This document shows positions 1 to 64,000 of a DNA stretch of 64,000 bases, one piece after another. The stretch spans positions 6,138,001 through 6,202,000 of the forward strand of contig NZ_CP026124.1 in assembly GCF_002902905.1 (NCBI RefSeq), given 5' to 3'. The translations under genes were made by a program, and so were the position numbers. Source of the DNA: Achromobacter sp. AONIH1. GTDB lineage: Bacteria; Pseudomonadota; Gammaproteobacteria; Burkholderiales; Burkholderiaceae_B. Each line of letters starts with the position of its first letter. Within the stretch, counting starts at the first letter, position 1. The notes under the pieces were generated by a model. The model did not search any database. It saw only the letters and a list, made by a program, of their open reading frames with translations, and was not told the origin of the DNA.

Positions 1-1
1 G

Positions 2-406
2 CCGCTGACGGCCCTGCGCGATTCCCGCCTGCTGGTTCCCACGGATGACTTCGCCATGACACGCCGGCTGCGCCAGGCCTTTGCCGACGCCGGCATGCAG
101 CCCGCCATCGCAGCCCAGAGCGCGCACTGGGATTTCCTGGTGGCGATGGCCTCGGTCGGCCTGGGCGTCGCGCTGCTGCCCGAACCGCTGATGGGCCGCA
201 TGAAGACGCGCGGCCTGAGCACGGCGAAACTGGCCAAGTCGGGCCTGCAATGGGAGGTCGGCCACATCTGGCAGCAGTCCGGCTACCTGTCCTACGCCGC
301 CCGCGCCTGGCTGGAAGTGTGTGACGAAGTGCTAGGGAGGCCAAAATCGGGACGACCTCGACATGGCGAACCACCCGCGGCGAAACGAGAACCGCTCCCG
401 GGATAG
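2..406 (+). CDS. LysR-family regulator, C-terminal part (partial)
   Basis: The gene enters from the left edge, so the helix-turn-helix half is outside the window. About 134 codons remain. The frame is open from base 2, and the visible part resembles the end of a LysR effector-binding domain: a 'WDFLVAMASVGLGVALLPE' segment is typical of the second lobe, where a hydrophobic helix follows the ligand cleft. The last 25 residues are Arg/Pro-rich and probably a disordered tail. No target gene can be named from this fragment. Confidence 0.8.
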   Translation, partial: PLTALRDSRLLVPTDDFAMTRRLRQAFADAGMQPAIAAQSAHWDFLVAMASVGLGVALLPEPLMGRMKTRGLSTAKLAKSGLQWEVGHIWQQSGYLSYAARAWLEVCDEVLGRPKSGRPRHGEPPAAKREPLPG

Positions 407-589
407 GCCCAGTCTTGTACGCCCCGCGCGAACGCGAAGGCGAAAGATGCTCACCCCGACAAAGCGGACCGGCCGACTCCACCATCCCCCTGTCACATAA
501 AAGAAACAGGCTCGCAATTTTGTTGCAGCCGCCGGCCCCGGCCTTGCTATGCTGGCCTCCCCTGGCGCAAGCCGCTCATCAAACCCTTT

Positions 590-3016
590 ATGTTTCCGAA
601 CACCTCCCTGCCCCTGACGCGCGCCGGCCGCTCGCGCGCGTCCGCCCTGCTCGCATCACTGGCGTTGGCCATGGCGCTGCTGCTGTCGGGCGCATGGTCC
701 GCCGCCGCCCATGCCGCGACGCCGGGCACGCCGGCAGAAATCGAGGCTGACCTGGCCAGCGCCCGCAAGCAGATCGACGACATGCGCAAGCGCATCGCGA
801 ACGAAGCCGACGATGCCAATCTGCAGCAGCTCTATGGCACGGCGGTGGACATCCAGGCCAAGGCGGAGGCCGCCGCCGAAACCCTGGCGCCGCAGCTGGC
901 CAGCGTGGCGGCCAGGCTGAACGAGCTGGGCGCGCCCCCGGAAGGCAGCAAGGAAGCGCCCGACGTCGCCGCCCAGCGCCTGAGCCTGGAAACCAGCCGG
1001 CGCGGGCTGGACGCACAGATCAAGCTCGCCAAGCTGCTGTCCGTGGACGCGGGACAGACCGCCGAGCAGGTATCGGCGCAGCTGCGCACGCAGTTCAAGG
1101 CCCGCCTGGGCGAGCGCCGCGACGCCTTCCTGTCCGGACAGTTCTGGAACGAATTCAAGGGCGAGCTTCCGCGCGACCTGGAACGCCTAAGCACGCTGCG
1201 AGACGATCTCTATGAAGCCGTGCAGCAGACACCCGCCTGGGGCTGGCTGCTGCTGGCGGGCATTACCGCCCTGGTGATCGCGCTGCGGATGGGGATCGGC
1301 CGCGCGCTGCTCAGACTGACCGCGAACCGCGTGCCGCCAGGACGCCTGCGCCGATCGGCGCTGGCAGCAGCCCAGGTGGCGCTGTCGACCGCCACGCCCG
1401 GCCTCATCGCCGTGCTGGTCCATGTCGGCCTGGACTGGAATTCACAGCTGTCCGACAGCACCTCCAACCTGCTGGCCGCGATGGTCATTACGGTCTTTTT
1501 CGGCGGCTACACCTCGGGGCTGGGCAGCGCCCTGCTGTCGGCCCGCCATCCGTCCTGGCGCCTGCCGCCCATCAGCGATGCCGTGGCGCAGAGGCTGAGC
1601 TGGGTGCCGGCAACGATGGGCGCGCTGATCGTGCTGATCTGGCTGGCCGAACGCCTGACGGTGCTGCTGAACACCAGCCTGACCACCACCATCACGCTGA
1701 CCGGGATCGTGTCCACCCTGATCATGGCCACCATGGCGACCGCGCTCGCCATCGGCCGCAAGCTGCGCCGCCAGGCCCGGAAACAGGAAGACGCCACCAT
1801 TCCGGCCTGGGTGCCGGCGCTGACCGGCATCGCCTGGGCCGTGCTGATCGTGAGCCTGGGCAGCCTGCTCGCGGGCTACGTCGCAATCGCCAACTTCCTG
1901 GCCAAGCAGGTCCTGTGGGTGCTGATCGTGCTGGCCTCGGGCTATCTGGCGTCCACGCTGATCGAAGACGTCTTCAGTTCGCTGCTAAGCTCGCCCCGAC
2001 CCGAGACCGGCGAAAAGGCCCGGCCCACCCTGCGCGACCAGGCGGCCGTGCTGCTGTCCGGCGTCGGCCGGGTGGCAGTGGGACTGCTGACCATCACGCT
2101 GCTGCTGGCGCCATTCGGCGAAGGCCCCACCGACCTGCTGCAGCGCTTCGACCAGCTGCGCAAGGGACTGGCCATCGGCGAGGCGCAGATTCATCCGGGC
2201 GCCGTGCTGCAGGCGCTCATCGTGCTGGCGCTGGCCCTGCTGGGCGTGAAGATGCTCAAGCGCTGGCTGTCCAACCGCTATCTGCCCACCACGGAACTGG
2301 ATCCGGGCATGCAGCTGTCAGCGGTCACGCTGTTCGGGTATGCCGGCTTCGTGGTGGCGGTGGCGCTGGCTCTGTCGGCCGCCGGCATCGGACTGGAACG
2401 GGTGGCCTGGATCGCCAGCGCCTTGTCCGTGGGTATCGGTTTCGGCCTGCAGGCCATTGTGCAGAACTTCGTGTCGGGCCTGATCCTGCTGGCGGAACGT
2501 CCTGTCCAGGTCGGCGACTGGGTCTCGCTGGGCGGCGTGGAAGGCGACATCCTGCGCATCAACGTCCGCGCGACCGAAATCCAGATGAGCGACCGTTCGA
2601 CCGTGATCGTGCCGAATTCGGAATTCATCACCAAGACGGTGCGCAACGTGACGCGCTCCAGCCCGTTGGGCCTGGTGCAGATCAAGCTGCCCATGCCCCT
2701 GTCGACGGACGCCGAACGCGCCCGCGACGCCATCCTGCAAGCCTTCGCCGACCACGCCGATATCCTGGCCACGCCCGCGCCGAATGTCTTCCTGGATGGC
2801 CTGGATGGCGGCAACCTGATCTTCAACGCCAAGGGCTACGTCTCATCGCCGCGCGCGGCCTATGGCGTGCGCAGCGCACTGTTGTTCACGGTGCTGAGTC
2901 GCCTGCGCGAGGCGGGACTGGAGGTGTCATCGCCGACCACCGTGCTGCTTGCCCCCACCCCGCCGGCCCGGACCGTGGACGCGCCGGGCCTGGCGGCTCC
3001 GCCCGCCACGTCCTAG
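590..3016 (+). CDS. DUF3772/MscS-type mechanosensitive channel
   Basis: An 808-residue inner-membrane protein of the large MscS family, expected to open on hypo-osmotic stress. The N-terminus has a hydrophobic signal or anchor (about residues 15-42). A periplasmic helical region (about 45-200) contains a DUF3772-like stretch. Many membrane segments follow, beginning near 'GWLLLAGITALVIALRMG'. The MscS core is near residues 600-790: the pore helix region reads 'GIGFGLQAIVQNFVSGLIL', followed by the beta-domain with 'RPVQVGDWVSL' and 'VIVPNSEFIT'. The size fits the MscK/YbiO-like group rather than the 286-residue MscS. It is monocistronic, with a convergent neighbour. The exact gating role is inferred from family only. 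Confidence 0.9.
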   Translation: MFPNTSLPLTRAGRSRASALLASLALAMALLLSGAWSAAAHAATPGTPAEIEADLASARKQIDDMRKRIANEADDANLQQLYGTAVDIQAKAEAAAETLAPQLASVAARLNELGAPPEGSKEAPDVAAQRLSLETSRRGLDAQIKLAKLLSVDAGQTAEQVSAQLRTQFKARLGERRDAFLSGQFWNEFKGELPRDLERLSTLRDDLYEAVQQTPAWGWLLLAGITALVIALRMGIGRALLRLTANRVPPGRLRRSALAAAQVALSTATPGLIAVLVHVGLDWNSQLSDSTSNLLAAMVITVFFGGYTSGLGSALLSARHPSWRLPPISDAVAQRLSWVPATMGALIVLIWLAERLTVLLNTSLTTTITLTGIVSTLIMATMATALAIGRKLRRQARKQEDATIPAWVPALTGIAWAVLIVSLGSLLAGYVAIANFLAKQVLWVLIVLASGYLASTLIEDVFSSLLSSPRPETGEKARPTLRDQAAVLLSGVGRVAVGLLTITLLLAPFGEGPTDLLQRFDQLRKGLAIGEAQIHPGAVLQALIVLALALLGVKMLKRWLSNRYLPTTELDPGMQLSAVTLFGYAGFVVAVALALSAAGIGLERVAWIASALSVGIGFGLQAIVQNFVSGLILLAERPVQVGDWVSLGGVEGDILRINVRATEIQMSDRSTVIVPNSEFITKTVRNVTRSSPLGLVQIKLPMPLSTDAERARDAILQAFADHADILATPAPNVFLDGLDGGNLIFNAKGYVSSPRAAYGVRSALLFTVLSRLREAGLEVSSPTTVLLAPTPPARTVDAPGLAAPPATS

Positions 3017-3041
3017 CCGCCGGGTCCGCTGCCCACGCGCG

Positions 3042-3734
3042 TCAGCCCGGCGAGTACATATCCAGCATGCCCTGCCGATCCAGGCGCGGGTTACGCAAGG
3101 GCGGCGAATTCATGGCGCCGCTCTGCACCGATTGCACCGGGAAAGCCTGGGCGACAGGCGTCTGCGGCGTGGGCGCGAGCGCGGCCGGCGAGGCGGGCGG
3201 CGCGGCGGCCGGCGCCGAGGTCTGCGCCACGGCGGAATTGTCGAAGCGGTGATCAGCCGTGGTCAGGGCGGGATTGGTGCACAGCCCCTGCGCCACCAGC
3301 GCGGCCTTGGTCCGATCGTCCGTCTGGCACAGAATGTCGATGGCCGCGGTTTCCAGCCGGCGCGAGCGGTCGGGATCCTTGGTGGACGCCGCCGCCTGCA
3401 TGGTGCGTTCGAAGTTGCGCCGCAGGCTGCACTTCTGATCCTCGATCGGGAACGCGACGTTCATGCCGAAGCCGACGACCGAGCCGCCCCCGCCCGCCGA
3501 CACCATGCAGCTGTCCGAAGAGAACGAGCCGTAGAAGCTCTGCCCACCCATGGCGGGCGCCGTGCGCAAGGTGCCGGAAGCGTCGGATTTGGAATTGAAC
3601 GTGATGCCTTGCGTGTTGCCGGCGTTGGTCGCGCCCGAGGTCGCGGACGTGGTGGACGACGAGGCGCTGTTGGTCTGCGCCGTGGCTGAGAACGCCGCGA
3701 GCGACAGGGATAGGGCAAGAACAATGGTCTTCAT
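3042..3734 (-). CDS. Secreted protein of unknown function
   Basis: 230 residues. A clean Sec signal peptide (residues 1-20, ending AFSATAQ) is followed by a Ser/Thr/Ala/Gly-rich linker. A central region has 'SSDSCMVSAGGGGS' and three more Cys residues (EDQKCSL, IDILCQ, QGLCTN), so disulfides are likely after export. The last 70 residues are Pro/Ala-rich. The start has a GGGGAC ribosome-binding site. It lies 44 bp downstream of another secreted small protein on the same strand, so the two are probably cotranscribed. The Cys/Gly block vaguely recalls small exported proteins found beside surface-fibre genes, but no family can be assigned with confidence. Confidence 0.75.
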   Translation of the reverse strand: MKTIVLALSLSLAAFSATAQTNSASSSTTSATSGATNAGNTQGITFNSKSDASGTLRTAPAMGGQSFYGSFSSDSCMVSAGGGGSVVGFGMNVAFPIEDQKCSLRRNFERTMQAAASTKDPDRSRRLETAAIDILCQTDDRTKAALVAQGLCTNPALTTADHRFDNSAVAQTSAPAAAPPASPAALAPTPQTPVAQAFPVQSVQSGAMNSPPLRNPRLDRQGMLDMYSPG

Positions 3735-3778
3735 GATGTCCCCTTGCCCGGACGGCCGAAGCCGTCCGGAACGCTGGC

Positions 3779-4252
3779 TCAGTGGTTGAACCCTTGGAAG
3801 TGGCCAATCCCTCCGATCCCTTGGATCGACGCCGTCGCGCCGAAAGTCGCCGCATGGAACGATCCCGTGGCGGAAGCGTTCGTGTCGGTCTTCTCGAACG
3901 TGGCGCCGCCATTGGCGATGCTGTCGCCCACCATGATCGGCGCATTGCCGCTCACGTGGCCGTAGGTATCGCTGGTGGCGTATTGCCGCGTGCTGGTGAC
4001 GGTTTCGATGCCGTTGTGGCTGAACGACCCGCTGGCTTGCGCCACGCCGCCCGTTTCGCCGAACGAGGTCTGGCTGGACGAACCGTAGCCGTTGACCTGG
4101 GTGGAAACCACCGAACTGCCAGTCGACACGGACGACACGGTGCCATGGATGTTCCCGCTATAACCCGAGATGGATACGCTGGGTCCGGGACCCGCCGCGT
4201 ACGCGGAAGCGGCGCACATCGACAGGACTGCGACTGCTGCGAGCTTTTTCAT
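3779..4252 (-). CDS. Secreted Ser/Gly/Thr-rich protein of unknown function
   Basis: 157 residues with a signal peptide (1-19, ending ASAYA). The mature part is almost devoid of charged residues and rich in Ser, Gly, Thr, Ala and Asn, with alternating polar/small residues (for example SVSTGSSVVSTQVNGYGSS) that would form beta-structure. There is no Cys after the signal peptide. This composition is seen in fibre subunits and adhesins, but no curli or Fap repeat consensus is visible. The start follows a GGAG ribosome-binding site. The gene is first in a two-gene unit with the secreted protein at 3042-3734. Confidence 0.75.
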   Translation of the reverse strand: MKKLAAVAVLSMCAASAYAAGPGPSVSISGYSGNIHGTVSSVSTGSSVVSTQVNGYGSSSQTSFGETGGVAQASGSFSHNGIETVTSTRQYATSDTYGHVSGNAPIMVGDSIANGGATFEKTDTNASATGSFHAATFGATASIQGIGGIGHFQGFNH

Positions 4253-4883
4253 TTGAGCTCCTCCTGATCCGTGGATACGGATGTACAGGCTGCCGGTGGC
4301 CGACCGGCGCGGACCTCTACTTCTCCAGCAGTCCCGTCATGCCGCGGCAGGACGCGTGGAACTTTCGTATTGGTACGGAATGATTGCGCCGTCCAAAGTG
4401 TGTCGATATCGGTTAAACGGCGGACCGTCCGGCTGGCGCCATGCGCAAGCACGCCACAATCTCGCCAAAGTTGCGGGCATCTTGCGTGCGCGGATGCGCG
4501 GGCCATGCATATGGAGGATGAATGGAGGGCGGCTTGGCCTGATCCGCCGGAGCGGCTCAGCACTATGGAGGGCAAAGCAGCCGCGCGACTCGCCCGCCTT
4601 GCCTAGCGCGCATGCGGGTCCGTGGATGGCAGATGCGCGTTAGGCTGTTTGTCAGCCGGCGCCGACGAAAGCAGCAGGTGCTGCACCGCGCAAACCAGCG
4701 GACTACGCCATCCCGGGTCGGGCCCGCGCGGGCATAGGCCAGGATGATGCAAGTGACGGTCCAGGCATAGGTTTCACGGGCGAACGTCTCGCCCCGGACG
4801 GACGCGTACATGGCGTCGCGGAGCAAAGGCGGCGGGCACGGCGTCGGAAGCGTCGGGAGAGAATCTGGCCGGGAAAGGGAATG
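4253..4883. other. Intergenic region without recognised gene
   Basis: About 630 bp between the secreted-protein pair and the small membrane protein, both on the minus strand, so the promoter of the secreted pair should lie in its left part. Short open frames exist on both strands, but none has a convincing ribosome-binding site or protein-like sequence. Confidence 0.5.
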
Positions 4884-5282
4884 TCAGCCGGCGAGGGCCA
4901 GGAAGTACGCCGACTCCTTGCGAACCAGCCACAGATCGGCTGCCACCAGCAACAGCAGGATGCCGCATTCGGCCAGGTACGGCGCGGCCGCCACATGATA
5001 GCCGGCCAGCATGACAATGCCGGTCGCGGCGGCCAGGTATCCCGGCCAACCCGGCGCGGCTTGCGCGTCCGCTCGTCCGGATTCGCGGCGGCGACCGCAC
5101 AGCCAGGCCAGGACGGGCAGGAACGACAGGGACAAGGGCACGTAGGCGGCGATCGCCGTCAGCAGCACATCTGCCCCGAACTGCGTGTGCAACTTGAAGG
5201 CAAGCAGCGCAACCGCACCGACAGCCGCATACCACAGCAGTCGGACAGCGATGAGGCGCGGCAAGGTGGCGACTCGGGTCAT
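4884..5282 (-). CDS. Small integral membrane protein, unknown function
   Basis: 132 residues with four predicted membrane helices: about 8-28 (LIAVRLLWYAAVGAVALLAF), 35-60, 80-100 and 103-123. The loop between helices 2 and 3 is positively charged (CGRRRESGR), which places it in the cytoplasm by the positive-inside rule. No family was recognised. It is a single gene, divergent from the monooxygenase-like gene at 5400. Confidence 0.65.
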   Translation of the reverse strand: MTRVATLPRLIAVRLLWYAAVGAVALLAFKLHTQFGADVLLTAIAAYVPLSLSFLPVLAWLCGRRRESGRADAQAAPGWPGYLAAATGIVMLAGYHVAAAPYLAECGILLLLVAADLWLVRKESAYFLALAG

Positions 5283-5399
5283 CGGTGGGGCCGGAACGGG
5301 GTTGGCGCGCCTGCCATCGGGCGACGCGTGCGGAGTTTTTCAGCCATACTACTCCGGCCGGCGGGATTGCGCCCGGCACCATTCCTACGGAGACCCAGA

Positions 5400-5690
5400 A
5401 TGATCCAGGAGATCGCCAGCATTCACGTCCGTGAAGGCCAGGAGGCGCTGTTCGAGGCCGGCGTGGCCCAAGCCAGGCCCTTGTTCCTGCGCGCCCGCGG
5501 CTGCCACGACATGCAGCTCTATCGCAGCATCGAACAACCGCAGCGCTACACGCTCGTGGTCGACTGGGAAACCGTGGAAAACCACATGGTGGACTTCCGC
5601 GAATCCACCGATTTCCAGGAATGGCGCAAGCTCGTGGCAGGCTTCTTCGTCGAGCCGCCCCAGGTGCATCACGAGCAGAAAGTCCTGTAG
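5400..5690 (+). CDS. Antibiotic biosynthesis monooxygenase (ABM) domain protein
   Basis: 96 residues, one dimeric alpha-beta barrel of the ABM type. The pattern 'IASIHVREGQEALFEAGVAQ' at the start, 'GCHDMQLYRS' in the middle and 'YTLVVDWETVENHM' followed by 'FRESTDFQEWR' is the classic layout. Members include cofactor-free quinone monooxygenases and heme-degrading enzymes. No heme-ligand signature is evident, so the substrate is unknown. The ATG at 5400 follows ACGGAGACCCAGA. Its end meets the convergent MazG-like gene with only a few bases between. Confidence 0.85.
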   Translation: MIQEIASIHVREGQEALFEAGVAQARPLFLRARGCHDMQLYRSIEQPQRYTLVVDWETVENHMVDFRESTDFQEWRKLVAGFFVEPPQVHHEQKVL

Positions 5691-5693
5691 CCT

Positions 5694-6053
5694 TCAGTCC
5701 GCTTCGGGCGGATCGTCATACTTGCGCGCGCTGCCGCGAAAACGATCCGCCGCATACTTCAGCGCGTTCTTGGCCATCTTGGCCGAGACCGCGCCGGCGA
5801 TGTCGATGTCCAGCTGATCGGCCAGCGCCGCCAGATACATCTGCACGTCGGCGATCTCGTCGGCGACCTCGGCCAGGCGCGCCGGCGACAGGCCGCGAGA
5901 CTCTTCAGCGGTCAGCCACTGGAACAGGGCCAGCAGCTCGCCCGCCTCGCCGGCCAGGGCCATCGCCAGATTCTTGGGCGTATGAAAGGGCTGCCATTCC
6001 CGTTCCTCGGCGAATCGGCGCACCGCCGCCGTGATCTCCCGCAAATCGCTCAT
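5694..6053 (-). CDS. MazG-like nucleotide pyrophosphohydrolase (dCTPase type)
   Basis: 119 residues, an all-alpha NTP pyrophosphohydrolase of the RS21-C6/DCTPP type. It should cleave (d)NTPs to the monophosphate and pyrophosphate as house-cleaning. The metal-binding signature is visible: 'GEAGELLALFQW' and then 'EVADEIADVQMYL', giving the paired EXXE/EXXD acidic clusters. The N-terminal 'FAEEREWQPFHTPKNLAMAL' is also typical. It lies just downstream of a DnaQ-like exonuclease on the same strand, fitting a nucleotide or DNA quality-control neighbourhood. Confidence 0.9.
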   Translation of the reverse strand: MSDLREITAAVRRFAEEREWQPFHTPKNLAMALAGEAGELLALFQWLTAEESRGLSPARLAEVADEIADVQMYLAALADQLDIDIAGAVSAKMAKNALKYAADRFRGSARKYDDPPEAD

Positions 6054-6082
6054 GTCGCGCTCCCGCAGTCATCGGGCGGGCA

Positions 6083-6649
6083 TCAAGCCCGCGCCAGCCT
6101 GGCCCCGGCGGCCAGCGCCACCGCCACGGTCGTACGCACATCGGCCAGGGCGCGGTGAGTCGGATCCGACGCGCCCACGTGACGGGCCAGGATATCCAGT
6201 TTATGGGACGGCAGTTCCGGCCAGGCGCGTCGCGCCAGCGCCAGCGTGCAGTGCACCGGGTTGGCGAAGGCCAGCCCGGTCTGGTCCGAGGCGGCCGCCA
6301 GGAAGCGTCGGTCGAACGAGGCGTTGTGAAAGAACACCGGCAGGTCCTCGACGAAATCCAGGAAGGACGAGAACGCCTGCCTCACGGGGATGCCAAACCG
6401 GTCCACTTCGGCCTGCGTGATGCCGGTCAGTTGGCTGATGAACGGCGGCACCCGGCCCCTTGTGCGTACCACCTGCGCATATTCCCGCTCGCAAACGCCA
6501 TCGGCCTGCACGCGCACCGCGGCGATTTCAAGAATCTCGCAACTGGCGGTGGACAGGCCGGTGGTTTCCAGGTCGGCCACGACGAAAGGGCCGCGCAGCG
6601 CATGCAGCGCGGCGGCCAGGGGCGCCGGCAAGGCCCGCGCGCCGCTCAC
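6083..6649 (-). CDS. DnaQ-like 3'-5' exonuclease
   Basis: 188 residues, a stand-alone DEDDh exonuclease related to the epsilon subunit of DNA polymerase III. The first motif is D26-x-E28 in 'VVADLETTGLS'; the middle motif has 'FFHNASFDRRFL'; the last is 'HRALADVRTT', the HxAxxD motif. No helicase or polymerase domain is attached. The start overlaps the stop of the upstream DUF1653 gene by 4 bp, so the two are translationally coupled. The substrate (DNA, RNA or oligonucleotide) cannot be told from sequence. Confidence 0.9.
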   Translation of the reverse strand: MSGARALPAPLAAALHALRGPFVVADLETTGLSTASCEILEIAAVRVQADGVCEREYAQVVRTRGRVPPFISQLTGITQAEVDRFGIPVRQAFSSFLDFVEDLPVFFHNASFDRRFLAAASDQTGLAFANPVHCTLALARRAWPELPSHKLDILARHVGASDPTHRALADVRTTVAVALAAGARLARA

Positions 6650-6867
6650 TTAGCGTCCAGCGGCGCGAAGCGCGGCGAACCGTCGGCCAGCTGGCCGAAG
6701 AACATGTCCGCCGGCCGCACCCACAGGCCGCGCGCATGCGGCCACAGGTGTTCGTACACCACCATGGTTTCCAGCGTTTCGGAATGGCGGGCTTCGCCCA
6801 CATAGCGGTACAGACCGCCCTTGTAATGACGGTGCGAGGCAAGGGCCAGGGCTTCGGATTCGGTCAT
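6646..6867 (-). CDS. DUF1653 domain protein
   Basis: 73 residues. The family pattern is clear: 'HYKGGLYRYVGEARHSETLETMVVYEH' (given here in two pieces in the protein, residues about 13-40), then 'LWVRPADMFF'. DUF1653 proteins are small cytoplasmic beta-rich proteins of unknown function, often encoded beside nucleotide-processing enzymes, as here. It is the first gene of a probable three-gene unit with the exonuclease and the MazG-like enzyme. Confidence 0.85.
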   Translation of the reverse strand: MTESEALALASHRHYKGGLYRYVGEARHSETLETMVVYEHLWPHARGLWVRPADMFFGQLADGSPRFAPLDAK

Positions 6868-6975
6868 GGGCGTGGCAATGGCGGCGGACCCGGACGGAGA
6901 TCTTGCCGCCCGGGCCCGCGAAGTTCAGGCAAGACGCACTTTATAGCGCATCCCGCCGTCCGCCTGCCGCGCCCC

Positions 6976-8439
6976 TCAGTAGCGGACGTACTCCAGCACC
7001 GGCTTGGACGGCATGGGCGTATTGGCCGCGGGGCGCGCCCGCACGCCCTGCGCCACCGGCTTGACCACGGAGACCGGCCGCAGCTCGCGCTCGGCCGTCG
7101 ATTGCCTGAGCACCTGGGCGGCGTCGGCGGTCATCGCAGTGATGTCTTCGGTCACGTCGCCAAGCTTGGACGACTGCGCCAGCGATGCCTGGACCACCTC
7201 GCCCATGATCTCGGTGACCCGGTGCGACGACGTGACGATGTCATCCATGGTGCTGCCGGCCGACTGGACCTGGACCGCTCCCGCCTGGATCTGCTCCACC
7301 GACGTGGTGATCAGCCCCTTGATCTCCTTGGCCGCCGCGGCGCTGTTCTGCGCCAGGCTGCGCACCTCGGCCGCGACCACGGCGAAACCCTTGCCGTGCG
7401 GGCCGGCCCGGGCCGCCTCGACCGCGGCGTTGAGCGCCAGGATGTTGGTCTGGAAGGCGATGCCGTCCATCACGCCGATGATTTCGGAAATGCGGCGCGA
7501 GCTGTCGGTGATGGCGGACATCGTGCGCACCACGTCCTGCACCGTGCGGCCTCCCTCTTCGGCCACCTTGCAGGCATCCTGCGCCAGCGTGTTGGCCTGG
7601 GACGCGCGTTCGGCATTCTCGGTCAAGCCCTGCACCGTGACCCGCAGCGTCTGCGCGGCGGTGAAGCGCTTGGTGATGTCCGTGGCGTACTTGACCACCT
7701 TGAAGGGCCGACCCTCGGCATCGAGGATGGGGTTGTAGCTGGCCTCGATCCAGACCTGCCGGCCGCCCTTGCCGATGCGCAGATACTGTCCGGCGTCATG
7801 GCGGCCTTCGCGCAGCTTGCGCCAGAATTCCTGGTAGGCGGCGCCGCGCGCCTCCTCCGGCGTGACGAACATGCTGTGATGACGGCCGACGACTTCGTCG
7901 GCGCGGTAGCCCATGGCATCCAGGAACAGCTCATTGGCGCGTAGTATCGTGCCGTCCAGCTCGAATTCGATGATCGCCTGGACTTTCGAAATCGCCGCCA
8001 GCTGGCCTTCGAAATCGGCCTGCCGCTGCTGCTGTTCGCTGATATCGGTCGCGTACTTGATCACTTTCAACGGGCGACCGCGCTTGTCACAGATCGGACT
8101 GTAGGTGGCTTGCAGCCAGACATCGCTGCCGTCCTTGCGCACGCGCCGATAACGGCCGGCATCGTAGGCGCCCTGCCCCAGTTTTTCCCAGAACTCGGCA
8201 TAGGCGGCGGAATCACGTTCTTCCGGGCGTATGAACATGCGGTGATGCTGTCCCAGAACCTCGTCCAGGGAATAACCCATGGTGTCCAGGAAATTCTGAT
8301 TGGCCATCAGGACATGACCCTGAAGATCGAACTCGATGACTGCCTGGGCTTTGTGAATTGCCGCGATCTGACCGTATAGATCCGCTTTCTGCATGCCGCG
8401 TTCGACGCGGAGCAGGCGGTTGAGGGTAAGCCAATGCAT
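6976..8439 (-). CDS. Soluble double-PAS methyl-accepting chemotaxis protein
   Basis: 487 residues. Two PAS domains lie at about 20-135 and 145-257, each with the 'GYSLDEVLGQHH'/'GYRADEVVGRHH' and 'IKYATDI'/'VKYATDI' hallmarks. A chemoreceptor signalling domain follows at about 270-450, whose hairpin tip reads 'AFQTNILALNAAVEAARAG'. No membrane segment or HAMP domain is present, so it should be cytosolic and sense a diffusible or redox/energy signal through PAS. There is no NWETF-type CheR pentapeptide at the end. The start is supported by AGGAGG 7 bp upstream of the ATG at 8439. Confidence 0.92.
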   Translation of the reverse strand: MHWLTLNRLLRVERGMQKADLYGQIAAIHKAQAVIEFDLQGHVLMANQNFLDTMGYSLDEVLGQHHRMFIRPEERDSAAYAEFWEKLGQGAYDAGRYRRVRKDGSDVWLQATYSPICDKRGRPLKVIKYATDISEQQQRQADFEGQLAAISKVQAIIEFELDGTILRANELFLDAMGYRADEVVGRHHSMFVTPEEARGAAYQEFWRKLREGRHDAGQYLRIGKGGRQVWIEASYNPILDAEGRPFKVVKYATDITKRFTAAQTLRVTVQGLTENAERASQANTLAQDACKVAEEGGRTVQDVVRTMSAITDSSRRISEIIGVMDGIAFQTNILALNAAVEAARAGPHGKGFAVVAAEVRSLAQNSAAAAKEIKGLITTSVEQIQAGAVQVQSAGSTMDDIVTSSHRVTEIMGEVVQASLAQSSKLGDVTEDITAMTADAAQVLRQSTAERELRPVSVVKPVAQGVRARPAANTPMPSKPVLEYVRY

Positions 8440-8840
8440 TATGACGCCTCCTGCGAGGGATGGACGAAACTGCTGACACCGACAAACAACCGCAAAACAA
8501 TCAGGAAAACCGTCTGCGCGCCCGCGATCCGGCTGTGCGCGCCGCGCCGCGCCACAGGCCGCCTACGTTTTCCGCCATCCCCGCGATGACGGTAGGTCTA
8601 CTGAAAACAAAAAACAGCAGAATGTATCCAGTCGAAAATATTTAATCTCAAAAAGGCGCCATTCTCAATATTTTCCAGGGCGCGGTTTCCAAAAAAATAT
8701 CAACGGGTTACAAAAATAGGGAAACCCGCCGCGCGAGTCTTGCGGAAAGCTGAAAGCGCATTAATTTCCCTGGGTTATCACGGGTGCGCCCCGTATATGC
8801 CGGCGAGCAACCGGCATGCGCCCCGTAAAACCCGATTGAT
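8440..8840. other. AT-rich intergenic region upstream of PAS-MCP gene
   Basis: About 400 bp. The stretch 8590-8720 is much more AT-rich than its surroundings and should hold the promoter of the leftward chemoreceptor gene. At 8797-8817 a 7-bp stem (ATGCCGG/CCGGCAT) is flanked by direct repeats TGCGCCCCGTA (8785-8795 and 8816-8826). It sits just past the end of the GlxA-type gene and may end its transcript. No gene seen. Confidence 0.5.
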
Positions 8841-9923
8841 TCAGACTGTCGCCAGACCGCCCACGGAATCGGGTTCGCGCGCGACGGCCGCCCCGGATTG
8901 CAGATATTGACGCGGGGATACGCCAAAATGCGCGCGGAAGTCGCGCGAGAAATGCGCGCCGTCGGCGAAACCGCAATCCAGCGCAACCTGGGTAATGCTG
9001 CTGGGCTTGTTCAGCAGCAGCCAGCAGCCATATTCCAGGCGTAACTGGCGCTGGAAAGCCATCGGCGATAAACCCGTGGCCAGGCGGAACGCCCGTTCCA
9101 GCTGCCTGCGCCCGACGCCGACATAACGGGCGATGGCGTCCAGCGGCGGCGGATTGTCGATGCGCTGCTCGATGAAATGCGCGGCCTGCCTGACGCGCAG
9201 ATCCTGGATGCCGGAGAGATCGCTGCGGAAATGCGCCTGCGGCACGCGCGCCGGCCGCACGCCCTGCAGCATCATGTGGCGCATGGCCTGTTGCGCCTTG
9301 TCGCGGCCGCAATGGCGCGCCACCAGGTACAGGCCCAGGTCGATCGCGGCGGTCGACCCCGCGCAGGAAATCAAGTCGCCCTCGTCGATGAACAGCCGGT
9401 CCACCACGGCGCGGGTCTGCGGAAAGCGCTCGCGAAAAGCTTCCAGCACGTTCCAGTGCACGCAGACCGTGCGCGGCCCGACCACGCCGGCCTGCGCCAA
9501 CGCGAAAGTGCCGGTGCAGATGCCCAGCAGCCGCACGCGCCGCTCGGCGGCCAGCCGGAGCCAGTCCCGCAAGGGCTCGGGCATGCGCCCGTTGATGTAG
9601 TCATTGCCGCCGCATACCGCCACGTAGTCGAACTGCTCGGGATCGTCCGGCAGGCCCGCCGCCACGTCGATGGTCAGGCCCGCGCTGGAGCAGCGCGGCT
9701 TGCCGTCCCAGCTCATCACCCGCCAGGACGTGTGGATCTGCCGGCTGCGTCCGCCGTGATCGCCGGCCAGGCGCAAGGCGTCGACAAAACCCGCGAAGGC
9801 GGCCAGCGTGAACTGGTCCAGCAACACGATGCCAACCGCGAGCGCGGGTTTTCCCCGAGCCGGGGCATCGGCATCGTCTTCATAGGGAACGGGCTCGGTT
9901 GGGGCGGAAAGCGGCGGCTGCAT
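8841..9923 (-). CDS. GlxA-family (DJ-1/PfpI + AraC HTH) transcriptional regulator
   Basis: About 360 residues. An N-terminal class-I glutamine-amidotransferase-like sensor domain (from 'LAVGIVLLDQFTLAAFAGFVD') contains 'LLGICTGTFALAQAG' at the nucleophile elbow. It is followed by two AraC helix-turn-helix units near the C-terminus (for example 'VALDCGFADGAHFSRDFRAHFG'). Relatives such as CdhR, GbdR and ArgR of Pseudomonas activate carnitine, betaine or arginine catabolism. The gene is divergent from an ABC transporter/proline-racemase operon, which is its likely target. An upstream ATG at 9977 would add 18 residues, but the AT-rich codons there look like promoter DNA, so the ATG at 9923 is preferred, without a strong ribosome-binding site. 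Confidence 0.88.
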   Translation of the reverse strand: MQPPLSAPTEPVPYEDDADAPARGKPALAVGIVLLDQFTLAAFAGFVDALRLAGDHGGRSRQIHTSWRVMSWDGKPRCSSAGLTIDVAAGLPDDPEQFDYVAVCGGNDYINGRMPEPLRDWLRLAAERRVRLLGICTGTFALAQAGVVGPRTVCVHWNVLEAFRERFPQTRAVVDRLFIDEGDLISCAGSTAAIDLGLYLVARHCGRDKAQQAMRHMMLQGVRPARVPQAHFRSDLSGIQDLRVRQAAHFIEQRIDNPPPLDAIARYVGVGRRQLERAFRLATGLSPMAFQRQLRLEYGCWLLLNKPSSITQVALDCGFADGAHFSRDFRAHFGVSPRQYLQSGAAVAREPDSVGGLATV

Positions 9924-10046
9924 GACGCAATTATTCAAATTTATGTCCCGCGCCTTCAAGCTGGTTTTCCCGGGCATCCACCAAGATGCGGATGTGGCTA
10001 GGCAGTGTCCAGATCACGGATCGACAAACGACAAGGGGAATCCGAC

Positions 10047-11099
10047 ATGGCAACATTCGTCCGCGGCGCCGTTGGCGCCGCCTTGCTCGCCGCGGGGCTG
10101 ATCACGGCCCCGCTGGCGGGCGCGCAGCAGCAGAAGATCACCGTCGCCTGGTACGGCGGCAACTGGGGAGACGCGTTCCGCGCCTGCGTCGCCGAGCCCT
10201 ACACCCAGGCGACCGGCGTGCAGGTATCGCCCGAGGTCGGCACCTCGACCACGACGCTGGCCAAGCTCCAGCAGCAGAAGGCCGCGCCCACCATCGACGT
10301 GGCCTGGCTGGACGGCGGCATCAGCGAGCTGGCCGAGCAGGCGGGCGTGCTGGACACGCTGGACCCGGCGGCCATCCCGAACCTGAAAAACGTGATCGAC
10401 CAGGGCGTGTATCGCAAGGACGGGGCCGCCTATGCGGTCAGCTCCGGCTATTACTCGCTGGGCATCGTCTACAACACGCGCGAGGTCAAGCAGCCGCCGG
10501 CCAGCTGGAAGGACCTGTGGCGGCCCGAATACGCCGGCGCGGTGGCCCTGCCCTCGCCCGCCAATTCCTCCGGCGTGCCTTTCCTGTTCTTCCTGGCGCG
10601 CGTCTGGTCGGTGGATCCGTCCAACCTGGCCCCGCTCTACGCCAAGCTCGCCACGCTGGACACGGCGCTGTACTTCGACAGTTCGGGTGCGGCCACCAAT
10701 GCCTACCAGAGCGGCGAAGCGGTGATCGGCGCGCATTTCAACGTGGGCGCCTGGGACCTGATCGACAAGGGCCTGCCGATCGGCTTCGCCGTGCCCAAGG
10801 AAGGCGCCTGGGCCACCGACGCCCGGCTGCACCTGGTCAAGGGCGCGCCGAACAAGGCCGCCGCGCAGCGCTTCATCGATACCGCGCTCACGCCGCAGGC
10901 CGCGGCCTGCCTGGCGCAGCGGCTCTACCTGGGGCCGGCCGTCAGGAACACCCAGGTGCCGCCCGACGTGGCGCGCAAGCTGCCCTGGGGCGCCGAAGGC
11001 TCGGTGCAGAACCTGAGCCTGTTCGACTGGAACCTGATCAACAGCCGCCGCGCCGAAGTCACCGAGGCCTGGAACCGCCAGGTCGCCCGCAAGCGCTGA
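10047..11099 (+). CDS. ABC transporter substrate-binding protein (PotD-like)
   Basis: 350 residues with a Sec signal peptide (1-26, ending APLAGA). The periplasmic binding protein begins 'KITVAWYGGNWGDAFRACVAEPYTQ', which is typical of the spermidine/putrescine-type family 1 receptors. No lipobox. The ATG at 10047 follows AAGGGGAATCC. It is the first gene of an operon with an ATPase, two permeases and a proline-racemase-like enzyme, so the ligand is more likely a cyclic or quaternary amino acid (such as a proline or hydroxyproline derivative) than a polyamine. That ligand is an inference from context. Confidence 0.9.
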   Translation: MATFVRGAVGAALLAAGLITAPLAGAQQQKITVAWYGGNWGDAFRACVAEPYTQATGVQVSPEVGTSTTTLAKLQQQKAAPTIDVAWLDGGISELAEQAGVLDTLDPAAIPNLKNVIDQGVYRKDGAAYAVSSGYYSLGIVYNTREVKQPPASWKDLWRPEYAGAVALPSPANSSGVPFLFFLARVWSVDPSNLAPLYAKLATLDTALYFDSSGAATNAYQSGEAVIGAHFNVGAWDLIDKGLPIGFAVPKEGAWATDARLHLVKGAPNKAAAQRFIDTALTPQAAACLAQRLYLGPAVRNTQVPPDVARKLPWGAEGSVQNLSLFDWNLINSRRAEVTEAWNRQVARKR

Positions 11100-11113
11100 A
11101 TGCAGGAACCGCC

Positions 11114-12172
11114 ATGTCCGCTTTGCTATCCATAGAAGGCGTGTCGACGCGCTTCGGCGCCTACCAGGCGCTGGACCGCATCGATCTGGCCATCAACCAG
11201 GGCGAGTTCGTCGCGCTGCTGGGCCCCAGCGGCTGCGGCAAGACCACGCTGCTGCGCTCGATCGCCGGTTTCCTCACGCCGGATGCCGGCCGCATCCTGA
11301 TCGAAGGCCGCGACGTCAGCCGCCTGCCGCCCCATCATCGCCCGCTGAACACGGTGTTCCAGAACTATGCTCTGTTCCCGCACATGAGCGTGCTGGACAA
11401 CGTGGCCTACGGCCCGCGCCGCCAGGGCGCGTCGCGGGCCGTAGCCGCAGAGCGCGCGCGGGCTGCGCTGGACATGGTGGGCCTGGCCGAGTTCGGCCCG
11501 CGCTACCCGCGCGAGATGTCCGGAGGACAGCAGCAGCGCGTGGCGCTGGCGCGCGCCATCGTCAACCGGCCCAAGCTGCTGCTGCTGGACGAGCCGCTGT
11601 CGGCGCTGGACCTGAAGCTGCGCAAGCGCATGCAGCTGGAGCTCAAGCACCTGCAAGCCAGGCTGGGCATCGCCTTCGTCTTTGTCACGCACGACCAGGA
11701 AGAGGCCATGACCATGGCCGACCGCATTGTCGTGATGCGCGCCGGCGCCATCGAACAGGCCGGCGCGGGCGCCGACATCTACCGGCGTCCGGCCTCGCGC
11801 TTCGTGGCCGAGTTCATCGGCGACGCCAACCTGATCCCCTACGCCGTCGAGGCGGGCGGCGCGTTGCGGCTGCAGGCGCAGGGCCTGCGCGTGACGCGCG
11901 CGGCCGGCGACGCGCCGGCCAGCGGCCTGGCGCTGCTGCGTCCGGAAGACCTGCGCCTCGCGCAGGACGGACCCGGCGCGGACTGCGCGCTGAGCGGCAC
12001 GGTGCGCGACGTGATCAACGTGGGCAGCCACTGCATGATCCACGTGGACGTGGACGGACAGACGCTGGTGGCGCGGCACGGCGGCGCCGCGCCGGCGGGG
12101 CTGCGCGCGGGTGACGCCGCCACGCTGGCCTTCGCGGCCACGGACCTGCACCTGATCGGCGGACAATCATGA
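11114..12172 (+). CDS. ABC transporter ATP-binding protein (PotA-like)
   Basis: 352 residues. Nucleotide-binding domain with Walker A 'GPSGCGKTT', signature 'SGGQQQRVALARA' and Walker B 'LLLLDEPLSALD'. A C-terminal TOBE-type regulatory domain (about 250-350) is typical of the spermidine/putrescine and Fe3+ importer ATPases. The ATG at 11114 has an AGGAACC ribosome-binding site. The stop overlaps the next permease start by 4 bp, so the operon is tightly coupled. Confidence 0.93.
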   Translation: MSALLSIEGVSTRFGAYQALDRIDLAINQGEFVALLGPSGCGKTTLLRSIAGFLTPDAGRILIEGRDVSRLPPHHRPLNTVFQNYALFPHMSVLDNVAYGPRRQGASRAVAAERARAALDMVGLAEFGPRYPREMSGGQQQRVALARAIVNRPKLLLLDEPLSALDLKLRKRMQLELKHLQARLGIAFVFVTHDQEEAMTMADRIVVMRAGAIEQAGAGADIYRRPASRFVAEFIGDANLIPYAVEAGGALRLQAQGLRVTRAAGDAPASGLALLRPEDLRLAQDGPGADCALSGTVRDVINVGSHCMIHVDVDGQTLVARHGGAAPAGLRAGDAATLAFAATDLHLIGGQS

Positions 12173-13017
12173 CGCGCCGCTCCCTGCGCGCGCCCGCCCT
12201 GCTGCTGGCCGCGCCCGCGCTGTTCTTCGCGGCCTTCTTCCTGGCCCCGCTGGCCGTGGTGGCGCTGGCCAGCATCACCGGCGGCCCGTCGGGCACCGCC
12301 CTGACACCGGCCAACTACCTGCGCGTGCTGGCGGATCAGTACCACTGGGACGTGATCCTGGTGACGTTCCGGCTGGCCTTCTACACCACCCTGATCTGCG
12401 TGGCGCTGGGCTATCCGCTGGCCTGGTATCTGGTGCGGGTGGTGCGCTGGCGGGCATGGCGTCGGGCCTGCGTGATCCTGCTGGTGGTGCCGCTGTTCAC
12501 CAGCAACATCGTGCGCGCCTTCGGCTGGATGGTGCTACTGGGCCGCAACGGGCTGATCAACCAGGCGCTGATGGCGACCGGCGCCGCCGACCGTCCGGTG
12601 CGCTTCATCGGCGCGGAGCTGGGCATCCTGATCGGCATAGTCTACGTGCTGCTGCCCTTCGTGGTGCTGGCCGTGGGCAATGCGCTGGCGCGCGTCGACC
12701 CGGCCTGCGAGCAGGCCTCGGCGGACCTGGGCGCCAGCCCCGCGGCCACCTTCGTGCACGTCACCTGGCCGCTGACGCTGCCGGGCGTGATATCCGGCGC
12801 CATCATCGTCTTCACGCTGGCGGTCAGCGCCTACGTGACGCCGGCGCTGCTGTCCGGCGGGCGCGTCACGGTGCTGTCCATGCTGATCTTCCAGCAGTAC
12901 AGCACGGTGTTCGACTTCCACTACGGCGGCGCGCTGAGCATGGTGCTGCTGGTCCTGACCCTGATCCTGGTGGCGCTGGCCAACCGCGCCGCCGTTCCGC
13001 CCGGAGGCGCACGATGA
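12169..13017 (+). CDS. ABC transporter permease (PotB-like)
   Basis: 282 residues, about six membrane helices, beginning with a strong hydrophobic segment (10-40). The cytoplasmic EAA loop that contacts the ATPase is visible as 'CEQASADLGASPAATFVHVTWPLTLPG' (shown in part: ASADLGASPAATF). Belongs to the PotB/PotH permease family. It overlaps both neighbours by 4 bp. Confidence 0.92.
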   Translation: MTRRSLRAPALLLAAPALFFAAFFLAPLAVVALASITGGPSGTALTPANYLRVLADQYHWDVILVTFRLAFYTTLICVALGYPLAWYLVRVVRWRAWRRACVILLVVPLFTSNIVRAFGWMVLLGRNGLINQALMATGAADRPVRFIGAELGILIGIVYVLLPFVVLAVGNALARVDPACEQASADLGASPAATFVHVTWPLTLPGVISGAIIVFTLAVSAYVTPALLSGGRVTVLSMLIFQQYSTVFDFHYGGALSMVLLVLTLILVALANRAAVPPGGAR

Positions 13018-13805
13018 TCGCCCGCTGCCTGATCCGCCTGTCCGCCCTGGGCGTGCTCGCCTACCTGGCCCTGCCGCTGCTGGTGATCCTGGGCGCGTCC
13101 TTCACGGCCACGCCCTACCTGGCCTTCCCGCCGCAGGGATGGACGCTGGACTGGTATCGCGCCATGCTGGCCGAGCCCGGCTACGCGGCGGCTTTCGCCA
13201 CCAGCACCGTGCTGGCGCTGGCCGCCACCGCGGCGGCGGTGCTGCTTACGGTGCCCGCCGCCCTGGCGCTGGCGCGCCACGAATTCCCGGGCAAGGCGGC
13301 GCTGTCGTCGGTGCTGATGTCACCGCTGGTCCTGCCGCACATCGTGCTGGGCGCGGCGCTGCTGCAGTACGGCGCGTATTTCGGCCTGACGCGCAGCTTC
13401 CTGTCCCTGCTGATCGGCCACGTCGTCATCATCGCCCCTTTCGTGCTGCGCGCCACGCTGGGCCTGCTGACGCCGGAGCAGCGCGCGCTGGAGGAAGCCT
13501 CGGCGGACCTGGGCGCCAGTCCCTGGACCACCTTCTTCCTGGTGACGCTGCCGCAGATCCGGCCCGGCATCGTGACCGGATCGATCTTCGCCTTCATCTC
13601 GTCGTGGATCAACGTGGAGCTGTCGATCTTCAACACCACGGCGGACCTGAACACCATCCCCGTCAAGCTTTTCAACTACGTGCAGTACACGATCGATCCG
13701 ACCATCGCCGCCGTCTCGGGCGCCACGATCGCGGCAGCGGTGATCGCCATCGTCATCCTCGATTTGACCGTCGGGCTGGACATGCTGTCCGAACGCGGCC
13801 AATGA
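13014..13805 (+). CDS. ABC transporter permease (PotC-like)
   Basis: 263 residues, six predicted membrane helices, with the EAA loop 'EEASADLGASPWTTFFLV' near residue 165. Pairs with the PotB-like permease to form the membrane channel of the importer. The ATG at 13014 overlaps the previous stop. The stop at 13803-13805 is followed 35 bp later by the proline-racemase-like gene. Confidence 0.92.
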   Translation: MIARCLIRLSALGVLAYLALPLLVILGASFTATPYLAFPPQGWTLDWYRAMLAEPGYAAAFATSTVLALAATAAAVLLTVPAALALARHEFPGKAALSSVLMSPLVLPHIVLGAALLQYGAYFGLTRSFLSLLIGHVVIIAPFVLRATLGLLTPEQRALEEASADLGASPWTTFFLVTLPQIRPGIVTGSIFAFISSWINVELSIFNTTADLNTIPVKLFNYVQYTIDPTIAAVSGATIAAAVIAIVILDLTVGLDMLSERGQ

Positions 13806-13840
13806 ACCCTTACCCTACCCCCAAGCCTGGAGCACACGCC

Positions 13841-14854
13841 ATGCGCAAGCAAGACGCGTTCGACGTCATCTATACCCATACCGAGGGCGAGCCCCTGTGC
13901 ATCGTCCACAGCGGCATCCCCTATCCCGCCGGCTCGACCATCCTGGAAAAGCGCGCCTTCCTGGAACAGCGCTATGACTGGCTGCGCAAGGCGCTGATGC
14001 GCGAGCCGCGCGGCCACAAGGACATGTTCGGCGTGTTCCTGACGCCGCCGTCCAGCCCCGAGTTCGACGCTGGCCTGATCTATATCGACGGCACCGAGTA
14101 TTCGCACATGTGCGGCCATGGCACCATCGCGGTCAGCATGGCGATGGTGGCCAACGGCCTGGTGCCGCGCGGTCCGGACGGCATCACCCGCATCCGCTTC
14201 GAGACCACCGCCGGCCTGGTCGTGTCGGAAGTCGCCTCGGAAGGCGAGCAGGTGCTGTGGACGCGCTTCGAGAACGTGCCGGCCTATGTGGCCGCGCAGG
14301 ATATCCCGGTGGAACTGCCCGGCTACGGCGCGCTGTCGGCCGACATCGTGTGGGGCGGCAACTACTTCGGCATCGTCGACCTGTCGCGCTGCGGCCTGCG
14401 CATCTCGCCGGACAATGGCACCGAGCTGTCGCGCATGGGCCTGATCGTGCGCGACCAGCTCAACGCCCGCCAGCGCATCCAGCACCCGACCGAGGCCCAT
14501 ATCAACAATCTGAACTTCATCACGTTCTGGCACGAGCCCACCATCGAGGGCGCCTTCTACAAGAACGTGCACGTGTTCAGCGCCGGCCAGCTCGACCGCT
14601 CGCCCGGCGGCACCGGCACCAGCGCGATGATGGCCATGTTCGAGGCCCGAGGCAAACTTGGCCTGAACCAGCCGATCCGCTCCGAGGGCCTGCTGGGCAG
14701 CGGCACCTTCGAAGGCTGCCTGCTGGGCGAGGTCGACCTGAACGGCACCCGCGCGGTCCGTCCCACGGTCAAGGGCACCGCCAGCATCCTGGGCACGGCG
14801 CGTTGGGTGATCGACCAGAACGATCCGGTCGGCGCCGGCTTCCTGATCCGTTGA
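13841..14854 (+). CDS. Proline racemase/hydroxyproline epimerase family protein, Cys/Gly variant
   Basis: 337 residues, the proline racemase fold. The N-terminal 'YTHTEGEP' and the first catalytic motif 'HMCGHGT' (Cys91) are intact. The second motif, normally SPCGTGT or SPTGTGT, reads SPGGTGT, so Gly256 replaces the second catalytic residue. Proline racemases and 4-hydroxyproline epimerases need two acid/base residues. A dehydratase-like or different one-base reaction is therefore more likely than racemisation, but this is inference. The ATG at 13841 has GGAG 8 bp upstream; an ATG at 13802 overlapping the permease stop lacks one. It is the last gene of the importer operon, so it probably acts on the imported substrate. 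Confidence 0.85.
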   Translation: MRKQDAFDVIYTHTEGEPLCIVHSGIPYPAGSTILEKRAFLEQRYDWLRKALMREPRGHKDMFGVFLTPPSSPEFDAGLIYIDGTEYSHMCGHGTIAVSMAMVANGLVPRGPDGITRIRFETTAGLVVSEVASEGEQVLWTRFENVPAYVAAQDIPVELPGYGALSADIVWGGNYFGIVDLSRCGLRISPDNGTELSRMGLIVRDQLNARQRIQHPTEAHINNLNFITFWHEPTIEGAFYKNVHVFSAGQLDRSPGGTGTSAMMAMFEARGKLGLNQPIRSEGLLGSGTFEGCLLGEVDLNGTRAVRPTVKGTASILGTARWVIDQNDPVGAGFLIR

Positions 14855-14866
14855 TCCGGAACAGGT

Positions 14867-14899
14867 GGCGGCGGGCGGCTACCCGAGCCGCCCGCCGCC
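14867..14899 (+). terminator. GC-rich hairpin after proline-racemase-like gene
   Basis: A perfect 14-bp stem (14867-14880 with 14886-14899) and 5-base loop, 12 bp after the stop codon. No T-run follows, so it may protect the 3' end or act with Rho rather than be a classic intrinsic terminator. Confidence 0.45.
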
Positions 14900-15088
14900 G
14901 CCCGGACGCACGATGTTGCCGCCGGATGACAGGTCCGAGTCGCCCGGACGCCCGGCTCCGCCGGCGCGCTTGCGGCAAGTCGGGGCTCGGGCTTAGGATG
15001 GAGCCAGGACCGCGCCTCGCGGCGATGAAGGCATCAGCCGCGCGGGGCGGCCAGGGTTTGAACCCAGGCAGCGATTCGGGAGCGCATC

Positions 15089-15526
15089 GTGAAGAAAGTG
15101 GCTGAGATTCTCAGGGAAAAGTCCAATCCGGCGGTCGTGACGGTGGCGCCGGACTCCTCCGTCTACGACGCCATCCGCACCATGGCCGAACGCGGCATCG
15201 GCGCCGTGGTCGTGGTGGATGGCGAGACGGTGCTGGGCATGCTCACCGAACGCGACTACGCCCGCAAGATCGTGCTGCAGGACCGCTCCTCGCGCACCAC
15301 CAAGGTCCGCGACATCATGACTGACTCGGTCTACTACGTGCGCCCGGAAGACACCCGCGAGCACTGCATGGCGCTCATGACCGAGCGCCACTTCCGGCAC
15401 CTGCCCGTCATCCATGAACAGAAACTGGTCGGCCTGGTGTCGATCGGCGACCTGGTCAAGGATGTGATGAGCGAGCAAAAGTTCATCATTACCGAACTGG
15501 AACGCTACATCAGCGGCGAACGCTAG
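15089..15526 (+). CDS. Two-CBS-domain protein
   Basis: 145 residues made almost entirely of a CBS pair (about 8-65 and 75-132), with 'GIGAVVVVDGETVLGMLTERD' (in part AVVVVDGETVLGMLTERD) and 'FRHLPVIHEQKLVGLVSIGD' as the repeat cores. Such stand-alone pairs bind adenosine nucleotides and sense energy state or regulate partner enzymes. The GTG start at 15089 is preceded by CGGGAG. The partner is unknown; the gene seems monocistronic. Confidence 0.9.
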   Translation: MKKVAEILREKSNPAVVTVAPDSSVYDAIRTMAERGIGAVVVVDGETVLGMLTERDYARKIVLQDRSSRTTKVRDIMTDSVYYVRPEDTREHCMALMTERHFRHLPVIHEQKLVGLVSIGDLVKDVMSEQKFIITELERYISGER

Positions 15527-15549
15527 CGCGGACGCGCCGGCCAAGCGCC

Positions 15550-16314
15550 TTATCCGCCCGCCAGCTGGCGGGCGGCGGGCACGACCAGCCCGGCGCCGGC
15601 CGCCAGCAGCAGCACGAACACCATGCGCCTGATGGTCTTCATCGATCCGGCGCTGCCGTAGCGGCGCGCCGCCCAGGTCACGGCGATCACCAGCGGCAAC
15701 GCCTGCGCGCTCAGCCAGAAGGATGAGGCCTGGAACTGGCCCTGGCTGGTCACGAGCCCAAGGCGCGCCATCGCATTGAACGAAAACAGGATCAGCAGGC
15801 TGTTGCGGATGGACGCCAGCGGCAGCGGCTGGCGGTACAGGTGATAGACCATGGGAGGCCCGGCGCTGGAAAACAAACCGCCCAGCAGGCCGGACACGCT
15901 GCCGAAGAAGACGAAGGAACCACGCGAGGACAGGCGCGGCAAGGGTTCGGCGCGCGCCACCAGCAAGACGGCGCAGGCCATGATGGTCACGCCCAGCAGC
16001 AGTTGCAGCGCCACGGCCATCGAACCGCTGATCCAGGCCAGCGCGAACACGCCCGCGACCACGCCGGCAAGGCTGCTGCCCAGCGCCGGCGCCAGCAATC
16101 GCCAGTTCACCTGCGGCTTGGCGCGGGCCAGCGTGACGGCCGCGTTCACCAGCGACAGCACGCTCACCACGTTGGCCACCTCGGACACCGAGGCCAGCTG
16201 GAACACCCCGGACAGGCCCAGCAGCACCAGGCCGAAGGCGAAACCGGTCATGGTCTGCGCATAGGTGGCGAGCGCCACGCAGGCCAGGAACAGCAGATGT
16301 TGGTAGATGCTCAT
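15550..16314 (-). CDS. TauE/SafE-family sulfite/anion exporter
   Basis: 254 residues, about eight membrane helices, with the family's internal repeat: an N-terminal 'TGFAFGLVLLGLSG' and a second-half 'GSVSGLLGGLFSSAGPPMVYH'. Family members export sulfite, sulfoacetate or related organosulfonates. No neighbouring sulfonate gene helps to define the substrate. Confidence 0.88.
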   Translation of the reverse strand: MSIYQHLLFLACVALATYAQTMTGFAFGLVLLGLSGVFQLASVSEVANVVSVLSLVNAAVTLARAKPQVNWRLLAPALGSSLAGVVAGVFALAWISGSMAVALQLLLGVTIMACAVLLVARAEPLPRLSSRGSFVFFGSVSGLLGGLFSSAGPPMVYHLYRQPLPLASIRNSLLILFSFNAMARLGLVTSQGQFQASSFWLSAQALPLVIAVTWAARRYGSAGSMKTIRRMVFVLLLAAGAGLVVPAARQLAGG

Positions 16315-16612
16315 GCGGGGAAAGAGCCTGACCTGCCTCGGCTCTGCCCGCCGCGCGGCGCGGCCAGGGAGGAAACGATTGGGAACGGCGGACGCGCTTG
16401 CCAGATGGCGTATGGAGAAGGACGCGATGATAGCACCGGGCCTAGTCCGGCCCCGCCAGCGGACAGCTCCACATCTTTTGTCACAAATGGATGCGAGCGT
16501 CCATGTCTGATGGCCGCTCCACCGCTATCCTTGCCGGCCAGCGCAGCCGCCGCGCCAGCCCTCCCAGGCACCGCGTGCGCACCAGACACCCATACGCCCG
16601 CAGCCCGCGTCC

Positions 16613-18244
16613 ATGACAGCCAAACACGCCACCATCAATACCGTGACCCTGACCTGCTCGAATTGCGGCAGCGGCCACTTCACCAAGCTGGACCAGAACG
16701 AGTACCGCTGCACCCACTGCCAGGCCGTGACGCTGGTCGAGGACAACGTCGCCGAGCGGCTGGAGCAGATCCTGCGCGGCATGCAGGCGCCGGCAACGCC
16801 GCGCGTCAAGCCCAATCTGGTCATCACCGCTGCCGCGATCGCGGTGGCCGTGATCTCCATTCCCGTGGTCATCTCGCTGATGAACGGCTCCTCGCGCACG
16901 TCGTATCAGGCGGCGCCGCGCGTTCCGCCCATCGACGCCTCGCTGGTGAAACTGACGGACACCCGTGAAATCGCCAACGGCAGCCGCAAGCAGCTGCTGC
17001 TGATGATGCGCAACGAGACTGGCAAGCCCATCAACGCGCCCAGCGTCAGCGCGCAGTTCTACCAGGGCGATCTGGCGCAGAACTCGGCCAGCGGCTCGCC
17101 GCTGTCACGCACCCTGCTGCCCGGCGAGTACAGCCCGGTGCTGATCGACCTGCCCAGCCAGCCCTACAGCCGCTACGAGCTGCGCATCGGCTCGGTCAGC
17201 CCCGCGATGAGCGCCATCACCCGGCAGGTCGCCGCCAGCAAGGTGCAGCTGGTCCAGAATGACGGCGCGCACCGGCTGGTCGGCATCCTGAAGAATGAAG
17301 GCGCCAGCGCCATCTCCGGCGCGCAGGTCACGGTGATGCTGTACGACGCCGGCGGCAAGCTGATCGGCAGCGGCAACGGCTACGGAGCGGCGGGCTCGCT
17401 GGCGGCCGGCGCCGCCACCACCTTCGACGTGCGCTGCGAGCTGTACGGCGAAGGCGCGGTCGCATCCTATGAATACATGGTCCAGACCACGGCGTCCGGC
17501 GGCCAGGACGCCAGCACGCAGGCCAACGCCGCCAGCCGGATGCAGCGCATCAGCCCGGCGGCCATCCGAGCGATTCCAAAGCCCCGGCTGACTGCGCTGG
17601 AACTGCTGGACGAGAATTTCGCCCTGTTCGATCCCGCCCAGCTCAAGCTCAGCGCGCCGCGCCGGCTGCTCGACGAGATCGACCGCCCCCGGCTCTACGC
17701 CGAGGTCAGCAACACCAGCGATCGCTACGTCGCGCTGTCGCCGCGCGCCTCGATCGCCGTGTTCGACGGCTCGCAGCCGCTGGAACTGCGCCAGTCCTGG
17801 GAGCTGCCCGCCTATCTGTATCCAGGCGAACGCGTGCCGGTGGAGCTGGTCGGGCGCGACTTCGCGCGCTACACCGAGGTCAAGACGGACTGGACTCCCG
17901 CCAAGCGCGCCGAACTGCCCGGCCCGCGCCCCAAGCTGGCGGTGACGGTCGAAAACACCGAAGCCGCGGTCGGCACCGGCACGCTGAACTTCAGCTACCG
18001 CTTCCGCTACAAGTATGTGGTGGTCCACGGACGCGTGCGCAATGACGACCCGGCCGCGGTCAAGAAGGTCAAGGTCTGGATCAGCCTGTACGACGCGCAA
18101 GACCAGCTGACCGGCGCCCGTTCCGAGGAGCTGCGGCTGCCGCGCCTGGCGCCCGGCGAGAGCGCGCCGTTCCAGCTGGACGTGAAACAATACGGCGCCA
18201 ATTTCAAGCGCGTCGCGGTGGTCTACGACGCCGTGCCCGAGTAA
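16613..18244 (+). CDS. Zinc-ribbon membrane-anchored protein with FxLYD-like repeats
   Basis: 543 residues. The N-terminus is a zinc ribbon with C15-x2-C18 and C33-x2-C36 ('CSNCG', 'CTHC'). A single membrane helix follows (about 68-90, VITAAAIAVAVISIPVVISL). The rest is extracytoplasmic beta-sandwich-like repeats: 'LVGILKNEGASAISGAQVTVMLYD' and 'VVVHGRVRNDDPAAVKKVKVWISLYD' resemble FxLYD domains, seen here in part as VTVMLYD and VKVWISLYD. The arrangement implies a cytoplasmic metal-binding head and a long exported tail. The function is unknown; no operon partner. Confidence 0.8.
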   Translation: MTAKHATINTVTLTCSNCGSGHFTKLDQNEYRCTHCQAVTLVEDNVAERLEQILRGMQAPATPRVKPNLVITAAAIAVAVISIPVVISLMNGSSRTSYQAAPRVPPIDASLVKLTDTREIANGSRKQLLLMMRNETGKPINAPSVSAQFYQGDLAQNSASGSPLSRTLLPGEYSPVLIDLPSQPYSRYELRIGSVSPAMSAITRQVAASKVQLVQNDGAHRLVGILKNEGASAISGAQVTVMLYDAGGKLIGSGNGYGAAGSLAAGAATTFDVRCELYGEGAVASYEYMVQTTASGGQDASTQANAASRMQRISPAAIRAIPKPRLTALELLDENFALFDPAQLKLSAPRRLLDEIDRPRLYAEVSNTSDRYVALSPRASIAVFDGSQPLELRQSWELPAYLYPGERVPVELVGRDFARYTEVKTDWTPAKRAELPGPRPKLAVTVENTEAAVGTGTLNFSYRFRYKYVVVHGRVRNDDPAAVKKVKVWISLYDAQDQLTGARSEELRLPRLAPGESAPFQLDVKQYGANFKRVAVVYDAVPE

Positions 18245-18322
18245 GGGCGACGCCTGAATCAACCGGGGCCGGATCGACGACGACCATGCCGTCGCCTGCC
18301 GGCAACAGTCACGCCGCCGCAA

Positions 18323-18343
18323 GTCTTATATAAGATATAAGAC
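18323..18343. promoter_or_regulatory. Putative repressor operator upstream of acnB
   Basis: A 21-bp dyad with 9-bp perfect arms GTCTTATAT and ATATAAGAC around a 3-bp centre (AAG). It lies just 2 bp upstream of the likely -35 box, in an otherwise GC-rich region. A GntR-type or similar dimeric regulator of central carbon genes would fit; the protein is not identified. Confidence 0.6.
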
Positions 18344-18345
18344 AT

Positions 18346-18374
18346 TTGCGAGCGGCCGGCCTTGCCTCTACAAT
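18346..18374 (+). promoter_or_regulatory. Likely sigma-70 promoter of acnB
   Basis: TTGCGA (18346-18351) and TACAAT (18369-18374) are separated by 17 bp, and the acnB start codon lies 45 bp downstream. The dyad at 18323-18343 touches the upstream side of the -35 box. Confidence 0.55.
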
Positions 18375-18419
18375 CCGTCCGGTAACCCTTCTTCCAACCC
18401 GACTTTGAGCAGGCCTTCC

Positions 18420-21011
18420 ATGCTGGATACTTATCGTCAACACGTCGCCGAGCGCGCGGCCCTGGGGATCCCCCCGCTGCCCTTGACGGCCAAACAAACC
18501 GCCGAACTGATCGAACTGCTGAAGAACCCGCCCGCCGGCGAGGAGCAGAACCTGGTCGAGCTGCTGACGCATCGCGTGCCTGCTGGCGTGGACGACGCCG
18601 CCAAGGTCAAGGCCTCGTACCTGGCCGCCGTGGCGCTGGGCAAGGAAGCTTGTGCGCTGATCAGCCGCGCCAAGGCGACCGAACTGCTAGGCACCATGCT
18701 CGGCGGCTACAACATTGGCCCGCTGATCGAACTGCTGGACGACGCTGAAATCGGCACCATCGCCGCCGAGGCGCTGAAGAAGACCCTGCTGATGTTCGAC
18801 TCCTTCCACGACGTGAAGGAAAAGGCCGACAAGGGCAACGCCAACGCGCGCGCCGTGCTGCAAAGCTGGGCCGACGCCGAATGGTTCACCAGCCGCCCCG
18901 AGCTGCCCCAGAGCCTGACGATCACCGTCTTCAAGGTGCCCGGCGAAACCAACACCGACGACCTGTCGCCGGCCCCGGACGCCACCACCCGTCCCGACAT
19001 CCCGATGCACGCCCTGGCGATGCTGAAGAACAAGCGCGAAGGCGCCGCGTTCCAGCCGGAGGAAGACGGCAAGCGCGGCCCGGTCAAGTTCATTGAATCG
19101 CTCAAGGAAAAGGGCCACCTGGTCGCCTACGTCGGCGACGTGGTCGGCACGGGTTCGTCGCGCAAGTCCGCCACCAACTCGGTGCTGTGGTTCACCGGCG
19201 AAGATATCCCCTTCGTGCCGAACAAGCGCTTCGGCGGCGTGTGCCTGGGCAGCAAGATCGCCCCGATCTTCTACAACACCATGGAAGACGCCGGCGCCCT
19301 GCCGATCGAGCTGGACGTGTCCAAGATGGAAATGGGCGACGTGGTCGAACTGCGTCCCTACGACGGCAAGGCCATCAAGAACGGCGAAGTCATCGCTGAA
19401 TTCGAAGTGAAGTCCGACGTGCTGTTCGACGAAGTGCGCGCCGGCGGCCGCATTCCGCTGATCATCGGTCGCGGCCTGACGGCCAAGGCGCGCGAAGCGC
19501 TGGGCCTGGCGCCGTCGACGCTGTTCCGCCTGCCCAAGGACCCGGTCGATTCCGGCAAGGGCTACACGCTGGCCCAGAAGATGGTCGGCCGCGCCTGCGG
19601 CCTGCCGGAAGGCAAGGGCGTGCGCCCGGGCACCTACTGCGAACCGAAGATGACCTCGGTCGGCAGCCAGGACACCACCGGCCCCATGACCCGCGACGAG
19701 CTGAAGGACCTGGCCTGCCTGGGCTTCTCGGCCGACCTGGTGATGCAGTCGTTCTGCCACACCGCTGCGTACCCCAAGCCCGTGGACGTGAAGACGCACC
19801 ACACGCTGCCCGAGTTCATCAGCACCCGTGGCGGCATTTCGCTGCGTCCGGGCGACGGCGTGATCCACTCGTGGCTGAACCGCATGCTGCTGCCCGACAC
19901 CGTCGGCACCGGCGGCGACTCGCACACCCGCTTCCCGATCGGCATCTCGTTCCCCGCCGGTTCGGGCCTGGTGGCCTTCGCCGCCGCCACCGGCGTGATG
20001 CCGCTGGACATGCCGGAATCGGTGCTGGTCCGCTTCAAGGGCAAGATGCAGCCCGGCGTCACGCTGCGCGACCTGGTCAACGCCATTCCGCTGTACGCGA
20101 TCAAGCAGGATCTGCTGACCGTGGCCAAGCAGGGCAAGAAGAACATCTTCTCCGGCCGCATCCTGGAAATCGAAGGCCTGCCGGACCTGAAGGTCGAGCA
20201 AGCCTTCGAACTGTCGGACGCTTCGGCCGAACGTTCGGCCGCCGGTTGCACGGTGCGCCTGAACAAGGAACCGATCATCGAGTACATCAACAGCAACATC
20301 GTGATGCTGAAGTGGATGATCGCCAACGGCTATGAAGACGAGCGCTCGCTGGGCCGCCGCATCAAGGCCATGGAAGCCTGGCTGGCCGATCCCAAGCTGC
20401 TGCAGCCGGACGCCGACGCCGAGTACGCCGCCGTGATCGAGATCGACCTGGCCGACGTGCACGAACCCATCGTGGCCTGCCCGAACGACCCCGACGACGT
20501 CAAGACGCTGTCGGACGTGGCCGGCGCCAAGATCGACGAAGTGTTCATCGGCAGCTGCATGACCAACATCGGCCACTTCCGCGCGGCGTCCAAGCTGCTG
20601 GAAGGCAAGCGCGACATCCCGGTCAAGCTCTGGGTGGCCCCGCCGACCAAGATGGACGCCACGCAGCTGACCGAGGAAGGTCACTACGGCGTGTTCGGCA
20701 CGGCCGGCGCGCGTACCGAAATGCCGGGCTGCTCGCTGTGCATGGGCAACCAGGCGCAGGTGCGCGAAGGCGCGACGGTCATGTCGACCAGCACCCGCAA
20801 CTTCCCGAACCGCCTGGGCAAGAACACCAACGTGTACCTGGGCTCGGCCGAACTGGCCGCCATCTGCTCGAAGCTGGGCCGTATTCCGACCAAGGAGGAA
20901 TACATGGTGGACATGGGCGTCATCAACAAGAGCGGCGACCAGATCTATCAATACCTGAACTTCGACAAGATCGCGGACTACAAGGACGTGGCCGACGTCG
21001 TCGAGCTGTAA
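18420..21011 (+). CDS. acnB: Aconitate hydratase B
   Basis: 863 residues, the usual AcnB length (E. coli 865). It isomerises citrate to isocitrate in the TCA cycle and, in many bacteria, 2-methylcitrate intermediates. The N-terminal HEAT-like domain ([20 protein letters not shown]) is diagnostic of the B type. The swivel domain precedes the 4Fe-4S core. Cluster cysteines are visible in '[11 protein letters not shown]' and '[10 protein letters not shown]', with another expected near '[11 protein letters not shown]'. The ATG at 18420 is chosen over a TTG five codons upstream. The gene is monocistronic between a strong upstream promoter/dyad and a strong terminator. Confidence 0.98.
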
Positions 21012-21020
21012 ACGCCGCCC

Positions 21021-21079
21021 TCCAGGCCTTCGGGCCTGGACCAAGCGAAAAGGCCCTGGAGCGATCCAGGGCCTTTTTT
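21021..21079 (+). terminator. Double-hairpin terminator of acnB
   Basis: The first hairpin (21021-21040) is an 8-bp stem closed by a C(UUCG)G tetraloop. The second (21048-21079) is an 11-13-bp stem AAGGCCCTGGA/TCCAGGGCCTT with a GCGA loop followed by a T-run, a textbook intrinsic terminator. Confidence 0.9.
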
Positions 21080-21155
21080 CATGCTGCGCGTCGCGCGCCC
21101 CGCTGGCGACCGCGCCCGTTCCGTCACGCAGGGGAACGGGCAGGCGCCTGCGGCC

Positions 21156-21788
21156 TTAGTAGTAGACGTCCACGTAGTCGGTCAGACCGCCGCAGGCTTC
21201 CATCTTCTGCATGCGCCAGTACTTGCGCTTGCCGGTCGCGCGGAACTCGTAGTCGCCCGTGCGTTCGCAGCGGCGGCCCTTGTCCGGCGCGTCCAGGATC
21301 AGGATGGTGCCACGCAGAACGAAGCGGTCGCTGCCGATGGACACGACCTCGCCCTTGATCTTAAGCGTGCCTTCGAAATTGGACTGCGTGCCTTCCAGGC
21401 GCACCACGCCGTTCTCATCCTTGGCGTTCAGCTGGCCGCGCGAAGCCGACCAGAGCCATTGCAGCGTGATGCCGCTGTTGCCCAGCAGCCGCTCATACGC
21501 GGCCTGGTCCTTGACGTCGGTCTTCTGCACCGGCGCCAAGGCGCCGGCGCTTGCCGACTGCTCGGCGCGGGCGGCAGCCGTGGGCGCGGGCGCCGGCAGC
21601 GTCGCGGGCGGTTGGACAGCGGCGGGTTGTGCCGGCTGGTGTCCATGGGCCGATTGCGCGGCGCCGATGCCCGGCACGACGGCGAAGGTCAGGGCCGCGC
21701 TCACCGCGAGGGCGAACATGCCCGAAGCCCGCATTTTCCGAAGGGAGCCCGCCTGGGCGCGATCAACGTTCGTGTGCATGGTGTTCAA
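21156..21788 (-). CDS. Exported protein of unknown function
   Basis: 210 residues. A signal peptide ends near residue 45 (FALAVSAALTFAVVPGIGAAQ region), then a Pro/Ala/Gln-rich linker (about 46-85), then a compact C-terminal domain with 'GITLQWLWSASRGQL', 'FVLRGTILILDAP' and 'CERTGDYEFRATGKRKYWRMQ' and two Cys that could pair. No family recognised. It ends convergently to acnB. Confidence 0.7.
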   Translation of the reverse strand: MNTMHTNVDRAQAGSLRKMRASGMFALAVSAALTFAVVPGIGAAQSAHGHQPAQPAAVQPPATLPAPAPTAAARAEQSASAGALAPVQKTDVKDQAAYERLLGNSGITLQWLWSASRGQLNAKDENGVVRLEGTQSNFEGTLKIKGEVVSIGSDRFVLRGTILILDAPDKGRRCERTGDYEFRATGKRKYWRMQKMEACGGLTDYVDVYY

Positions 21789-22117
21789 CGATTAGGAAAG
21801 GTGGGACCAAACGGCCGGGCGCTCGCGCCTGGGCGCATAAATTAACACGTGCATCTGGCCCCGATAACATCGGACGCCGGCGCCGTGTGTCCATCTGTTA
21901 GAGCGCGCTCGGCCGCCGCGCCCGCCGCGAGCTTGCCTCGGAGGATTCGGCCGAAATCGCGCGCTGATTCATCGGGAATGACAGTCCGAGCGATCTTTTT
22001 CACGATTTTTCACCAAGCCGGCGCATTTTGGACGAAACGTTTTTATACAATCCAGGCACACATTGACACAGATAGCCCGCCGGGACGCCGGTGGAGCGCC
22101 TGGAGGAACCCCCGCCA
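21789..22117. other. Divergent intergenic region
   Basis: About 330 bp between two divergent genes for exported proteins. It should carry both promoters. A TATACAAT-like -10 candidate lies at 22044-22051 for the rightward lipoprotein gene, but no matching -35 box is evident. No gene seen. Confidence 0.45.
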
Positions 22118-22714
22118 ATGATCCGGCTCCTGATGCCGCCCCTGCTGCTGGCGCTCGCCGGCTGCGCCACCGCGCCGCCCTCGAACCCCGACAACATCTG
22201 CGCCATCTTCCGGGAAAAGCCGGACTGGCACGACGCCGCCCTCAAGGTGCAGAAGAAATGGGGCGCGCCGGTGCCCATTCCCATGGCCATGATGTACCAG
22301 GAGTCCTCCTTCAAACAGGACGCGGTGCCGCCCCGCTATTACTTCCTGGGCCTCATTCCCTGGGGCCGCGTCAGCTCCGCCTATGGCTACGCCCAGGTCA
22401 AGGACGAGACCTGGGACGACTACAAGAAGGACGCCGGCGGCTGGGGCTCCAGCCGCGACAACTTCGCCGACGCGATCGATTTCATGGGTTGGTACATGCA
22501 CAAGACCCAGCGCCTGAACGGCGTGGCCAAGTCCGATGCCTATGGCCAATACCTGAACTACCACGAAGGCTGGACCGGTTACCGCAACCGCAGCTACGAC
22601 CGCAAGGCCTGGCTCAAGACCGTGTCCCAGAAAGTCAAGGCGCGCGCCGAGCGCTACACCACGCAGTACAAGAGCTGCGAACAGGACCTGACGCGCGGCG
22701 GCTGGTTCTGGTAG
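22118..22714 (+). CDS. Lipoprotein with lytic-transglycosylase (SLT-like) fold
   Basis: 198 residues. The start at 22118 is preceded by GGAGGA; the signal peptide ends in a lipobox LAGC, so the mature protein is lipid-anchored. The catalytic domain has 'VPIPMAMMYQESSFKQDAVPP' (core MMYQESSF), with the Glu expected to be the general acid for glycan cleavage, then 'SSAYGYAQVKDETW' and 'YLNYHEGWTGY'. This fits a peptidoglycan-cutting transglycosylase of the EtgA/SLT superfamily. It converges with the TonB receptor gene. Confidence 0.85.
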   Translation: MIRLLMPPLLLALAGCATAPPSNPDNICAIFREKPDWHDAALKVQKKWGAPVPIPMAMMYQESSFKQDAVPPRYYFLGLIPWGRVSSAYGYAQVKDETWDDYKKDAGGWGSSRDNFADAIDFMGWYMHKTQRLNGVAKSDAYGQYLNYHEGWTGYRNRSYDRKAWLKTVSQKVKARAERYTTQYKSCEQDLTRGGWFW

Positions 22715-22736
22715 GCCGGCCGCCGCGCATGCGGCC

Positions 22737-24965
22737 TCAGAAGTCCATGCTGGCGCTCAGCATGAAGGTGCGCGGGCCGCCCAGCACCAGATAGCCGTTG
22801 CCGGGATAGCCGCCCACCGAGGACCAGTAGTTGCGGTTGGCGATGTTCTCGACGCGGGCGCGCAGCGTCACCACATGGCCGTCCACATCCATCATGTAGC
22901 GCAGGCCCGCGTCCAAGCGAGTCCAGCCGGGCACCTTGAGCGTGTTGGCATCGTCCGCGTAGGACGCCCCGGTGTACACCACACGGCCATCCAGCGTCAG
23001 GCCCTGCACGCCGGGGATGTCCCATTCCGCGCCCAAGTTGGCCTGAAAGCGCGGCACGCCGATGACGCGGTTGCCGTCGATGGCGGCGTTGCCGGTGGCG
23101 CGCTGCTTGGCATCCAGCCAGGTCAGGCCGCCCAGCACACGCACGCGCTTGCTCGCCTCGCCGAAGACAGTCAGTTCGACGCCCTGGTGGCGGTCCTTGC
23201 CGGACGCCGTGAAGTTGTTGTTGGCGTCATACGCGGCGCGCGGCTTGTCGGTCGAGAACAGCGCCAGGCCGGCGCCCAGGCCATCGCCGTCGTACTTGAC
23301 GCCGATTTCCTTCTGCTTGGAGACATAGGGCGACAGACTGGTGCCCACGTTGGGCACCGGCTTGCCATTGGCATTGGCCGGCGCGGTGTCGCCCGCGACC
23401 AGCGCCTCGATGTAGTTGGCATACAGCGAGACGCTGGGCGCCACCTTCACCACCAGGCCAGCCGCGGGGGAATTGCGGCTGTCGTCATAGGCGCCGTTTT
23501 CCTTGCCCGTGTTGTATGCATAGCTGCGCGAGGACAGGCGCTGATGGCGCAGGCCCAGCGTCAGCATCACCTTGTCGTCCAGGAAGGACAGGGTGTCGCC
23601 GATGGCGTAGCTGCTGGTGCGCGTGCGGCCCTGCAAGGCGGGATTGTCGAGGTCGTTGCCGCGCAGCGCGCCGGCGCTGAAGGCCGGCTTGCCGTAGGAG
23701 ACCGGATCGTAGAGGTTGGTCGGGAACGTGTTGGCGTAGTCCATCACGTAGGCGTTCTTTTTCTTCAGGTCGAAGAAGGACGCCGAAACGACGAATTCAT
23801 GGCCGACCGGACCAGTGCGGACCTTGGCGCGCAGGCCCAGTTCGCCGGTGTTGACGCTGTCCTCGCGCGTATTGTCGAAGCGGTAGAAATTGCCGGCGCC
23901 GGTGCGCGCGTCGGTCAGCGTGACGTTGCCCAGCGAATTGGCCTCGTCGCTGCGGCGCATGCCGAAGGCGGCCCAGCCGGTCAGCTTGTCGCTGAAGTCA
24001 TGCTCGGCGCGCAGCGTACCGAACACATCACGCTCGTTGGAGTACGACCAGGGCTGGGCGTAGTTGGAGCTGGCGTCGGGCGGCGCGGGCACGTGATCCT
24101 TCAGGCCCGGCGCGAAGCTGACGTTCGGGCGGGCGCGCTTGAGCTTGTTCTCCTGCCAGCCCACGTCGGCGGACAGGCGCGTGTCGGCCGAGCGCCAATC
24201 CAGGCCCAGCGACACCAGGCTGGTACGCGAGTGCTCGTCGTCGATGGCGGTGTCGCCGCTGCGCTGCGCCACGTTCAGGCGCACGCCGGAGCTGTCGCCC
24301 GGGCCGAAGCGGCGCGCGATGTCGGTGGAAATCTGATACTGGCCGCCGCTGGAGATGCCGGTGGTCAGGCGGGTCAGCGGCTCGTTGGGCGCTCGCTTGG
24401 GCACCAGGTTGATCACGCCGCCGATGCCGCCGCCATTGGGCACGGCGCCGGTCAGGAAGGTGGATGCGCCGCGCAGCACCTCCACCCGCTCGAACAGCTC
24501 GGTGGCGATGTATTGGCGCGGCAGCAGGCTGTACAGGCCGTTGTAGGCCACGTCGTCCGAGCCGAGGATGAAGCCGCGGATGAAGTACGACTCCTGGAAA
24601 TTGCCGAAGCCGCGCGCCACGCGCACGCCGGCGTCATTCTGCAGCACGTCGCCGACGCTGCGGGCCTGCCTGTCCTGGATCAGTTCGTTGGTGTAACTGG
24701 TGATGCTGAACGGCGTGTCCATCAGATCGCGCGTGCCCAGCAGGCCGACGCGGCCGCCGCGCGCCACCTGCCCGCCGGCATAGGGCTCGGCCAGGCCGCT
24801 GGCCGAGGCGTCGGCGCTGGCCTCGACCTTGATGGCGTCCATGGACACCGTGGGCGCCGTGGCTTGGGCTGGCATTGCGGACGGGGTTGCTGATGGAGAC
24901 AGGGACTGCGCATGGGCCAGGCACGGCAGGGCCGCGGCCATGCAGGCGAGAGTACGGATTTTCAT
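22737..24965 (-). CDS. TonB-dependent siderophore receptor
   Basis: 742 residues. A signal peptide (MKIRTLACMAAALPCLAHAQ) is followed by a plug domain with 'DLMDTPFSITSYTNELIQD' and 'ESYFIRGF', then a 22-strand beta-barrel that ends in a C-terminal Phe (SASMDF), as needed for outer-membrane assembly. There is no N-terminal signalling extension, so it is not an ECF-linked transducer. The overall pattern is that of hydroxamate/ferrichrome-type receptors, but the ligand cannot be fixed. The ATG at 24965 is preferred over an upstream one, because it opens a proper signal peptide. A Fur-like box lies upstream. Confidence 0.93.
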   Translation of the reverse strand: MKIRTLACMAAALPCLAHAQSLSPSATPSAMPAQATAPTVSMDAIKVEASADASASGLAEPYAGGQVARGGRVGLLGTRDLMDTPFSITSYTNELIQDRQARSVGDVLQNDAGVRVARGFGNFQESYFIRGFILGSDDVAYNGLYSLLPRQYIATELFERVEVLRGASTFLTGAVPNGGGIGGVINLVPKRAPNEPLTRLTTGISSGGQYQISTDIARRFGPGDSSGVRLNVAQRSGDTAIDDEHSRTSLVSLGLDWRSADTRLSADVGWQENKLKRARPNVSFAPGLKDHVPAPPDASSNYAQPWSYSNERDVFGTLRAEHDFSDKLTGWAAFGMRRSDEANSLGNVTLTDARTGAGNFYRFDNTREDSVNTGELGLRAKVRTGPVGHEFVVSASFFDLKKKNAYVMDYANTFPTNLYDPVSYGKPAFSAGALRGNDLDNPALQGRTRTSSYAIGDTLSFLDDKVMLTLGLRHQRLSSRSYAYNTGKENGAYDDSRNSPAAGLVVKVAPSVSLYANYIEALVAGDTAPANANGKPVPNVGTSLSPYVSKQKEIGVKYDGDGLGAGLALFSTDKPRAAYDANNNFTASGKDRHQGVELTVFGEASKRVRVLGGLTWLDAKQRATGNAAIDGNRVIGVPRFQANLGAEWDIPGVQGLTLDGRVVYTGASYADDANTLKVPGWTRLDAGLRYMMDVDGHVVTLRARVENIANRNYWSSVGGYPGNGYLVLGGPRTFMLSASMDF

Positions 24966-25141
24966 GTCGGGATGTGGGCGGGAATGGACGTCCGCAAGGC
25001 GGAACAAGGAAACACTGAATCCCGATGGGGCCACGCGCGGTTCGGCTTATGCGACCGGTACTGCCGCAGGGTGGCTTGCGCCGGCCCTGACTAGCCCGTT
25101 TACCAAAGGGGGCTGGGAATCTTGCGGGACAAATAATAACA

Positions 25142-25160
25142 AATAACAATCATTATCATT
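25142..25160 (-). promoter_or_regulatory. Fur-box-like operator
   Basis: AATAACAATCATTATCATT read on the plus strand; on the minus strand it begins AATGATAATGATTG, matching the left half of the GATAATGAT consensus well. It sits about 180 bp upstream of the siderophore receptor start, inside an AT-rich island, so iron repression by Fur is likely. Confidence 0.6.
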
Positions 25161-25346
25161 ACTTCCCTTGATTGAAATTACCGCCTTCGTCGCCCCGCGA
25201 CAACAGCGACGCCCGGTCAAGAAGATGCGATGAAATGCCCGTGGGTTCAGCCAGACCTGAAGCCAGGCCAGGAAATGCCGCCAGCCGACCATGGCTGGCG
25301 CAGCGCCGCTCCGGACGCATGCCAGCAAGGCGGGACTGTCCGAAAA

Positions 25347-26396
25347 CTACAGGTCGGAGGTATCGAGCGTGAAGGCGGCGGCGGCGCGGCCGATGCGGTC
25401 GTTGACCGCATGCCATGCGTCGTTGGCGGGCGGCGCCTGCACGACGATGCGGGCATAGCCCTGGGCGTCCAGCTCGCGCAGCAGCGCGTACAGCGCCTGC
25501 GCGTAGCGCGCCGGATCGGACGGCACCTGGCGCCATTGCACGCGGGCATCGGTCGAGGCCGGCGCGGGGTCGAACGACACCAGCGCCACCTGGCCCGAGG
25601 GCAGGCCGATGCCTTGCAGGACGTCGGCCACGCGCGCGTCGCCGGCCAGTTCCAGCTCGGTGCGCGGCGCGTAATGCGCCTTGAGCGTGCCCGAGGCGCG
25701 CGGCGCGGCCGCGTCGGGCGCGAACACCTGCGCGCCCAGCACCGCCTCGATCTGCGCGGCGCTGACATGGCCGGGACGCAGCAGCACGGGACCGGCGCCC
25801 TGGTCCAGCCGCGACAGGTCCAGGATGGTGGATTCGATGCCCACTTCGGACGCCCCGCCTTCCAGCACCGGCATGCCGGCCGTGACCTCGTCGGGGAATT
25901 CCGCGCGCACGTGCTCGGCCAGCGTCGGCGAGACCTGCCCGAACTTATTGGCCGACGGCGCCGCCACCCCGCCCTGCCCGTTCGGCTTGCCGGCGGCGAA
26001 AGCCGCCAGCAAGGCCTGGGCCACGGGATGCGAGGGACAGCGCAGGCCGATGCTGTCCTGCCCGCCGCTGACGGTATCCGCGATGTGCGGCGCGCGCTTG
26101 AGGATCAGCGTCAGCGGGCCCGGCCAGAACGCGTCCATCAGCAGCCGCGCCTCGGCCGGCACCTGCGCGGCCCAGTACGACACGTCCGCGCCCGGCGCGA
26201 TATGGACGATCACAGGATGGTTGGACGGCCGCCCCTTGGCGGCGTAGATCTTGGCCACGGCCTGCGGGTTCTCCGCGTCCGCCCCCAGCCCGTAGACGGT
26301 TTCAGTCGGAAAGGCCGCCAGCTCGCCGGCCAACAGCAGGCCGGCGGCGCGGGCGATTTCCTCGGGCGTGGCTGAACAGGACGAAGGAATAGCCAT
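25347..26396 (-). CDS. tsaC: Threonylcarbamoyl-AMP synthase (Sua5 type)
   Basis: 349 residues. It makes threonylcarbamoyl-AMP from Thr, bicarbonate and ATP for the t6A37 modification of ANN-reading tRNAs. The N-terminal YrdC domain (about 10-200) has 'AAFPTETVYGLGADA', 'KGRPSNHPVIVHI' and 'SANKFGQVSPT'. The extra C-terminal Sua5 domain (about 225-349) makes it the long form, roughly 150 residues more than E. coli TsaC. The gene begins 9 bp after purK, so it is the last gene of a purE-purK-tsaC unit. Confidence 0.93.
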   Translation of the reverse strand: MAIPSSCSATPEEIARAAGLLLAGELAAFPTETVYGLGADAENPQAVAKIYAAKGRPSNHPVIVHIAPGADVSYWAAQVPAEARLLMDAFWPGPLTLILKRAPHIADTVSGGQDSIGLRCPSHPVAQALLAAFAAGKPNGQGGVAAPSANKFGQVSPTLAEHVRAEFPDEVTAGMPVLEGGASEVGIESTILDLSRLDQGAGPVLLRPGHVSAAQIEAVLGAQVFAPDAAAPRASGTLKAHYAPRTELELAGDARVADVLQGIGLPSGQVALVSFDPAPASTDARVQWRQVPSDPARYAQALYALLRELDAQGYARIVVQAPPANDAWHAVNDRIGRAAAAFTLDTSDL

Positions 26397-26405
26397 GGAC
26401 GCGCC

Positions 26406-27596
26406 CTACTCCGGCGCCTGCATGCCCAGCGCCGCGGCGACGCGGGCGGCATCGGCCTGCGCCTGCGCCAGCGTCAGCGCGACGATGGTGACGTGGCCCA
26501 TCTTGCGGCCACGGCGCGCTTCGCGCTTGCCGTACAGGTGCAGCTTGGCGGTGGGCGTGGACAGCGCGCCGGCCCAATCGGGCTCGCGCTGCGCGTCCGT
26601 ATCGGCCGACTCGTACCAGATGTCGCCCAGGATGTTCAGCATGACGGCCGGCGCCAGCAGGTCGACGCCACCCAGCGGCAGTCCGGCCATGGCGCGCGCC
26701 TGCTGCTCGAACTGGCTGGTCAGGCAGGCGTCCATGGTGTAGTGGCCGCTGTTGTGCGGACGCGGCGCGATTTCATTGACGATCAGGCTGCCGTCCTTGA
26801 GGACGAAGAATTCCACGCACAGCACGCCGTGGTAGCCCAGACCCTGCGCGATGGACTGCGCCGCCGCCGTGGCGCGGGCCTGGCGTTCTGCGTGGGCCGC
26901 GTCCTGGCCGGCGGCCGACGCGGTGGACACCGCCAGGATGCCGTCGCGGTGCACGTTGCGCGCCACCGGAAACACCACGCTGGCGCCGTCGAAGCCGCGC
27001 GCCAGCACCACGGAGATCTCGTAGTCCAGCGGCATCAGCGCTTCCAGCACGCAGGGCACGCCACCGAATTCGGCATAGGCGGCCAGCGCTTCCTCGCGCG
27101 TGGCGATGCGGGCCTGGCCCTTGCCGTCGTAACCCATGCGGGCAACCTTGAGGATGCCGGGGAACAGGTTGGCGGGCGCGGCGCGCAGGTCGGCCTCGCC
27201 TCGGATCGCGGCATGCGGCGCGACGGGAATGCCCTGCGCGGCGATGAAGGTTTTTTCGGCGATGCGATCCTGTACCACGGCCACGGCATCGGCGGCCGGG
27301 CTGACGCGGCAACGCGCGGCCAGCGCGCGCAGGCTGTCGGCGGGCACGTTCTCGAATTCGGTGGTGACGGCGCGGCATTGCTGCGCCAGGCGCGCAAGGC
27401 CGGCCTCGTCGTCATAGGCCGCGCGGATGTGCAGGTCGGCGACCATGCCGGCCGGGCACTCCTCGGCCGGATCGAGCACGGCGACCTTGTAGCCCAGGCT
27501 CTGGGCGGCGTGACAGAACATGCGGCCCAGCTGGCCGCCGCCCAGCAAGCCGAGCCAGCCGCCGGGAGCGATGGAGAAAGCAGTCGATTGAGTCAT
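26406..27596 (-). CDS. purK: N5-carboxyaminoimidazole ribonucleotide synthase
   Basis: 396 residues, an ATP-grasp enzyme of purine synthesis that carboxylates AIR with bicarbonate and ATP. The start 'WLGLLGGGQLGRMFCHAAQ' is the signature nucleotide-binding N-terminus; 'KVARMGYDGKGQ' and 'NEIAPRPHNSGHYT' are typical ATP-grasp/active-site motifs. The ATG at 27596 lies 5 bp after the purE stop; a TTG at 27605 would overlap purE. Product goes to PurE. Confidence 0.96.
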   Translation of the reverse strand: MTQSTAFSIAPGGWLGLLGGGQLGRMFCHAAQSLGYKVAVLDPAEECPAGMVADLHIRAAYDDEAGLARLAQQCRAVTTEFENVPADSLRALAARCRVSPAADAVAVVQDRIAEKTFIAAQGIPVAPHAAIRGEADLRAAPANLFPGILKVARMGYDGKGQARIATREEALAAYAEFGGVPCVLEALMPLDYEISVVLARGFDGASVVFPVARNVHRDGILAVSTASAAGQDAAHAERQARATAAAQSIAQGLGYHGVLCVEFFVLKDGSLIVNEIAPRPHNSGHYTMDACLTSQFEQQARAMAGLPLGGVDLLAPAVMLNILGDIWYESADTDAQREPDWAGALSTPTAKLHLYGKREARRGRKMGHVTIVALTLAQAQADAARVAAALGMQAPE

Positions 27597-27601
27597 GCGG
27601 A

Positions 27602-28123
27602 TCAAGCCTCGGGCGGAACCTTCATGTCGCGCGCGGCCTGCGTCTGGCGGGCGCGGAACGCCACCAACTTCTGATGCAGGCCGGCGTCCGTGCCCGCCAG
27701 CGTGGCGATCACGTGCAGGGCGGCGTTGGCGGCGCCGGCTTCGCCGATCGCGAAGGTGGCCACCGGCACGCCCTTGGGCATCTGCACGATGGACAGCAGC
27801 GAATCCTCGCCGCGCAGGTACTTGGACGGCACCGGCACGCCGAACACCGGCACTTCGGTCAGGGCCGCCATCATGCCCGGCAGGTGCGCGGCGCCGCCGG
27901 CGCCGGCGATGATGCCGCGCAGGCCGCGCGCGCGCGCAGCGGCGCCGTACTCGGCCATGTCCTGCGGCATGCGGTGCGCGGAGATGACCTGCGCTTCATA
28001 CGGCACGCCGAAGTCTTCAAGCATGGCGACCGCGTGTTTCATGACCTCCCAATCGCTGGAAGAACCCATAATCACGCCCACCACGGGGGTGGCCTGCGCC
28101 GCTGCGGAAGTCTTGGCTGTCAT
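27602..28123 (-). CDS. purE: N5-carboxyaminoimidazole ribonucleotide mutase
   Basis: 173 residues, a class I PurE. Converts N5-CAIR to CAIR. Motifs '[16 protein letters not shown]', 'ISAHRMPQ' and '[13 protein letters not shown]' form the active site. It directly precedes purK with near-zero spacing, the usual arrangement. Confidence 0.97.
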
Positions 28124-28204
28124 GACCGATGTCGAGTGAAAAATAGTTGGGGAACCACGGCGCGCGCCGCGAAACCCAGTATTTTACCCGGCGCCGGCCG
28201 GCCG

Positions 28205-28777
28205 CTACCGCAGCCTCAGCGAATCCAGCCAGAGATAGCCCGTCGGATTGTCCGGGCAGGGCCCGAAACCGCATTCCAGCGTCGTGCCGCCCAGATTGAC
28301 CAGCACGATGACGAAAAACAGGGCCATGACGAGCCAGCCCGCTAGCGGCACCTGCTTCTTGAGCATGCTGTCGCCCCATTTGCGGTCGGCCGACAGCATA
28401 AGCACGCAGAAGGCGATGAGCGCGACGAAGGCGATGAACGACCAGGTATAGAAATGCAGGCCCAGCAGCGTCGTGCCGTAGCCGGGATCGCCGGGCGCGA
28501 TGTGCAGCAGCACCTGCCGTCCGGAGGCCAGCATGCCGCCCAGCGCGGCGGCGATGACCATCGCATAGTGCATGGGCGACGGCCCCAGCCGCAGGTTCAA
28601 CAGCAAGCCCACGCCGGCCAGCATGAAGGCGACGCGCTGCAGCAGGCATAGCGGGCAAGGCGGCTCGTCGTAGGCGATCTGCCAGACGAAGGCCACGATC
28701 AGCACGGCGGTGACGCCCAGCAGGGCCAGGCCGTTCAGGAAGCGCGAGCCGCGCGCGGGGTTCGGAGAAAAGATCAT
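28205..28777 (-). CDS. dsbB: Disulfide bond formation protein B
   Basis: 190 residues, four membrane helices. Reoxidises DsbA and passes electrons to quinone. The first redox pair C41-P-L-C44 (PPCPLCLLQR) and the second periplasmic pair in 'LECGFGPCPDN' are both present. It lies 10 bp after the small DUF5993 gene. It separates purC from purE in this genome. Confidence 0.9.
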   Translation of the reverse strand: MIFSPNPARGSRFLNGLALLGVTAVLIVAFVWQIAYDEPPCPLCLLQRVAFMLAGVGLLLNLRLGPSPMHYAMVIAAALGGMLASGRQVLLHIAPGDPGYGTTLLGLHFYTWSFIAFVALIAFCVLMLSADRKWGDSMLKKQVPLAGWLVMALFFVIVLVNLGGTTLECGFGPCPDNPTGYLWLDSLRLR

Positions 28778-28787
28778 CGCCCCGCCC

Positions 28788-28946
28788 CTACAGCGACAGC
28801 GCCAGCGGACTGGTCATGTGGTGCTGGCACCAGGCGGCGAAGATCCCCAGGGTGACGATCCAGAAGGCGACCGCGGGACGGCGCTTTCCCAGCATGCCAA
28901 ACCACACCGCGACCAGTCCGGTCAGGAAAGGCAACATCATTACCAT
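28788..28946 (-). CDS. DUF5993-family small membrane protein
   Basis: 52 residues, two membrane helices (about 5-20 and 25-42), with a conserved 'CQHHMTSPLALSL' end. The ATG at 28946 follows AAGGAG. DUF5993 proteins are commonly encoded directly before dsbB-type genes, as here with 10 bp spacing, so a role in the periplasmic thiol-oxidation machinery is likely but unproven. Confidence 0.75.
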   Translation of the reverse strand: MVMMLPFLTGLVAVWFGMLGKRRPAVAFWIVTLGIFAAWCQHHMTSPLALSL

Positions 28947-29246
28947 GCGCAGCTCCTTTCTTGTTTCCGGCGGGCGGCGAGGCCCTGCTGCGGCGGCTGC
29001 GGGCCGCATCCGGTTGATGGCGAAAGAACTCCCGCGCGGCCTCGGCCCGGCGTCGGGAAGGAATGCGCTGGCGAGTATAGCGTCACATTAGGAAATAATT
29101 AGACGAAAAATGCGCATTTTCCAGCTTTTATTGATCAATGAAGACGCGGTTGCGGGCAGGAGCATGCGGCGCAAGGCGTGAGGTGGCGCCGGCAATCTCG
29201 GACTTGTCCGACCTTGCGGCATCGCCTATTCCCGGTGGATTCCGGG
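28947..29246. other. Intergenic region with dsbB-operon promoter
   Basis: About 300 bp. An AT-rich patch at 29085-29145 and a TATACT candidate -10 on the minus strand (near 29075) probably belong to the leftward DUF5993-dsbB unit. No gene seen. Confidence 0.45.
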
Positions 29247-29288
29247 AAAAAAAAGAACCCCTCGCAGCGCTTGCGCTGCGAGGGGTTC
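29247..29288 (-). terminator. Intrinsic terminator of purC
   Basis: A 16-bp near-perfect stem (29255-29270 with 29273-29288, GAACCCCTCGCAGCGC and its complement) followed on the minus strand by a run of eight T (A-run at 29247-29254). It lies just past the purC stop. Confidence 0.92.
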
Positions 29289-29316
29289 GGATCGTGCCAG
29301 AGCCGGCAACCGGCGA

Positions 29317-30198
29317 TCAGGCCATCAGGCGGTCCAGCGCCTCGCGGTACTTGGCGGCGGTCTTTTCCAGCACATCCTGAGGCAGGCGCGGGGCCGGCGG
29401 CGTCTTGTCCCAGGTCTGGGTCTCGAGCCAGTCGCGCACGAACTGCTTGTCGAACGACGGCGGGCTGATGCCCACGCGGTAGCCGTCGGCCGGCCAGAAG
29501 CGCGAGGAATCGGGCGTCAGCACTTCGTCCATCAGGTAGAGCGTGCCGTCGTCGTCCAGGCCGAACTCGAACTTGGTGTCGGCGATGATGATGCCCTTGG
29601 TCGCGGCAAAGCGCGCGGCTTCGGTGTACAGCTTGAGCGTCACGTCGCGGATGCGCTCGGCCATTTCCTGACCGACTTCCTTGACCACGTGGGCGAAGTC
29701 CACGTTTTCATCGTGCATGCCGAACTCCGCCTTGGCGGCCGGCGTGAAGATCGGCTCGGGCAACTGGCTGGCCTGCTGCAGGCCGGCGGGCAGCTTGATG
29801 CCGCAGACCGAGCCGGTGGCCTGGTAGTCCTTCCAGCCCGAACCGATCAGGTAGCCGCGCGCGACGGCCTCGACCAGGATGGGCTTGAGGCGCTTGACCA
29901 CCACGGCGCGGCCGCGCACCTGGTCGACCTCGTCGGCCGCCACCACGTCTTCCGGCTTCACGCCGGTGGAATGGTTGGGCAGGATGTGGGCGAGCTTCTG
30001 CAGCCAGAACTCGGTCAGTTCGGTCAGCACCTGGCCCTTGCCGGGGATGGGATCGTCGAGGATCACGTCGAAGGCGGAGATGCGGTCCGATGCGACGATC
30101 AGCAACTTGTCGTCGCCCACCGCGTACATGTCGCGCACCTTGCCGCGTCCCAGCAGCGGCAAGGACTTGATGCTGGATTGATGCAAAGCAGAAGTCAC
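29317..30198 (-). CDS. purC: SAICAR synthase
   Basis: 293 residues. Condenses CAIR with aspartate using ATP in purine synthesis, the step after PurE. The longer, yeast-type form, compared with about 237 residues in E. coli. Motifs: '[19 protein letters not shown]', '[20 protein letters not shown]' (20 residues) and '[13 protein letters not shown]'. It is transcribed alone between its own terminator and the upstream GFA gene region. Confidence 0.97.
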
Positions 30199-30507
30199 GG
30201 GAATGGCCTATGGCAAAAATGAAGATTCCCGCCTCGGGCCGAGCGCCAGGGCGGGAACAAGACGAAACCGGGAATCCGCGGGGCGAGGCGGGCGCCGGAA
30301 GCGCGGATCCTGCAAAGCGCATAGATTACTGCAAATAGGCCCGCCTTGCCGCGCGCGCGGGACCGGGTTAGCCTCTGATCCGGCCGCCGGGTCCGGTGGC
30401 CGCAGCACACATTCGCGCCGACCGCCCGGACGTTTCCTGCCCAGACCGGCACGCAGGATCAGGCCGGGGCGCAACGGCGCATATCCCTTGCCCGGAGACA
30501 GAGTCGT
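30199..30507. other. Divergent intergenic region purC/GFA
   Basis: About 310 bp that must contain the promoters for leftward purC and the rightward GFA gene. No clear -35/-10 pair, riboswitch or operator was recognised. Confidence 0.4.
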
Positions 30508-30966
30508 ATGCAGGATGCTTTCCAAAAACGCACCTCGAAGACTGACGCGCAGGTGCACTTCACCGGCGGCTGCCAATGCGGCGCCATACGCTACGCGGTC
30601 ACCGACGAGCCGATCACGGCCGCCACCTGTCATTGCCGCGACTGCCAGTATTCCAGCGGCGGCGCGCCGGCCCACGCGCTGCTGTTCCCGGCGGGATCGG
30701 TCACGCTGCTGCGCGGCGCGGCCAAGGAGCACCGCTACCGCGGCGGTTCGGGCCGCGCCGTCATGCGCAGCTTCTGCCCGGACTGTGGCACGCCGCTATT
30801 CGGCGGCACCGAGGGCGCCAACTACGACGTGGTCCGCGCCGGCTCGCTGGACGACCCGGAAGCCTTCCGCGCGCGGGTCAGCCTGTGGACCGGCTCGGCG
30901 CCGTCCTGGCACCACATCGATGCCGCCGCGCCCAGTTTTCCAGGCAATGCGCCACCGATAGCCTGA
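30508..30966 (+). CDS. GFA-family zinc protein
   Basis: 152 residues of the glutathione-dependent formaldehyde-activating (GFA, CENP-V) fold. Zinc-binding cysteine pairs are visible: 'GGCQCGAIRY', 'CHCRDCQYSSG' and 'SFCPDCGTPLF'. Despite the family name, most members have no proven activity. A second GFA gene lies at 59552. It ends convergently to fba with a shared terminator. Confidence 0.88.
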   Translation: MQDAFQKRTSKTDAQVHFTGGCQCGAIRYAVTDEPITAATCHCRDCQYSSGGAPAHALLFPAGSVTLLRGAAKEHRYRGGSGRAVMRSFCPDCGTPLFGGTEGANYDVVRAGSLDDPEAFRARVSLWTGSAPSWHHIDAAAPSFPGNAPPIA

Positions 30967-30996
30967 GGCCGACGCGCTATGCGGCGGCAAAACAGC

Positions 30997-31029
30997 AAAA
31001 AGGGCGAGTCCTGCAGGACTCGCCCTTTT
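30997..31029. terminator. Bidirectional terminator between GFA gene and fba
   Basis: A 14-bp perfect stem (30998-31011 with 31016-31029) around a TGCA loop, with A-run on one side and T-run on the other, placed between two converging genes. Confidence 0.9.
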
Positions 31030-31079
31030 CTTCATGCCACATCAGGACTGCCATGGAGGGCAGTCCATCTTTGCATGGC

Positions 31080-32144
31080 TTACTGCACCACTTGCGCCAG
31101 CTTGCCCGAGGCGTACTGGGCGGCGATCTCGGTCAGCGGCAGGGCCTTGATCTTGCTGGCGTTGCCGGCGGTACCGAACTCGGTGTAGCGGGCGACACAG
31201 ATCGCCTTGGCGGCGGCGCGCGCCGGCTTCAGGTATTCGCGCGGATCGAACTTGCTGGGGTTCTCGGCGAAGAAGCGACGGACGGCGCCGGTCATGGCCA
31301 GGCGGATGTCGGTGTCGATGTTGATCTTGCGCACGCCAAACTTGATGGCTTCCTGGATTTCCTCGACGGGCACGCCGTAGGTTTCCTTCATGTCGCCGCC
31401 GAACTCGCGGATCTCGGCCAGCAGTTCCTGCGGCACGCTGGAGCTGCCGTGCATCACCAGGTGGGTGTTGGGCAGGCGGGCGTGGATTTCCTTGATGCGG
31501 GCGATCGACAGGATGTCGCCGGTGGGCTTGCGCGTGAACTTGTAGGCGCCGTGGCTGGTGCCGATGGCGATGGCCAGGGCGTCCAGCTGGGTCTTGCGCA
31601 CGAAGTCGGCGGCCTGCTCGGGATCGGTCAGCAACTGGTCCATGGTCAGCTTGCCGTCGGCGCCGTGGCCGTCTTCCTTGTCGCCCTGCATGGTTTCCAG
31701 CGAACCCAGGCAGCCCAGTTCGCCTTCGACCGTCACGCCCAGCTTGTGGGCGATGTCCACGACCTTCTTGGTCACGTCGACGTTGTAGTCGTAGTCGGCG
31801 ATGGTCTTGCCGTCTTCCTTCAGCGAGCCGTCCATCATCACGCTGGAGAAGCCCAGGTTGATGGCGCCCTGGCAGATGGCCGGCGACTGGCCGTGATCCT
31901 GGTGCATGACCACGGGAATGTGGGGGTAGGACTCCACGGCGGCCTGGATCAGGTACTTCAGGAAACCTTCGCCCGCGTATTTGCGCGCGCCGGCCGAGGC
32001 CTGCATGATCACCGGGCTGTCGGTCTCCGCCGCGGCTTCCATGATGGCCTGGACCTGTTCCAGGTTGTTGACGTTGAAAGCCGGGATGCCATAGCCATGC
32101 TCGGCGGCATGGTCGAGCAACTGGCGCATGGAGACTAGGGCCAT
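31080..32144 (-). CDS. fba: Class II fructose-1,6-bisphosphate aldolase
   Basis: 354 residues, zinc-dependent aldolase of glycolysis/gluconeogenesis. Zinc and active-site motifs: '[11 protein letters not shown]', 'VEGELGCLG', '[10 protein letters not shown]' and '[10 protein letters not shown]'; the C-terminal '[12 protein letters not shown]' is typical. The sequence belongs to the Calvin-subtype branch common in betaproteobacteria. The start has AGGAGG 7 bp upstream. Confidence 0.97.
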
Positions 32145-32366
32145 GAGTGGTCCTCCTAAGGGTGCAGTTTATTGAGAGATGATTGAAACCTGCTGATAAG
32201 GAGGGATTTTACGGGGGATTCGCGGAAAGGTCTTGCAACCCTATGTCCACATGCTTCCGGACGAGGGCGGCGGCGCCGGGAGAAGCCCTCGGGGAACGCC
32301 TGACGGCGGCCGGCGCGGGTCGAGGCGGGCTCCCCCGCCCCCGACGTTCGGGGCAGGCCCGCATGT

Positions 32367-33266
32367 TCAGGGCAGACCCGCATGCGGCACGTCGACCCGG
32401 GCGACCAGGATGCGGCCTTCTGGCTTGGCGCGGCGATTGGCCTCGATGAAATCCGGCGCGGCCGCCATGAACAACGTGCGGCCATCGGGCCCGCCCAGCG
32501 CCGCCGCGAAGATTCCCAGTTCGCCGGTGTCGATCTGCTCCAGGATGCGGCCGCCGCGCGCCACGCGCACGATGCGCTTGCCGATGGCGTCGGCCACCCA
32601 CAGCGCGCCCTCGGCGTCCAGCGCGCCACCGTCCGGACCGATGGCCGAGGCGGCGATCAGCGTGTGCAGGTCATCCGAGGCCGGCAGCGCGCCGAAGTCG
32701 GCCCAGTCGCGACGCGGGCCGAGGCCGCCGTCGGCCAGGATGTCGAATTCCGAGATGCGATTGCCGAAGGTCTCGTTGACGATCAGGGTCTTGCCGTCGG
32801 GCGTGATGAAGGAGCCGTTGGGAAAGCACAGCCCGTCGGCCACGGCGCGGGCCGAGCCGTCCGGATCGACCCGGACGACGGTGGTGGTGGCGACGGGCTC
32901 GCCCGCCATCAGATCGAAGCCGAAATTGCCCACGTAGGCCCGCCCCTGGCCGTCGACCACCATGTCGTTGATCGGGCCGCCAGTCAGGGCGCTCAGGTCG
33001 GCGTGCACGACCAGCGTCCCGTCCGCCTCCCGGCGCAGCACCTTGCGGTCCTTCATGGAGGACACCAGCATGCGGCCGTCGGGCAGCCAGCCCAGGCCGG
33101 ATGGCTGCTGCGGCACCCTGCAGATCTGCTCGATGCGCCCTTCGAGATCGACGGCGATCACCTGCTCGGTGTAGAAGTCCGACGCCCACAGGCGCCCGTC
33201 GCGCCAGCGCAGGCCCTCGAGATAGGTATAACCGGAGGCCAGCACGGACAATTCGCGTTTCGGCAT
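32367..33266 (-). CDS. SMP-30/gluconolactonase/LRE-family hydrolase
   Basis: 299 residues, six-bladed beta-propeller. Calcium-dependent lactonases of this family hydrolyse sugar lactones. Family features: 'LEGLRWRDGRLWASDFY' near the N-terminus (Glu metal ligand), 'GGPINDMVVDGQGRAYVGNFG' in the middle (core NDMVVDGQGRAYVGN), and 'DAEGALWVADAIG' near the end. The ATG at 33266 follows GGAGACAGAG and is preferred over an in-frame upstream codon in low-complexity sequence. Substrate unknown. Confidence 0.88.
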   Translation of the reverse strand: MPKRELSVLASGYTYLEGLRWRDGRLWASDFYTEQVIAVDLEGRIEQICRVPQQPSGLGWLPDGRMLVSSMKDRKVLRREADGTLVVHADLSALTGGPINDMVVDGQGRAYVGNFGFDLMAGEPVATTTVVRVDPDGSARAVADGLCFPNGSFITPDGKTLIVNETFGNRISEFDILADGGLGPRRDWADFGALPASDDLHTLIAASAIGPDGGALDAEGALWVADAIGKRIVRVARGGRILEQIDTGELGIFAAALGGPDGRTLFMAAAPDFIEANRRAKPEGRILVARVDVPHAGLP

Positions 33267-33594
33267 TGCTCTGTCTCCATTATTTTTGCGTGACTGCCGC
33301 CGGCGCGCCGGCGGACCGGGCCCTCTCCCGCTCCTTCCGGGGCGGTACGGGGACAAATGATTTTGTCATGACTCAACCGTCCCCAACCTTACAACTAACT
33401 GTCAGCTACTCGGGGTTAACATCGCGCCCCGAGGGTTAACCCGCGCAGCCGCAGCACGCCGCGCACGGCCGTTTCCGCCTGCGGAACCGGCCTGGCTTGC
33501 CCTGGCATTCCATCATCAGACCGCTAGTCCCGCCCCGTGCCGGCGGCAGGCTTCACGCCAGGCGACCCGGTCCTCCGTTTTGCGTTTTACCGAT
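33267..33594. other. Divergent intergenic region with paired GGGTTAAC repeats
   Basis: About 330 bp between the leftward SMP-30-like gene and the rightward symporter gene. Two GGGTTAAC copies (33413-33420 and 33433-33440) are spaced exactly 20 bp, two helical turns, and a CTCGGGG/CCCCGAG dyad (33409-33433) overlaps them. This could be a dimer-of-dimers operator. No gene seen. Confidence 0.4.
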
Positions 33595-34905
33595 ATGAAT
33601 ACGAAAAAACTGACGCGCTACATCGGCCTGGCCATGGTGCTCGGCGTCTTGGTGGGATACCTCTGCAACAAGTACGCGCAGAACGCGCAGGAGGCCAAGC
33701 AGATCGCCTCGTACTTCAGCCTGATCACCGACATCTTCCTGCGCATGATCAAGATGATCATCGCGCCCCTGGTGTTCGCCACCCTGGTCTCGGGCCTGGC
33801 CAGCATGAGCGACGCCAGCGCCGTCGGCCGCATCGGCCTGCGCGCCATGTTCTGGTTCATCACCGCCTCGGCCATCTCGCTGCTGCTGGGCCTGATGCTG
33901 GTGAACGTGTTCCAGCCCGGCGCCCACCTGAACCTGGCGCTGCCGGACACGAGCCTCACCTCCGGCCTGAAGACCGGCGACTTCACGCTCAAGACCTTCA
34001 TCACCCACGTCTTCCCCAAGAGCATCGCCGAGGCGATGGCCAATAACGAGATCCTGCAGATCCTGGTGTTCTCGCTGTTCTTCGGCGCGGCGCTGTCGTT
34101 CATCCGCGGCAAGGGCCACAACACCATCTTCAACATGATCGACGAACTGGCCAAGATCATGTTCCGCGTCACCGACTATGTGATGCGCTTCGCGCCGCTG
34201 GGCGTGTTCGCCGCCATGGCCGCCGCCATTACGACCGAGGGCCTGGGCGTGCTGGTCAGCTACGGCAAGCTGATCGGCGAGTTCTACCTGGGCCTGGCGC
34301 TGCTGTGGGCCATCCTGTTCGCGGTCGGCTACCTGTTCCTGGGCAAGTCCACGTTCCGTCTGGGCGGCCTGATCAAGGAGCCCACCCTGCTGGCCTTCTC
34401 GACCGCCAGCAGCGAATCGGCCTATCCCAAGACCATCGAGGCGCTCTCGCGTTTCGGCGTGTCCAAGCGCATCTCGGGCTTCGTGCTGCCGCTGGGCTAT
34501 TCGTTCAACCTGGACGGCTCGATGATGTACCAGTCCTTCGCGGTGCTGTTCATCGCGCAGGCCTACAACATCGAAATGAGCTTCTCGCAACAGCTGACGC
34601 TGCTGCTGGTGCTGATGGTGACCAGCAAGGGCATGGCCGGCGTGGCGCGCGCCTCGCTGGTGGTGGTGGCCGCCACGCTGCCGATGTTCCACCTGCCGGA
34701 AGCCGGCCTGCTGCTCATTATGGGCATCGACCAGTTCTTCGACATGGGCCGCACCGCCACCAACGTGGTGGGCAACAGCCTGGCCACCGCGGTGATCGCC
34801 AAGATGGAAGGCGGCGAGGATGATCCGACCACGGCCGCGGCCGGCGAAGCCGCCGCGCCGCAGGCGCAGGAAGCGCCGGCGAAACCGGCCTCTCAGAGCG
34901 TGTAA
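33595..34905 (+). CDS. Dicarboxylate/amino-acid:cation symporter (DAACS/SDF family)
   Basis: 436 residues. About eight membrane helices plus two re-entrant loops. The serine-rich hairpin 'FSTASSESAYPKT' and the 'YSFNLDGSMMYQSF' segment (corresponding to NMDGT in homologues) form the substrate and cation site. The last motif is 'FFDMGRTATNVVGNSLA'. Substrate could be glutamate/aspartate or C4-dicarboxylates. The C-terminal 30 residues are an Ala/Pro/Glu-rich tail. The start is ATG 33595; no strong ribosome-binding site. Confidence 0.93.
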   Translation: MNTKKLTRYIGLAMVLGVLVGYLCNKYAQNAQEAKQIASYFSLITDIFLRMIKMIIAPLVFATLVSGLASMSDASAVGRIGLRAMFWFITASAISLLLGLMLVNVFQPGAHLNLALPDTSLTSGLKTGDFTLKTFITHVFPKSIAEAMANNEILQILVFSLFFGAALSFIRGKGHNTIFNMIDELAKIMFRVTDYVMRFAPLGVFAAMAAAITTEGLGVLVSYGKLIGEFYLGLALLWAILFAVGYLFLGKSTFRLGGLIKEPTLLAFSTASSESAYPKTIEALSRFGVSKRISGFVLPLGYSFNLDGSMMYQSFAVLFIAQAYNIEMSFSQQLTLLLVLMVTSKGMAGVARASLVVVAATLPMFHLPEAGLLLIMGIDQFFDMGRTATNVVGNSLATAVIAKMEGGEDDPTTAAAGEAAAPQAQEAPAKPASQSV

Positions 34906-34908
34906 GAC

Positions 34909-34937
34909 AAAAACGGGCCGAATGGCCCGTTTTTTTT
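34909..34937 (+). terminator. Intrinsic terminator of the symporter gene
   Basis: A 9-bp stem AAACGGGCC/GGCCCGTTT with a short loop and eight T residues, directly after the stop codon. Confidence 0.92.
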
Positions 34938-34973
34938 GTACCGCCGTTCCGTCGCGCGGTTCAGTCGCGCCGT

Positions 34974-35408
34974 TCAGTCATTGACCGAACAGGCCACCGG
35001 CTCGCCGTCCTCGAACTCCACGTCGTAGGTATGGACCGGGTCCCAGGGCAGCGTGAACCATAGCTCGTAGCCTTCACCGTCCTCGTCGAACAGCCACAGC
35101 GCGCGCAGCACCGCCTTGCCGGCCATGGCCTCGGCGGTTTCCTCGGCCAGCAGCTGGTCGTCCTCGTAGCCGTGCTTCTTGCACTGTTCGTAGGAATAAT
35201 GATCGAGCAGGAATTCGGACGCGGCCAGGACGTGGTCGTCCAGCTTGTCGATGATGCTCTTGACCGCCTTGGACGCGCCGCTGCCGGGTTCTTCGCCATC
35301 GGTCTGGATCATGACGTGGATGGGCGGACGTCCGGCGCCGGCCGGCACCAGCTCGGCCGCCCACAAATCGGGCTCTTCGGGATCCTGGGTGAAATTGAAT
35401 CGCGCCAT
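34974..35408 (-). CDS. Small acidic protein of unknown function
   Basis: 144 residues, strongly acidic (many Asp/Glu in 'WLFDEDGEGYELWF' and 'DVEFEDGEPVACSVND'). Mixed alpha/beta with no signal peptide or membrane segment. The ATG at 35408 is preceded by GGAGC. The layout loosely recalls DUF2262-like proteins, but this is not certain. The gene follows the MOSC gene on the same strand after 146 bp. Confidence 0.7.
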   Translation of the reverse strand: MARFNFTQDPEEPDLWAAELVPAGAGRPPIHVMIQTDGEEPGSGASKAVKSIIDKLDDHVLAASEFLLDHYSYEQCKKHGYEDDQLLAEETAEAMAGKAVLRALWLFDEDGEGYELWFTLPWDPVHTYDVEFEDGEPVACSVND

Positions 35409-35554
35409 CGCGGGCTCCGTGTAAGGCTGGGGCATGCCAACATGCCATGCCCGCCATTTAAGCAGAACCGCGCCGCCGCGTCTGTGACCGAGGGCGACGT
35501 TTTTGCCTCGCGGCATCTTCGCCCCAGCGGCAGGGCCGGATGGCGCTGGCGCCG

Positions 35555-36103
35555 CTACACCCGTTCCAGCGCCCGGTACGGCGGCGCGGGCAGCTCGACC
35601 AGGATGCGGTCGCCCCCGGCCACCCTGCCGCCCGCCAGCACCACGCCCATGACGCCAGCCTTGCGGATCAGGCTGCCATCGGGGTTGCGCCCCAGCACGG
35701 CAGCGGTCAGGCCCCGTTGATAGTCGTCCAGCTGCGAGCAGGGATTGCGCAGGCCCGTGATCTCGACGATCGCCTCGGGCCCGATGCGCAGCCGCGCGCC
35801 GCGCGGCAGGCCCAGCAGGTCGATGCCGCGCGTGGTGACGTTCTCGCCCATGACGCCCGGCCCGACCCGGAAACCGGCCCCGGTCAACTCGTCCAGCAGC
35901 TCGCCGTGGATCAGATGCACCTGCCGCAGATTGGGCTGGGTGGGATCGGCTCGGACCCGGGAACGGTGCTTGACCGTGACGCCCATGTGCGCGTCGCCCT
36001 CCACGCCCAGCCCGGCCAGCAGCGTGATGGCCGGCTGCAACGGCTTGCTGAAGCCATGCCCGGGGCTGGCGGCCACGGCTTGCACAACGGCGTGTGTTGA
36101 CAT
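35555..36103 (-). CDS. MOSC domain protein
   Basis: 182 residues. MOSC fold with 'GLGVEGDAHMG', 'RQVHLIHGELLDEL', 'GVMGENVTTRGIDLLGL' and the conserved Cys in 'EITGLRNPCSQLDDYQRG'. MOSC proteins of the YiiM type handle molybdenum-sulfur chemistry or reduce N-hydroxylated compounds. The gene starts 17 bp after the phnM stop with its own GGAG, so it is probably the last gene of the C-P lyase operon. Confidence 0.88.
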   Translation of the reverse strand: MSTHAVVQAVAASPGHGFSKPLQPAITLLAGLGVEGDAHMGVTVKHRSRVRADPTQPNLRQVHLIHGELLDELTGAGFRVGPGVMGENVTTRGIDLLGLPRGARLRIGPEAIVEITGLRNPCSQLDDYQRGLTAAVLGRNPDGSLIRKAGVMGVVLAGGRVAGGDRILVELPAPPYRALERV

Positions 36104-36120
36104 CGACGACTCCTGCGGGA

Positions 36121-37311
36121 TCAGGCGGCCACGGCCACGGCCGGCGCGTGCGCGCTGTCCGGATGATAGTGGGTCGAGAACACCAGCCGCCCAGCCGACC
36201 AGGTATGGCTGACCAGCGGCTGCCCGCCAACCCGCGCCACCGCGATCAGATCGGCGCGCAAGCCCGGCGCGATGCGGCCGCGATCATCCAGGCCGCAGGC
36301 GCGGGCCGGATTGGCCGTCACCAGCGCGACGGCCTGCGGCAGGCTCAGATCGGTCTGCGACGCGACGGCGTGGGCGGCGGCGATCATCGTGGACGGCTGA
36401 TAGTCCGAACACAGGCAGCTGGCCACGCCGGCGCGGATCGCGTCGATGGCCCGCATCGAGCCGCTCTGGCTCTGGCCGCGCAGCACATTGGGCGCGCCCA
36501 GGATGGTGGGCAGCCCGCAAGACACTGCGGCGCGCGCCGTGTCCAGCGTGATGGGGAACTCGCTCATGGCCACGCCCAGGTTGCGCATGGTGGCGATGCG
36601 CTGGATGGAATCGTCGTCGTGGCTGGCGGTGGGAATGCCCAGGGCGTGCGCGTGCGCCAGCAGCGCCTCGACCCGCGCCACCGAACCGTCCAGCGCGCGC
36701 GTCTTGGCCCGCGCCGCCTCTTCGGCCTGCTCGCGGCTCATCGCGTGGTTGCCCATCATGTATTGCAGATAGGACTCCAGCGTCTTGAACTGGCCCTGCC
36801 CCGGCGAATGATCCATCACCGACAGCAGGTCCACCGCGCCCTCGTCCATCAACGCCCGCAACACGACCACCGCCGTGGGGTCGGTGACTTCGTAGCGGCA
36901 ATGGACGCGGTTGTCCACCAGGCTGTGGCGACGGTGGGCTCGCAGCGCGCGCACCACCTCGGCGGCGGTCTGGTTATTGCGCACGCCCCATTCGCTATTG
37001 GCGAAGGACAGCGCGTGATACGGCGTGGTGATGCCGGCGGCCGCGTTGCGACGGTCGACCTGGGCCACGGCGAAATCCAGCGGGAACAGCACGCGCGAAC
37101 GAGGCTCGGCCTCTTTTTCGATGGCGTCGCTGTGCAGGTCGATCAGGCCCGGCATCAGCGTCTGGCCGCGCAGCGCGATCTCGCGGGCGGGCCGCGCGCC
37201 GGCCGGTTCGATGGCGGCGATGCGGCCGTCCTCGATCAGCACGGCGCTGTCTTCCAGCACACGGTCTTCCAGCACCACGCGGGCATGGGTGAGATAGGTG
37301 CCTTGCATCAT
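36121..37311 (-). CDS. phnM: Alpha-D-ribose 1-methylphosphonate 5-triphosphate diphosphatase
   Basis: 396 residues, amidohydrolase-fold enzyme of the C-P lyase pathway. It releases pyrophosphate from the ribose-1-phosphonate 5-triphosphate made by PhnGHIL, giving the substrate of PhnJ. Metal-binding motifs: 'LMPGLIDLHSDAIEKEAEPR' (20 residues), 'DHSPGQGQF' and 'TASHDDDS'. Start overlaps the phnL stop by 4 bp. A second PhnM is encoded at 43194-44399. Confidence 0.94.
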   Translation of the reverse strand: MMQGTYLTHARVVLEDRVLEDSAVLIEDGRIAAIEPAGARPAREIALRGQTLMPGLIDLHSDAIEKEAEPRSRVLFPLDFAVAQVDRRNAAAGITTPYHALSFANSEWGVRNNQTAAEVVRALRAHRRHSLVDNRVHCRYEVTDPTAVVVLRALMDEGAVDLLSVMDHSPGQGQFKTLESYLQYMMGNHAMSREQAEEAARAKTRALDGSVARVEALLAHAHALGIPTASHDDDSIQRIATMRNLGVAMSEFPITLDTARAAVSCGLPTILGAPNVLRGQSQSGSMRAIDAIRAGVASCLCSDYQPSTMIAAAHAVASQTDLSLPQAVALVTANPARACGLDDRGRIAPGLRADLIAVARVGGQPLVSHTWSAGRLVFSTHYHPDSAHAPAVAVAA

Positions 37312-38042
37312 TGCTCCAGTTCCTCCAGCGCGGCCGGGCTGGCCGCGGACGCCGGCTTCAGGGCCAGCGTGCGGGTGGCGACGGCGTCGCGCACCTCGGC
37401 ATCGTGAAAGATCCCCAGCAGGCAGCGGCCCTCGGCCAGCGCCTCGCGGATCAGCGCGATCACCACCTTGCGATTATCCGCGTCCAGCGACGCGGTGGGT
37501 TCGTCCAGCAGCAGGATGGGATGGCGGGCGATGAAGCCACGCGCGATGTTCACGCGCTGCTGTTCCCCGCCCGAGAACGTGGCCGGGGCCAGCCCCCACA
37601 AGCGCTGCGGCACGTTCAGCCGCGCCAGCATGGCGCCGGCGCGCTGGCGCGCTTCGTCCGCGTCCACGCCGGCCTGCCGCAGCGGCTCGGCCACCACGTC
37701 CAGCGCCGAGACGCGCGGGATCACGCGCAGGAACTGGCTGACGTAGCCAATGACCTCGCGGCGCAGGGCCAGGATGCGCGGTTCGGGCGCGCCGACCAGC
37801 TCCACCCATTCTTCGCCATTACGCACGCGGATGCTGCCCTCGGTGGCCAGGTAGTTGCCATACAGACAGCGCAGCAGCGTGCTCTTGCCCGCGCCGGACG
37901 GACCGGCCAGCACCAGGCATTCGCCGGCGGACGCGGTGAAATCGACGGCGTCCAGCACCGGCAGCCGGATGCCGCCCTGGTTGTGCAGGGTGAACATTTT
38001 TCCGAGGCCCCGCGCCTCGATCATGGATATGGCGTTGGACAT
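37308..38042 (-). CDS. phnL: C-P lyase subunit PhnL (ABC ATPase)
   Basis: 244 residues. ATP-binding protein with Walker A 'GPSGAGKST', signature 'FSGGEQQRVNIARG' and Walker B 'ILLLDEPTASLD'. With PhnG, PhnH and PhnI it displaces adenine from ATP to form the ribose phosphonate triphosphate. Not a transporter component. Follows phnK after 3 bp. Confidence 0.95.
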   Translation of the reverse strand: MSNAISMIEARGLGKMFTLHNQGGIRLPVLDAVDFTASAGECLVLAGPSGAGKSTLLRCLYGNYLATEGSIRVRNGEEWVELVGAPEPRILALRREVIGYVSQFLRVIPRVSALDVVAEPLRQAGVDADEARQRAGAMLARLNVPQRLWGLAPATFSGGEQQRVNIARGFIARHPILLLDEPTASLDADNRKVVIALIREALAEGRCLLGIFHDAEVRDAVATRTLALKPASAASPAALEELEQ

Positions 38043-38045
38043 GAA

Positions 38046-38885
38046 TCAGCTCTGCAGGATGGAAGACACCAGCAACTGGGTGTAGGGATGCTGCGGATCG
38101 TCGAGAATCTGGTCGGTCAGGCCGCTTTCGACCACCGCGCCGCCGCGCATCACCAGCGTGCGATGCGCCAGCAGGCGGGCCACCGCCAGGTCGTGCGTGA
38201 CCACGATGGCGGCCAGGCCCAGGTCGTTGACCAACTGGCGCAGCAGATCCAGCAGGCGCGCCTGCACCGACACGTCCAGCGAGGCGGTGGGCTCGTCCAT
38301 GAACACCAGGCGCGGATGCGTGACCAGGTTGCGCGCGATCTGCAGGCGCTGCTGCATCCCGCCCGAGAAAGAGGCCGGCGCGTCGTCCAGCCGGCCGACG
38401 TCGATCTCCATCTTGGCGAGCCAGTTGCCGGCCACGCGGCGCAGGTCGCCGTAATGCCGGTCGCCCACGGCCATCAGGCGCTCGGCGATGTTGGCGCCGG
38501 CGCTGACCTGCATACGCAGGCCGTCGCGGGCATGCTGGCGCACGAAGCCCCAGTCGGTGCGCGACAGCAGCCGCAGGCGGGCCTGCGACAGCGAGGACAG
38601 GTCGATCAGGCCCTGGTCGCGCGTGTCGTACCAGACGCTGCCCGAATCCAGCGGCGCCTGGCACGACACCGCCGACAGCAGCGTGCTCTTGCCCGAGCCG
38701 GACTCGCCCACCACGCACAGGACTTCGCCGGCGTGCAGGTCGAAGCTCACGTCGCGGCAGCCATGCACCCCGTCCCAGGTGCGCGTCATGTCGCGCACGG
38801 ACAGCAGCGGCCGGGGGTTCTTCTCCGGTTGTCCGTGGACGCCGCGCGGACGGACGTCCGCGCCGATATCGGCCTGAAGGTTCAT
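38046..38885 (-). CDS. phnK: C-P lyase subunit PhnK (ABC ATPase)
   Basis: 279 residues. Walker A 'GESGSGKST', signature 'FSGGMQQRLQIARN', Walker B 'LVFMDEPTASLD'. PhnK docks on the PhnGHIJ core near PhnJ. The N-terminus is about 25 residues longer than E. coli PhnK. The ATG at 38885 has GGAGGAAG upstream and overlaps the phnJ stop (ATGA), so it is preferred over a longer reading frame. Confidence 0.95.
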   Translation of the reverse strand: MNLQADIGADVRPRGVHGQPEKNPRPLLSVRDMTRTWDGVHGCRDVSFDLHAGEVLCVVGESGSGKSTLLSAVSCQAPLDSGSVWYDTRDQGLIDLSSLSQARLRLLSRTDWGFVRQHARDGLRMQVSAGANIAERLMAVGDRHYGDLRRVAGNWLAKMEIDVGRLDDAPASFSGGMQQRLQIARNLVTHPRLVFMDEPTASLDVSVQARLLDLLRQLVNDLGLAAIVVTHDLAVARLLAHRTLVMRGGAVVESGLTDQILDDPQHPYTQLLVSSILQS

Positions 38886-39775
38886 GCCGCTTCCTCCTGC
38901 TGGCGCTGGCGCGCCTGCCTGTCGTTGCAATATTCGGTGTCCGAGCAGACGTAGCGGCGCGTGCCGGCGTCGTCCAGGATGATCTCGTCCAGGAAGCTCT
39001 GGTGCGAGCCGCAAAGCTCGCAATGCTGGTCCCACTGCTGCACGGCGAAGGGATGGTCCTCGAAGTCCAGGCTCTTGACCGATGTATAGGGCGGCACCGC
39101 GTAGACGCGCTTTTCGCGGCCGGCGCCGAACAGCATCAGCGCCGGGCTCTGGTCCAGCTTGGGATTGTCGAACTTCGGAATGGGCGACGGCCGCATCATG
39201 TAGCGCCCGTTCACCATGACCGGATAGTCATAGGTGGCGGCGATATGGCCATGCTGCGCGATGTCCTCGTACAGCTTGACGTGCATGCCGCCATATTCGG
39301 CCAGCGCGTGCATGGTGCGGGTCTCGGTCTCGCTGGGCTCCAGCCAGCGCAGCGGCTCGGGAATCGGCACCTGGAACACCATGATCTGGCCGGCGCGCAG
39401 CGGCGTCTCCGGGATCCGGTGGCGGGTCTGCACGATGGTGGCTGCCGGCGTCGCTTCGGTGGTCGCCACGCCCGTCACCCGACCGAAGAAGCGGCGGATG
39501 TTGATGGCGTTGGTGGTGTCGTCCGAGCCCTGGTCGATGACCTTGAGCACATCGTCCGGGCCGATGATGGCGGCGGTGACCTGGATGCCTCCGGTGCCCC
39601 AGCCGTAGGGCAGCGGCATCTCGCGGCTACCGAACGGCACCTGGTAGCCCGGCACCGCCACCGCCTTGAGCAAGGCGCGGCGCAGCATGCGCTTGGTGGA
39701 TTCGTCCAGGTAGGCGAAGTTGTAGTGCGGGTCGCGTTCGACCGTCGCGGTGTGTTGCGTGGCTTGCGGGTTCAT
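38882..39775 (-). CDS. phnJ: Carbon-phosphorus lyase PhnJ
   Basis: 297 residues, the radical-SAM enzyme that cleaves the C-P bond to methane (or another alkane) and the 1,2-cyclic phosphate. The iron-sulfur cysteines fit CX2CX21CX5C at C252, C255, C277 and C283, as in E. coli PhnJ. The N-terminal 'YNFAYLDESTKRMLRRALLK' (20 residues) is characteristic. It overlaps phnI and phnK by 4 bp each. Confidence 0.97.
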   Translation of the reverse strand: MNPQATQHTATVERDPHYNFAYLDESTKRMLRRALLKAVAVPGYQVPFGSREMPLPYGWGTGGIQVTAAIIGPDDVLKVIDQGSDDTTNAINIRRFFGRVTGVATTEATPAATIVQTRHRIPETPLRAGQIMVFQVPIPEPLRWLEPSETETRTMHALAEYGGMHVKLYEDIAQHGHIAATYDYPVMVNGRYMMRPSPIPKFDNPKLDQSPALMLFGAGREKRVYAVPPYTSVKSLDFEDHPFAVQQWDQHCELCGSHQSFLDEIILDDAGTRRYVCSDTEYCNDRQARQRQQEEAA

Positions 39776-40887
39776 GGCGTGACGGCCTCGTCCATCATGT
39801 CGTTCGGCGCGGCGGCGGCCGCAAGGCGTTCGCCGCGCATGCGGCGCAGCAGTTCCAGGTTGGCCTGGAAGTCCACGTAGTGCGGCAGCTTCAGGTGCTG
39901 CACGAAACCCGAAGCCTCGACGTTGTCGCTGTGATAGAGCACGAACTCGTGGTCATTGGCGGGCGAATCACCGGCTTCCCCCAGGTCGCGGGCCTTCAGC
40001 GCCCGGTCCACCAGCGCCATCGACATGGCCTTGCGCTCGCCATAGCCGAACGTCAGGCCGTAGCCGCGCGTGAACTTCGGCCCTTCCTGCGCATTGCCCG
40101 AGAACTGGCTCACCATCTGGCATTCGGTGACCTCGATCTCGCCCACGGTCACGGCGAAGCCCAGTTCCTCGATGTGCATTTCCACTTCCAGCGCGCCGTA
40201 GCGGATCTCGGCGGCGAAGGGATGAGTATTGCCATAGCCCCGCTGCGTGGAATAGCCCATCGACAGCAGGAAACCTTCATCGGCGCGCGCCAGGTTCTGC
40301 AGACGGGCGGCGCGGTCGGCGGGAAAATCCAGCGGCTGGCGCGTCAGGTCGAAGGGCTCGGGATCGCCTTCCGGCGGCAGCTCGGGATCGATCAGGTCTT
40401 CGTGCGCCAGCAGGTCGGTGACGCGCGGCATGGACGAGTCCAGCGTTTCCTCGCCCGGCGGCAGGGCATCGGCCTCGCGCCCGGCTTCCAGCGAAAAATC
40501 CAGCAGGCGCTGGGTGTAATCGTAGGTCGGCCCCAGGATCTGGCCGCCCGGCACGTCCTTGAACGTGGAAGAAATGCGGCGCTGCAGGCGCATGCGGCCC
40601 GTGTCCAAAGGCTGCGTGTAGCCAAAGCGCGACAACGTAGTGCGATAGGCGCGCAGCAGGAACACCGCCTCGATCGCGTCGCCAGCGGCCTGTTTGAGCG
40701 CCAGCGCGGCCAGCTGCGGATCGTAGAGCGAGCCCTCGGACATCACCCGCGACACCGCCAGCGGCATCTGCTCGCGGATCTGCGCCAGGCTCAACTCCGG
40801 CACCTCGCGATCGCCGCGCCGGTAGTCGTCCAACATGCGGTAGGAATTCAGGATGGCGCGTTCGCCACCTTTGACGGCAACGTACAT
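39772..40887 (-). CDS. phnI: C-P lyase core subunit PhnI
   Basis: 371 residues. Alone it is a purine nucleosidase; with PhnG, PhnH and PhnL it forms the nucleoside-phosphonate-forming complex. Family hallmarks: 'MYVAVKGGERAILNSYRMLD' (20 residues) at the start and 'MGYSTQRGYGNTHPFAAEIR' (20 residues) in the middle, then 'LPHYVDFQANLELLRR'. Start lies 1 bp after the phnH stop. Confidence 0.96.
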   Translation of the reverse strand: MYVAVKGGERAILNSYRMLDDYRRGDREVPELSLAQIREQMPLAVSRVMSEGSLYDPQLAALALKQAAGDAIEAVFLLRAYRTTLSRFGYTQPLDTGRMRLQRRISSTFKDVPGGQILGPTYDYTQRLLDFSLEAGREADALPPGEETLDSSMPRVTDLLAHEDLIDPELPPEGDPEPFDLTRQPLDFPADRAARLQNLARADEGFLLSMGYSTQRGYGNTHPFAAEIRYGALEVEMHIEELGFAVTVGEIEVTECQMVSQFSGNAQEGPKFTRGYGLTFGYGERKAMSMALVDRALKARDLGEAGDSPANDHEFVLYHSDNVEASGFVQHLKLPHYVDFQANLELLRRMRGERLAAAAAPNDMMDEAVTP

Positions 40888-40888
40888 T

Positions 40889-41518
40889 TCAGTTCTCCAC
40901 TCGAGTGCTTCTGGGCAGGCCGCAAATGCGCCGGCCCTGCGTCAGGAAGAGATCCACGCCCAACGGGAAGCGCTGATGATTCAGACGCCATTCACGCCAA
41001 AATCCTTCCTCCAGTCCGTCGACATGCAAGGCGGCGCGGTCCTGGATGCCGGGACCGGACAGCGTCAGCGCACGGCCTCGCTCCAGGTCCGTCGCCTCGA
41101 TCAGCAGCGTGGCCGACTGGTCCGGATACGCAGGATCCCCCGGATTGAACAAGGACAGGGCAGGCGCCCGATGCCCGCGCGGCAAGGCCGCGAACCGCGC
41201 CTCGCCAGGCTGATCAACCATCGAACAACCACAATGGAAACGCAAGAACGCGCGCACCTCGTCATCGACGCCGGCGGGCAGCCACAGCGGCGTATCCACA
41301 TCCACCAGCGTCAGCAACAGCGCGACCATCGCCGGCGACATCCCCGCCGGCACCCCGCAATCCGCCTCGATCTCCAGCATCCGTCCCGGATGCGCCAGCG
41401 CCTCCAGCGCCACCCGGAACGCCGCCTGCGCCCCGACCGCCGGATCCGCAAACCCCGCCTGCGGCGCCCGCCCGGCCAACGCCGGACTCAATGTGTGTGC
41501 ATGCATGTCCATTTCCAT
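40889..41518 (-). CDS. phnH: C-P lyase core subunit PhnH
   Basis: About 209 residues. Typical PhnH features: 'AFRVALEALAHPGRML', 'LTLVDVDTPLWLP' and 'GPGIQDRAAL', ending 'FPLGVDLFLTQGRRICGLPR' (20 residues). Three in-frame ATG codons (41518, 41512, 41506) are close together; the first is used here. The gap to phnG is about 195 bp and contains a repeat element, unusual for this operon. Confidence 0.92.
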   Translation of the reverse strand: MEMDMHAHTLSPALAGRAPQAGFADPAVGAQAAFRVALEALAHPGRMLEIEADCGVPAGMSPAMVALLLTLVDVDTPLWLPAGVDDEVRAFLRFHCGCSMVDQPGEARFAALPRGHRAPALSLFNPGDPAYPDQSATLLIEATDLERGRALTLSGPGIQDRAALHVDGLEEGFWREWRLNHQRFPLGVDLFLTQGRRICGLPRSTRVEN

Positions 41519-41639
41519 TCCAGATTCCGATCCAACCACCCGCCCTGCGATCCAAACCCGCAAATCCGCAAAGCCGCATCCATCCCTGCCCCACCACACA
41601 AGCGCCGCAAGCCCGCGACGGCCGTCCCAAGCGGGGCCG

Positions 41640-41711
41640 CGCGGATCCGGCTCCGCCGGTCCGCAGCCGGCGCCCCCCTGGGGGGGAAGCGCCGCAGGCG
41701 CTTCGGGGGGG
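41640..41711. repeat. GC-rich extragenic palindromic repeat between phnG and phnH
   Basis: Core at 41673-41711: a C-run/G-run pair (CCCCCCTGGGGGG) and a 7-bp stem AAGCGCC/GGCGCTT around GCA, ending in a G-run. The preceding 30 bp (GATCCGGCTCCGCC type) seem part of it. From general knowledge this sequence type is scattered between genes in Achromobacter and Bordetella genomes. Here it lies right after the phnG stop inside the operon. Confidence 0.65.
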
Positions 41712-41713
41712 AT

Positions 41714-42181
41714 CTACTCCCCCCGCACCATGGTGAAGAACTCCACCCGCGTGCGCGCCGCCACCTGCGCCTGCCGCGCCACGCGTTCCTCGCGGCTGCG
41801 CGCCAGCGGTGCGATCAGCTGCCGTTGCACGGCCTCATGCCATTCAGACAACTGCAGCAGCGCGTCGGCCACGGCGGCCTGCTCGGCGTGACGCAGCGAG
41901 CGGCCTTGCACATAGGCGATGCCGACCACGCCGTTCTCCAGGCTGACCGCGCAGCGCGTCAGCGTCATCTCGCCCAGGTTGAAACGCGTGCCGGTGCCGC
42001 CGCTGCGCGCGCGCACCATGGCCATGCCGGATTGCGCGGGCCGCAGCATGCGGTGCGCGGGCAGGCTGCCCAGGGCGCCAAAGGCGCCATCCAGCTCGGA
42101 CGATTCGGCCAGCGCCAGCACGCGCATCCAGGCCGCGCGTTGCGCGTTGGCCTCGGCCTGATCGGATTGTGGATGATTCAT
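41714..42181 (-). CDS. phnG: C-P lyase core subunit PhnG
   Basis: 155 residues, first gene of the C-P lyase operon. 'RMLRPAQSGMAMVRARSGGTG' region (core PAQSGMAMVRARSGG), 'FNLGEMTLTRCAV' and 'GYVQGR'-type motif (here IAYVQGRSLRHAEQAA) are diagnostic. A GAGG ribosome-binding site precedes the ATG. Transcribed divergently from phnF. Confidence 0.94.
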   Translation of the reverse strand: MNHPQSDQAEANAQRAAWMRVLALAESSELDGAFGALGSLPAHRMLRPAQSGMAMVRARSGGTGTRFNLGEMTLTRCAVSLENGVVGIAYVQGRSLRHAEQAAVADALLQLSEWHEAVQRQLIAPLARSREERVARQAQVAARTRVEFFTMVRGE

Positions 42182-42194
42182 TTTTTCCTCTACA

Positions 42195-42210
42195 CGTCTA
42201 GACGACTGGA
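42195..42210. promoter_or_regulatory. Putative PhnF operator, phnG side
   Basis: Contains the perfect palindrome CGTCTAGACG (42195-42204) and continues ACTGGA. The 14-mer TCTAGACGACTGGA matches a second site at 43152-43165 in 11-12 positions. It lies 14-29 bp upstream of the phnG start and just downstream of a CATACT -10 candidate (42214-42219, minus strand), a position suited to repression. Confidence 0.6.
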
Positions 42211-42251
42211 CGGAGTATGATCCGTGCTGAAGAGAAGTTCAACAGCCGGGC

Positions 42252-42269
42252 GTGAATTTTTGATGACAA
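42252..42269 (-). promoter_or_regulatory. Weak Pho-box-like sequence upstream of phnG
   Basis: On the minus strand TTGTCAT-4-AATTCAC; the first half matches the CTGTCAT consensus in six of seven positions, the second in only about four. Its distance to the -10 candidate (about 32 bp) is longer than in known PhoB promoters, so it may not function. Confidence 0.3.
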
Positions 42270-42348
42270 TCGCGGCCTACACGGGCGCGCCGGCTTGGTG
42301 CACAATCACTGCCATTCTTGATGACGACGCGACAATACGAGCGCCCAT

Positions 42349-43071
42349 ATGGTTGAAAGAGGTTCCGGCATCGCCGTCTGGCGGCAAATCGGCGAATCGC
42401 TGGCGGACGACATCCGCAACAAGCTCTATCTCGCGGGCGAACAGCTGCCCTCGGAGCCCGAGCTCGCCGCCAAGTTCGCCGTCAACCGGCACACCATTCG
42501 CCGCGCGATGGGTGAACTGGAACAGAGCGGGCTGGTCCGCATCGAGCAGGGCCGCGGCACCTTCGTGCAGGAACATGCCATCGACTACGCCATCGGCAAG
42601 CGCACGCGCTTTTCCGAGAACCTGCGCAGCCAGGGCGTGCTGGGGCACCTGGAAACGCTGGGCAGCCAGACGCTGCGCGCCGCCGACATCGCCAAGCACC
42701 TGGGCCTGCCGCGCAACGCGCCGCTGCTGCGCGTGCATCTGGCGGGCAAGGCCGAAAACCGGCCCATCAGCGCGTCCGAACACTACTTCGACGAAAAGCG
42801 CTTTCCCGATTTCGCCGAACGCCTGACCGCGCTGAAATCGGTGTCCAAGGTCTATGCGCACTACGGCATCGACGACTACACGCGCAAATGGTCGCGCATC
42901 ACGGCGGCGCTGCCCTCGCCCGAAGTGGCGCGGCTGCTGGGCCAGCCGAAGACGCGCCCTATCCTGCAGGTCGAGGCGCTGAACGTGGACCAGCAAGGCG
43001 CGCCCCTGCAGTACAGCATCACCCGGTTCGTGGGGGACCTGGTGCAGCTGATGGTCAGCGACGACAACTGA
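42349..43071 (+). CDS. phnF: GntR/UTRA transcriptional regulator PhnF
   Basis: 240 residues. An N-terminal winged helix-turn-helix (about 8-75, with 'LPSEPELAAKFAVNRHTIRR', 20 residues) and a UTRA ligand-binding domain (about 95-235). Divergent from phnG and directly before the second phn operon, so it most likely represses both through the TCTAGAC elements. The inducer is presumably a phosphonate or pathway intermediate; this is inference. Confidence 0.92.
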   Translation: MVERGSGIAVWRQIGESLADDIRNKLYLAGEQLPSEPELAAKFAVNRHTIRRAMGELEQSGLVRIEQGRGTFVQEHAIDYAIGKRTRFSENLRSQGVLGHLETLGSQTLRAADIAKHLGLPRNAPLLRVHLAGKAENRPISASEHYFDEKRFPDFAERLTALKSVSKVYAHYGIDDYTRKWSRITAALPSPEVARLLGQPKTRPILQVEALNVDQQGAPLQYSITRFVGDLVQLMVSDDN

Positions 43072-43151
43072 GTACGGCGTGGCGGTGGGCCGGCCCCGGA
43101 AGCCGGCCGCCGCGGCGGGGATCGAACGAACCGGGCAGGCCCTTTAATTCA

Positions 43152-43165
43152 TCTAGACATCTGGT
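43152..43165. promoter_or_regulatory. Putative PhnF operator, phnM2 side
   Basis: TCTAGACATCTGGT, sharing TCTAGAC and CTGG with the element at 42197-42210. It lies 29 bp upstream of the second phnM and just after a TTTAAT -10 candidate (43144-43149). Confidence 0.55.
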
Positions 43166-43193
43166 TGTAACGCACAGCCGCTAACTTGCTTCC

Positions 43194-44399
43194 ATGAACC
43201 CGCACGCACACGCCCCCTCGCCCCTGGCCGGCATCGCAGGCCAACGCATCCTGACCCCCGGCGGCATCGCGCCCGCCAGCCTGCGCTTTCGCGCGGGACG
43301 GATCGACGACAGTCCGCAAGCCGCCTCCGACGCGCCGTGGTTCGACGCCGGCGGGCTGCTGGTGCTGCCCGGCATCGTGGATCTGCATGGCGACGCCTTC
43401 GAACGCGCCGTCATGCCGCGTCCCGGCGTGACCTTTCCCTACGACAGCGCCCTGTTCGACGTCGACCGACAGTTGCTGGCCAATGGCATCACCACCGAAT
43501 TCCACGGCCTCACCCTGTCCTGGGAAGGCGGCCTGCGCGGCGAAGCCTATGCCGAGCGCATGTTCGATTCGCTGGAACGCATGCGCGAGGCGCTGGGCGC
43601 GCGGCACTGCGTGCATCTGCGCTTCGAGACCCACCACGTCGGCGGCGTCGAGACCGCCCAGGAATGGATCCGCCAGGGCCGCGTGCGCTTCCTGGCCTTG
43701 AACGACCACCTGCCCGGCATGGCGCGCCGCCTGGGCGACGACCGCAAGCTGCTGCAATACGCCAACCGCGCCGAATGCGACCTGGACACCTTCCAGGCGC
43801 GCATCCGCCAGGCCATGGCGGCGGCCGACGCCGTGGCCGACGCCATGCGCGAACTCACCGCCTGCGCGCAGGCCGCCGGCCTGAAAGTGGCCTCGCATGA
43901 CGATCCGGACGCCGCCACCCGCCGCTACTACCACCAGCTGGGCTGCGGCGTCGCGGAGTTCCCGCTGACCCGTGAAGCGGCTGGCGTGGCCCGCGACCTG
44001 GGCGACGCCATCGTCTTCGGCGGCCCCAACGTCGTGCGCGGCGGCAGCCACACCAACGCGCCCAACGCCACCGACATGATCCGCGCCGGACTGTGCGACA
44101 TCCTGACGTCCGACTACTACTATCCCGCGCCGCTGGCCGCCGCGATGCGCCTGGCCCACGACGGCGTGCTGCCCTTGCCGCAGGCCTGGGACCTGATCTC
44201 GCGCAATCCCGCCCGCGCGGCGGGACTGGACGATCGCGGCGCGCTCGCGCCGGGCCTGCTGGCCGACGCCATCGTGGTGGATGATCGCGTGCCCGGCCTG
44301 CCGCGCGTGTGCGCAACCATCGTGGGCGGCGAATTGCGTTACGCCACCGGCGCCTTCCTGGGCCAGGACGACGCGTCCGCCGCGCGCCAGGCGGCCTGA
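43194..44399 (+). CDS. phnM: Second PhnM-type diphosphatase
   Basis: 401 residues, amidohydrolase fold. Motifs: 'VLPGIVDLHGDAFERAVMPR' (20 residues), 'HLRFETHH', 'ALNDHLPGM' and 'VASHDDPD'. It is clearly diverged from the PhnM at 36121-37311, where the same block reads DLHSDAIEKEAEPR. It is first in a three-gene operon with a DUF1045 protein and PhnN. It may prefer different ribose phosphonates, or be the version used with PhnN; neither can be decided from sequence. Confidence 0.9.
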   Translation: MNPHAHAPSPLAGIAGQRILTPGGIAPASLRFRAGRIDDSPQAASDAPWFDAGGLLVLPGIVDLHGDAFERAVMPRPGVTFPYDSALFDVDRQLLANGITTEFHGLTLSWEGGLRGEAYAERMFDSLERMREALGARHCVHLRFETHHVGGVETAQEWIRQGRVRFLALNDHLPGMARRLGDDRKLLQYANRAECDLDTFQARIRQAMAAADAVADAMRELTACAQAAGLKVASHDDPDAATRRYYHQLGCGVAEFPLTREAAGVARDLGDAIVFGGPNVVRGGSHTNAPNATDMIRAGLCDILTSDYYYPAPLAAAMRLAHDGVLPLPQAWDLISRNPARAAGLDDRGALAPGLLADAIVVDDRVPGLPRVCATIVGGELRYATGAFLGQDDASAARQAA

Positions 44400-44404
44400 C
44401 GGTC

Positions 44405-45148
44405 ATGCCGCTCGCCCATCGTTACGCGCTGTACCTGGCGCCGTCCGGTCCCTGGCAGGAACAAGGCAGCCGCTGGCTCGGTCGCTGCGCCGAAACGGGC
44501 GCCGCCCTTGAGCGCCAGCCCGGCATGCCCGCCGCCGCGCAGGAATGGACGCGCGCGCCGCGCCACTACGGCCTGCACGCCACGCTCAAGCCCCCCTTCC
44601 GCCTGATCGCCGGCGCCGCGCCGTCGGATGTGGACCGGGCCGCCGCCGCGCTGGCGGCTCAGCACAGCGCCTTCGCCATCGAACTGGAATGCGCGCCCCT
44701 GCGCGGCTTCCTGGCCTGGCGACTGACCGAGAGCGACCCGGCGGGCCGCGCACGCATTCACGCGCTGGCCGACGCCGCCGTGCGCGAACTGGATCCGCTG
44801 CGCGCCCCGCCCACGCCCGAGGAACTGGCCAAACGCCTGCGCCATCCGCTGGCGCCGGCCCAGCACGCGCTGCTGGAGCGCTGGGGCTACCCCTATGTGT
44901 TCGACCAGTTCACCTTCCACATCACCCTGAGCGAAAAACTGGCGGACGCCGAGCTGCGCCAGGCGCAGGCCTGCATCGCCCGCTACGCCGATCCGCTCGC
45001 CGGCCGGCCCATGCCCGTCGACGGCGTCAGCGTCTACGTGCAGCCCGGCCCCGGCGAGGACTTCCTGGCCGCGCGCCATTACCGTTTCGACGGCGGCCGC
45101 GAGGATGTGGCCGGCGCGGCCTATATGCAGGGAGAGGCGGCGGCATGA
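44405..45148 (+). CDS. DUF1045 2H-phosphoesterase-like phosphonate metabolism protein
   Basis: 247 residues. Two HxT motifs of the 2H phosphoesterase superfamily are visible, H58-A-T60 ('HYGLHATLKPPF') and H172-I-T174 ('FHITLSEK'), spaced as in cyclic-phosphate phosphodiesterases. DUF1045 proteins occur in C-P lyase operons of many proteobacteria. PhnJ makes a 1,2-cyclic phosphate that PhnP opens in E. coli; no PhnP is present here, and this gene sits directly before phnN, whose substrate is the PhnP product. A PhnP-like role is therefore inferred. Starts 5 bp after phnM2; ends overlapping phnN. Confidence 0.85.
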   Translation: MPLAHRYALYLAPSGPWQEQGSRWLGRCAETGAALERQPGMPAAAQEWTRAPRHYGLHATLKPPFRLIAGAAPSDVDRAAAALAAQHSAFAIELECAPLRGFLAWRLTESDPAGRARIHALADAAVRELDPLRAPPTPEELAKRLRHPLAPAQHALLERWGYPYVFDQFTFHITLSEKLADAELRQAQACIARYADPLAGRPMPVDGVSVYVQPGPGEDFLAARHYRFDGGREDVAGAAYMQGEAAA

Positions 45149-45747
45149 ACGGCGCGCGCCTGATCTACCTGATGGGCGCGTCCGGCAGCGGCAAGGACAC
45201 CTTGCTGCGTCTGCTGCGCGCGCAGTTGCGTGCCGACGAACCCGTCATCGTCGCGCATCGCTACATCACGCGCGACAGCGGCGCCAGCGAGGACGCGCTG
45301 CGGCTCTCGGAAGATGAATTCTCGCGGCGCGAAGCGCTTGGCGGTTTCGCGCTGCGTTGGTCCAGCCACGGCCTGCGCTACGGCATCGGCGTGGAAATGG
45401 ATGCCTGGCTGGCCGGCGGCGCGGCGGTCATCGTCAACGGTTCGCGCGCACACCTGCCTCAGGCGCATGCGCGCTATCCTGCGCTGACCGCCGTGGAAAT
45501 CCGTGTCGACCCCGCGCTGCTGGCGCGCCGGCTGGCCGGACGCGGCCGGGAAAGCGAAGCCGACATCGCGCAGCGGCTGGCGCGCGCCGCCCAGGAATTT
45601 CCAGTACCCGAAGGGTGCCGGCTGATACGGCTGGACAACAACGAGGCGCCCGACGTCGCGGCGGCGGCCCTGCTGGACCAGGTCCGCTCGGTCCTGTCCG
45701 GCGCGCCGAAGGCGGCCGTCACCGCGACCACGGCGACCCCACGCTAA
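45145..45747 (+). CDS. phnN: Ribose 1,5-bisphosphate phosphokinase PhnN
   Basis: 200 residues. Guanylate-kinase-like P-loop enzyme with Walker A 'GASGSGKDT' (11-19), then 'HRYITRDSG' and 'WSSHGLRYGIGVEMDAWL'. It phosphorylates ribose 1,5-bisphosphate to PRPP, returning phosphonate-derived ribose to nucleotide synthesis. ATG overlaps the DUF1045 stop. It ends convergently 3 bp inside the LysR gene. Confidence 0.94.
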   Translation: MNGARLIYLMGASGSGKDTLLRLLRAQLRADEPVIVAHRYITRDSGASEDALRLSEDEFSRREALGGFALRWSSHGLRYGIGVEMDAWLAGGAAVIVNGSRAHLPQAHARYPALTAVEIRVDPALLARRLAGRGRESEADIAQRLARAAQEFPVPEGCRLIRLDNNEAPDVAAAALLDQVRSVLSGAPKAAVTATTATPR

Positions 45748-46763
45748 GCCCCGGGACCAGGCCCCTGGCGCTTCTGCCCCGCGCAGCATTCCAGCAGGAT
45801 GGCGGCGAACGCCTCTTCCGCCACCAGCGCCCGGGCCTCGCGGCGCCGGATCAGGTTGATGGGCGGAAGCTCCCAGCCGAAATCCCAGGGCACCCTGCCT
45901 AGCTTGCCGTGCTGGCAGACCTCCGCCGCGATGTCATCCGGCAGCACGGAAACCAGCGCCTCGTCGGCCGCCAGCATGCCCTCGATCACGTCGGTCGAGT
46001 AGGCTTCCAGCACCGGCGCGGGCGCGCGCAGGCCCGTGTGGATGAAATGCTCGGCGATCAACCGGCGGGTCGGCGTGCCGGCTGCAGGCAAGACCCAGTC
46101 CATGCCGGCCACGGCCGCCCAGTCGGATTTGCGGCGGGCAAGCCGCCGCGCCGATGCCACATGGGCGACCAGGCACGGCCGCTGCCGGTAGAGCACATGG
46201 TGGGTCAGGTCGTCCGCCACCAGCGTCGACGTGGCCCGGCTGATGACGCAGTCGAGTTCATGCCCGCGCAGCATCGGCACCAGCTGATCGGTGGTGGCCC
46301 GATGCAGGGTCAGGGTCGCGCCGTGCCGCCGGTACAGCCCGCTGGCGGCCGCGCTCAGCAAGGTCGCCGACACATAGGGCACCGCGCCCACCTGCAGATG
46401 GGCCGAGCGTCCCTCGTGCACCGACGCGATCTCGCGCGCCCATAGTTCCAGGTCATGGCGCATGCGGCCGGCGCGCAGCAGCGCCAGCTCGCCCAGCGGC
46501 GTCGGCCGCAGGCCCCGTCCCGTGCGTTCGAACAGCGGCGCGCCGAAGATGTCTTCCAGTTCCGCCAGCGCCTTGGTCACGGCCGGCTGGCTGATGCCCG
46601 CCGCCGCGGCCACGCGCGTCAGCGAACCCAGCCGGGCGATGTCGGCCAGCAGGCGCAGATGCCTGGGCTTGAGCCGGTTGCCCAGCCGCGCGCCATCCCG
46701 GGGTTCTAAGCCAGAACCGCCGAAATTTCCGTCATCCCAGCTCCAGCCCCGCCACGAGCGCAT
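45744..46763 (-). CDS. LysR-family regulator split by Tn3-family transposon
   Basis: The native part is 45744-46697 (317 codons). HTH at the N-terminus ('RLGSLTRVAAAAGISQPAVT' region, core TRVAAAAGISQPAVTKALAE), then a two-lobed effector domain. The transposon inserted after the second codon. The remaining frame happens to be open through the left terminal repeat to an ATG at 46763 inside the end of tnpA, which would add 22 transposon-coded residues (MRSWRGW...) before the native Asp. The original start is at 53055. The chimera keeps the whole HTH and could be functional if translated, but no good ribosome-binding site precedes 46763. It was probably the regulator of the divergent ggt operon at 53163. 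Confidence 0.85.
   Translation of the reverse strand: MRSWRGWSWDDGNFGGSGLEPRDGARLGNRLKPRHLRLLADIARLGSLTRVAAAAGISQPAVTKALAELEDIFGAPLFERTGRGLRPTPLGELALLRAGRMRHDLELWAREIASVHEGRSAHLQVGAVPYVSATLLSAAASGLYRRHGATLTLHRATTDQLVPMLRGHELDCVISRATSTLVADDLTHHVLYRQRPCLVAHVASARRLARRKSDWAAVAGMDWVLPAAGTPTRRLIAEHFIHTGLRAPAPVLEAYSTDVIEGMLAADEALVSVLPDDIAAEVCQHGKLGRVPWDFGWELPPINLIRRREARALVAEEAFAAILLECCAGQKRQGPGPGA
46700..46735 (+). repeat. Terminal inverted repeat, left end
   Basis: Begins GGGGTTCTAAGCCAGAACC and overlaps the tnpA stop codon. Matches the complement of 53008-53043 in 33 of 36 positions. Confidence 0.95.
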
Positions 46764-49761
46764 CCAGGTCGATCATCTTGCCGTCGCTCTGGAAGGTGTA
46801 ATGCCCGTTCAGCAGGATGTGCCGCCAGGCCGCCGGCGATATCTGGGTCAGGAGAGCGTGCGCCTTGGCGTTGCCGCTCGCCTCGTACTTCATCAGCAGC
46901 CGCGAGAGGATGGCCGAGTTGTAGAAGATGACCGCGTTGGCGATCAGCCTGGCGCACTGGTTGCTGATCTCAATTTCGATGTCGGTGCGCCCGGTCAATT
47001 CCTTCTTGCCGCCGACCTGGGCGATGGTTGAGCGTAGCTGGTGATAGGACTCGATGCGGTTCTGTGAGCGGTGAACGTTGCGCTCCAGTTGCGGATCGCG
47101 CAGGTAGCGCAGCGTGTAGATGCTGCGGATGAGCTTGTCGAACTCGAACACCGCGCGCCGCGTGGGGTTCGGCGCGGTGTAGGTGCATAGCTTGCGGATC
47201 AGCGTGCCCTGCGTCATCTCCTTCAGTCCGAGCGTGGCGACAATCTGGTCGAGGTTCGGCTTCTCGCTGACTATGAGATCGCGGTCGATTCTCCCGGCCG
47301 GCCGGATCAGGCACTGATCGTACAGCGCCGGATCGTCGGCACTGTAGAGTTCCTTCAACTGATCGCCAAGGTCGGTGAAGCGCGGCTCGAAACGCAGGCC
47401 GAACCAGTGCAGGATAGCGAAGTTGGCCTTGTTGACGCTGTGCATGTCGCCGGTGATCGCGGTCGGCACGATGTCCGACGTGTTGCGATACCAGATGTCG
47501 AACACGTGATGGGCCTCGTAATCGTGCGCGCCGATCAGGTAGCCGTTGAGCGGCACGTGGTTGCACAGCAGCGTGTAGGCGACCACGCCCTTGCCGCGCC
47601 CAAAGTATTTGCGCGAGTGGCGCGCTTTCACGGTCGGCCGCTCGACGCCGAATTTCTGACCATCGACGGCACCGTACAGTGCATCGAGGTCGAACGAGTA
47701 GTACGGGAAGATCGGCAGCGCGGCGATGGCGTTGCTGATGCAGTCGTTGGCCGCGTGCAGCGTTGCGTGGCGCAGGTACTGTTGGTAGGCGCTCTCCAGC
47801 ACGTGGTACGGGATGTCGCTGGTGCGTGCCATGACCTGGTTGCCGTGGTTCATCGCCTGCGCGATGATGACCGCCATCAGGCTGTCGGCGTCGGCGACCT
47901 TCTTCGCATAGCGCGGCTGCAAAGGCGTCAGCGCCGACAGGAACTGGCACTGGCCGTTGACGAAGCGGAACACGTCGGCCACGTCGCAGAACGGCAGTTG
48001 CTCGTAGAACGCCTTCTCGCGCGCCTTCTGGTTCTCGCCCTTGGGCTTGCGCCATGTCAGCTTCTGCGTGTCCTTGTCGTATTCTAGGTGCGTCAGCTTG
48101 CCCTGCTTCAGCTCGCGGTTGAAGGCCAGCCACTGAGCGCGCAGCTCGGTCGCGAGCGCATCGAGCTGGGCATCGAGTGGCTGCCGCAGGAACGGGATGT
48201 CGATCTGCGCCAGCACGGCGGCCTTCTCATCCAGCGAAACCAGCTCGTCGGAAAAATGCCGGTGCTGCAAGCTGTCGTCGAGGTAGAGTTCACCCGACTG
48301 GAAGCGCTTCCTGACCTGGCGGTACAGCCAGAACTCGTAGCGGTCGGCATGCAGGTCCGTCGGCTTGCCATCGGCATCGAAGGTCAGCAGGTACGGTCGC
48401 AAGCGTTTCGGCAGCGTGGCCGCTGGACATTCGGCGAGCGGCCGTTGCGATAGGCGCTGCTGTTTGGCGAACACGTCCTTGGCCCAGGCCAGCGCCACGA
48501 GCCACGGGCTGCCCGGATCAGTGCCAGCGAGGTCGAGCGCGACATACAGCGGCCGAAGATGGCGGCGGATGCGCTCAGCCAGGCCGTCCACCGCCTGCCA
48601 GTGCAAAGCCAGCTTGCTCACCGGCTTCACGCTCATGCGCTGCGCGGTGGTTTGCAGCGTATCGCGGGGCATGATTTTGTAGGCGCGCTGGCGCACATCG
48701 CCGAACGGCGTGGGATCGGGCACGCTGTCGTCGATGTAAAGCGACAGCAGGCGGCCGACCTGCGGTGTGTCTTGCTGACGGCGCACCTGCTCGGCGACAA
48801 AGGATTGCTTTGCGCCCGCACTGCTTTCGTCCTCCAACTGCTTCATGTGGTAGGCCATCGCATCGACCAGGTTGTCGGAAAGCTGCCGGTAGCGCACCCA
48901 GGCATAGCAAAGCAGGTAGAGGTAGGTCTGATCGGCCTTCAGGTTGCGTAGATCGTGGACGGTGTAGAAGTTCGCCAGGCTGGCGTAGTACAGCAGATTC
49001 TGCTGCGAGACGCCGAGCTTGGGCAGCAGCGCCTTGGCGATCCGGTGCAGCGGCTCCAGCGTGGCGCGCTTTTCGCGTTCGCGGGCCATCTGACGCCAGC
49101 CAAAGTCCTTGGCGTCCTGCTTGAGCGCCGCCAATTGCGACAGGGTGTCGTCACGCACTAGAAGCCGACCCAGCGCGGCCTTGGCCGATTCGTCCAACAC
49201 TTCCGACAGCAGGCCAGCCAGCCGCCGACGCTCGGCGGACAGGGCTTCGCTCACCAGCTCTTGCAGGGTGGTATAGCCGGGCCGGATGATCTTGTGCTCG
49301 TTTAGCCAGACGATCAGCTCGGCGGCGATGAACCCCGGCATCACGTCGCGCCGCACGGTCTGCGCGGCCTGCTGCGCGAGCTGCGCCAGGAACTCGGCCG
49401 CCCACGGCCGGTAGCCGAACAGATCGGCAATCCACTCGCGCTGGGTGTAGTGCTCGTGCTTGGAGATTGGCTTGTGCTCGAAGGACTCGCCGTGGAAGTA
49501 GCGGCTCAGCACGAAGGCGCAATCGTGCTCGACCTCACTCCAGTCGAAGCGGAAGAAGGCATGCTTGGCCTTGAAGTAACCGATCTGCAAGATGCAATAG
49601 ACCTGGGCATGGAGACCAGGCCGGCTGCTGGCGAGCGCCAGTTCGGTTTCAGTCAACGCCAAGTATTCCAGCCGCTGGGCGTCGTCGAAGTCCGGCAGGC
49701 CGTACAGGGCTTCCTGCTCGGCGTCCGACAGGACGGTCAATCGTTCGCTCTTGGTCGTCAT
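46732..49761 (-). CDS. tnpA: Tn3-family transposase TnpA
   Basis: 1009 residues, normal size for the family. Catalyses replicative transposition to a cointegrate. The DDE residues are recognisable: Asp in 'YGAVDGQKFGVERPTVKARH' (20 residues), Asp in 'AITGDMHSVNKANF' and Glu in 'SQNRIESYHQLRSTIAQ'. The ATG at 49761 overlaps the tnpR stop by 4 bp and is preferred over a long upstream extension that lies in tnpR in another frame. The last codon lies in the terminal repeat. Confidence 0.95.
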   Translation of the reverse strand: MTTKSERLTVLSDAEQEALYGLPDFDDAQRLEYLALTETELALASSRPGLHAQVYCILQIGYFKAKHAFFRFDWSEVEHDCAFVLSRYFHGESFEHKPISKHEHYTQREWIADLFGYRPWAAEFLAQLAQQAAQTVRRDVMPGFIAAELIVWLNEHKIIRPGYTTLQELVSEALSAERRRLAGLLSEVLDESAKAALGRLLVRDDTLSQLAALKQDAKDFGWRQMAREREKRATLEPLHRIAKALLPKLGVSQQNLLYYASLANFYTVHDLRNLKADQTYLYLLCYAWVRYRQLSDNLVDAMAYHMKQLEDESSAGAKQSFVAEQVRRQQDTPQVGRLLSLYIDDSVPDPTPFGDVRQRAYKIMPRDTLQTTAQRMSVKPVSKLALHWQAVDGLAERIRRHLRPLYVALDLAGTDPGSPWLVALAWAKDVFAKQQRLSQRPLAECPAATLPKRLRPYLLTFDADGKPTDLHADRYEFWLYRQVRKRFQSGELYLDDSLQHRHFSDELVSLDEKAAVLAQIDIPFLRQPLDAQLDALATELRAQWLAFNRELKQGKLTHLEYDKDTQKLTWRKPKGENQKAREKAFYEQLPFCDVADVFRFVNGQCQFLSALTPLQPRYAKKVADADSLMAVIIAQAMNHGNQVMARTSDIPYHVLESAYQQYLRHATLHAANDCISNAIAALPIFPYYSFDLDALYGAVDGQKFGVERPTVKARHSRKYFGRGKGVVAYTLLCNHVPLNGYLIGAHDYEAHHVFDIWYRNTSDIVPTAITGDMHSVNKANFAILHWFGLRFEPRFTDLGDQLKELYSADDPALYDQCLIRPAGRIDRDLIVSEKPNLDQIVATLGLKEMTQGTLIRKLCTYTAPNPTRRAVFEFDKLIRSIYTLRYLRDPQLERNVHRSQNRIESYHQLRSTIAQVGGKKELTGRTDIEIEISNQCARLIANAVIFYNSAILSRLLMKYEASGNAKAHALLTQISPAAWRHILLNGHYTFQSDGKMIDLDALVAGLELG

Positions 49762-50351
49762 CGCGATGACGCTCCACGAGAGCCCGTCCAACCAACCCGT
49801 GCCAGGGTCTCGATCAGCGTGGTTCGCTTGACGCCGAAGTTGCGGCACACCGCCGCCTTGGACATGCCGCCATCGAGCGCAGCGACGATGGCCTCCAGCT
49901 TCTCGCCGGTGATCGCCTGCGGCCGGCCGCCGATCCGGCCGCGTTTGCGGGCGGCAGCCAGACCGGCGACGACACGTTCCTGGATCAAGGCGCGTTCGTA
50001 CTGCGCGAGCGCGCCGAACACCTGGAACAGAAACTCGCCCGAGGGCGTCGTGGTATCCAGGTTCTCCGTCAGCGAGCGGAACGCCACCTGCTTTTTCTTG
50101 AGCGAGGTCACGATGGCGAGCAAGTGCGACAACGAACGGCCGAGCCGGTCGAGCTTCCACACGACCAACACGTCGCCAGGGCGAACGAATTCGAGCGCCC
50201 GCGCCAGGCCCGCGCGGTCGTCCTTCGCGCCGGAAGCATGATCCTCGAACAGATGCCGCGCATCGACGCCGACGGCGAGCAGCGCATCGCGCTGCAAGTT
50301 CGTGCTCTGGCGGTCGGAGTCCGACGACACGCGCATGTAACCTACCAACAT
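49758..50351 (-). CDS. tnpR: Serine resolvase TnpR
   Basis: 197 residues. Catalytic domain begins 'MLVGYMRVSSDSDRQSTNLQ' (20 residues) with the active Ser in RVS, then 'LFEDHASGAKDDRAGLARAL' (20 residues) and 'VVWKLDRLGRSL'. The C-terminal DNA-binding helix-turn-helix includes 'SKAAVCRNFGVKRTTLIETL'. It resolves cointegrates at the adjacent res site and, as in related elements, probably represses itself. Start at 50351 is used; an upstream ATG adds 21 atypical residues. Confidence 0.93.
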   Translation of the reverse strand: MLVGYMRVSSDSDRQSTNLQRDALLAVGVDARHLFEDHASGAKDDRAGLARALEFVRPGDVLVVWKLDRLGRSLSHLLAIVTSLKKKQVAFRSLTENLDTTTPSGEFLFQVFGALAQYERALIQERVVAGLAAARKRGRIGGRPQAITGEKLEAIVAALDGGMSKAAVCRNFGVKRTTLIETLARVGWTGSRGASSR

Positions 50352-50353
50352 AA

Positions 50354-50488
50354 GCGGAAAACCATTAAGACGAGGTTTCCGTATGGTAGCGTCTGGCGAC
50401 AGAGTTTTCCGCACAATTTTGCGGCCACTCGGAGGTTGGTGCAGAGGACCGTTGAAGGCCTGTCGAAAAACAAATGTTTTCCGACAGG
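50354..50488. other. Resolution (res) site with three subsites
   Basis: Three dyads built on GCGGAAAAC-like half sites. Site I (crossover) is 50459-50488 with arms CCTGTCGAAAAAC and GTTTTCCGACAGG around AAAT. Site II is about 50397-50424. Site III is 50354-50383 (GCGGAAAAC ... GGTTTCCG), next to the tnpR start. The order I far and III near to tnpR is the usual Tn3 layout. Confidence 0.7.
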
Positions 50489-50552
50489 CCTTGGCCTAGC
50501 GCACGCCCGCCTTGCAGCGTTCTGTGAATAGCGCTTAGTAATGACGGCGTAT

Positions 50553-50567
50553 ATACTTTGTTAGTAT
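50553..50567. promoter_or_regulatory. Palindrome upstream of the toxin-antitoxin pair
   Basis: ATACTTTGTTAGTAT, a short dyad 22 bp before the antitoxin start, embedded in an AT-rich patch; position and symmetry suit an operator for an autorepressing antitoxin. Confidence 0.45.
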
Positions 50568-50589
50568 CAAGTGGCAGGAGGCCCCGATC

Positions 50590-50868
50590 ATGTCAAAACA
50601 AGCCGTTTTCACGATGAAGCTGGAGCCTGAGTTGCGCGCCGAGTTTATGGCCGAAGCCGAGGCGGCCCATCGCCCGGCGTCGCAAGTGCTGCGCGAGCTG
50701 ATGCGCGAGTTCGTTCAGCGCCAGCGCGAGTCGCGCGAGTACGACGAGTTCCTGCGCCGCAAGGTCGAAGCCGGCCGGGCTTCGATGCGCGCTGGATTGG
50801 GGCGGTCGAACGATGAAGTTGAGGCCGAATTCGCCGCACGGCGTGCCAGTGTGGCGAGCCAGGCGTGA
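50590..50868 (+). CDS. Type II antitoxin, ParD/RHH-like
   Basis: 92 residues. The N-terminus 'AVFTMKLEPELRAEFMAEAE' (20 residues) has the ribbon-helix-helix pattern of a DNA-binding antitoxin; the C-terminus is a charged, probably disordered toxin-binding tail. AGGAGG lies 9 bp before the ATG. Its stop overlaps the toxin start (GTGA). Toxin-antitoxin pairs next to res are a known feature of Tn3-family elements. Confidence 0.85.
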   Translation: MSKQAVFTMKLEPELRAEFMAEAEAAHRPASQVLRELMREFVQRQRESREYDEFLRRKVEAGRASMRAGLGRSNDEVEAEFAARRASVASQA

Positions 50869-51149
50869 GGGTTGTTTGGACGCCCGAAGCGCAGCAAGAC
50901 CGTGCCGATGTGTGGGACTACATCGCAGCCGACAATCCGCGCGCGGCGGCCCGGATGGATGAGATTTTCAGCGACGCGGCCGCCCGCTTGATCCAGCACC
51001 CCATGCTGGGCAAGCCGGGAAAGATTCCCGGGACCCGCGAGTTGATCCCGCACGAAAGCTATCGCCTGGTGTATCAGATCGACGGCGAAACGGTGTGGAT
51101 ACTGACGCTGGTTCATACTGCCCGCCTGTGGCCGCCTGTGCGCGATTAA
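50865..51149 (+). CDS. Type II toxin, RelE/ParE family
   Basis: 94 residues. 'RVVWTPEAQQDRADVWDYIA' (20 residues) at the start and 'ELIPHESYRLVYQIDGETVW' (20 residues) followed by 'ILTLVHTARLWPP' are the classic ParE/RelE fold. GTG start. ParE types poison gyrase, RelE types cut mRNA; the lack of a clear RelE catalytic triad favours ParE, with low confidence. Confidence 0.88.
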   Translation: MRVVWTPEAQQDRADVWDYIAADNPRAAARMDEIFSDAAARLIQHPMLGKPGKIPGTRELIPHESYRLVYQIDGETVWILTLVHTARLWPPVRD

Positions 51150-51555
51150 GATATGATCATGGCAACAATGAAACGGCGCGTTGACAGACTGCTTTCGAGC
51201 CAGACCGCGGTCGGCGGCAGGCGGCCAGTTGCGGACGGTCAAGCATCTTCCCGGTAGCGGACGTTCAATAGTGTCTCTGACCTGCTTCGCTCCCTCTATG
51301 AAGGGAGGTCGCTGGCCCATCCGCGCACTCACAGCCTGCCAGTAGGCGCAAATTGGCAGCGCTCCGTCCGGCAGCGCACAGACTGCGGCCGTACGTCCGC
51401 GTAGGTTCGCTTCAGCAGTTTCGATTCGAAAGTTCAATGTGATTGCTGCGGGCGGTCGTCGCAGTTGCGCGGAGGCGATGATGCACAAGCACGGGATCGG
51501 CAGATAGGTTCTTCGAAGCTGCAAGAGTTAAAACATTCACACATGAAAGATTGAA
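51150..51555. other. Non-coding stretch inside transposon
   Basis: About 400 bp between the toxin gene and the first cassette-like gene. Contains two imperfect GCGGACGTTCAA-type repeats near 51228 and 51257, and a GTTAAAA (51527-51533) that resembles an attC core (GTTRRRY) at the expected left border of the first cassette. No integrase gene or convincing open frame. Confidence 0.4.
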
Positions 51556-52116
51556 ATGGATACACGATTATTTGCTTTCGTCGGCGCAGACATTGGCCCT
51601 TGGCGGATTGTCAGGGCCGAAACGAGAGTTGGCGAGCCCCTGCCTGAAGCCAAAAGGCTCAACGTCGTATCCGCTTCAGAGTTGCAGTCTGAAACCAATG
51701 CACCCTGGATACTTCGTGGAATAACCAGCAATGAACGATATGTCATGCGCGCAGAGAAGAATGAAATTGTAGCGAAGCAGCAAGGTCTGGCGCGCCCAGA
51801 AGCAACGTGCGGTGCGCTAATACCGATCCGGAAGAACGCAGCTTGGTGGGAGCTCACGCAAGACGAACGCCGGAGCGTTTTCGAACAGTCGAAGCACGTC
51901 CAAATCGGGCTTCAGTATTTGCCTGCAGTAGCGCGCAAGCTCCACCACTGCCGCGACCTCTCAGAGAATGAACCGTTCGATTTTCTGAATTGGTTCGAAT
52001 ACGCGCCAATTCATGAGGTTGAGTTCAACAGGCTGCTTTCCGAACTGCGTGCGTCAGAGGAATGGAAATACGTCGACCGAGAAGTCGATATTCGTCTTAC
52101 GCAAGCACAGGTCTAA
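51556..52116 (+). CDS. Chlorite-dismutase-family protein in cassette-like unit
   Basis: 186 residues. The C-terminal half carries the pattern of short chlorite-dismutase-family proteins: 'KHVQIGLQYLPAVARKLHHC', 'PFDFLNWFEYAPIHEVEF' and 'EEWKYVDREVDIRL'. Such proteins can bind heme, but which His is the ligand cannot be judged here, and chlorite or peroxide activity is not shown. Base composition is much lower in GC than the chromosome. The stop codon lies inside the first attC-like site (52111-52191), as is common for cassette genes. No ribosome-binding site of note. Confidence 0.65.
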   Translation: MDTRLFAFVGADIGPWRIVRAETRVGEPLPEAKRLNVVSASELQSETNAPWILRGITSNERYVMRAEKNEIVAKQQGLARPEATCGALIPIRKNAAWWELTQDERRSVFEQSKHVQIGLQYLPAVARKLHHCRDLSENEPFDFLNWFEYAPIHEVEFNRLLSELRASEEWKYVDREVDIRLTQAQV

Positions 52117-52191
52117 CCCGCCGATGAACACGGACCCCCAACAGCGGCGCGTTGCGCCGCCGTTTCGGGCCGGTTATCGGCAACGTAGAAC
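52111..52191 (+). other. attC-like recombination site 1
   Basis: GTCTAAC (inverse core, 52111-52117) and GTAGAAC (52185-52191, a degenerate GTTRRRY) frame a long imperfect hairpin. Inner arms pair as GAT[G]AAC[A]CGG[A]CCC (52123-52137) with GGGCCGGTTATC (52167-52178), every unpaired base on the same strand, as with attC extrahelical bases. The tip is a 7-bp stem GCGGCGC/GCGCCGC. Confidence 0.6.
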
Positions 52192-52249
52192 TCTCGGATA
52201 CAGTTGTTCTGTAATAACTTCTCAAGCCAAATTGATTTTTGGAGTGGAT

Positions 52250-52606
52250 ATGGAAATGGAATCAAGAATATTTTCGGTAACAGAATATATTCGTCCGTCT
52301 GACGGCGAACCAATTCGTTCAGTGGTTCTGGAAACCAAGGACTCAGCAGTTGTTGTTTGGCATGCCCATCCTGGGCAAGAAATAACCGCTCATGTTCACC
52401 CGGACGGCCAAGATACTTGGACGGTTATCTCTGGAGAGGCTGAGTATTACCAAGGAGGCGGCAAAGTCGCTCATCTAAAGGCTGGAGATATTGCCATAGC
52501 AAAACCTGGCCAAGTGCATGGCGCTCTAAATACTAGTCCAGTGCCGTTTGTATTTGTCTCAGTGGTTGCATCTGGCAACGCGGGTTTTGCGTTGGCTGAA
52601 AAATAG
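52250..52606 (+). CDS. Cupin-domain protein in cassette-like unit
   Basis: 118 residues, a single small beta-barrel. Cupin motif 1 is 'WHAHPGQEITAHVHPDGQD' with metal-ligand His residues; motif 2 is 'LKAGDIAIAKPGQVHGALN'. ATG at 52250 has GGAG 5 bp upstream. GC content is low. The gene lies between two attC-like sites, so it fits a mobile gene cassette. The substrate or ligand is unknown. Confidence 0.85.
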   Translation: MEMESRIFSVTEYIRPSDGEPIRSVVLETKDSAVVVWHAHPGQEITAHVHPDGQDTWTVISGEAEYYQGGGKVAHLKAGDIAIAKPGQVHGALNTSPVPFVFVSVVASGNAGFALAEK

Positions 52607-52633
52607 TCTTTCTCAAATGTGTGCCCCAGAGAG

Positions 52634-52703
52634 TTCTAACCCATCCATCAACACGGACGCTGCGCGATGAAGCCGCGCCGCGCCGGCTAACTCCACGTTG
52701 AGC
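52634..52703 (+). other. attC-like recombination site 2
   Basis: Inverse core TTCTAAC (52634-52640) and consensus core GTTGAGC (52697-52703, fits GTTRRRY). Inner arms pair as AAC[A]CGG[A]CGC (52650-52660) with GCGCCGGCT (52680-52688), with the same bulged A residues as site 1. Both sites share AACACGGAC. Confidence 0.65.
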
Positions 52704-53007
52704 GTCAGCTTTCCATATGTCTGGGGGTCTGCAACGGGTCGGGTGCCGTCGCGTGCGCAGTGTCAAAGCTGACATGACTAATACATGAGATGGGCTGATG
52801 CTCGCCGTCCGGTCAGGCAGCTGCCCCCCTGCAGGACTCACAGCAGTTGTATGCCACCCGTCATCCGAGACGTCAGTCGGCCTCATCCAGACCGGAACAA
52901 TCTGGACGTGACGTCCGGCTGGCATTGCCGTGATCGAAATGGCGGCTAGTGACACGACTGTTGGGTCTACCCCATCGACCGGGCGCGGGACAAGCCACGT
53001 TGATCGG
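52704..53007. other. Right-end transposon DNA without gene
   Basis: About 300 bp. A 9-bp inverted repeat GTCAGCTTT/AAAGCTGAC (52704-52712, 52765-52773) is the only structure noted. A minus-strand frame across this region lacks protein-like features. Confidence 0.4.
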
Positions 53008-53043
53008 CTGACGGAATTTTCGGCGGTTCCGGCTTAGAACCCC
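53008..53043 (-). repeat. Terminal inverted repeat, right end
   Basis: Reads GGGGTTCTAAGCCGGAACC on the minus strand from 53043 inward; partner of 46700-46735. ATCCC follows at 53044-53048. Confidence 0.95.
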
Positions 53044-53048
53044 ATCCC

Positions 53049-53065
53049 AATCCATGCAGGCCTCC
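53049..53065 (-). other. Displaced start codon and RBS of the split LysR gene
   Basis: On the minus strand GGGAGGCCTGC-ATG-GAT-T reads into the target duplication. Joining 53055-53044 to 46694 gives Met-Asp-Trp-Asp-Gly-Ala-Arg, in frame with the LysR gene ending at 45744, for a 320-residue protein. This proves the insertion point and original start. Confidence 0.93.
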
Positions 53066-53162
53066 CATAGCCATATGGTTATTCAGATATGCCAACAAAT
53101 ATACGCGCAGTTATTTCACGCTCCTATACTGGCCTGGTCCCCAGCTTCAGGCGCAGACCGGC

Positions 53163-54998
53163 ATGTCCTCCGCATTCACCGCCCGCCCCGAAATCCGAGG
53201 CACCTTCGGCGTGGTGTCGTCCACGCACTGGCTCGCCTCGCAAGTCGCCATGGGCGTGCTGGAACGCGGCGGCAACGCCTTCGACGCCGCGGCGGCGGGC
53301 GGCTTCGCGCTGCAGATCGTCGAGCCGCACCTGAACGGCCCCGGCGGCGAGGTGCCTATCCTGTTCTGGAGCGAAGACGAGCAGCGCATGCGCGCGCTAT
53401 GCGGCCAGGGACCGGCGCCCGTGCTGGCGACGCCGGCCTATTTCCGTAGTCTAGGTCTGGACCTGGTGCCCGGCATCGGCCTGTTGCCGGCAACCGTGCC
53501 GGGCGCCTTCAGCGCCTGGCTCACGCTGCTGCGCGACTACGGCACCTGGGAGCTGGCCGACGTGCTCGCGCCTGCCATTGCCTACGCCCGCGACGGATTT
53601 CCATTGGTGCCACGCATCTCCCAGGCCATCCTGGCGGTGCAGGCCCTGTTCCGCGACGAATGGACCAGCTCGGCCGAGGTCTGGCTGCGCAATGGCCGCG
53701 CGCCGGCGCCGGACGCCCTGTTCCGCACGCCCGGCATCGCGGCCACCTACACGCGCATCGTGGAACAGGCGCAAGCCGCCGGCCGGGACCGCCGCGGCCG
53801 CATCGAGGCCGCGCTGCATATCTGGCACGAAGGCTTCGTCGCCGACGAGATCGACGCCTATTACACACATGCGGCCGTGCGCGACACCACGGGCCAGCGC
53901 AACCGCGGCCTGCTGCGCAAGGCCGACCTGGCGCAGTGGCGGCCGGGCTACGACGAGCCGGCGACCGTGCAGTACGGCCGCTACACCGTGGCCAAATGCG
54001 GCCCCTGGTCGCAAGGCCCCGCGCATCTGCAACAGCTGGCCATCCTGCGCCACCTGGGCATGGACGGGCTGGACCCGGAATCGCCGCAGTTCGTGCATCG
54101 CATCGCCGAAGCCGCCAAGCTCGCCTTCGCCGACCGCACCGCCTGGTACGGCGATCCCGCCTTCGTGGAGGTGCCCTTGCAGGCGCTGCTGAGCGAGCCT
54201 TACGCGCGCACGCGCGCGGCGCTGATCAATGACACCGCCTGCCCCGACTGGCGGCCCGGCCAGCCCGAGGGACGGCCACCGTGCCTGCCCGACCTGGACG
54301 CGGCAAGGCGCACGCTGGCGGCGTCCGACACCCGGTTCGGCGTGGGCGAGCCCACCTTCGCCGCCCTGCCGCCCGTGGCCGAATGGGCCGAACGCGAATT
54401 GTTCGTGGGCGACACCTGCCAGATCGACGTCATCGACCGGCACGGCAACATGGTCGCCGCCACGCCCTCGGGCGGCTGGCTGTCGTCCAGCCCGGTGGTG
54501 CCGGCGCTGGGCTTTCCCCTGACCACGCGGCTGCAGATGACCTGGCTGGACGACGGCGTGCCAGGCCAGCTGCAGCCGGGCAAGCGCCCGCTTACCACGC
54601 TGTCGCCCGGTCTGGCGCTGCGCGACGGCAAGCCCTACATGGTGTACGGCACTCCCGGCGGCGACCAGCAGGACCAATGGACGGTGCAGTTCTTCCTGCG
54701 CCATGCCGCCGGCCTGAACCTGCAGGAGGCGATCGAAGCGCCATCGTGGCACGTCGATCACTTCCCGGGTTCGTTCTGGCCCCGCGCGTTCAAGCGCAAC
54801 CGCGTCACGGTGGAATCGCGCATGCCCGCGGCCACCATTGAAGCCTTGCGCCAGGCCGGCCACGAGGTGGTGATCGGTCCGGCCTGGTCGGAGGGCCGCA
54901 TCAGCGCCTGTACCCGCGAAGCGGCGCCGGAAGGCGGGCTGCTGCTGCGCGCGGGCGCGAATCCGCGCGGCATGCAGGGCTACGCGGTGGGTCGCTAG
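53163..54998 (+). CDS. Gamma-glutamyltransferase-family protein
   Basis: 611 residues, Ntn-hydrolase fold, cleaving gamma-glutamyl or related amide bonds after self-processing. Large subunit starts 'GVVSSTHWLASQVAMGVLER' (20 residues) with 'GGNAFDAAAAGGFALQIVEP' (20 residues). The likely nucleophile is the Thr of 'VGDTCQIDVIDRHGNMVAAT' (20 residues), corresponding to the processing site. No signal peptide, so it should be cytoplasmic, unlike E. coli Ggt. It starts an operon with a Bug-type receptor and a GAF protein, divergent from the split LysR gene. Confidence 0.9.
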   Translation: MSSAFTARPEIRGTFGVVSSTHWLASQVAMGVLERGGNAFDAAAAGGFALQIVEPHLNGPGGEVPILFWSEDEQRMRALCGQGPAPVLATPAYFRSLGLDLVPGIGLLPATVPGAFSAWLTLLRDYGTWELADVLAPAIAYARDGFPLVPRISQAILAVQALFRDEWTSSAEVWLRNGRAPAPDALFRTPGIAATYTRIVEQAQAAGRDRRGRIEAALHIWHEGFVADEIDAYYTHAAVRDTTGQRNRGLLRKADLAQWRPGYDEPATVQYGRYTVAKCGPWSQGPAHLQQLAILRHLGMDGLDPESPQFVHRIAEAAKLAFADRTAWYGDPAFVEVPLQALLSEPYARTRAALINDTACPDWRPGQPEGRPPCLPDLDAARRTLAASDTRFGVGEPTFAALPPVAEWAERELFVGDTCQIDVIDRHGNMVAATPSGGWLSSSPVVPALGFPLTTRLQMTWLDDGVPGQLQPGKRPLTTLSPGLALRDGKPYMVYGTPGGDQQDQWTVQFFLRHAAGLNLQEAIEAPSWHVDHFPGSFWPRAFKRNRVTVESRMPAATIEALRQAGHEVVIGPAWSEGRISACTREAAPEGGLLLRAGANPRGMQGYAVGR

Positions 54999-55066
54999 AT
55001 CCCGGCCATCGGATATCGGATTCCAGCCGGCATCGAGACCGGCACACACCGCAAGGGGTAAACACA

Positions 55067-56044
55067 ATGAAGCAAGCATTCCTGAAACAGCTGGCCGCCG
55101 CGGCCCTGGGTCTCGCGCTGACGGCGCCCGGACTGAGCCGGGCCGCCTGGCCCGACGACAAGCCGATCACCCTGATCGTGCCCTGGGCAGCCGGCGGTTC
55201 CACCGACATCCTGGCGCGCGTGCTGTCCGAGGGACTGACCCAATCGCTGAAGCAATCGGTGATCGTGGAGAACCGCTCGGGCGCGTCCGGCAACATCGGC
55301 AGCACCTATGTCGCGCGCGCCAAGCCGGACGGTTACACGCTGCTGGTGGGCTCGATGAGCACGCACACGATGAACCAGGCGCTGTACGCCAACATGCCAT
55401 TCGACGGCGTGAAAGACTTCACGCCCATCGCCGAACTGGCGCTGGTGACCAACACCATGGTCACGCATCCCTCGGTGCCCGCGAACAATGTGCGCGAGTT
55501 CATCGACTACCTGAAGGCCAATCCCGACAAGGTCGCCTACGCCTCGGCCGGACAGGGTTCGACCAATCACCTGAGCGCGGCGCTGTTCGAGAAGGCCGCG
55601 GGCGTGAAGATGGTGCACGTGCCCTATCGGGGCGGCGCGCCCGCCGTGCTGGACACAGTGGCCGGCCGCACCCAGGTCCTGTTCAGCGCCGGCACGCAGA
55701 CGCTGCCGCACGTGCAGAGCGGCAAGCTCAAGCTGCTGGCCGTCACCGAGGAACAGCGCTCGCCGCTGCTGCCGGGCACGCCGACCGTGGCCGAGACCCT
55801 GCCCGGCTACGAGCTGTCGGTCTGGTACGGCGCGTTCGGTCCGGCGGGCCTGCCGGCCGACCTCACGACCCGGCTCAACAAGGAAATCAACCTGATCCTG
55901 AAACGGCCCGACGTCGTCAAGAAGATGGCGGACATGGGCGTGCTGCTGCTGGACACCACGCCCGAGCAGTTCGCCAAGACGCTGACGCGCGATGCCGACA
56001 AATACGGCAAGCTGATCAAGGAACTGGGAGTGACGGCCGAATGA
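55067..56044 (+). CDS. Bug/TctC-family periplasmic solute receptor
   Basis: 325 residues with a signal peptide (1-26, ending PGLSRA). 'WPDDKPITLIVPWAAGGSTD' (20 residues) and 'SYVARAKPDGYTLL'-type motif (here YVARAKPDGYTLLVGS) plus 'VPYRGGAPAVLD' are the family hallmarks. These receptors feed tripartite tricarboxylate transporters; many orphans exist in Alcaligenaceae. No membrane components are nearby. Placed 68 bp after the ggt-like gene, it may bind a gamma-glutamyl or amide compound. Its stop overlaps the GAF gene start. Confidence 0.92.
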   Translation: MKQAFLKQLAAAALGLALTAPGLSRAAWPDDKPITLIVPWAAGGSTDILARVLSEGLTQSLKQSVIVENRSGASGNIGSTYVARAKPDGYTLLVGSMSTHTMNQALYANMPFDGVKDFTPIAELALVTNTMVTHPSVPANNVREFIDYLKANPDKVAYASAGQGSTNHLSAALFEKAAGVKMVHVPYRGGAPAVLDTVAGRTQVLFSAGTQTLPHVQSGKLKLLAVTEEQRSPLLPGTPTVAETLPGYELSVWYGAFGPAGLPADLTTRLNKEINLILKRPDVVKKMADMGVLLLDTTPEQFAKTLTRDADKYGKLIKELGVTAE

Positions 56045-56553
56045 GCGCCTTGCTGCCGCTTCCAGCCGCAGGGCAGGACGAATTGCGGCGGATCGAGCAG
56101 GCCTACGCCGATGCCGATCCGCTGGCCGCGCTCGCGGCGATCGACGCCTACGCCGGCGCGGCGCTGGCCCACGCCTTGTTCACGGTCAACCGGCATGATG
56201 CGGCGCGCATGCGCGTGGTCCGGCTGTACAGCTCGAATCCGTCCGCCTACCCGCCGGGCGGCGGCAAGGACAAGGCCGGCACGGCGTGGGGCCGGCATGT
56301 CCTGCTTGAACACAAGGTGTTCGTGGGCGAAGGCGAGGACGCGATCCAGGCCTTCTTCGACGACCATGCCGCCATCCAGGCGCTGGGACTGCGCTCGGTG
56401 ATCAACGTGCCGGTGGTGCTGGACGGCGCCTGCCTGGGCACGCTGAACTTCCTGATGCCGCGCCCGGCGGTGTCGGCATCAAACCTGCACACGGCCCGAC
56501 TGCTGGGCCTGGTCGCCCTGCCCGCGCTGCGGGCGCTCTGCGCCGGGGCATGA
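56041..56553 (+). CDS. GAF-domain protein
   Basis: 170 residues, a lone GAF domain. 'RMRVVRLYSSNPSAYPPGGG' (20 residues) and 'LGLRSVINVPVVLDGACLGT' (20 residues) match free GAF proteins that bind small ligands. Overlap of 4 bp with the Bug receptor gene indicates translational coupling. Function in the operon is unknown; perhaps sensing or binding of the transported compound. Confidence 0.82.
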   Translation: MSALLPLPAAGQDELRRIEQAYADADPLAALAAIDAYAGAALAHALFTVNRHDAARMRVVRLYSSNPSAYPPGGGKDKAGTAWGRHVLLEHKVFVGEGEDAIQAFFDDHAAIQALGLRSVINVPVVLDGACLGTLNFLMPRPAVSASNLHTARLLGLVALPALRALCAGA

Positions 56554-56583
56554 ACGGGGCCGCGACACGCGGCCCCATCCGCG

Positions 56584-57378
56584 CTACACCAAGGCCTTGC
56601 GGATCCGCGCCGAGGTCATGTCGATCACCACCACGAAGGCGACGATGATGATCATGACCGCGCAGGTCTCCGCGTAGCGGAAGCTGCGGATGATGTCCCA
56701 CAGCACGGTGCCGATGCCGCCCGCCCCCACGATGCCCACGACCGAAGCCGAGCGCACGTTGGATTCGAAGCGGTACAGCGAGTACGAGATCCACAGCGGC
56801 AACACCTGCGGGATCACGCCGTAGACGATTTCCTCCAGCGCGTTCGCGCCGGTCGCCCGCACGCCCTCCACGGGGCGCGGGTCGATGGCCTCGACCGCCT
56901 CGGAGAACAGCTTGGCCAGCACGCCCGTGGTGTGAACCCACAACGCCAGCACGCCGGCGAACGGGCCCAGGCCGACGGCCACGATGAACAGCATGGCGAA
57001 GACCATTTCGTTGATCGCGCGGCAAGCGTCCATCAGCCGGCGCATGGGCTGGTAGACCCAGGCCGGCACCATGTTCGACGAGCACAGCAGGCCCAGCGGC
57101 ACGGCCAGCACAATGGCCAGGAAGGTGCCCCAGACAGCGATCTGCACCGTGACGATCATTTCGTCCAGGTACATGCGCCAGTCGCGGAAATTCGGCGGGA
57201 AGAAGTCGGCGGCGAACTGCGCCATGTTGCCGGAATCGCGCAACAGGTCCATCGGCCGCATGTCGGCGCCGCGCCAGGACATGACCAACAGGGCCAGGAT
57301 GACGGCCCATGTGATGAGCATGGGCAGCGACGAGCGCGGGGCGACGGAGGTACGGGAAGCCTGGAGGGCCATATTCAT
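56584..57378 (-). CDS. phnE: Phosphonate ABC transporter permease PhnE
   Basis: 264 residues, six membrane helices, with the permease loop '[20 protein letters not shown]' (20 residues) that contacts PhnC. Near the C-terminus '[20 protein letters not shown]' (20 residues) is typical of PhnE. One permease gene only. It follows phnD after a 113-bp gap with a strong hairpin. Confidence 0.94.
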
Positions 57379-57451
57379 TGATCACGCTCCGCGGGGATGA
57401 AAGAGAACAAAGCTCGCATGCCGGCGCGCCCCGCGGCGCGGCGGCATCGTC

Positions 57452-57485
57452 GCGGCGGACCGGGATGTCGGATCCGGTCCGCCGC
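57452..57485 (-). terminator. Strong hairpin between phnD and phnE
   Basis: 12-bp perfect stem (57452-57463 with 57474-57485) and 10-base loop, starting 6 bp after the phnD stop. No T-run. In transport operons such hairpins stabilise the receptor mRNA and lower permease expression; that role is inferred. Confidence 0.6.
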
Positions 57486-57491
57486 CAGCGC

Positions 57492-58478
57492 TTACTGCTT
57501 GGCGGTAGGTTGACCCAGGTCCGCCAGCTTGCGATCCAGCTCCGCCAGCTGCTTCTGCTTTTCGGCCTGGCCCAGCGTGGTGTCGGCCTCGACCTTGGCC
57601 TTGGCGCGCGCCAGCTCGATCTGGCGGATCGGCACCAGCTGCTGATCGTCGGACGCGCGGAAGCCCTTGTAGGTCAGCGCCTTCAGGTTGGCCAGTTCGC
57701 GCTCGGCGTCCTTGCCCTTGCCGTAGTTGACGAAGAAGTCGCGGATGCGGACCTTCAGATCGGCCGGCAGATCCTTGCGCATGACCAGCGGATCCGCCGG
57801 AATCAGCGGCGACTTCCACAACACGCGCACGCGCTCGTTGGCGTCCTTGCCGGTGCTGATGCGATAGCGTTCCAGCGACTCGGTGTTGTTGACGGCCACG
57901 TCCACCTGCTTGTTGATCACCGACAGCAGGTTGGCTTCGTGGTTGCTGGCGCGCACGGTCTTGAAGAAGGTCTTGGGCTCGATCTTGTTGGCGGCCCACA
58001 GGTAATAGCCCGGCACTGCGGTGCCGGACGTGGAGTTGGGATCGCCCGCGCCGTAGCTCAGGCTGGCGCCGCGCTTGAGCACGTCGTCCAGCGTCTTCAG
58101 GTCGCTGTCCTTGTTGACGATCAGCAGCGACCAGTAGCCCGGGTTGCCGTCCTTGTCGATGACCGAGGCGAACACCTCGCCGTTGGCGCGGTCCACCGCC
58201 TCGATGGCCGACTTGTTGCCATACCAGGCCATCTGCACCTTGTTGAAGCGCATGCCTTCGATGATGCCGGCGTAGTCGGAGGCGAAGAAAGGCTTGACCG
58301 GCACGCCGATGGCGCGGCTCAGGTCGTCGATCACGGGCTGCCAGACCTGCTTCTGGTTGGACGAGGACTCGGTGGAAATGATGCCGAAGTTCAGGGTCTT
58401 GCCGTCCTGCGCGGCCGCGGGCAGCGCGGCGGCGGCGAGGATGGCGCCGATGAAGGTAATGGCGGTTCTGCGTAGCAT
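57492..58478 (-). CDS. phnD: Phosphonate ABC transporter substrate-binding protein PhnD
   Basis: 328 residues with a signal peptide (1-24, ending LPAAAQ). 'LNFGIISTESSSNQKQVWQP' (20 residues) and 'GVPVKPFFASDYAGIIEGMR' (20 residues) are the PhnD hallmarks, as is 'SLSYGAGDPNSTSGTAVPGY' (20 residues). Binds alkylphosphonates in the periplasm. Starts 30 bp after phnC. Confidence 0.96.
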   Translation of the reverse strand: MLRRTAITFIGAILAAAALPAAAQDGKTLNFGIISTESSSNQKQVWQPVIDDLSRAIGVPVKPFFASDYAGIIEGMRFNKVQMAWYGNKSAIEAVDRANGEVFASVIDKDGNPGYWSLLIVNKDSDLKTLDDVLKRGASLSYGAGDPNSTSGTAVPGYYLWAANKIEPKTFFKTVRASNHEANLLSVINKQVDVAVNNTESLERYRISTGKDANERVRVLWKSPLIPADPLVMRKDLPADLKVRIRDFFVNYGKGKDAERELANLKALTYKGFRASDDQQLVPIRQIELARAKAKVEADTTLGQAEKQKQLAELDRKLADLGQPTAKQ

Positions 58479-58508
58479 GAAGGGCTCCGGGTGAAAAAGT
58501 GAATGCGC

Positions 58509-59348
58509 TCAGGCGGCGACCAGGCGGGCAAGCGGCGCCAATCCCGGCATGGCGGGAGCGGCGATGGCGGTTTCGGGCAGCAGTTCGTTGAGCTCAGAGC
58601 CGTACAGCTCGCTCAGCATGGCCGGCGTCAGGTTGGCGCTGGGGCCGTCGAAGACGACCTTGCCGTGGCGCAGCGCGACCACGCGCGGGCAATAGCGCAG
58701 CGCCACGTCGACCTGGTGCAGCGACACCACCACGGCCACCTTGCGGCTGCGGTTGATCTGCGCCAGCGTGTCCATCACGCGGCGCGAGGATTCGGGATCC
58801 AGCGAGGCGATCGGCTCGTCGGCCAGGATGACGCGGGCGTTCTGCACCAGCGTGCGCGCGATGGCGGCGCGCTGCTGCTGGCCGCCGGACAGGGTCGAGG
58901 CGCGCTGGAATGCATAGTCGTCTATACCAACTTGGGCAAGCGCGTCCAGGCCGGCGCGGACTTCGTCGCGCCGGAACCAGCGCGTCAGGCTGCGCCACAG
59001 CGGCACGCGCGGCAGCATGCCGGTCAGTACGTTGGTGATGACCGGCAGGCGGCCCACCAGATTGAACTGCTGGAACACGAAGCCGATGCTGGCGCGCGCG
59101 CCTCGCACCTGCCGGCTGAGCTTGCCGCGACGCTGGATCAGCTGGCCATTGACCGTGACGCTGCCCGAGCCCGCGTCGCCCGCGACGAAACCGGCCAGAT
59201 GGCGCAGCAGCGTCGACTTGCCGGAACCGGACGCGCCCAGCAAGGCGACCATTTCACCGTCGGCCACCTGCAGACTGACATCGTCCAGCGCCTTGGCGCC
59301 GGCATGGAAGGATTTGCTCAGGCCCTGCACGTCGATGGCGTAATTCAT
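58509..59348 (-). CDS. phnC: Phosphonate ABC transporter ATPase PhnC
   Basis: 279 residues. Walker A 'GASGSGKST', signature '[14 protein letters not shown]', Walker B '[12 protein letters not shown]', plus '[20 protein letters not shown]' (20 residues), typical of PhnC. ATG at 59348 with AGGGGG upstream; an upstream extension overlaps the promoter and is rejected. First gene of phnCDE, behind a Pho box. Confidence 0.95.
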
Positions 59349-59381
59349 CGCGACCCCCTTGATGTGTTCGTCGATGTCGGC

Positions 59382-59415
59382 ATTCTGTTTTTGGGGCATG
59401 ACAGCGCGATGACCC
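59382..59415 (-). promoter_or_regulatory. Pho box and -10 element of phnCDE
   Basis: On the minus strand GGGTCAT-CGCG-CTGTCAT (59398-59415): the second half fits the CTGTCAT consensus exactly, the first in five of seven positions, with the standard 4-bp spacer. A CAGAAT -10 (59382-59387) lies exactly 10 bp downstream, as in PhoB-activated promoters. The phnC start is 34 bp further. Confidence 0.7.
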
Positions 59416-59551
59416 GAAGATGGAAACAATTGGCCGAAAATCGGGGTCAGGCAACCGACTGAAAGACTCTTGTCATTTGCCGCCACGCCGGCACCGCGCG
59501 CCGCGGGTATATTCGAAGACGTGCCCTTACACACCTGAGCGAGGCGACATC

Positions 59552-59971
59552 ATGATCAAAGGTTCCTGCCTCTGCGGCCGCGTGGCCTATGAAATCGCCG
59601 GCCCGCTCACCGACGTCGTCAATTGCCATTGCGGCATGTGCCGCAAGGCGCACGGCGCCGCCTTCCGCACCCGCGCCACGGTCCAGGCCGCCGACTTCAA
59701 ATGGACGCGCGGCGAGAACCACATCACCTGGTATTGCTCATCGCCGGGCAACTATCGCGGCTTCTGCGAGGCCTGCGGCACGCCCTTGCTGAGCCGCCTG
59801 GACCAGACGCCGGAGGTCTATGGACTGCCGCTGGGCGCGCTGGACGATGATCCCGGCGTGCGGCCATCGGCGCATTGCCACGTGGCCGACCGCGCGCCCT
59901 GGTTCGAGATCACCGACGACCTGCCCAGGCATGACGGCGCGCTGGGAGCGGCGGCGGAATCCAATCCCTAG
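59552..59971 (+). CDS. GFA-family zinc protein (second copy)
   Basis: 139 residues. Zinc-site motifs 'GSCLCGRVAYE', 'NCHCGMCRKAHGAAF' and 'FCEACGTPLLSR'. ATG at 59552 with GAGG 7 bp upstream. Divergent from phnC. It is only distantly similar to the GFA protein at 30508; function unproven. Confidence 0.9.
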   Translation: MIKGSCLCGRVAYEIAGPLTDVVNCHCGMCRKAHGAAFRTRATVQAADFKWTRGENHITWYCSSPGNYRGFCEACGTPLLSRLDQTPEVYGLPLGALDDDPGVRPSAHCHVADRAPWFEITDDLPRHDGALGAAAESNP

Positions 59972-60034
59972 CGGCCTCGCCGCGATGCGGGTCTGCCCGA
60001 CCGCGCAGGGCTCAGGCGCCATTTACAAATTAAT

Positions 60035-60050
60035 TCAACCAAACGGTTGA
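60035..60050. promoter_or_regulatory. ArsR-type operator 1
   Basis: TCAACCAAACGGTTGA, a dyad CAACC-4-GGTTG. It overlaps the likely -35 box (TTGAGC, 60047-60052) of the ArsR gene promoter, whose -10 is TATATT (60071-60076). Confidence 0.65.
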
Positions 60051-60074
60051 GCTTGCGACTCAGCCTCCGCTATA

Positions 60075-60092
60075 TTCAACCTTATGGTTGAA
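60075..60092. promoter_or_regulatory. ArsR-type operator 2 over the start codon
   Basis: TTCAACCTTATGGTTGAA is a second CAACC-4-GGTTG dyad, 41 bp centre-to-centre from operator 1. It overlaps the -10 box and contains the ATG start codon of the ArsR gene itself. Confidence 0.7.
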
Positions 60093-60449
60093 TCTCTCCC
60101 CGCCCCCGATCTGGATGCCGTGTTCCGCGCCCTGGCCGATCCCACGCGCCGGGACATGCTGCGCAGCCTGTCGCAGGGCGACCTGACCATCGGCGAGCTG
60201 GCAGCGCCCCTGCGCATGAGCTTCGCCGGCGCCTCCAAGCATGTGCAGGCCCTGGAGCGCGCGGGACTGATCCGGCGGTCGATCCGCGGCCGCAACCACG
60301 TCTGCAGCCTGAATCCCGAACCCATGGCCGAGGCCATGCAATGGCTGCGCTTTTATGAACGATTCTGGTCGGACAAGCTGGACGCGCTGGAAACCGCGCT
60401 GCTGGCGAACCCGCGTCCGACACCGCAAACAGGAGAAAGCCATGAATGA
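60084..60449 (+). CDS. ArsR/SmtB-family repressor
   Basis: 121 residues, winged helix-turn-helix: 'VFRALADPTRRDMLRSLSQG' (20 residues), then recognition region 'RMSFAGASKHVQALERAGLI' (20 residues). No Cys cluster, so it is not a metal sensor; such regulators paired with SRPBCC genes respond to unknown small molecules. It autoregulates in all likelihood via the two CAACC dyads. Its end overlaps the SRPBCC gene by 8 bp. Confidence 0.92.
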   Translation: MVESLPAPDLDAVFRALADPTRRDMLRSLSQGDLTIGELAAPLRMSFAGASKHVQALERAGLIRRSIRGRNHVCSLNPEPMAEAMQWLRFYERFWSDKLDALETALLANPRPTPQTGESHE

Positions 60450-60981
60450 CCACGGCACCGTGCTGGACCCCGCCACCATCCGCTTCCAACGCCTGCTGCC
60501 TGCCGATATCGAAACGGTCTGGGCGTACCTGACCGAATCCGACAAGCGCGGCCAGTGGCTGGCCAGCGGCGACATGGAGCTGCGGGTGGGCGGCGGCGTC
60601 ACGCTGCGGTTCCTGCACAATCAGCTCTCGTCGGTGGACGAGCCCACGCCCGAGCCCTTCCGCGCCTATGAAAACGGCGTGACCACGCAAGGCGTGATCA
60701 CGCGCTGCGAGCCGCCGCGTGCGCTGGCCTACACCTGGGGCGGCTCGCCCGGGCAGCCGTCGGAAGTCCTGTTCGAACTGAAGGCCCAAGACAAGGGAAC
60801 GCTGCTGACGCTGACCCACCGCAAGCTGGCCGACCGCGCCGCCATGGTCGACGTGGCCGCAGGCTGGCATGCCCATCTGCGCGTGCTGTCGGCCCGGCTG
60901 GAAGGCCGCCAGCCCGGCCCGTTCTGGTCCGCCCTGGAAACGCTGTCGCAAGACTACGAAACCCACGTTCCGGGCGCCTGA
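60442..60981 (+). CDS. SRPBCC (AHSA1-like) protein
   Basis: 179 residues, helix-grip fold with a large hydrophobic cavity. 'RLLPADIETVWAYLTESDKR' (20 residues) at the start and 'GWHAHLRVLSARLEGRQPGP' (20 residues) near the end are typical of the AHSA1/CalC-like group. The ATG at 60442 follows AGGAGAAAGCC. Coupled to the ArsR gene; ligand unknown. Confidence 0.9.
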   Translation: MNDHGTVLDPATIRFQRLLPADIETVWAYLTESDKRGQWLASGDMELRVGGGVTLRFLHNQLSSVDEPTPEPFRAYENGVTTQGVITRCEPPRALAYTWGGSPGQPSEVLFELKAQDKGTLLTLTHRKLADRAAMVDVAAGWHAHLRVLSARLEGRQPGPFWSALETLSQDYETHVPGA

Positions 60982-61513
60982 CGCCGGCGCGTCGCCAGCC
61001 CGGCGCCCTGTATCGCGCCGGCGGGCCTGGCGCCCGCGCCGCATCCGTTGGCGGACGCGGGCGCCTCGCCCAAACGCGTCGTTCAATTACTACTATCGCG
61101 GCTATCAGCCGGATAAAAACTGGCTAAAGAAGGCGCGTTGCGTTAACATAAGCCGGTGATTTTCCGCAAAAACCTGACTTCGACGCCGCATCGCACCACG
61201 AGCGTCCTGGCTGGTTTTCCTGAGCGAGCGTCTCTTGCCTCAAGGCTTGGGCAACCGTTCCCACGCTTCTTCCAGCCTCGCGCACAGCGCCCGGCTGCGA
61301 CCAAGCCGCGCATCGCGCGCACCCCAGCGCCTCGCGGCGCAGGTATCCGTCATTTCAGACATCCACTCGGGATGCCGTGGCCCTTACCCGCGCCTGCCCG
61401 GACGTTTTGCGTTCCAACCGCCGGACCCGGCTTACCGCCTCCGGCACGCGTCGCCGCTCACGCGGCATGCCATGCCGCCCGCATGGCGCCGCGCAATGAT
61501 CAAGGAGTAGACC
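60982..61513. other. Long region upstream of infA
   Basis: About 530 bp without a convincing gene. A short GGCTATCAGCC hairpin and an AT-richer segment (61075-61175) probably mark the infA promoter, leaving an untranslated leader of possibly 300 bp or more. No named RNA motif recognised. Confidence 0.4.
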
Positions 61514-61780
61514 ATGGCAAAAGAAGAACTCATCGAACTGGACGGCATCGTTGACGAAGTACTGCCCGACAGCCGCTACCGCGTGAAGCTGGACAACGGC
61601 ATCGAAGTCGGCGCCTACGCGTCGGGCCGTATCCGCAAGCACCGCATCCGCATCCTGGCCGGCGATCGCGTCACGCTGGAAATGTCCCCCTACGACCTGA
61701 CCAAGGGCCGCATCAATTTCCGTCACAAGGACGAGCGCGGTCCCGCCCCCACCAGCCGCCCGCCCGCGCATCGCCGCTAA
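61514..61780 (+). CDS. infA: Translation initiation factor IF-1
   Basis: 88 residues. S1/OB fold with '[20 protein letters not shown]' (20 residues), '[20 protein letters not shown]' (20 residues) and '[14 protein letters not shown]'. Longer than the 72-residue type encoded in ribosomal operons by a Pro/Arg-rich tail ([13 protein letters not shown]). Betaproteobacteria often have a second infA; this probably is that copy. GGAG precedes the ATG. Confidence 0.95.
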
Positions 61781-61910
61781 GGCGCGCAATGACGGATGGC
61801 GCGGCCGCTTAACCCCGGCCGGCGCCGTGCCGTAATGCAGGATGCGGCGGTTCATGGAAAAATGCCGCATTCCCGCCCGCGCCCTGCCGGCGGCACACGC
61901 ATGAAGCAAG

Positions 61911-62231
61911 ATGGACCTGAACCAAGAGTTGCAAGCCGCCGCCGATCAGCTTGACCGCGCGCGCAGGAAATTCGCCAGGGGCGAAAATGGCTTGCGCCTG
62001 CTCAGCCAGTCGCGCGAGGCTTTCATCAACAGCCTGCGCAACACCGGGCTGACCTACGCCGACGCCAAGATCAAGTTCGACAACTGCCTGGACGAACAGG
62101 AAGCCGAACTGCTGCAGCTCCACGAACAGATGCTCTACGCCGAACGCATGCACCAGTACGCGCTGCACCGGATCGCGCTGCAGCACCCCTCGGCCCAGCC
62201 AGACCCGACCGAATCCGCGCTGGCCGGTTGA
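61911..62231 (+). CDS. Small helical protein of unknown function
   Basis: 106 residues, predicted nearly all alpha-helical, with heptad-like patterns ('LNQELQAAADQLDRARRKFA', 20 residues; 'LDEQEAELLQLHEQMLYAER', 20 residues). No signal peptide. A single gene between infA and a convergent peptidase gene. Not recognised. Confidence 0.65.
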   Translation: MDLNQELQAAADQLDRARRKFARGENGLRLLSQSREAFINSLRNTGLTYADAKIKFDNCLDEQEAELLQLHEQMLYAERMHQYALHRIALQHPSAQPDPTESALAG

Positions 62232-62264
62232 GCGTCCGGCCGCCGCGCGCCTGCGCGGCGACAA

Positions 62265-63137
62265 TCAGGGCTTGAAGGCGCCGATGAAGATCGCGGGATC
62301 GACCCGCGCATCGTTCAGGCTGACGTTCCAGTGCAGGTGCGGCCCCGTGGCGCGGCCCGTGGCGCCCACCTTGCCCACCACCCCGCCGCGCGGCACCTCG
62401 TCCCCCACCTTCACGTCGATCGCCGACATGTGGCAGAACATGCTGACCATGCCCTGGCCGTGGTCCAGGAACACAGTCTTGCCGTTGAAGAAATAATCCC
62501 CCACCAGCGTCACCACGCCAGCGGCCGGCGCCTTGATCGGCGTGCCGGCAGGCACGGCGAAATCCAGCCCGGAATGCGGATTGCGCTCTTCGCCGTTGAA
62601 GATGCGCCGCAGGCCGAAGGGGCTCGACAGGCGGCCGCCCGGCACCGGACGGTCCAGGATGAGGTTGCTGGGCGTCACGCCGGCGCGATAGCTTCGGTTG
62701 ACCGCGCTTTGCTCGGCCATTTCACGCTCGATGCGCTTCATGTCCTCGTCGCTGGGATTGACCTGGCGCGGGTTCTTCAGCGTGATGCGCTGCGCGGCGT
62801 ATTCCTTGGGCCGCACCGTGAAGGCAAGTTCGCGCGCGCCCTTGGCATCGCGGATGGACACACGCTGCTCGCCCGCCTTGACCGACAGGGGAATGCCCAC
62901 CACGGCGATCCACTGACGCCCTTCCTCGCGCACGACCAGCGCGCGCCGCTCCAGGAACGTGACCTCCGGCGCCGCCGGGCCATCGCCCAGCGCCAGCACG
63001 GCCACGCCACCGGGAACCGGAGCGTTGAGCTTGCGGGAAATGAAACCCTGCTGTTGCTGCGCGCGCAGCGGCCCGGCGGCGAATAACGCCGCCGCGGCCA
63101 CGCCCAGCCGCAGCACGTCGCGGCGCGTGCCCGTCAT
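62265..63137 (-). CDS. M23-family metallopeptidase with twin-arginine signal
   Basis: 290 residues. The N-terminus 'TRRDVLRLGVAAAALFAAGP' (20 residues) is a Tat-type signal. An N-terminal beta domain (about 35-130) precedes the LytM/M23 domain. Zinc ligands: 'HSGLDFAVPAGTPI' (HxxxD) and 'GPHLHWNVSLND' (HxH). It should cut peptidoglycan cross-links in the periplasm or regulate amidases. ATG 63137 is used; a GTG 12 bp upstream overlaps the previous gene. Confidence 0.92.
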   Translation of the reverse strand: MTGTRRDVLRLGVAAAALFAAGPLRAQQQQGFISRKLNAPVPGGVAVLALGDGPAAPEVTFLERRALVVREEGRQWIAVVGIPLSVKAGEQRVSIRDAKGARELAFTVRPKEYAAQRITLKNPRQVNPSDEDMKRIEREMAEQSAVNRSYRAGVTPSNLILDRPVPGGRLSSPFGLRRIFNGEERNPHSGLDFAVPAGTPIKAPAAGVVTLVGDYFFNGKTVFLDHGQGMVSMFCHMSAIDVKVGDEVPRGGVVGKVGATGRATGPHLHWNVSLNDARVDPAIFIGAFKP

Positions 63138-63139
63138 GA

Positions 63140-63478
63140 TCACAGGCACAGGTTGGCCGGCTCGATCATGCTCTGATCGCGGCGATTGATGCGGGTGGAC
63201 AGGCGGGTCTCGGTCTTGCCCTTCCAGTGCGTAGTGGTCAGCACCGCCTCCACGCCCAGGCTGTCGCTTTGGACCAGCTCGAAACCGTTGCGCACGGCCT
63301 TCTGCTCGAACTTGATGCCCTGCGCCTTCCAGGCGCTGGCCACGCAGGCGGTGTAATCCTCGGCGCTGCGTTGGGTGGAGCCATAGAAGACAGGATCGCG
63401 GCTGCGCACGTCCTTGACGTTGGCGCAGGCCGACAGCGCGGCGAGAACGGTAAGGGACAGGGCGAGGCGGACCTTCAT
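63140..63478 (-). CDS. Small lipoprotein
   Basis: 112 residues. 'MKVRLALSLTVLAALSAC' ends in a lipobox LSAC. The mature protein is a compact alpha/beta domain with 'QSDSLGVEAVLTTTHWKGKT' (20 residues). No family recognised. Located 2 bp before the M23 peptidase gene on the same strand; possibly a partner for it. Confidence 0.8.
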   Translation of the reverse strand: MKVRLALSLTVLAALSACANVKDVRSRDPVFYGSTQRSAEDYTACVASAWKAQGIKFEQKAVRNGFELVQSDSLGVEAVLTTTHWKGKTETRLSTRINRRDQSMIEPANLCL

Positions 63479-63539
63479 GTCGGCGGGCATCTCAAAACGG
63501 GGTTGATCGGCAAGTCAAAAACTATACCGCAGCGGCCGC

Positions 63540-64000
63540 TCAGGCCTGCTGCGCGCGGCGCGCCGATTTCGGGCGGAAGGCGGCGATCACCTCGGGCCGG
63601 GTCTCGGCGTAGGGACCGCCGATCAGATCGATGCAATACGGGATGGCGGCGAACACGCCCGGCACCAGGGTGGCGCCGTCATCGCCCTTCAGCCCCTCCA
63701 GGGTTTCGCGTATGGACTTGGGCTGGCCCGGCAGGTTGACGATCAACGCCGCATGCTCGGTCGTCTCCCTGATCACCGCGACCTGGCGCGACAGGATTGC
63801 GGTGGGCACGAAACGCAGGCTGATCTGGCGCATCTGCTCGCCAAACCCAGGCATTTCGCGAGTGCCGGCGTCCAGGGTGGCCTCGGGCGTCACGTCGCGG
63901 CGGGCCGGGCCGGTGCCGCCCGTGGTCAGCACCAGGTCGCAGCCGCAATCGTCGACCAGTTCGATCAGCGTCCGGGTGATCCCCTCGCGCTCATCCGGAA
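63540..64000 (-). CDS. Molybdopterin adenylyltransferase (MogA/MoaB type), partial
   Basis: About 153 codons, running off the right edge. 'LVLTTGGTGPARRDVTPEAT' (20 residues) holds the MPT-binding TGGTG motif; 'VNLPGQPKSIRETLEG' is the usual second motif. The family adenylates molybdopterin before molybdate insertion. The N-terminus is outside the window. Confidence 0.92.
   Translation of the reverse strand, partial: PDEREGITRTLIELVDDCGCDLVLTTGGTGPARRDVTPEATLDAGTREMPGFGEQMRQISLRFVPTAILSRQVAVIRETTEHAALIVNLPGQPKSIRETLEGLKGDDGATLVPGVFAAIPYCIDLIGGPYAETRPEVIAAFRPKSARRAQQA

Follow-up and report, generated by a model that had tools for sequence, protein, structure and literature searches.

Integron cassettes without an integrase are a known kind of locus, termed CALIN, for which the accessible text of PMC9024848 gives a threshold of two attC sites. 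Cassettes at secondary sites, as with aadB in RSF1010, likewise lie outside any integron, and such insertions of aadB are published, judging from titles in the reference list of PMC10127599. Chlorite dismutase (Cld) genes, for their part, are known from transposons. As described in the available portion of Barnum and Coates (2022; PMC9751292), the Cld protein WP_011514928.1 occurs in genomes of 18 genera, a cupin is found in 90% of the neighbourhoods whose Cld is identical across genera, and the neighbours of Cld include the transposase WP_012077404.1 together with toxin and antitoxin accessions, the small protein WP_011342941.1 being listed as an antitoxin. In the main text of that paper, the word 'integron' occurs 0 times. 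Excerpts of two further papers describe a Tn3-like transposon on pTL8 that carries a chlorite dismutase gene (PMC7728920) and associate cld with the class 1 integron In7755 in the Tn3-like transposon Tn7774 (PMC11823659); the latter suggests that Cld genes may sit with integrons elsewhere too. The CH34 genome paper (PMC2864759), as far as its accessible text goes, does not mention the cupin and has 'integron' only in a reference.

Here we analysed a 64,000-nucleotide stretch of DNA from Achromobacter sp. AONIH1 (bases 6138001-6202000 of a single-contig genome of 6.65 Mb), which as a whole is called the window below. The original prediction was that two integron-type gene cassettes without an integrase lie inside a Tn3-family transposon. 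Our analysis supports this by matches to an attC model, by homologues of the genes that are cassettes, by relatives of the attC sites in arrays, by the lack of any integrase over the cut-off, and by inverted repeats with a target duplication. We conclude that the Cld and cupin genes are very probably real integron cassettes, which now form an integrase-less pair (a CALIN) as the passenger block of a Tn3-family transposon. The features are as follows, in positions of the window.

46700..53043, no strand: Tn3-family transposon, with 38-bp inverted repeats at 46700-46737 and 53006-53043 (92%)
46732..49761, minus strand: TnpA, Tn3-family transposase (NF033527, 870 bits); same protein as the L005 copy, which is annotated WP_012077404.1
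49758..50351, minus strand: TnpR, serine resolvase; protein identical to the L005 copy
50590..50868, plus strand: probable antitoxin, a small protein that precedes the toxin and is identical to WP_011342941.1 of pMOL28; neither Pfam nor NCBIfam gives a match
50865..51149, plus strand: RelE/ParE-family toxin, identical to the pMOL28 copy WP_011342942.1
51235..52730, no strand: variable passenger block; L069-L071 diverge at 51223-51234, and L069 and L070 rejoin at 52731-52736
51470..51555, plus strand: Cld leader sequence, conserved also in six relatives that are not cassettes; 9-codon ORF at 51478-51507
51556..52116, plus strand: Cld gene of cassette 1, encoding a 186-aa member of the chlorite dismutase family; same DNA sequence as in pMOL28 (WP_011514928.1)
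52111..52191, minus strand (bottom strand folded): attC site 1, with R'' at 52111-52117 and a damaged R' core GTAGAAC at 52185-52191; holds the stop codon of the first gene
52186..52697, plus strand: cassette 2, core to core; first T absent by comparison with the relative L099, which starts GTTAGAACTCTCGG at the same place
52250..52606, plus strand: cupin gene of cassette 2 (cupin domain protein, 118 aa)
52634..52703, minus strand (bottom strand folded): attC site 2, with R'' at 52634-52640 and R' core GTTGAGC at 52697-52703
52690..52691, minus strand: insertion point of L005 within L', the 3' inner arm of site 2; bottom strand G|TTAGCC, a non-canonical point

The locus is like a CALIN in that two attC sites lie within 0.6 kb in the same orientation, with a gene before each, and no integron integrase in the genome exceeds the cut-off (0/4 partial TIGR02249 matches). 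It differs in that the pair is inside a complete Tn3-family transposon, both sites show damage, and the first cassette has no definable left end. It is not a complete integron, which would have intI and attI, as there is no intI over the cut-off. With the transposon-borne Cld of PMC9751292, as far as the available portion of that paper describes it, the window shares the Cld protein, the transposase, the toxin-antitoxin accessions and the cupin partner. In7755 in Tn7774, by contrast, is reported in the excerpt as a complete class 1 integron with resistance cassettes, and what it has in common with the window, by description, is a cld gene in a Tn3-like transposon. Unlike aadB in RSF1010, the window has two cassettes and two attC sites as the passenger of a many-genera transposon. 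Within the open-licence literature, in such text as it makes accessible, we found no description of attC sites in this transposon.

The assignment of the element to the Tn3 family is based on TnpA, the resolvase, the 38-bp inverted repeats and a 5-bp target duplication (ATCCC, 46695-46699 and 53044-53048). The passenger block 51235-52730 is present in one copy in the window genome. At least 80% of 50400-53160 is present, with 99.7-100% identity, in 14 records of the plasmid collection; the carriers are Cupriavidus metallidurans pMOL28, Achromobacter, Hydrogenophaga, Alicycliphilus, pAKD4, K. quasipneumoniae and others. The Cld, cupin, toxin and antitoxin genes equal their pMOL28 copies letter for letter. 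Identical cupin proteins were found, in the GTDB collection, in Pigmentiphaga, Paenacidovorax, Castellaniella, Chitinilyticum, Brucella grignonensis, Piscinibacter and a Comamonadaceae bacterium. Excision of a cassette was considered for a copy from Delftia (L159) and rejected, because Cld is absent there beside an IS5-type element and not at an attC point.

Both passenger genes are low in GC, as had been noted (Cld 0.53 and cupin 0.48; transposon 0.61, window 0.67). The Cld protein matches PF06778 above the cut-off, and its nearest solved structures are the chlorite dismutases 9gtj (E 7.5e-79) and 3qpi (E 5.9e-59); that of the cupin is 3h8u. On the basis of these Cld structures and the linkage of Cld with a cupin reported in the accessible text of PMC9751292, Cld and its usual cupin partner most likely detoxify chlorite and related chlorine oxidants, and the two genes are predicted probably to protect bacteria from chlorine chemicals. 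No promoter-like site was found in 51150-52760.

The boxes of attC sites follow the consensus RYYYAAC for R'' and GTTRRRY for R'. The R' consensus is also given in the accessible part of PMC10127599. All letters quoted in the prediction are present (GTCTAAC 52111-52117, GTAGAAC 52185-52191, TTCTAAC 52634-52640, GTTGAGC 52697-52703), the Cld stop codon TAA (52114-52116) does sit within site 1, and the sequence said to be shared by both sites is a 27-nt direct repeat containing AACACGGAC, 81% identical between site 1 and site 2. The letters AACACGGAC are not peculiar to the window, and are also present in attC sites of L044 and L074. GTAGAAC had been taken for a core site, but departs from GTTRRRY: site 1 has an R'' that fits RYYYAAC and an R' with the triplet GTA. 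Site 2 has an R' that fits, and an R'' (TTCTAAC) with T for purine at position 1; TTCTAAC occurs in other attC sites too (L044 3749, L088). The predicted folding of the bottom strand was strong for site 1, with three single bulges (z -4.27, 0/200 shuffles equal), but weak for site 2, whose arms pair imperfectly (z -1.40, 17/200 shuffles equal). Imperfect inner arms with extrahelical bases are thus clear in the former and weak in the latter.

A scan of the window with Rfam gave no family at the gathering threshold. An attC covariance model was built from class genomes with an integrase by TIGR02249 (103/274 over the cut-off), from which the stretches beside the integrases were fetched. Attempts with a strict pattern proved too narrow, and a relaxed pattern combined with folding listed 101 attC-like candidates. 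Thirty-eight attC sites were picked by eye, with duplicates, transposon ends and doubtful palindromes left out; two of these, L035 and L044 1516, were reoriented by eye. The training set thus held 36 sites from integrase-adjacent stretches, 2 from the class 1 integron in L072, and none from the window. The 38 sites align well, and the resulting model, R1, has 18 pairs.

On both strands of the window, R1 gave only two matches at E<=10, in the same orientation and each directly behind a gene: site 1 (52111-52190, minus strand, 36.2 bits, E 2.4e-7) and site 2 (52634-52703, minus strand, 19.5 bits, E 0.0059). When R1 was run unfiltered on 51150-53043, the third-best place reached only 7.6 bits. 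A covariance model, R1 rather than IntegronFinder's own, therefore matches both sites as predicted. Over the 6.65-Mb genome, three places matched at E<=1, namely a lone site at 2640470-2640585 (0.003) besides site 1 (2.4e-5) and site 2 (0.61); site 2 alone is therefore not significant genome-wide, and is identified also by where it lies and by its sequence homology to known attC sites. Among attC sites outside its training set, R1 finds the one that follows aadB (L005) and those that follow qnrVC1, cupin, arr-3 and dfrA (L010). It also matches L010 1689-1756 with 24.5 bits, away from the cassettes and without explanation, so that a score like that of site 2 is no proof alone. In a set of 23 further loci, 7 match at E<=5 (L005, L010, L012, L074, L086, L088, L099), and there is no match in the other 16 (L008, L009, L064, L065, L066, L068, L069, L070, L071, L081, L082, L083, L087, L089, L100, L101). 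When 22 more loci were added, the near-identical copies matched (both sites in eight, site 2 alone in L080), a 10.4-bit match was obtained in L114, and nothing was found in L067, L084, L085 and L090-L098.

For each of the two sites, related sequences occur as attC sites in arrays of other genomes within the order. When the passenger block was searched for in 100 relatives, with three candidates scored per genome, the full block was reported in none and all matches were short; 20 of these were non-own matches, 18 on site 2 and 2 on site 1. Nine such loci were fetched, and the matched place was called attC in eight, several within attC arrays, L170 being the one without an attC match. Site 2 shares about 82% identity with the blaOXA-2 attC over 60 nt, and 89% over 46 nt with an attC-model match on a Serpentinimonas plasmid. 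When site 2 was aligned with the blaOXA-2 attC (L072) and the attC sites of L162, L164 and L012, 53-56 of 70 aligned columns were identical. Only site 2 has C for T in CCGGT and C for A in the stem, where all four others have T and A; both changes reduce pairing, and fit the poor fold of site 2. At site 1, the GTA core was found in 12/12 other fetched near-identical copies that keep the place, and a thirteenth, L080, is rearranged at this core. According to the accessible text of PMC10127599, IntI1 requires 5'-GNT-3' and is lax at the second base. Since GTA breaks this requirement, site 1 is predicted to be impaired. Both attC sites look to be decaying: the GTT crossover triplet of site 1 would be short of its last T in all fetched copies keeping the place, and the hairpin of site 2 appears weakened. 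Recombination at site 1 is thus predicted to be poor, while recognition may still be possible at site 2, whose core is intact.

The same two genes were also expected next to other attC sites, and this was borne out in part: the cupin in L099, L086 and L010 and Cld in L074 are cassettes, but most relatives are without attC. In L010, a cupin relative with 81.6% nt identity lies between qnrVC1 and arr-3 in a class 1 integron (qnrVC1-cupin-arr-3-dfrA; NZ_CP095921), with GTTAGAAC in front, GTTCTAAC behind and attC on both sides. The gene is homologous to that of the window and its ends are the same. However, L010 is an antibiotic-resistance array, whereas the cupin gene of the window adjoins Cld and has a 5' core minus one T. 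The Halomonas locus L099 (88% aa) and the window agree in DNA starting at GTTAGAACTCTCGG, and what precedes this point is unrelated by eye; the L099 cassette has GTTAGAAC intact at the start and attC behind, where the window reads GTAGAACTCTCGG at the start of cassette 2. In L086, the cupin gene is flanked by two attC matches. Among 22 non-identical cupin relatives, the 5' core GTTAGAAC was found in four (L082, L086, L087, L099; 18 without) and GTTCTAAC behind the gene in three (L086, L088, L099; 19 without), 17 being without either end. The same three (L086, L088, L099) have an attC match beside the gene, and 19 have none. In many of the remaining cupin relatives, a Cld gene lies directly downstream of the cupin gene.

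As to how the cassettes entered the transposon, capture by an integrase and transfer of a ready-made array segment are both kept as readings. With roughly even chances, such a segment was copied in without an integrase, the block 51235-52730 taking the place of a different passenger through recombination at break points common to both. The backbone occurs with different passengers in related transposons, namely an NYN protein (L069), a PaaI thioesterase with an IS21-type element (L070) and the PAU-1 beta-lactamase (L071), and R1 has no attC match in any of the three. All of them leave the common sequence at the left break point of the block, L069 and L070 rejoin it at the right one, and L071 does not rejoin within the stretch fetched. 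Among the matches listed (60 of 68; 60 of 334 records), most of 51235-51470, and 52704-52730, matched near-identical copies only. A few records match the window up to 51248. On the other hand, no donor array with the flanks of the block was seen, and the break points could be mere ends of the conserved backbone. As the swapped block is wider than the cassettes, whole-block exchange is favoured over direct insertion by an integrase. The block transfer concerns the route only, and both genes stay cassettes.

It is plausible, though less likely than not, that an integrase from elsewhere put the cassettes directly into a secondary (attG-like) site of the transposon. The published insertions of aadB at secondary sites speak for such a route, and so does the K. 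quasipneumoniae copy L005, where an aadB-cupin cassette pair (L005 6292-7472) is inserted in the same transposon at a G|TT point, reversed, inside site 2. On the bottom strand its joints read GTGGAG|TTAGGC and GGGCG|TTAGCC, where the window has GTGGAGTTAGCC. However, no empty target site was seen among the matches to the window, and the left joint cannot be located. Read from these joints, the insertion suggests past action of an integrase on this transposon and recognition of site 2, normal recombination of the sites being a separate matter. That the transposon is a roaming integrase-less landing pad, whose half-worn attC let resident integrases add cassettes (the reversed pair in K. quasipneumoniae would be an example) before it spread them across genera by transposition, seems to us unlikely.

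It is quite improbable that only the cupin gene is a cassette and that Cld is an ordinary transposon gene which ended up before an attC. The nearest Cld relatives (about 86% nt; L008, L064-L068) lie in other mobile contexts, have the leader in common with the window, and show no attC match (0/6); a Tn3-family transposase is annotated beside two of them, L066 and L068. They match only 51472-52097 of the window, so that homology ends at 52097, just short of the stop codon and site 1. However, in L074 (G164) a more distant Cld relative, 61-63% identical, is a cassette between attC sites, with attC arms CGCCGATGAA and TTATCGGCA common to site 1 and with its stop codon within R'', as in the window. 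The position of the stop codon is weak evidence on its own, because R'' often contains TAA. A search for Cld in 369 class genomes at E<=1e-30 found only the window's own genome and L074. For Cld as a cassette, the nearest relatives imply either that attC was lost there or that it was joined to the Cld gene in the lineage of the window. The left boundary of cassette 1 had been placed at 51527, and this was rejected: the six non-cassette relatives match the window back to about 51470, they share the 55 nt upstream of the supposed joint, and the GTTAAAAC motif is present even in 1/6. A joint may lie near 51460-51470, but no consensus core is present there; as the nearest relatives share the 5' leader and are without an attC match, the left end cannot be placed.

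That the structures are transcription terminators or palindromic repeats merely resembling attC, as GC-rich hairpins 3' of stop codons might be, can be set aside as extremely improbable in view of the R1 matches, the homology to array attC sites and to that of blaOXA-2, and the lack of a terminator-like match at either site, the single such match being at 52072-52089.

Taken together, our results are consistent with a mechanism in which each cassette would consist of an ORF followed by its own attC site. To judge from the homologues, an integron integrase would once have mobilised the cassettes via the folded bottom strand of attC, and the intact ends, the target duplication and the spread of the element suggest that they now travel as one unit by TnpA and TnpR. 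The cassettes themselves are ordinary in kind; they are of note because a very widely spread pair of chlorine-stress genes probably stems from them. A CALIN in a Tn3 element is likewise a known kind of structure, and here it suggests where the mobile Cld gene came from; the cassette origin of the transposon-borne Cld is an addition over PMC9751292. If our reading is true, a chlorite-detoxifying pair left the integron arrays and later became fixed in a transposon. This would be a clear case of cassettes quitting the integron economy, with both attC sites wearing down once TnpA took over, and integrase-negative strains, such as that of the window, would be predicted to be able to carry and pass on cassettes.

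The backbone of the Tn3-family transposon was found to carry other passengers in sister elements, namely an NYN protein (L069), a PaaI thioesterase (L070) and PAU-1 (L071). The left break point falls at almost the same position in L069, L070 and L071, and two of the three rejoin the backbone on the right at almost the same position. In the K. quasipneumoniae copy of the transposon (L005), an aadB-cupin cassette pair lies in reverse orientation at 6292-7472, inside site 2, the apparently decayed attC site behind the transposon's own cupin gene. Between tnpR and the toxin-antitoxin genes, a nearly perfect palindrome (50455-50492; arms of 18 nt, spacer of 2 nt) was observed, which is possibly part of the resolution site.

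Away from the two cassettes, the attC covariance model matched a solitary attC-like site outside the window in the same genome (G000:C1:2640470-2640585, equal to L156 1501-1616), with 28.2 bits and a genome-wide E of 0.003; an IS256-like transposase gene, its type assigned by eye, adjoins this site. A further match of 24.5 bits was located at 1689-1756 of the class 1 integron locus L010, apart from its cassette array.

The cupin and chlorite dismutase (Cld) genes were found together again in other arrangements, as a pair in L009 (from annotation) and L083 (from sequence), and close to nucleotidyltransferase genes in L065, L066 and L067, some of which also contain DUF86. The Cld leader holds an ORF of 9 codons (51478-51507; MMHKHGIGR), conserved with one amino-acid change in six aligned non-cassette relatives, and this ORF may encode a leader peptide.
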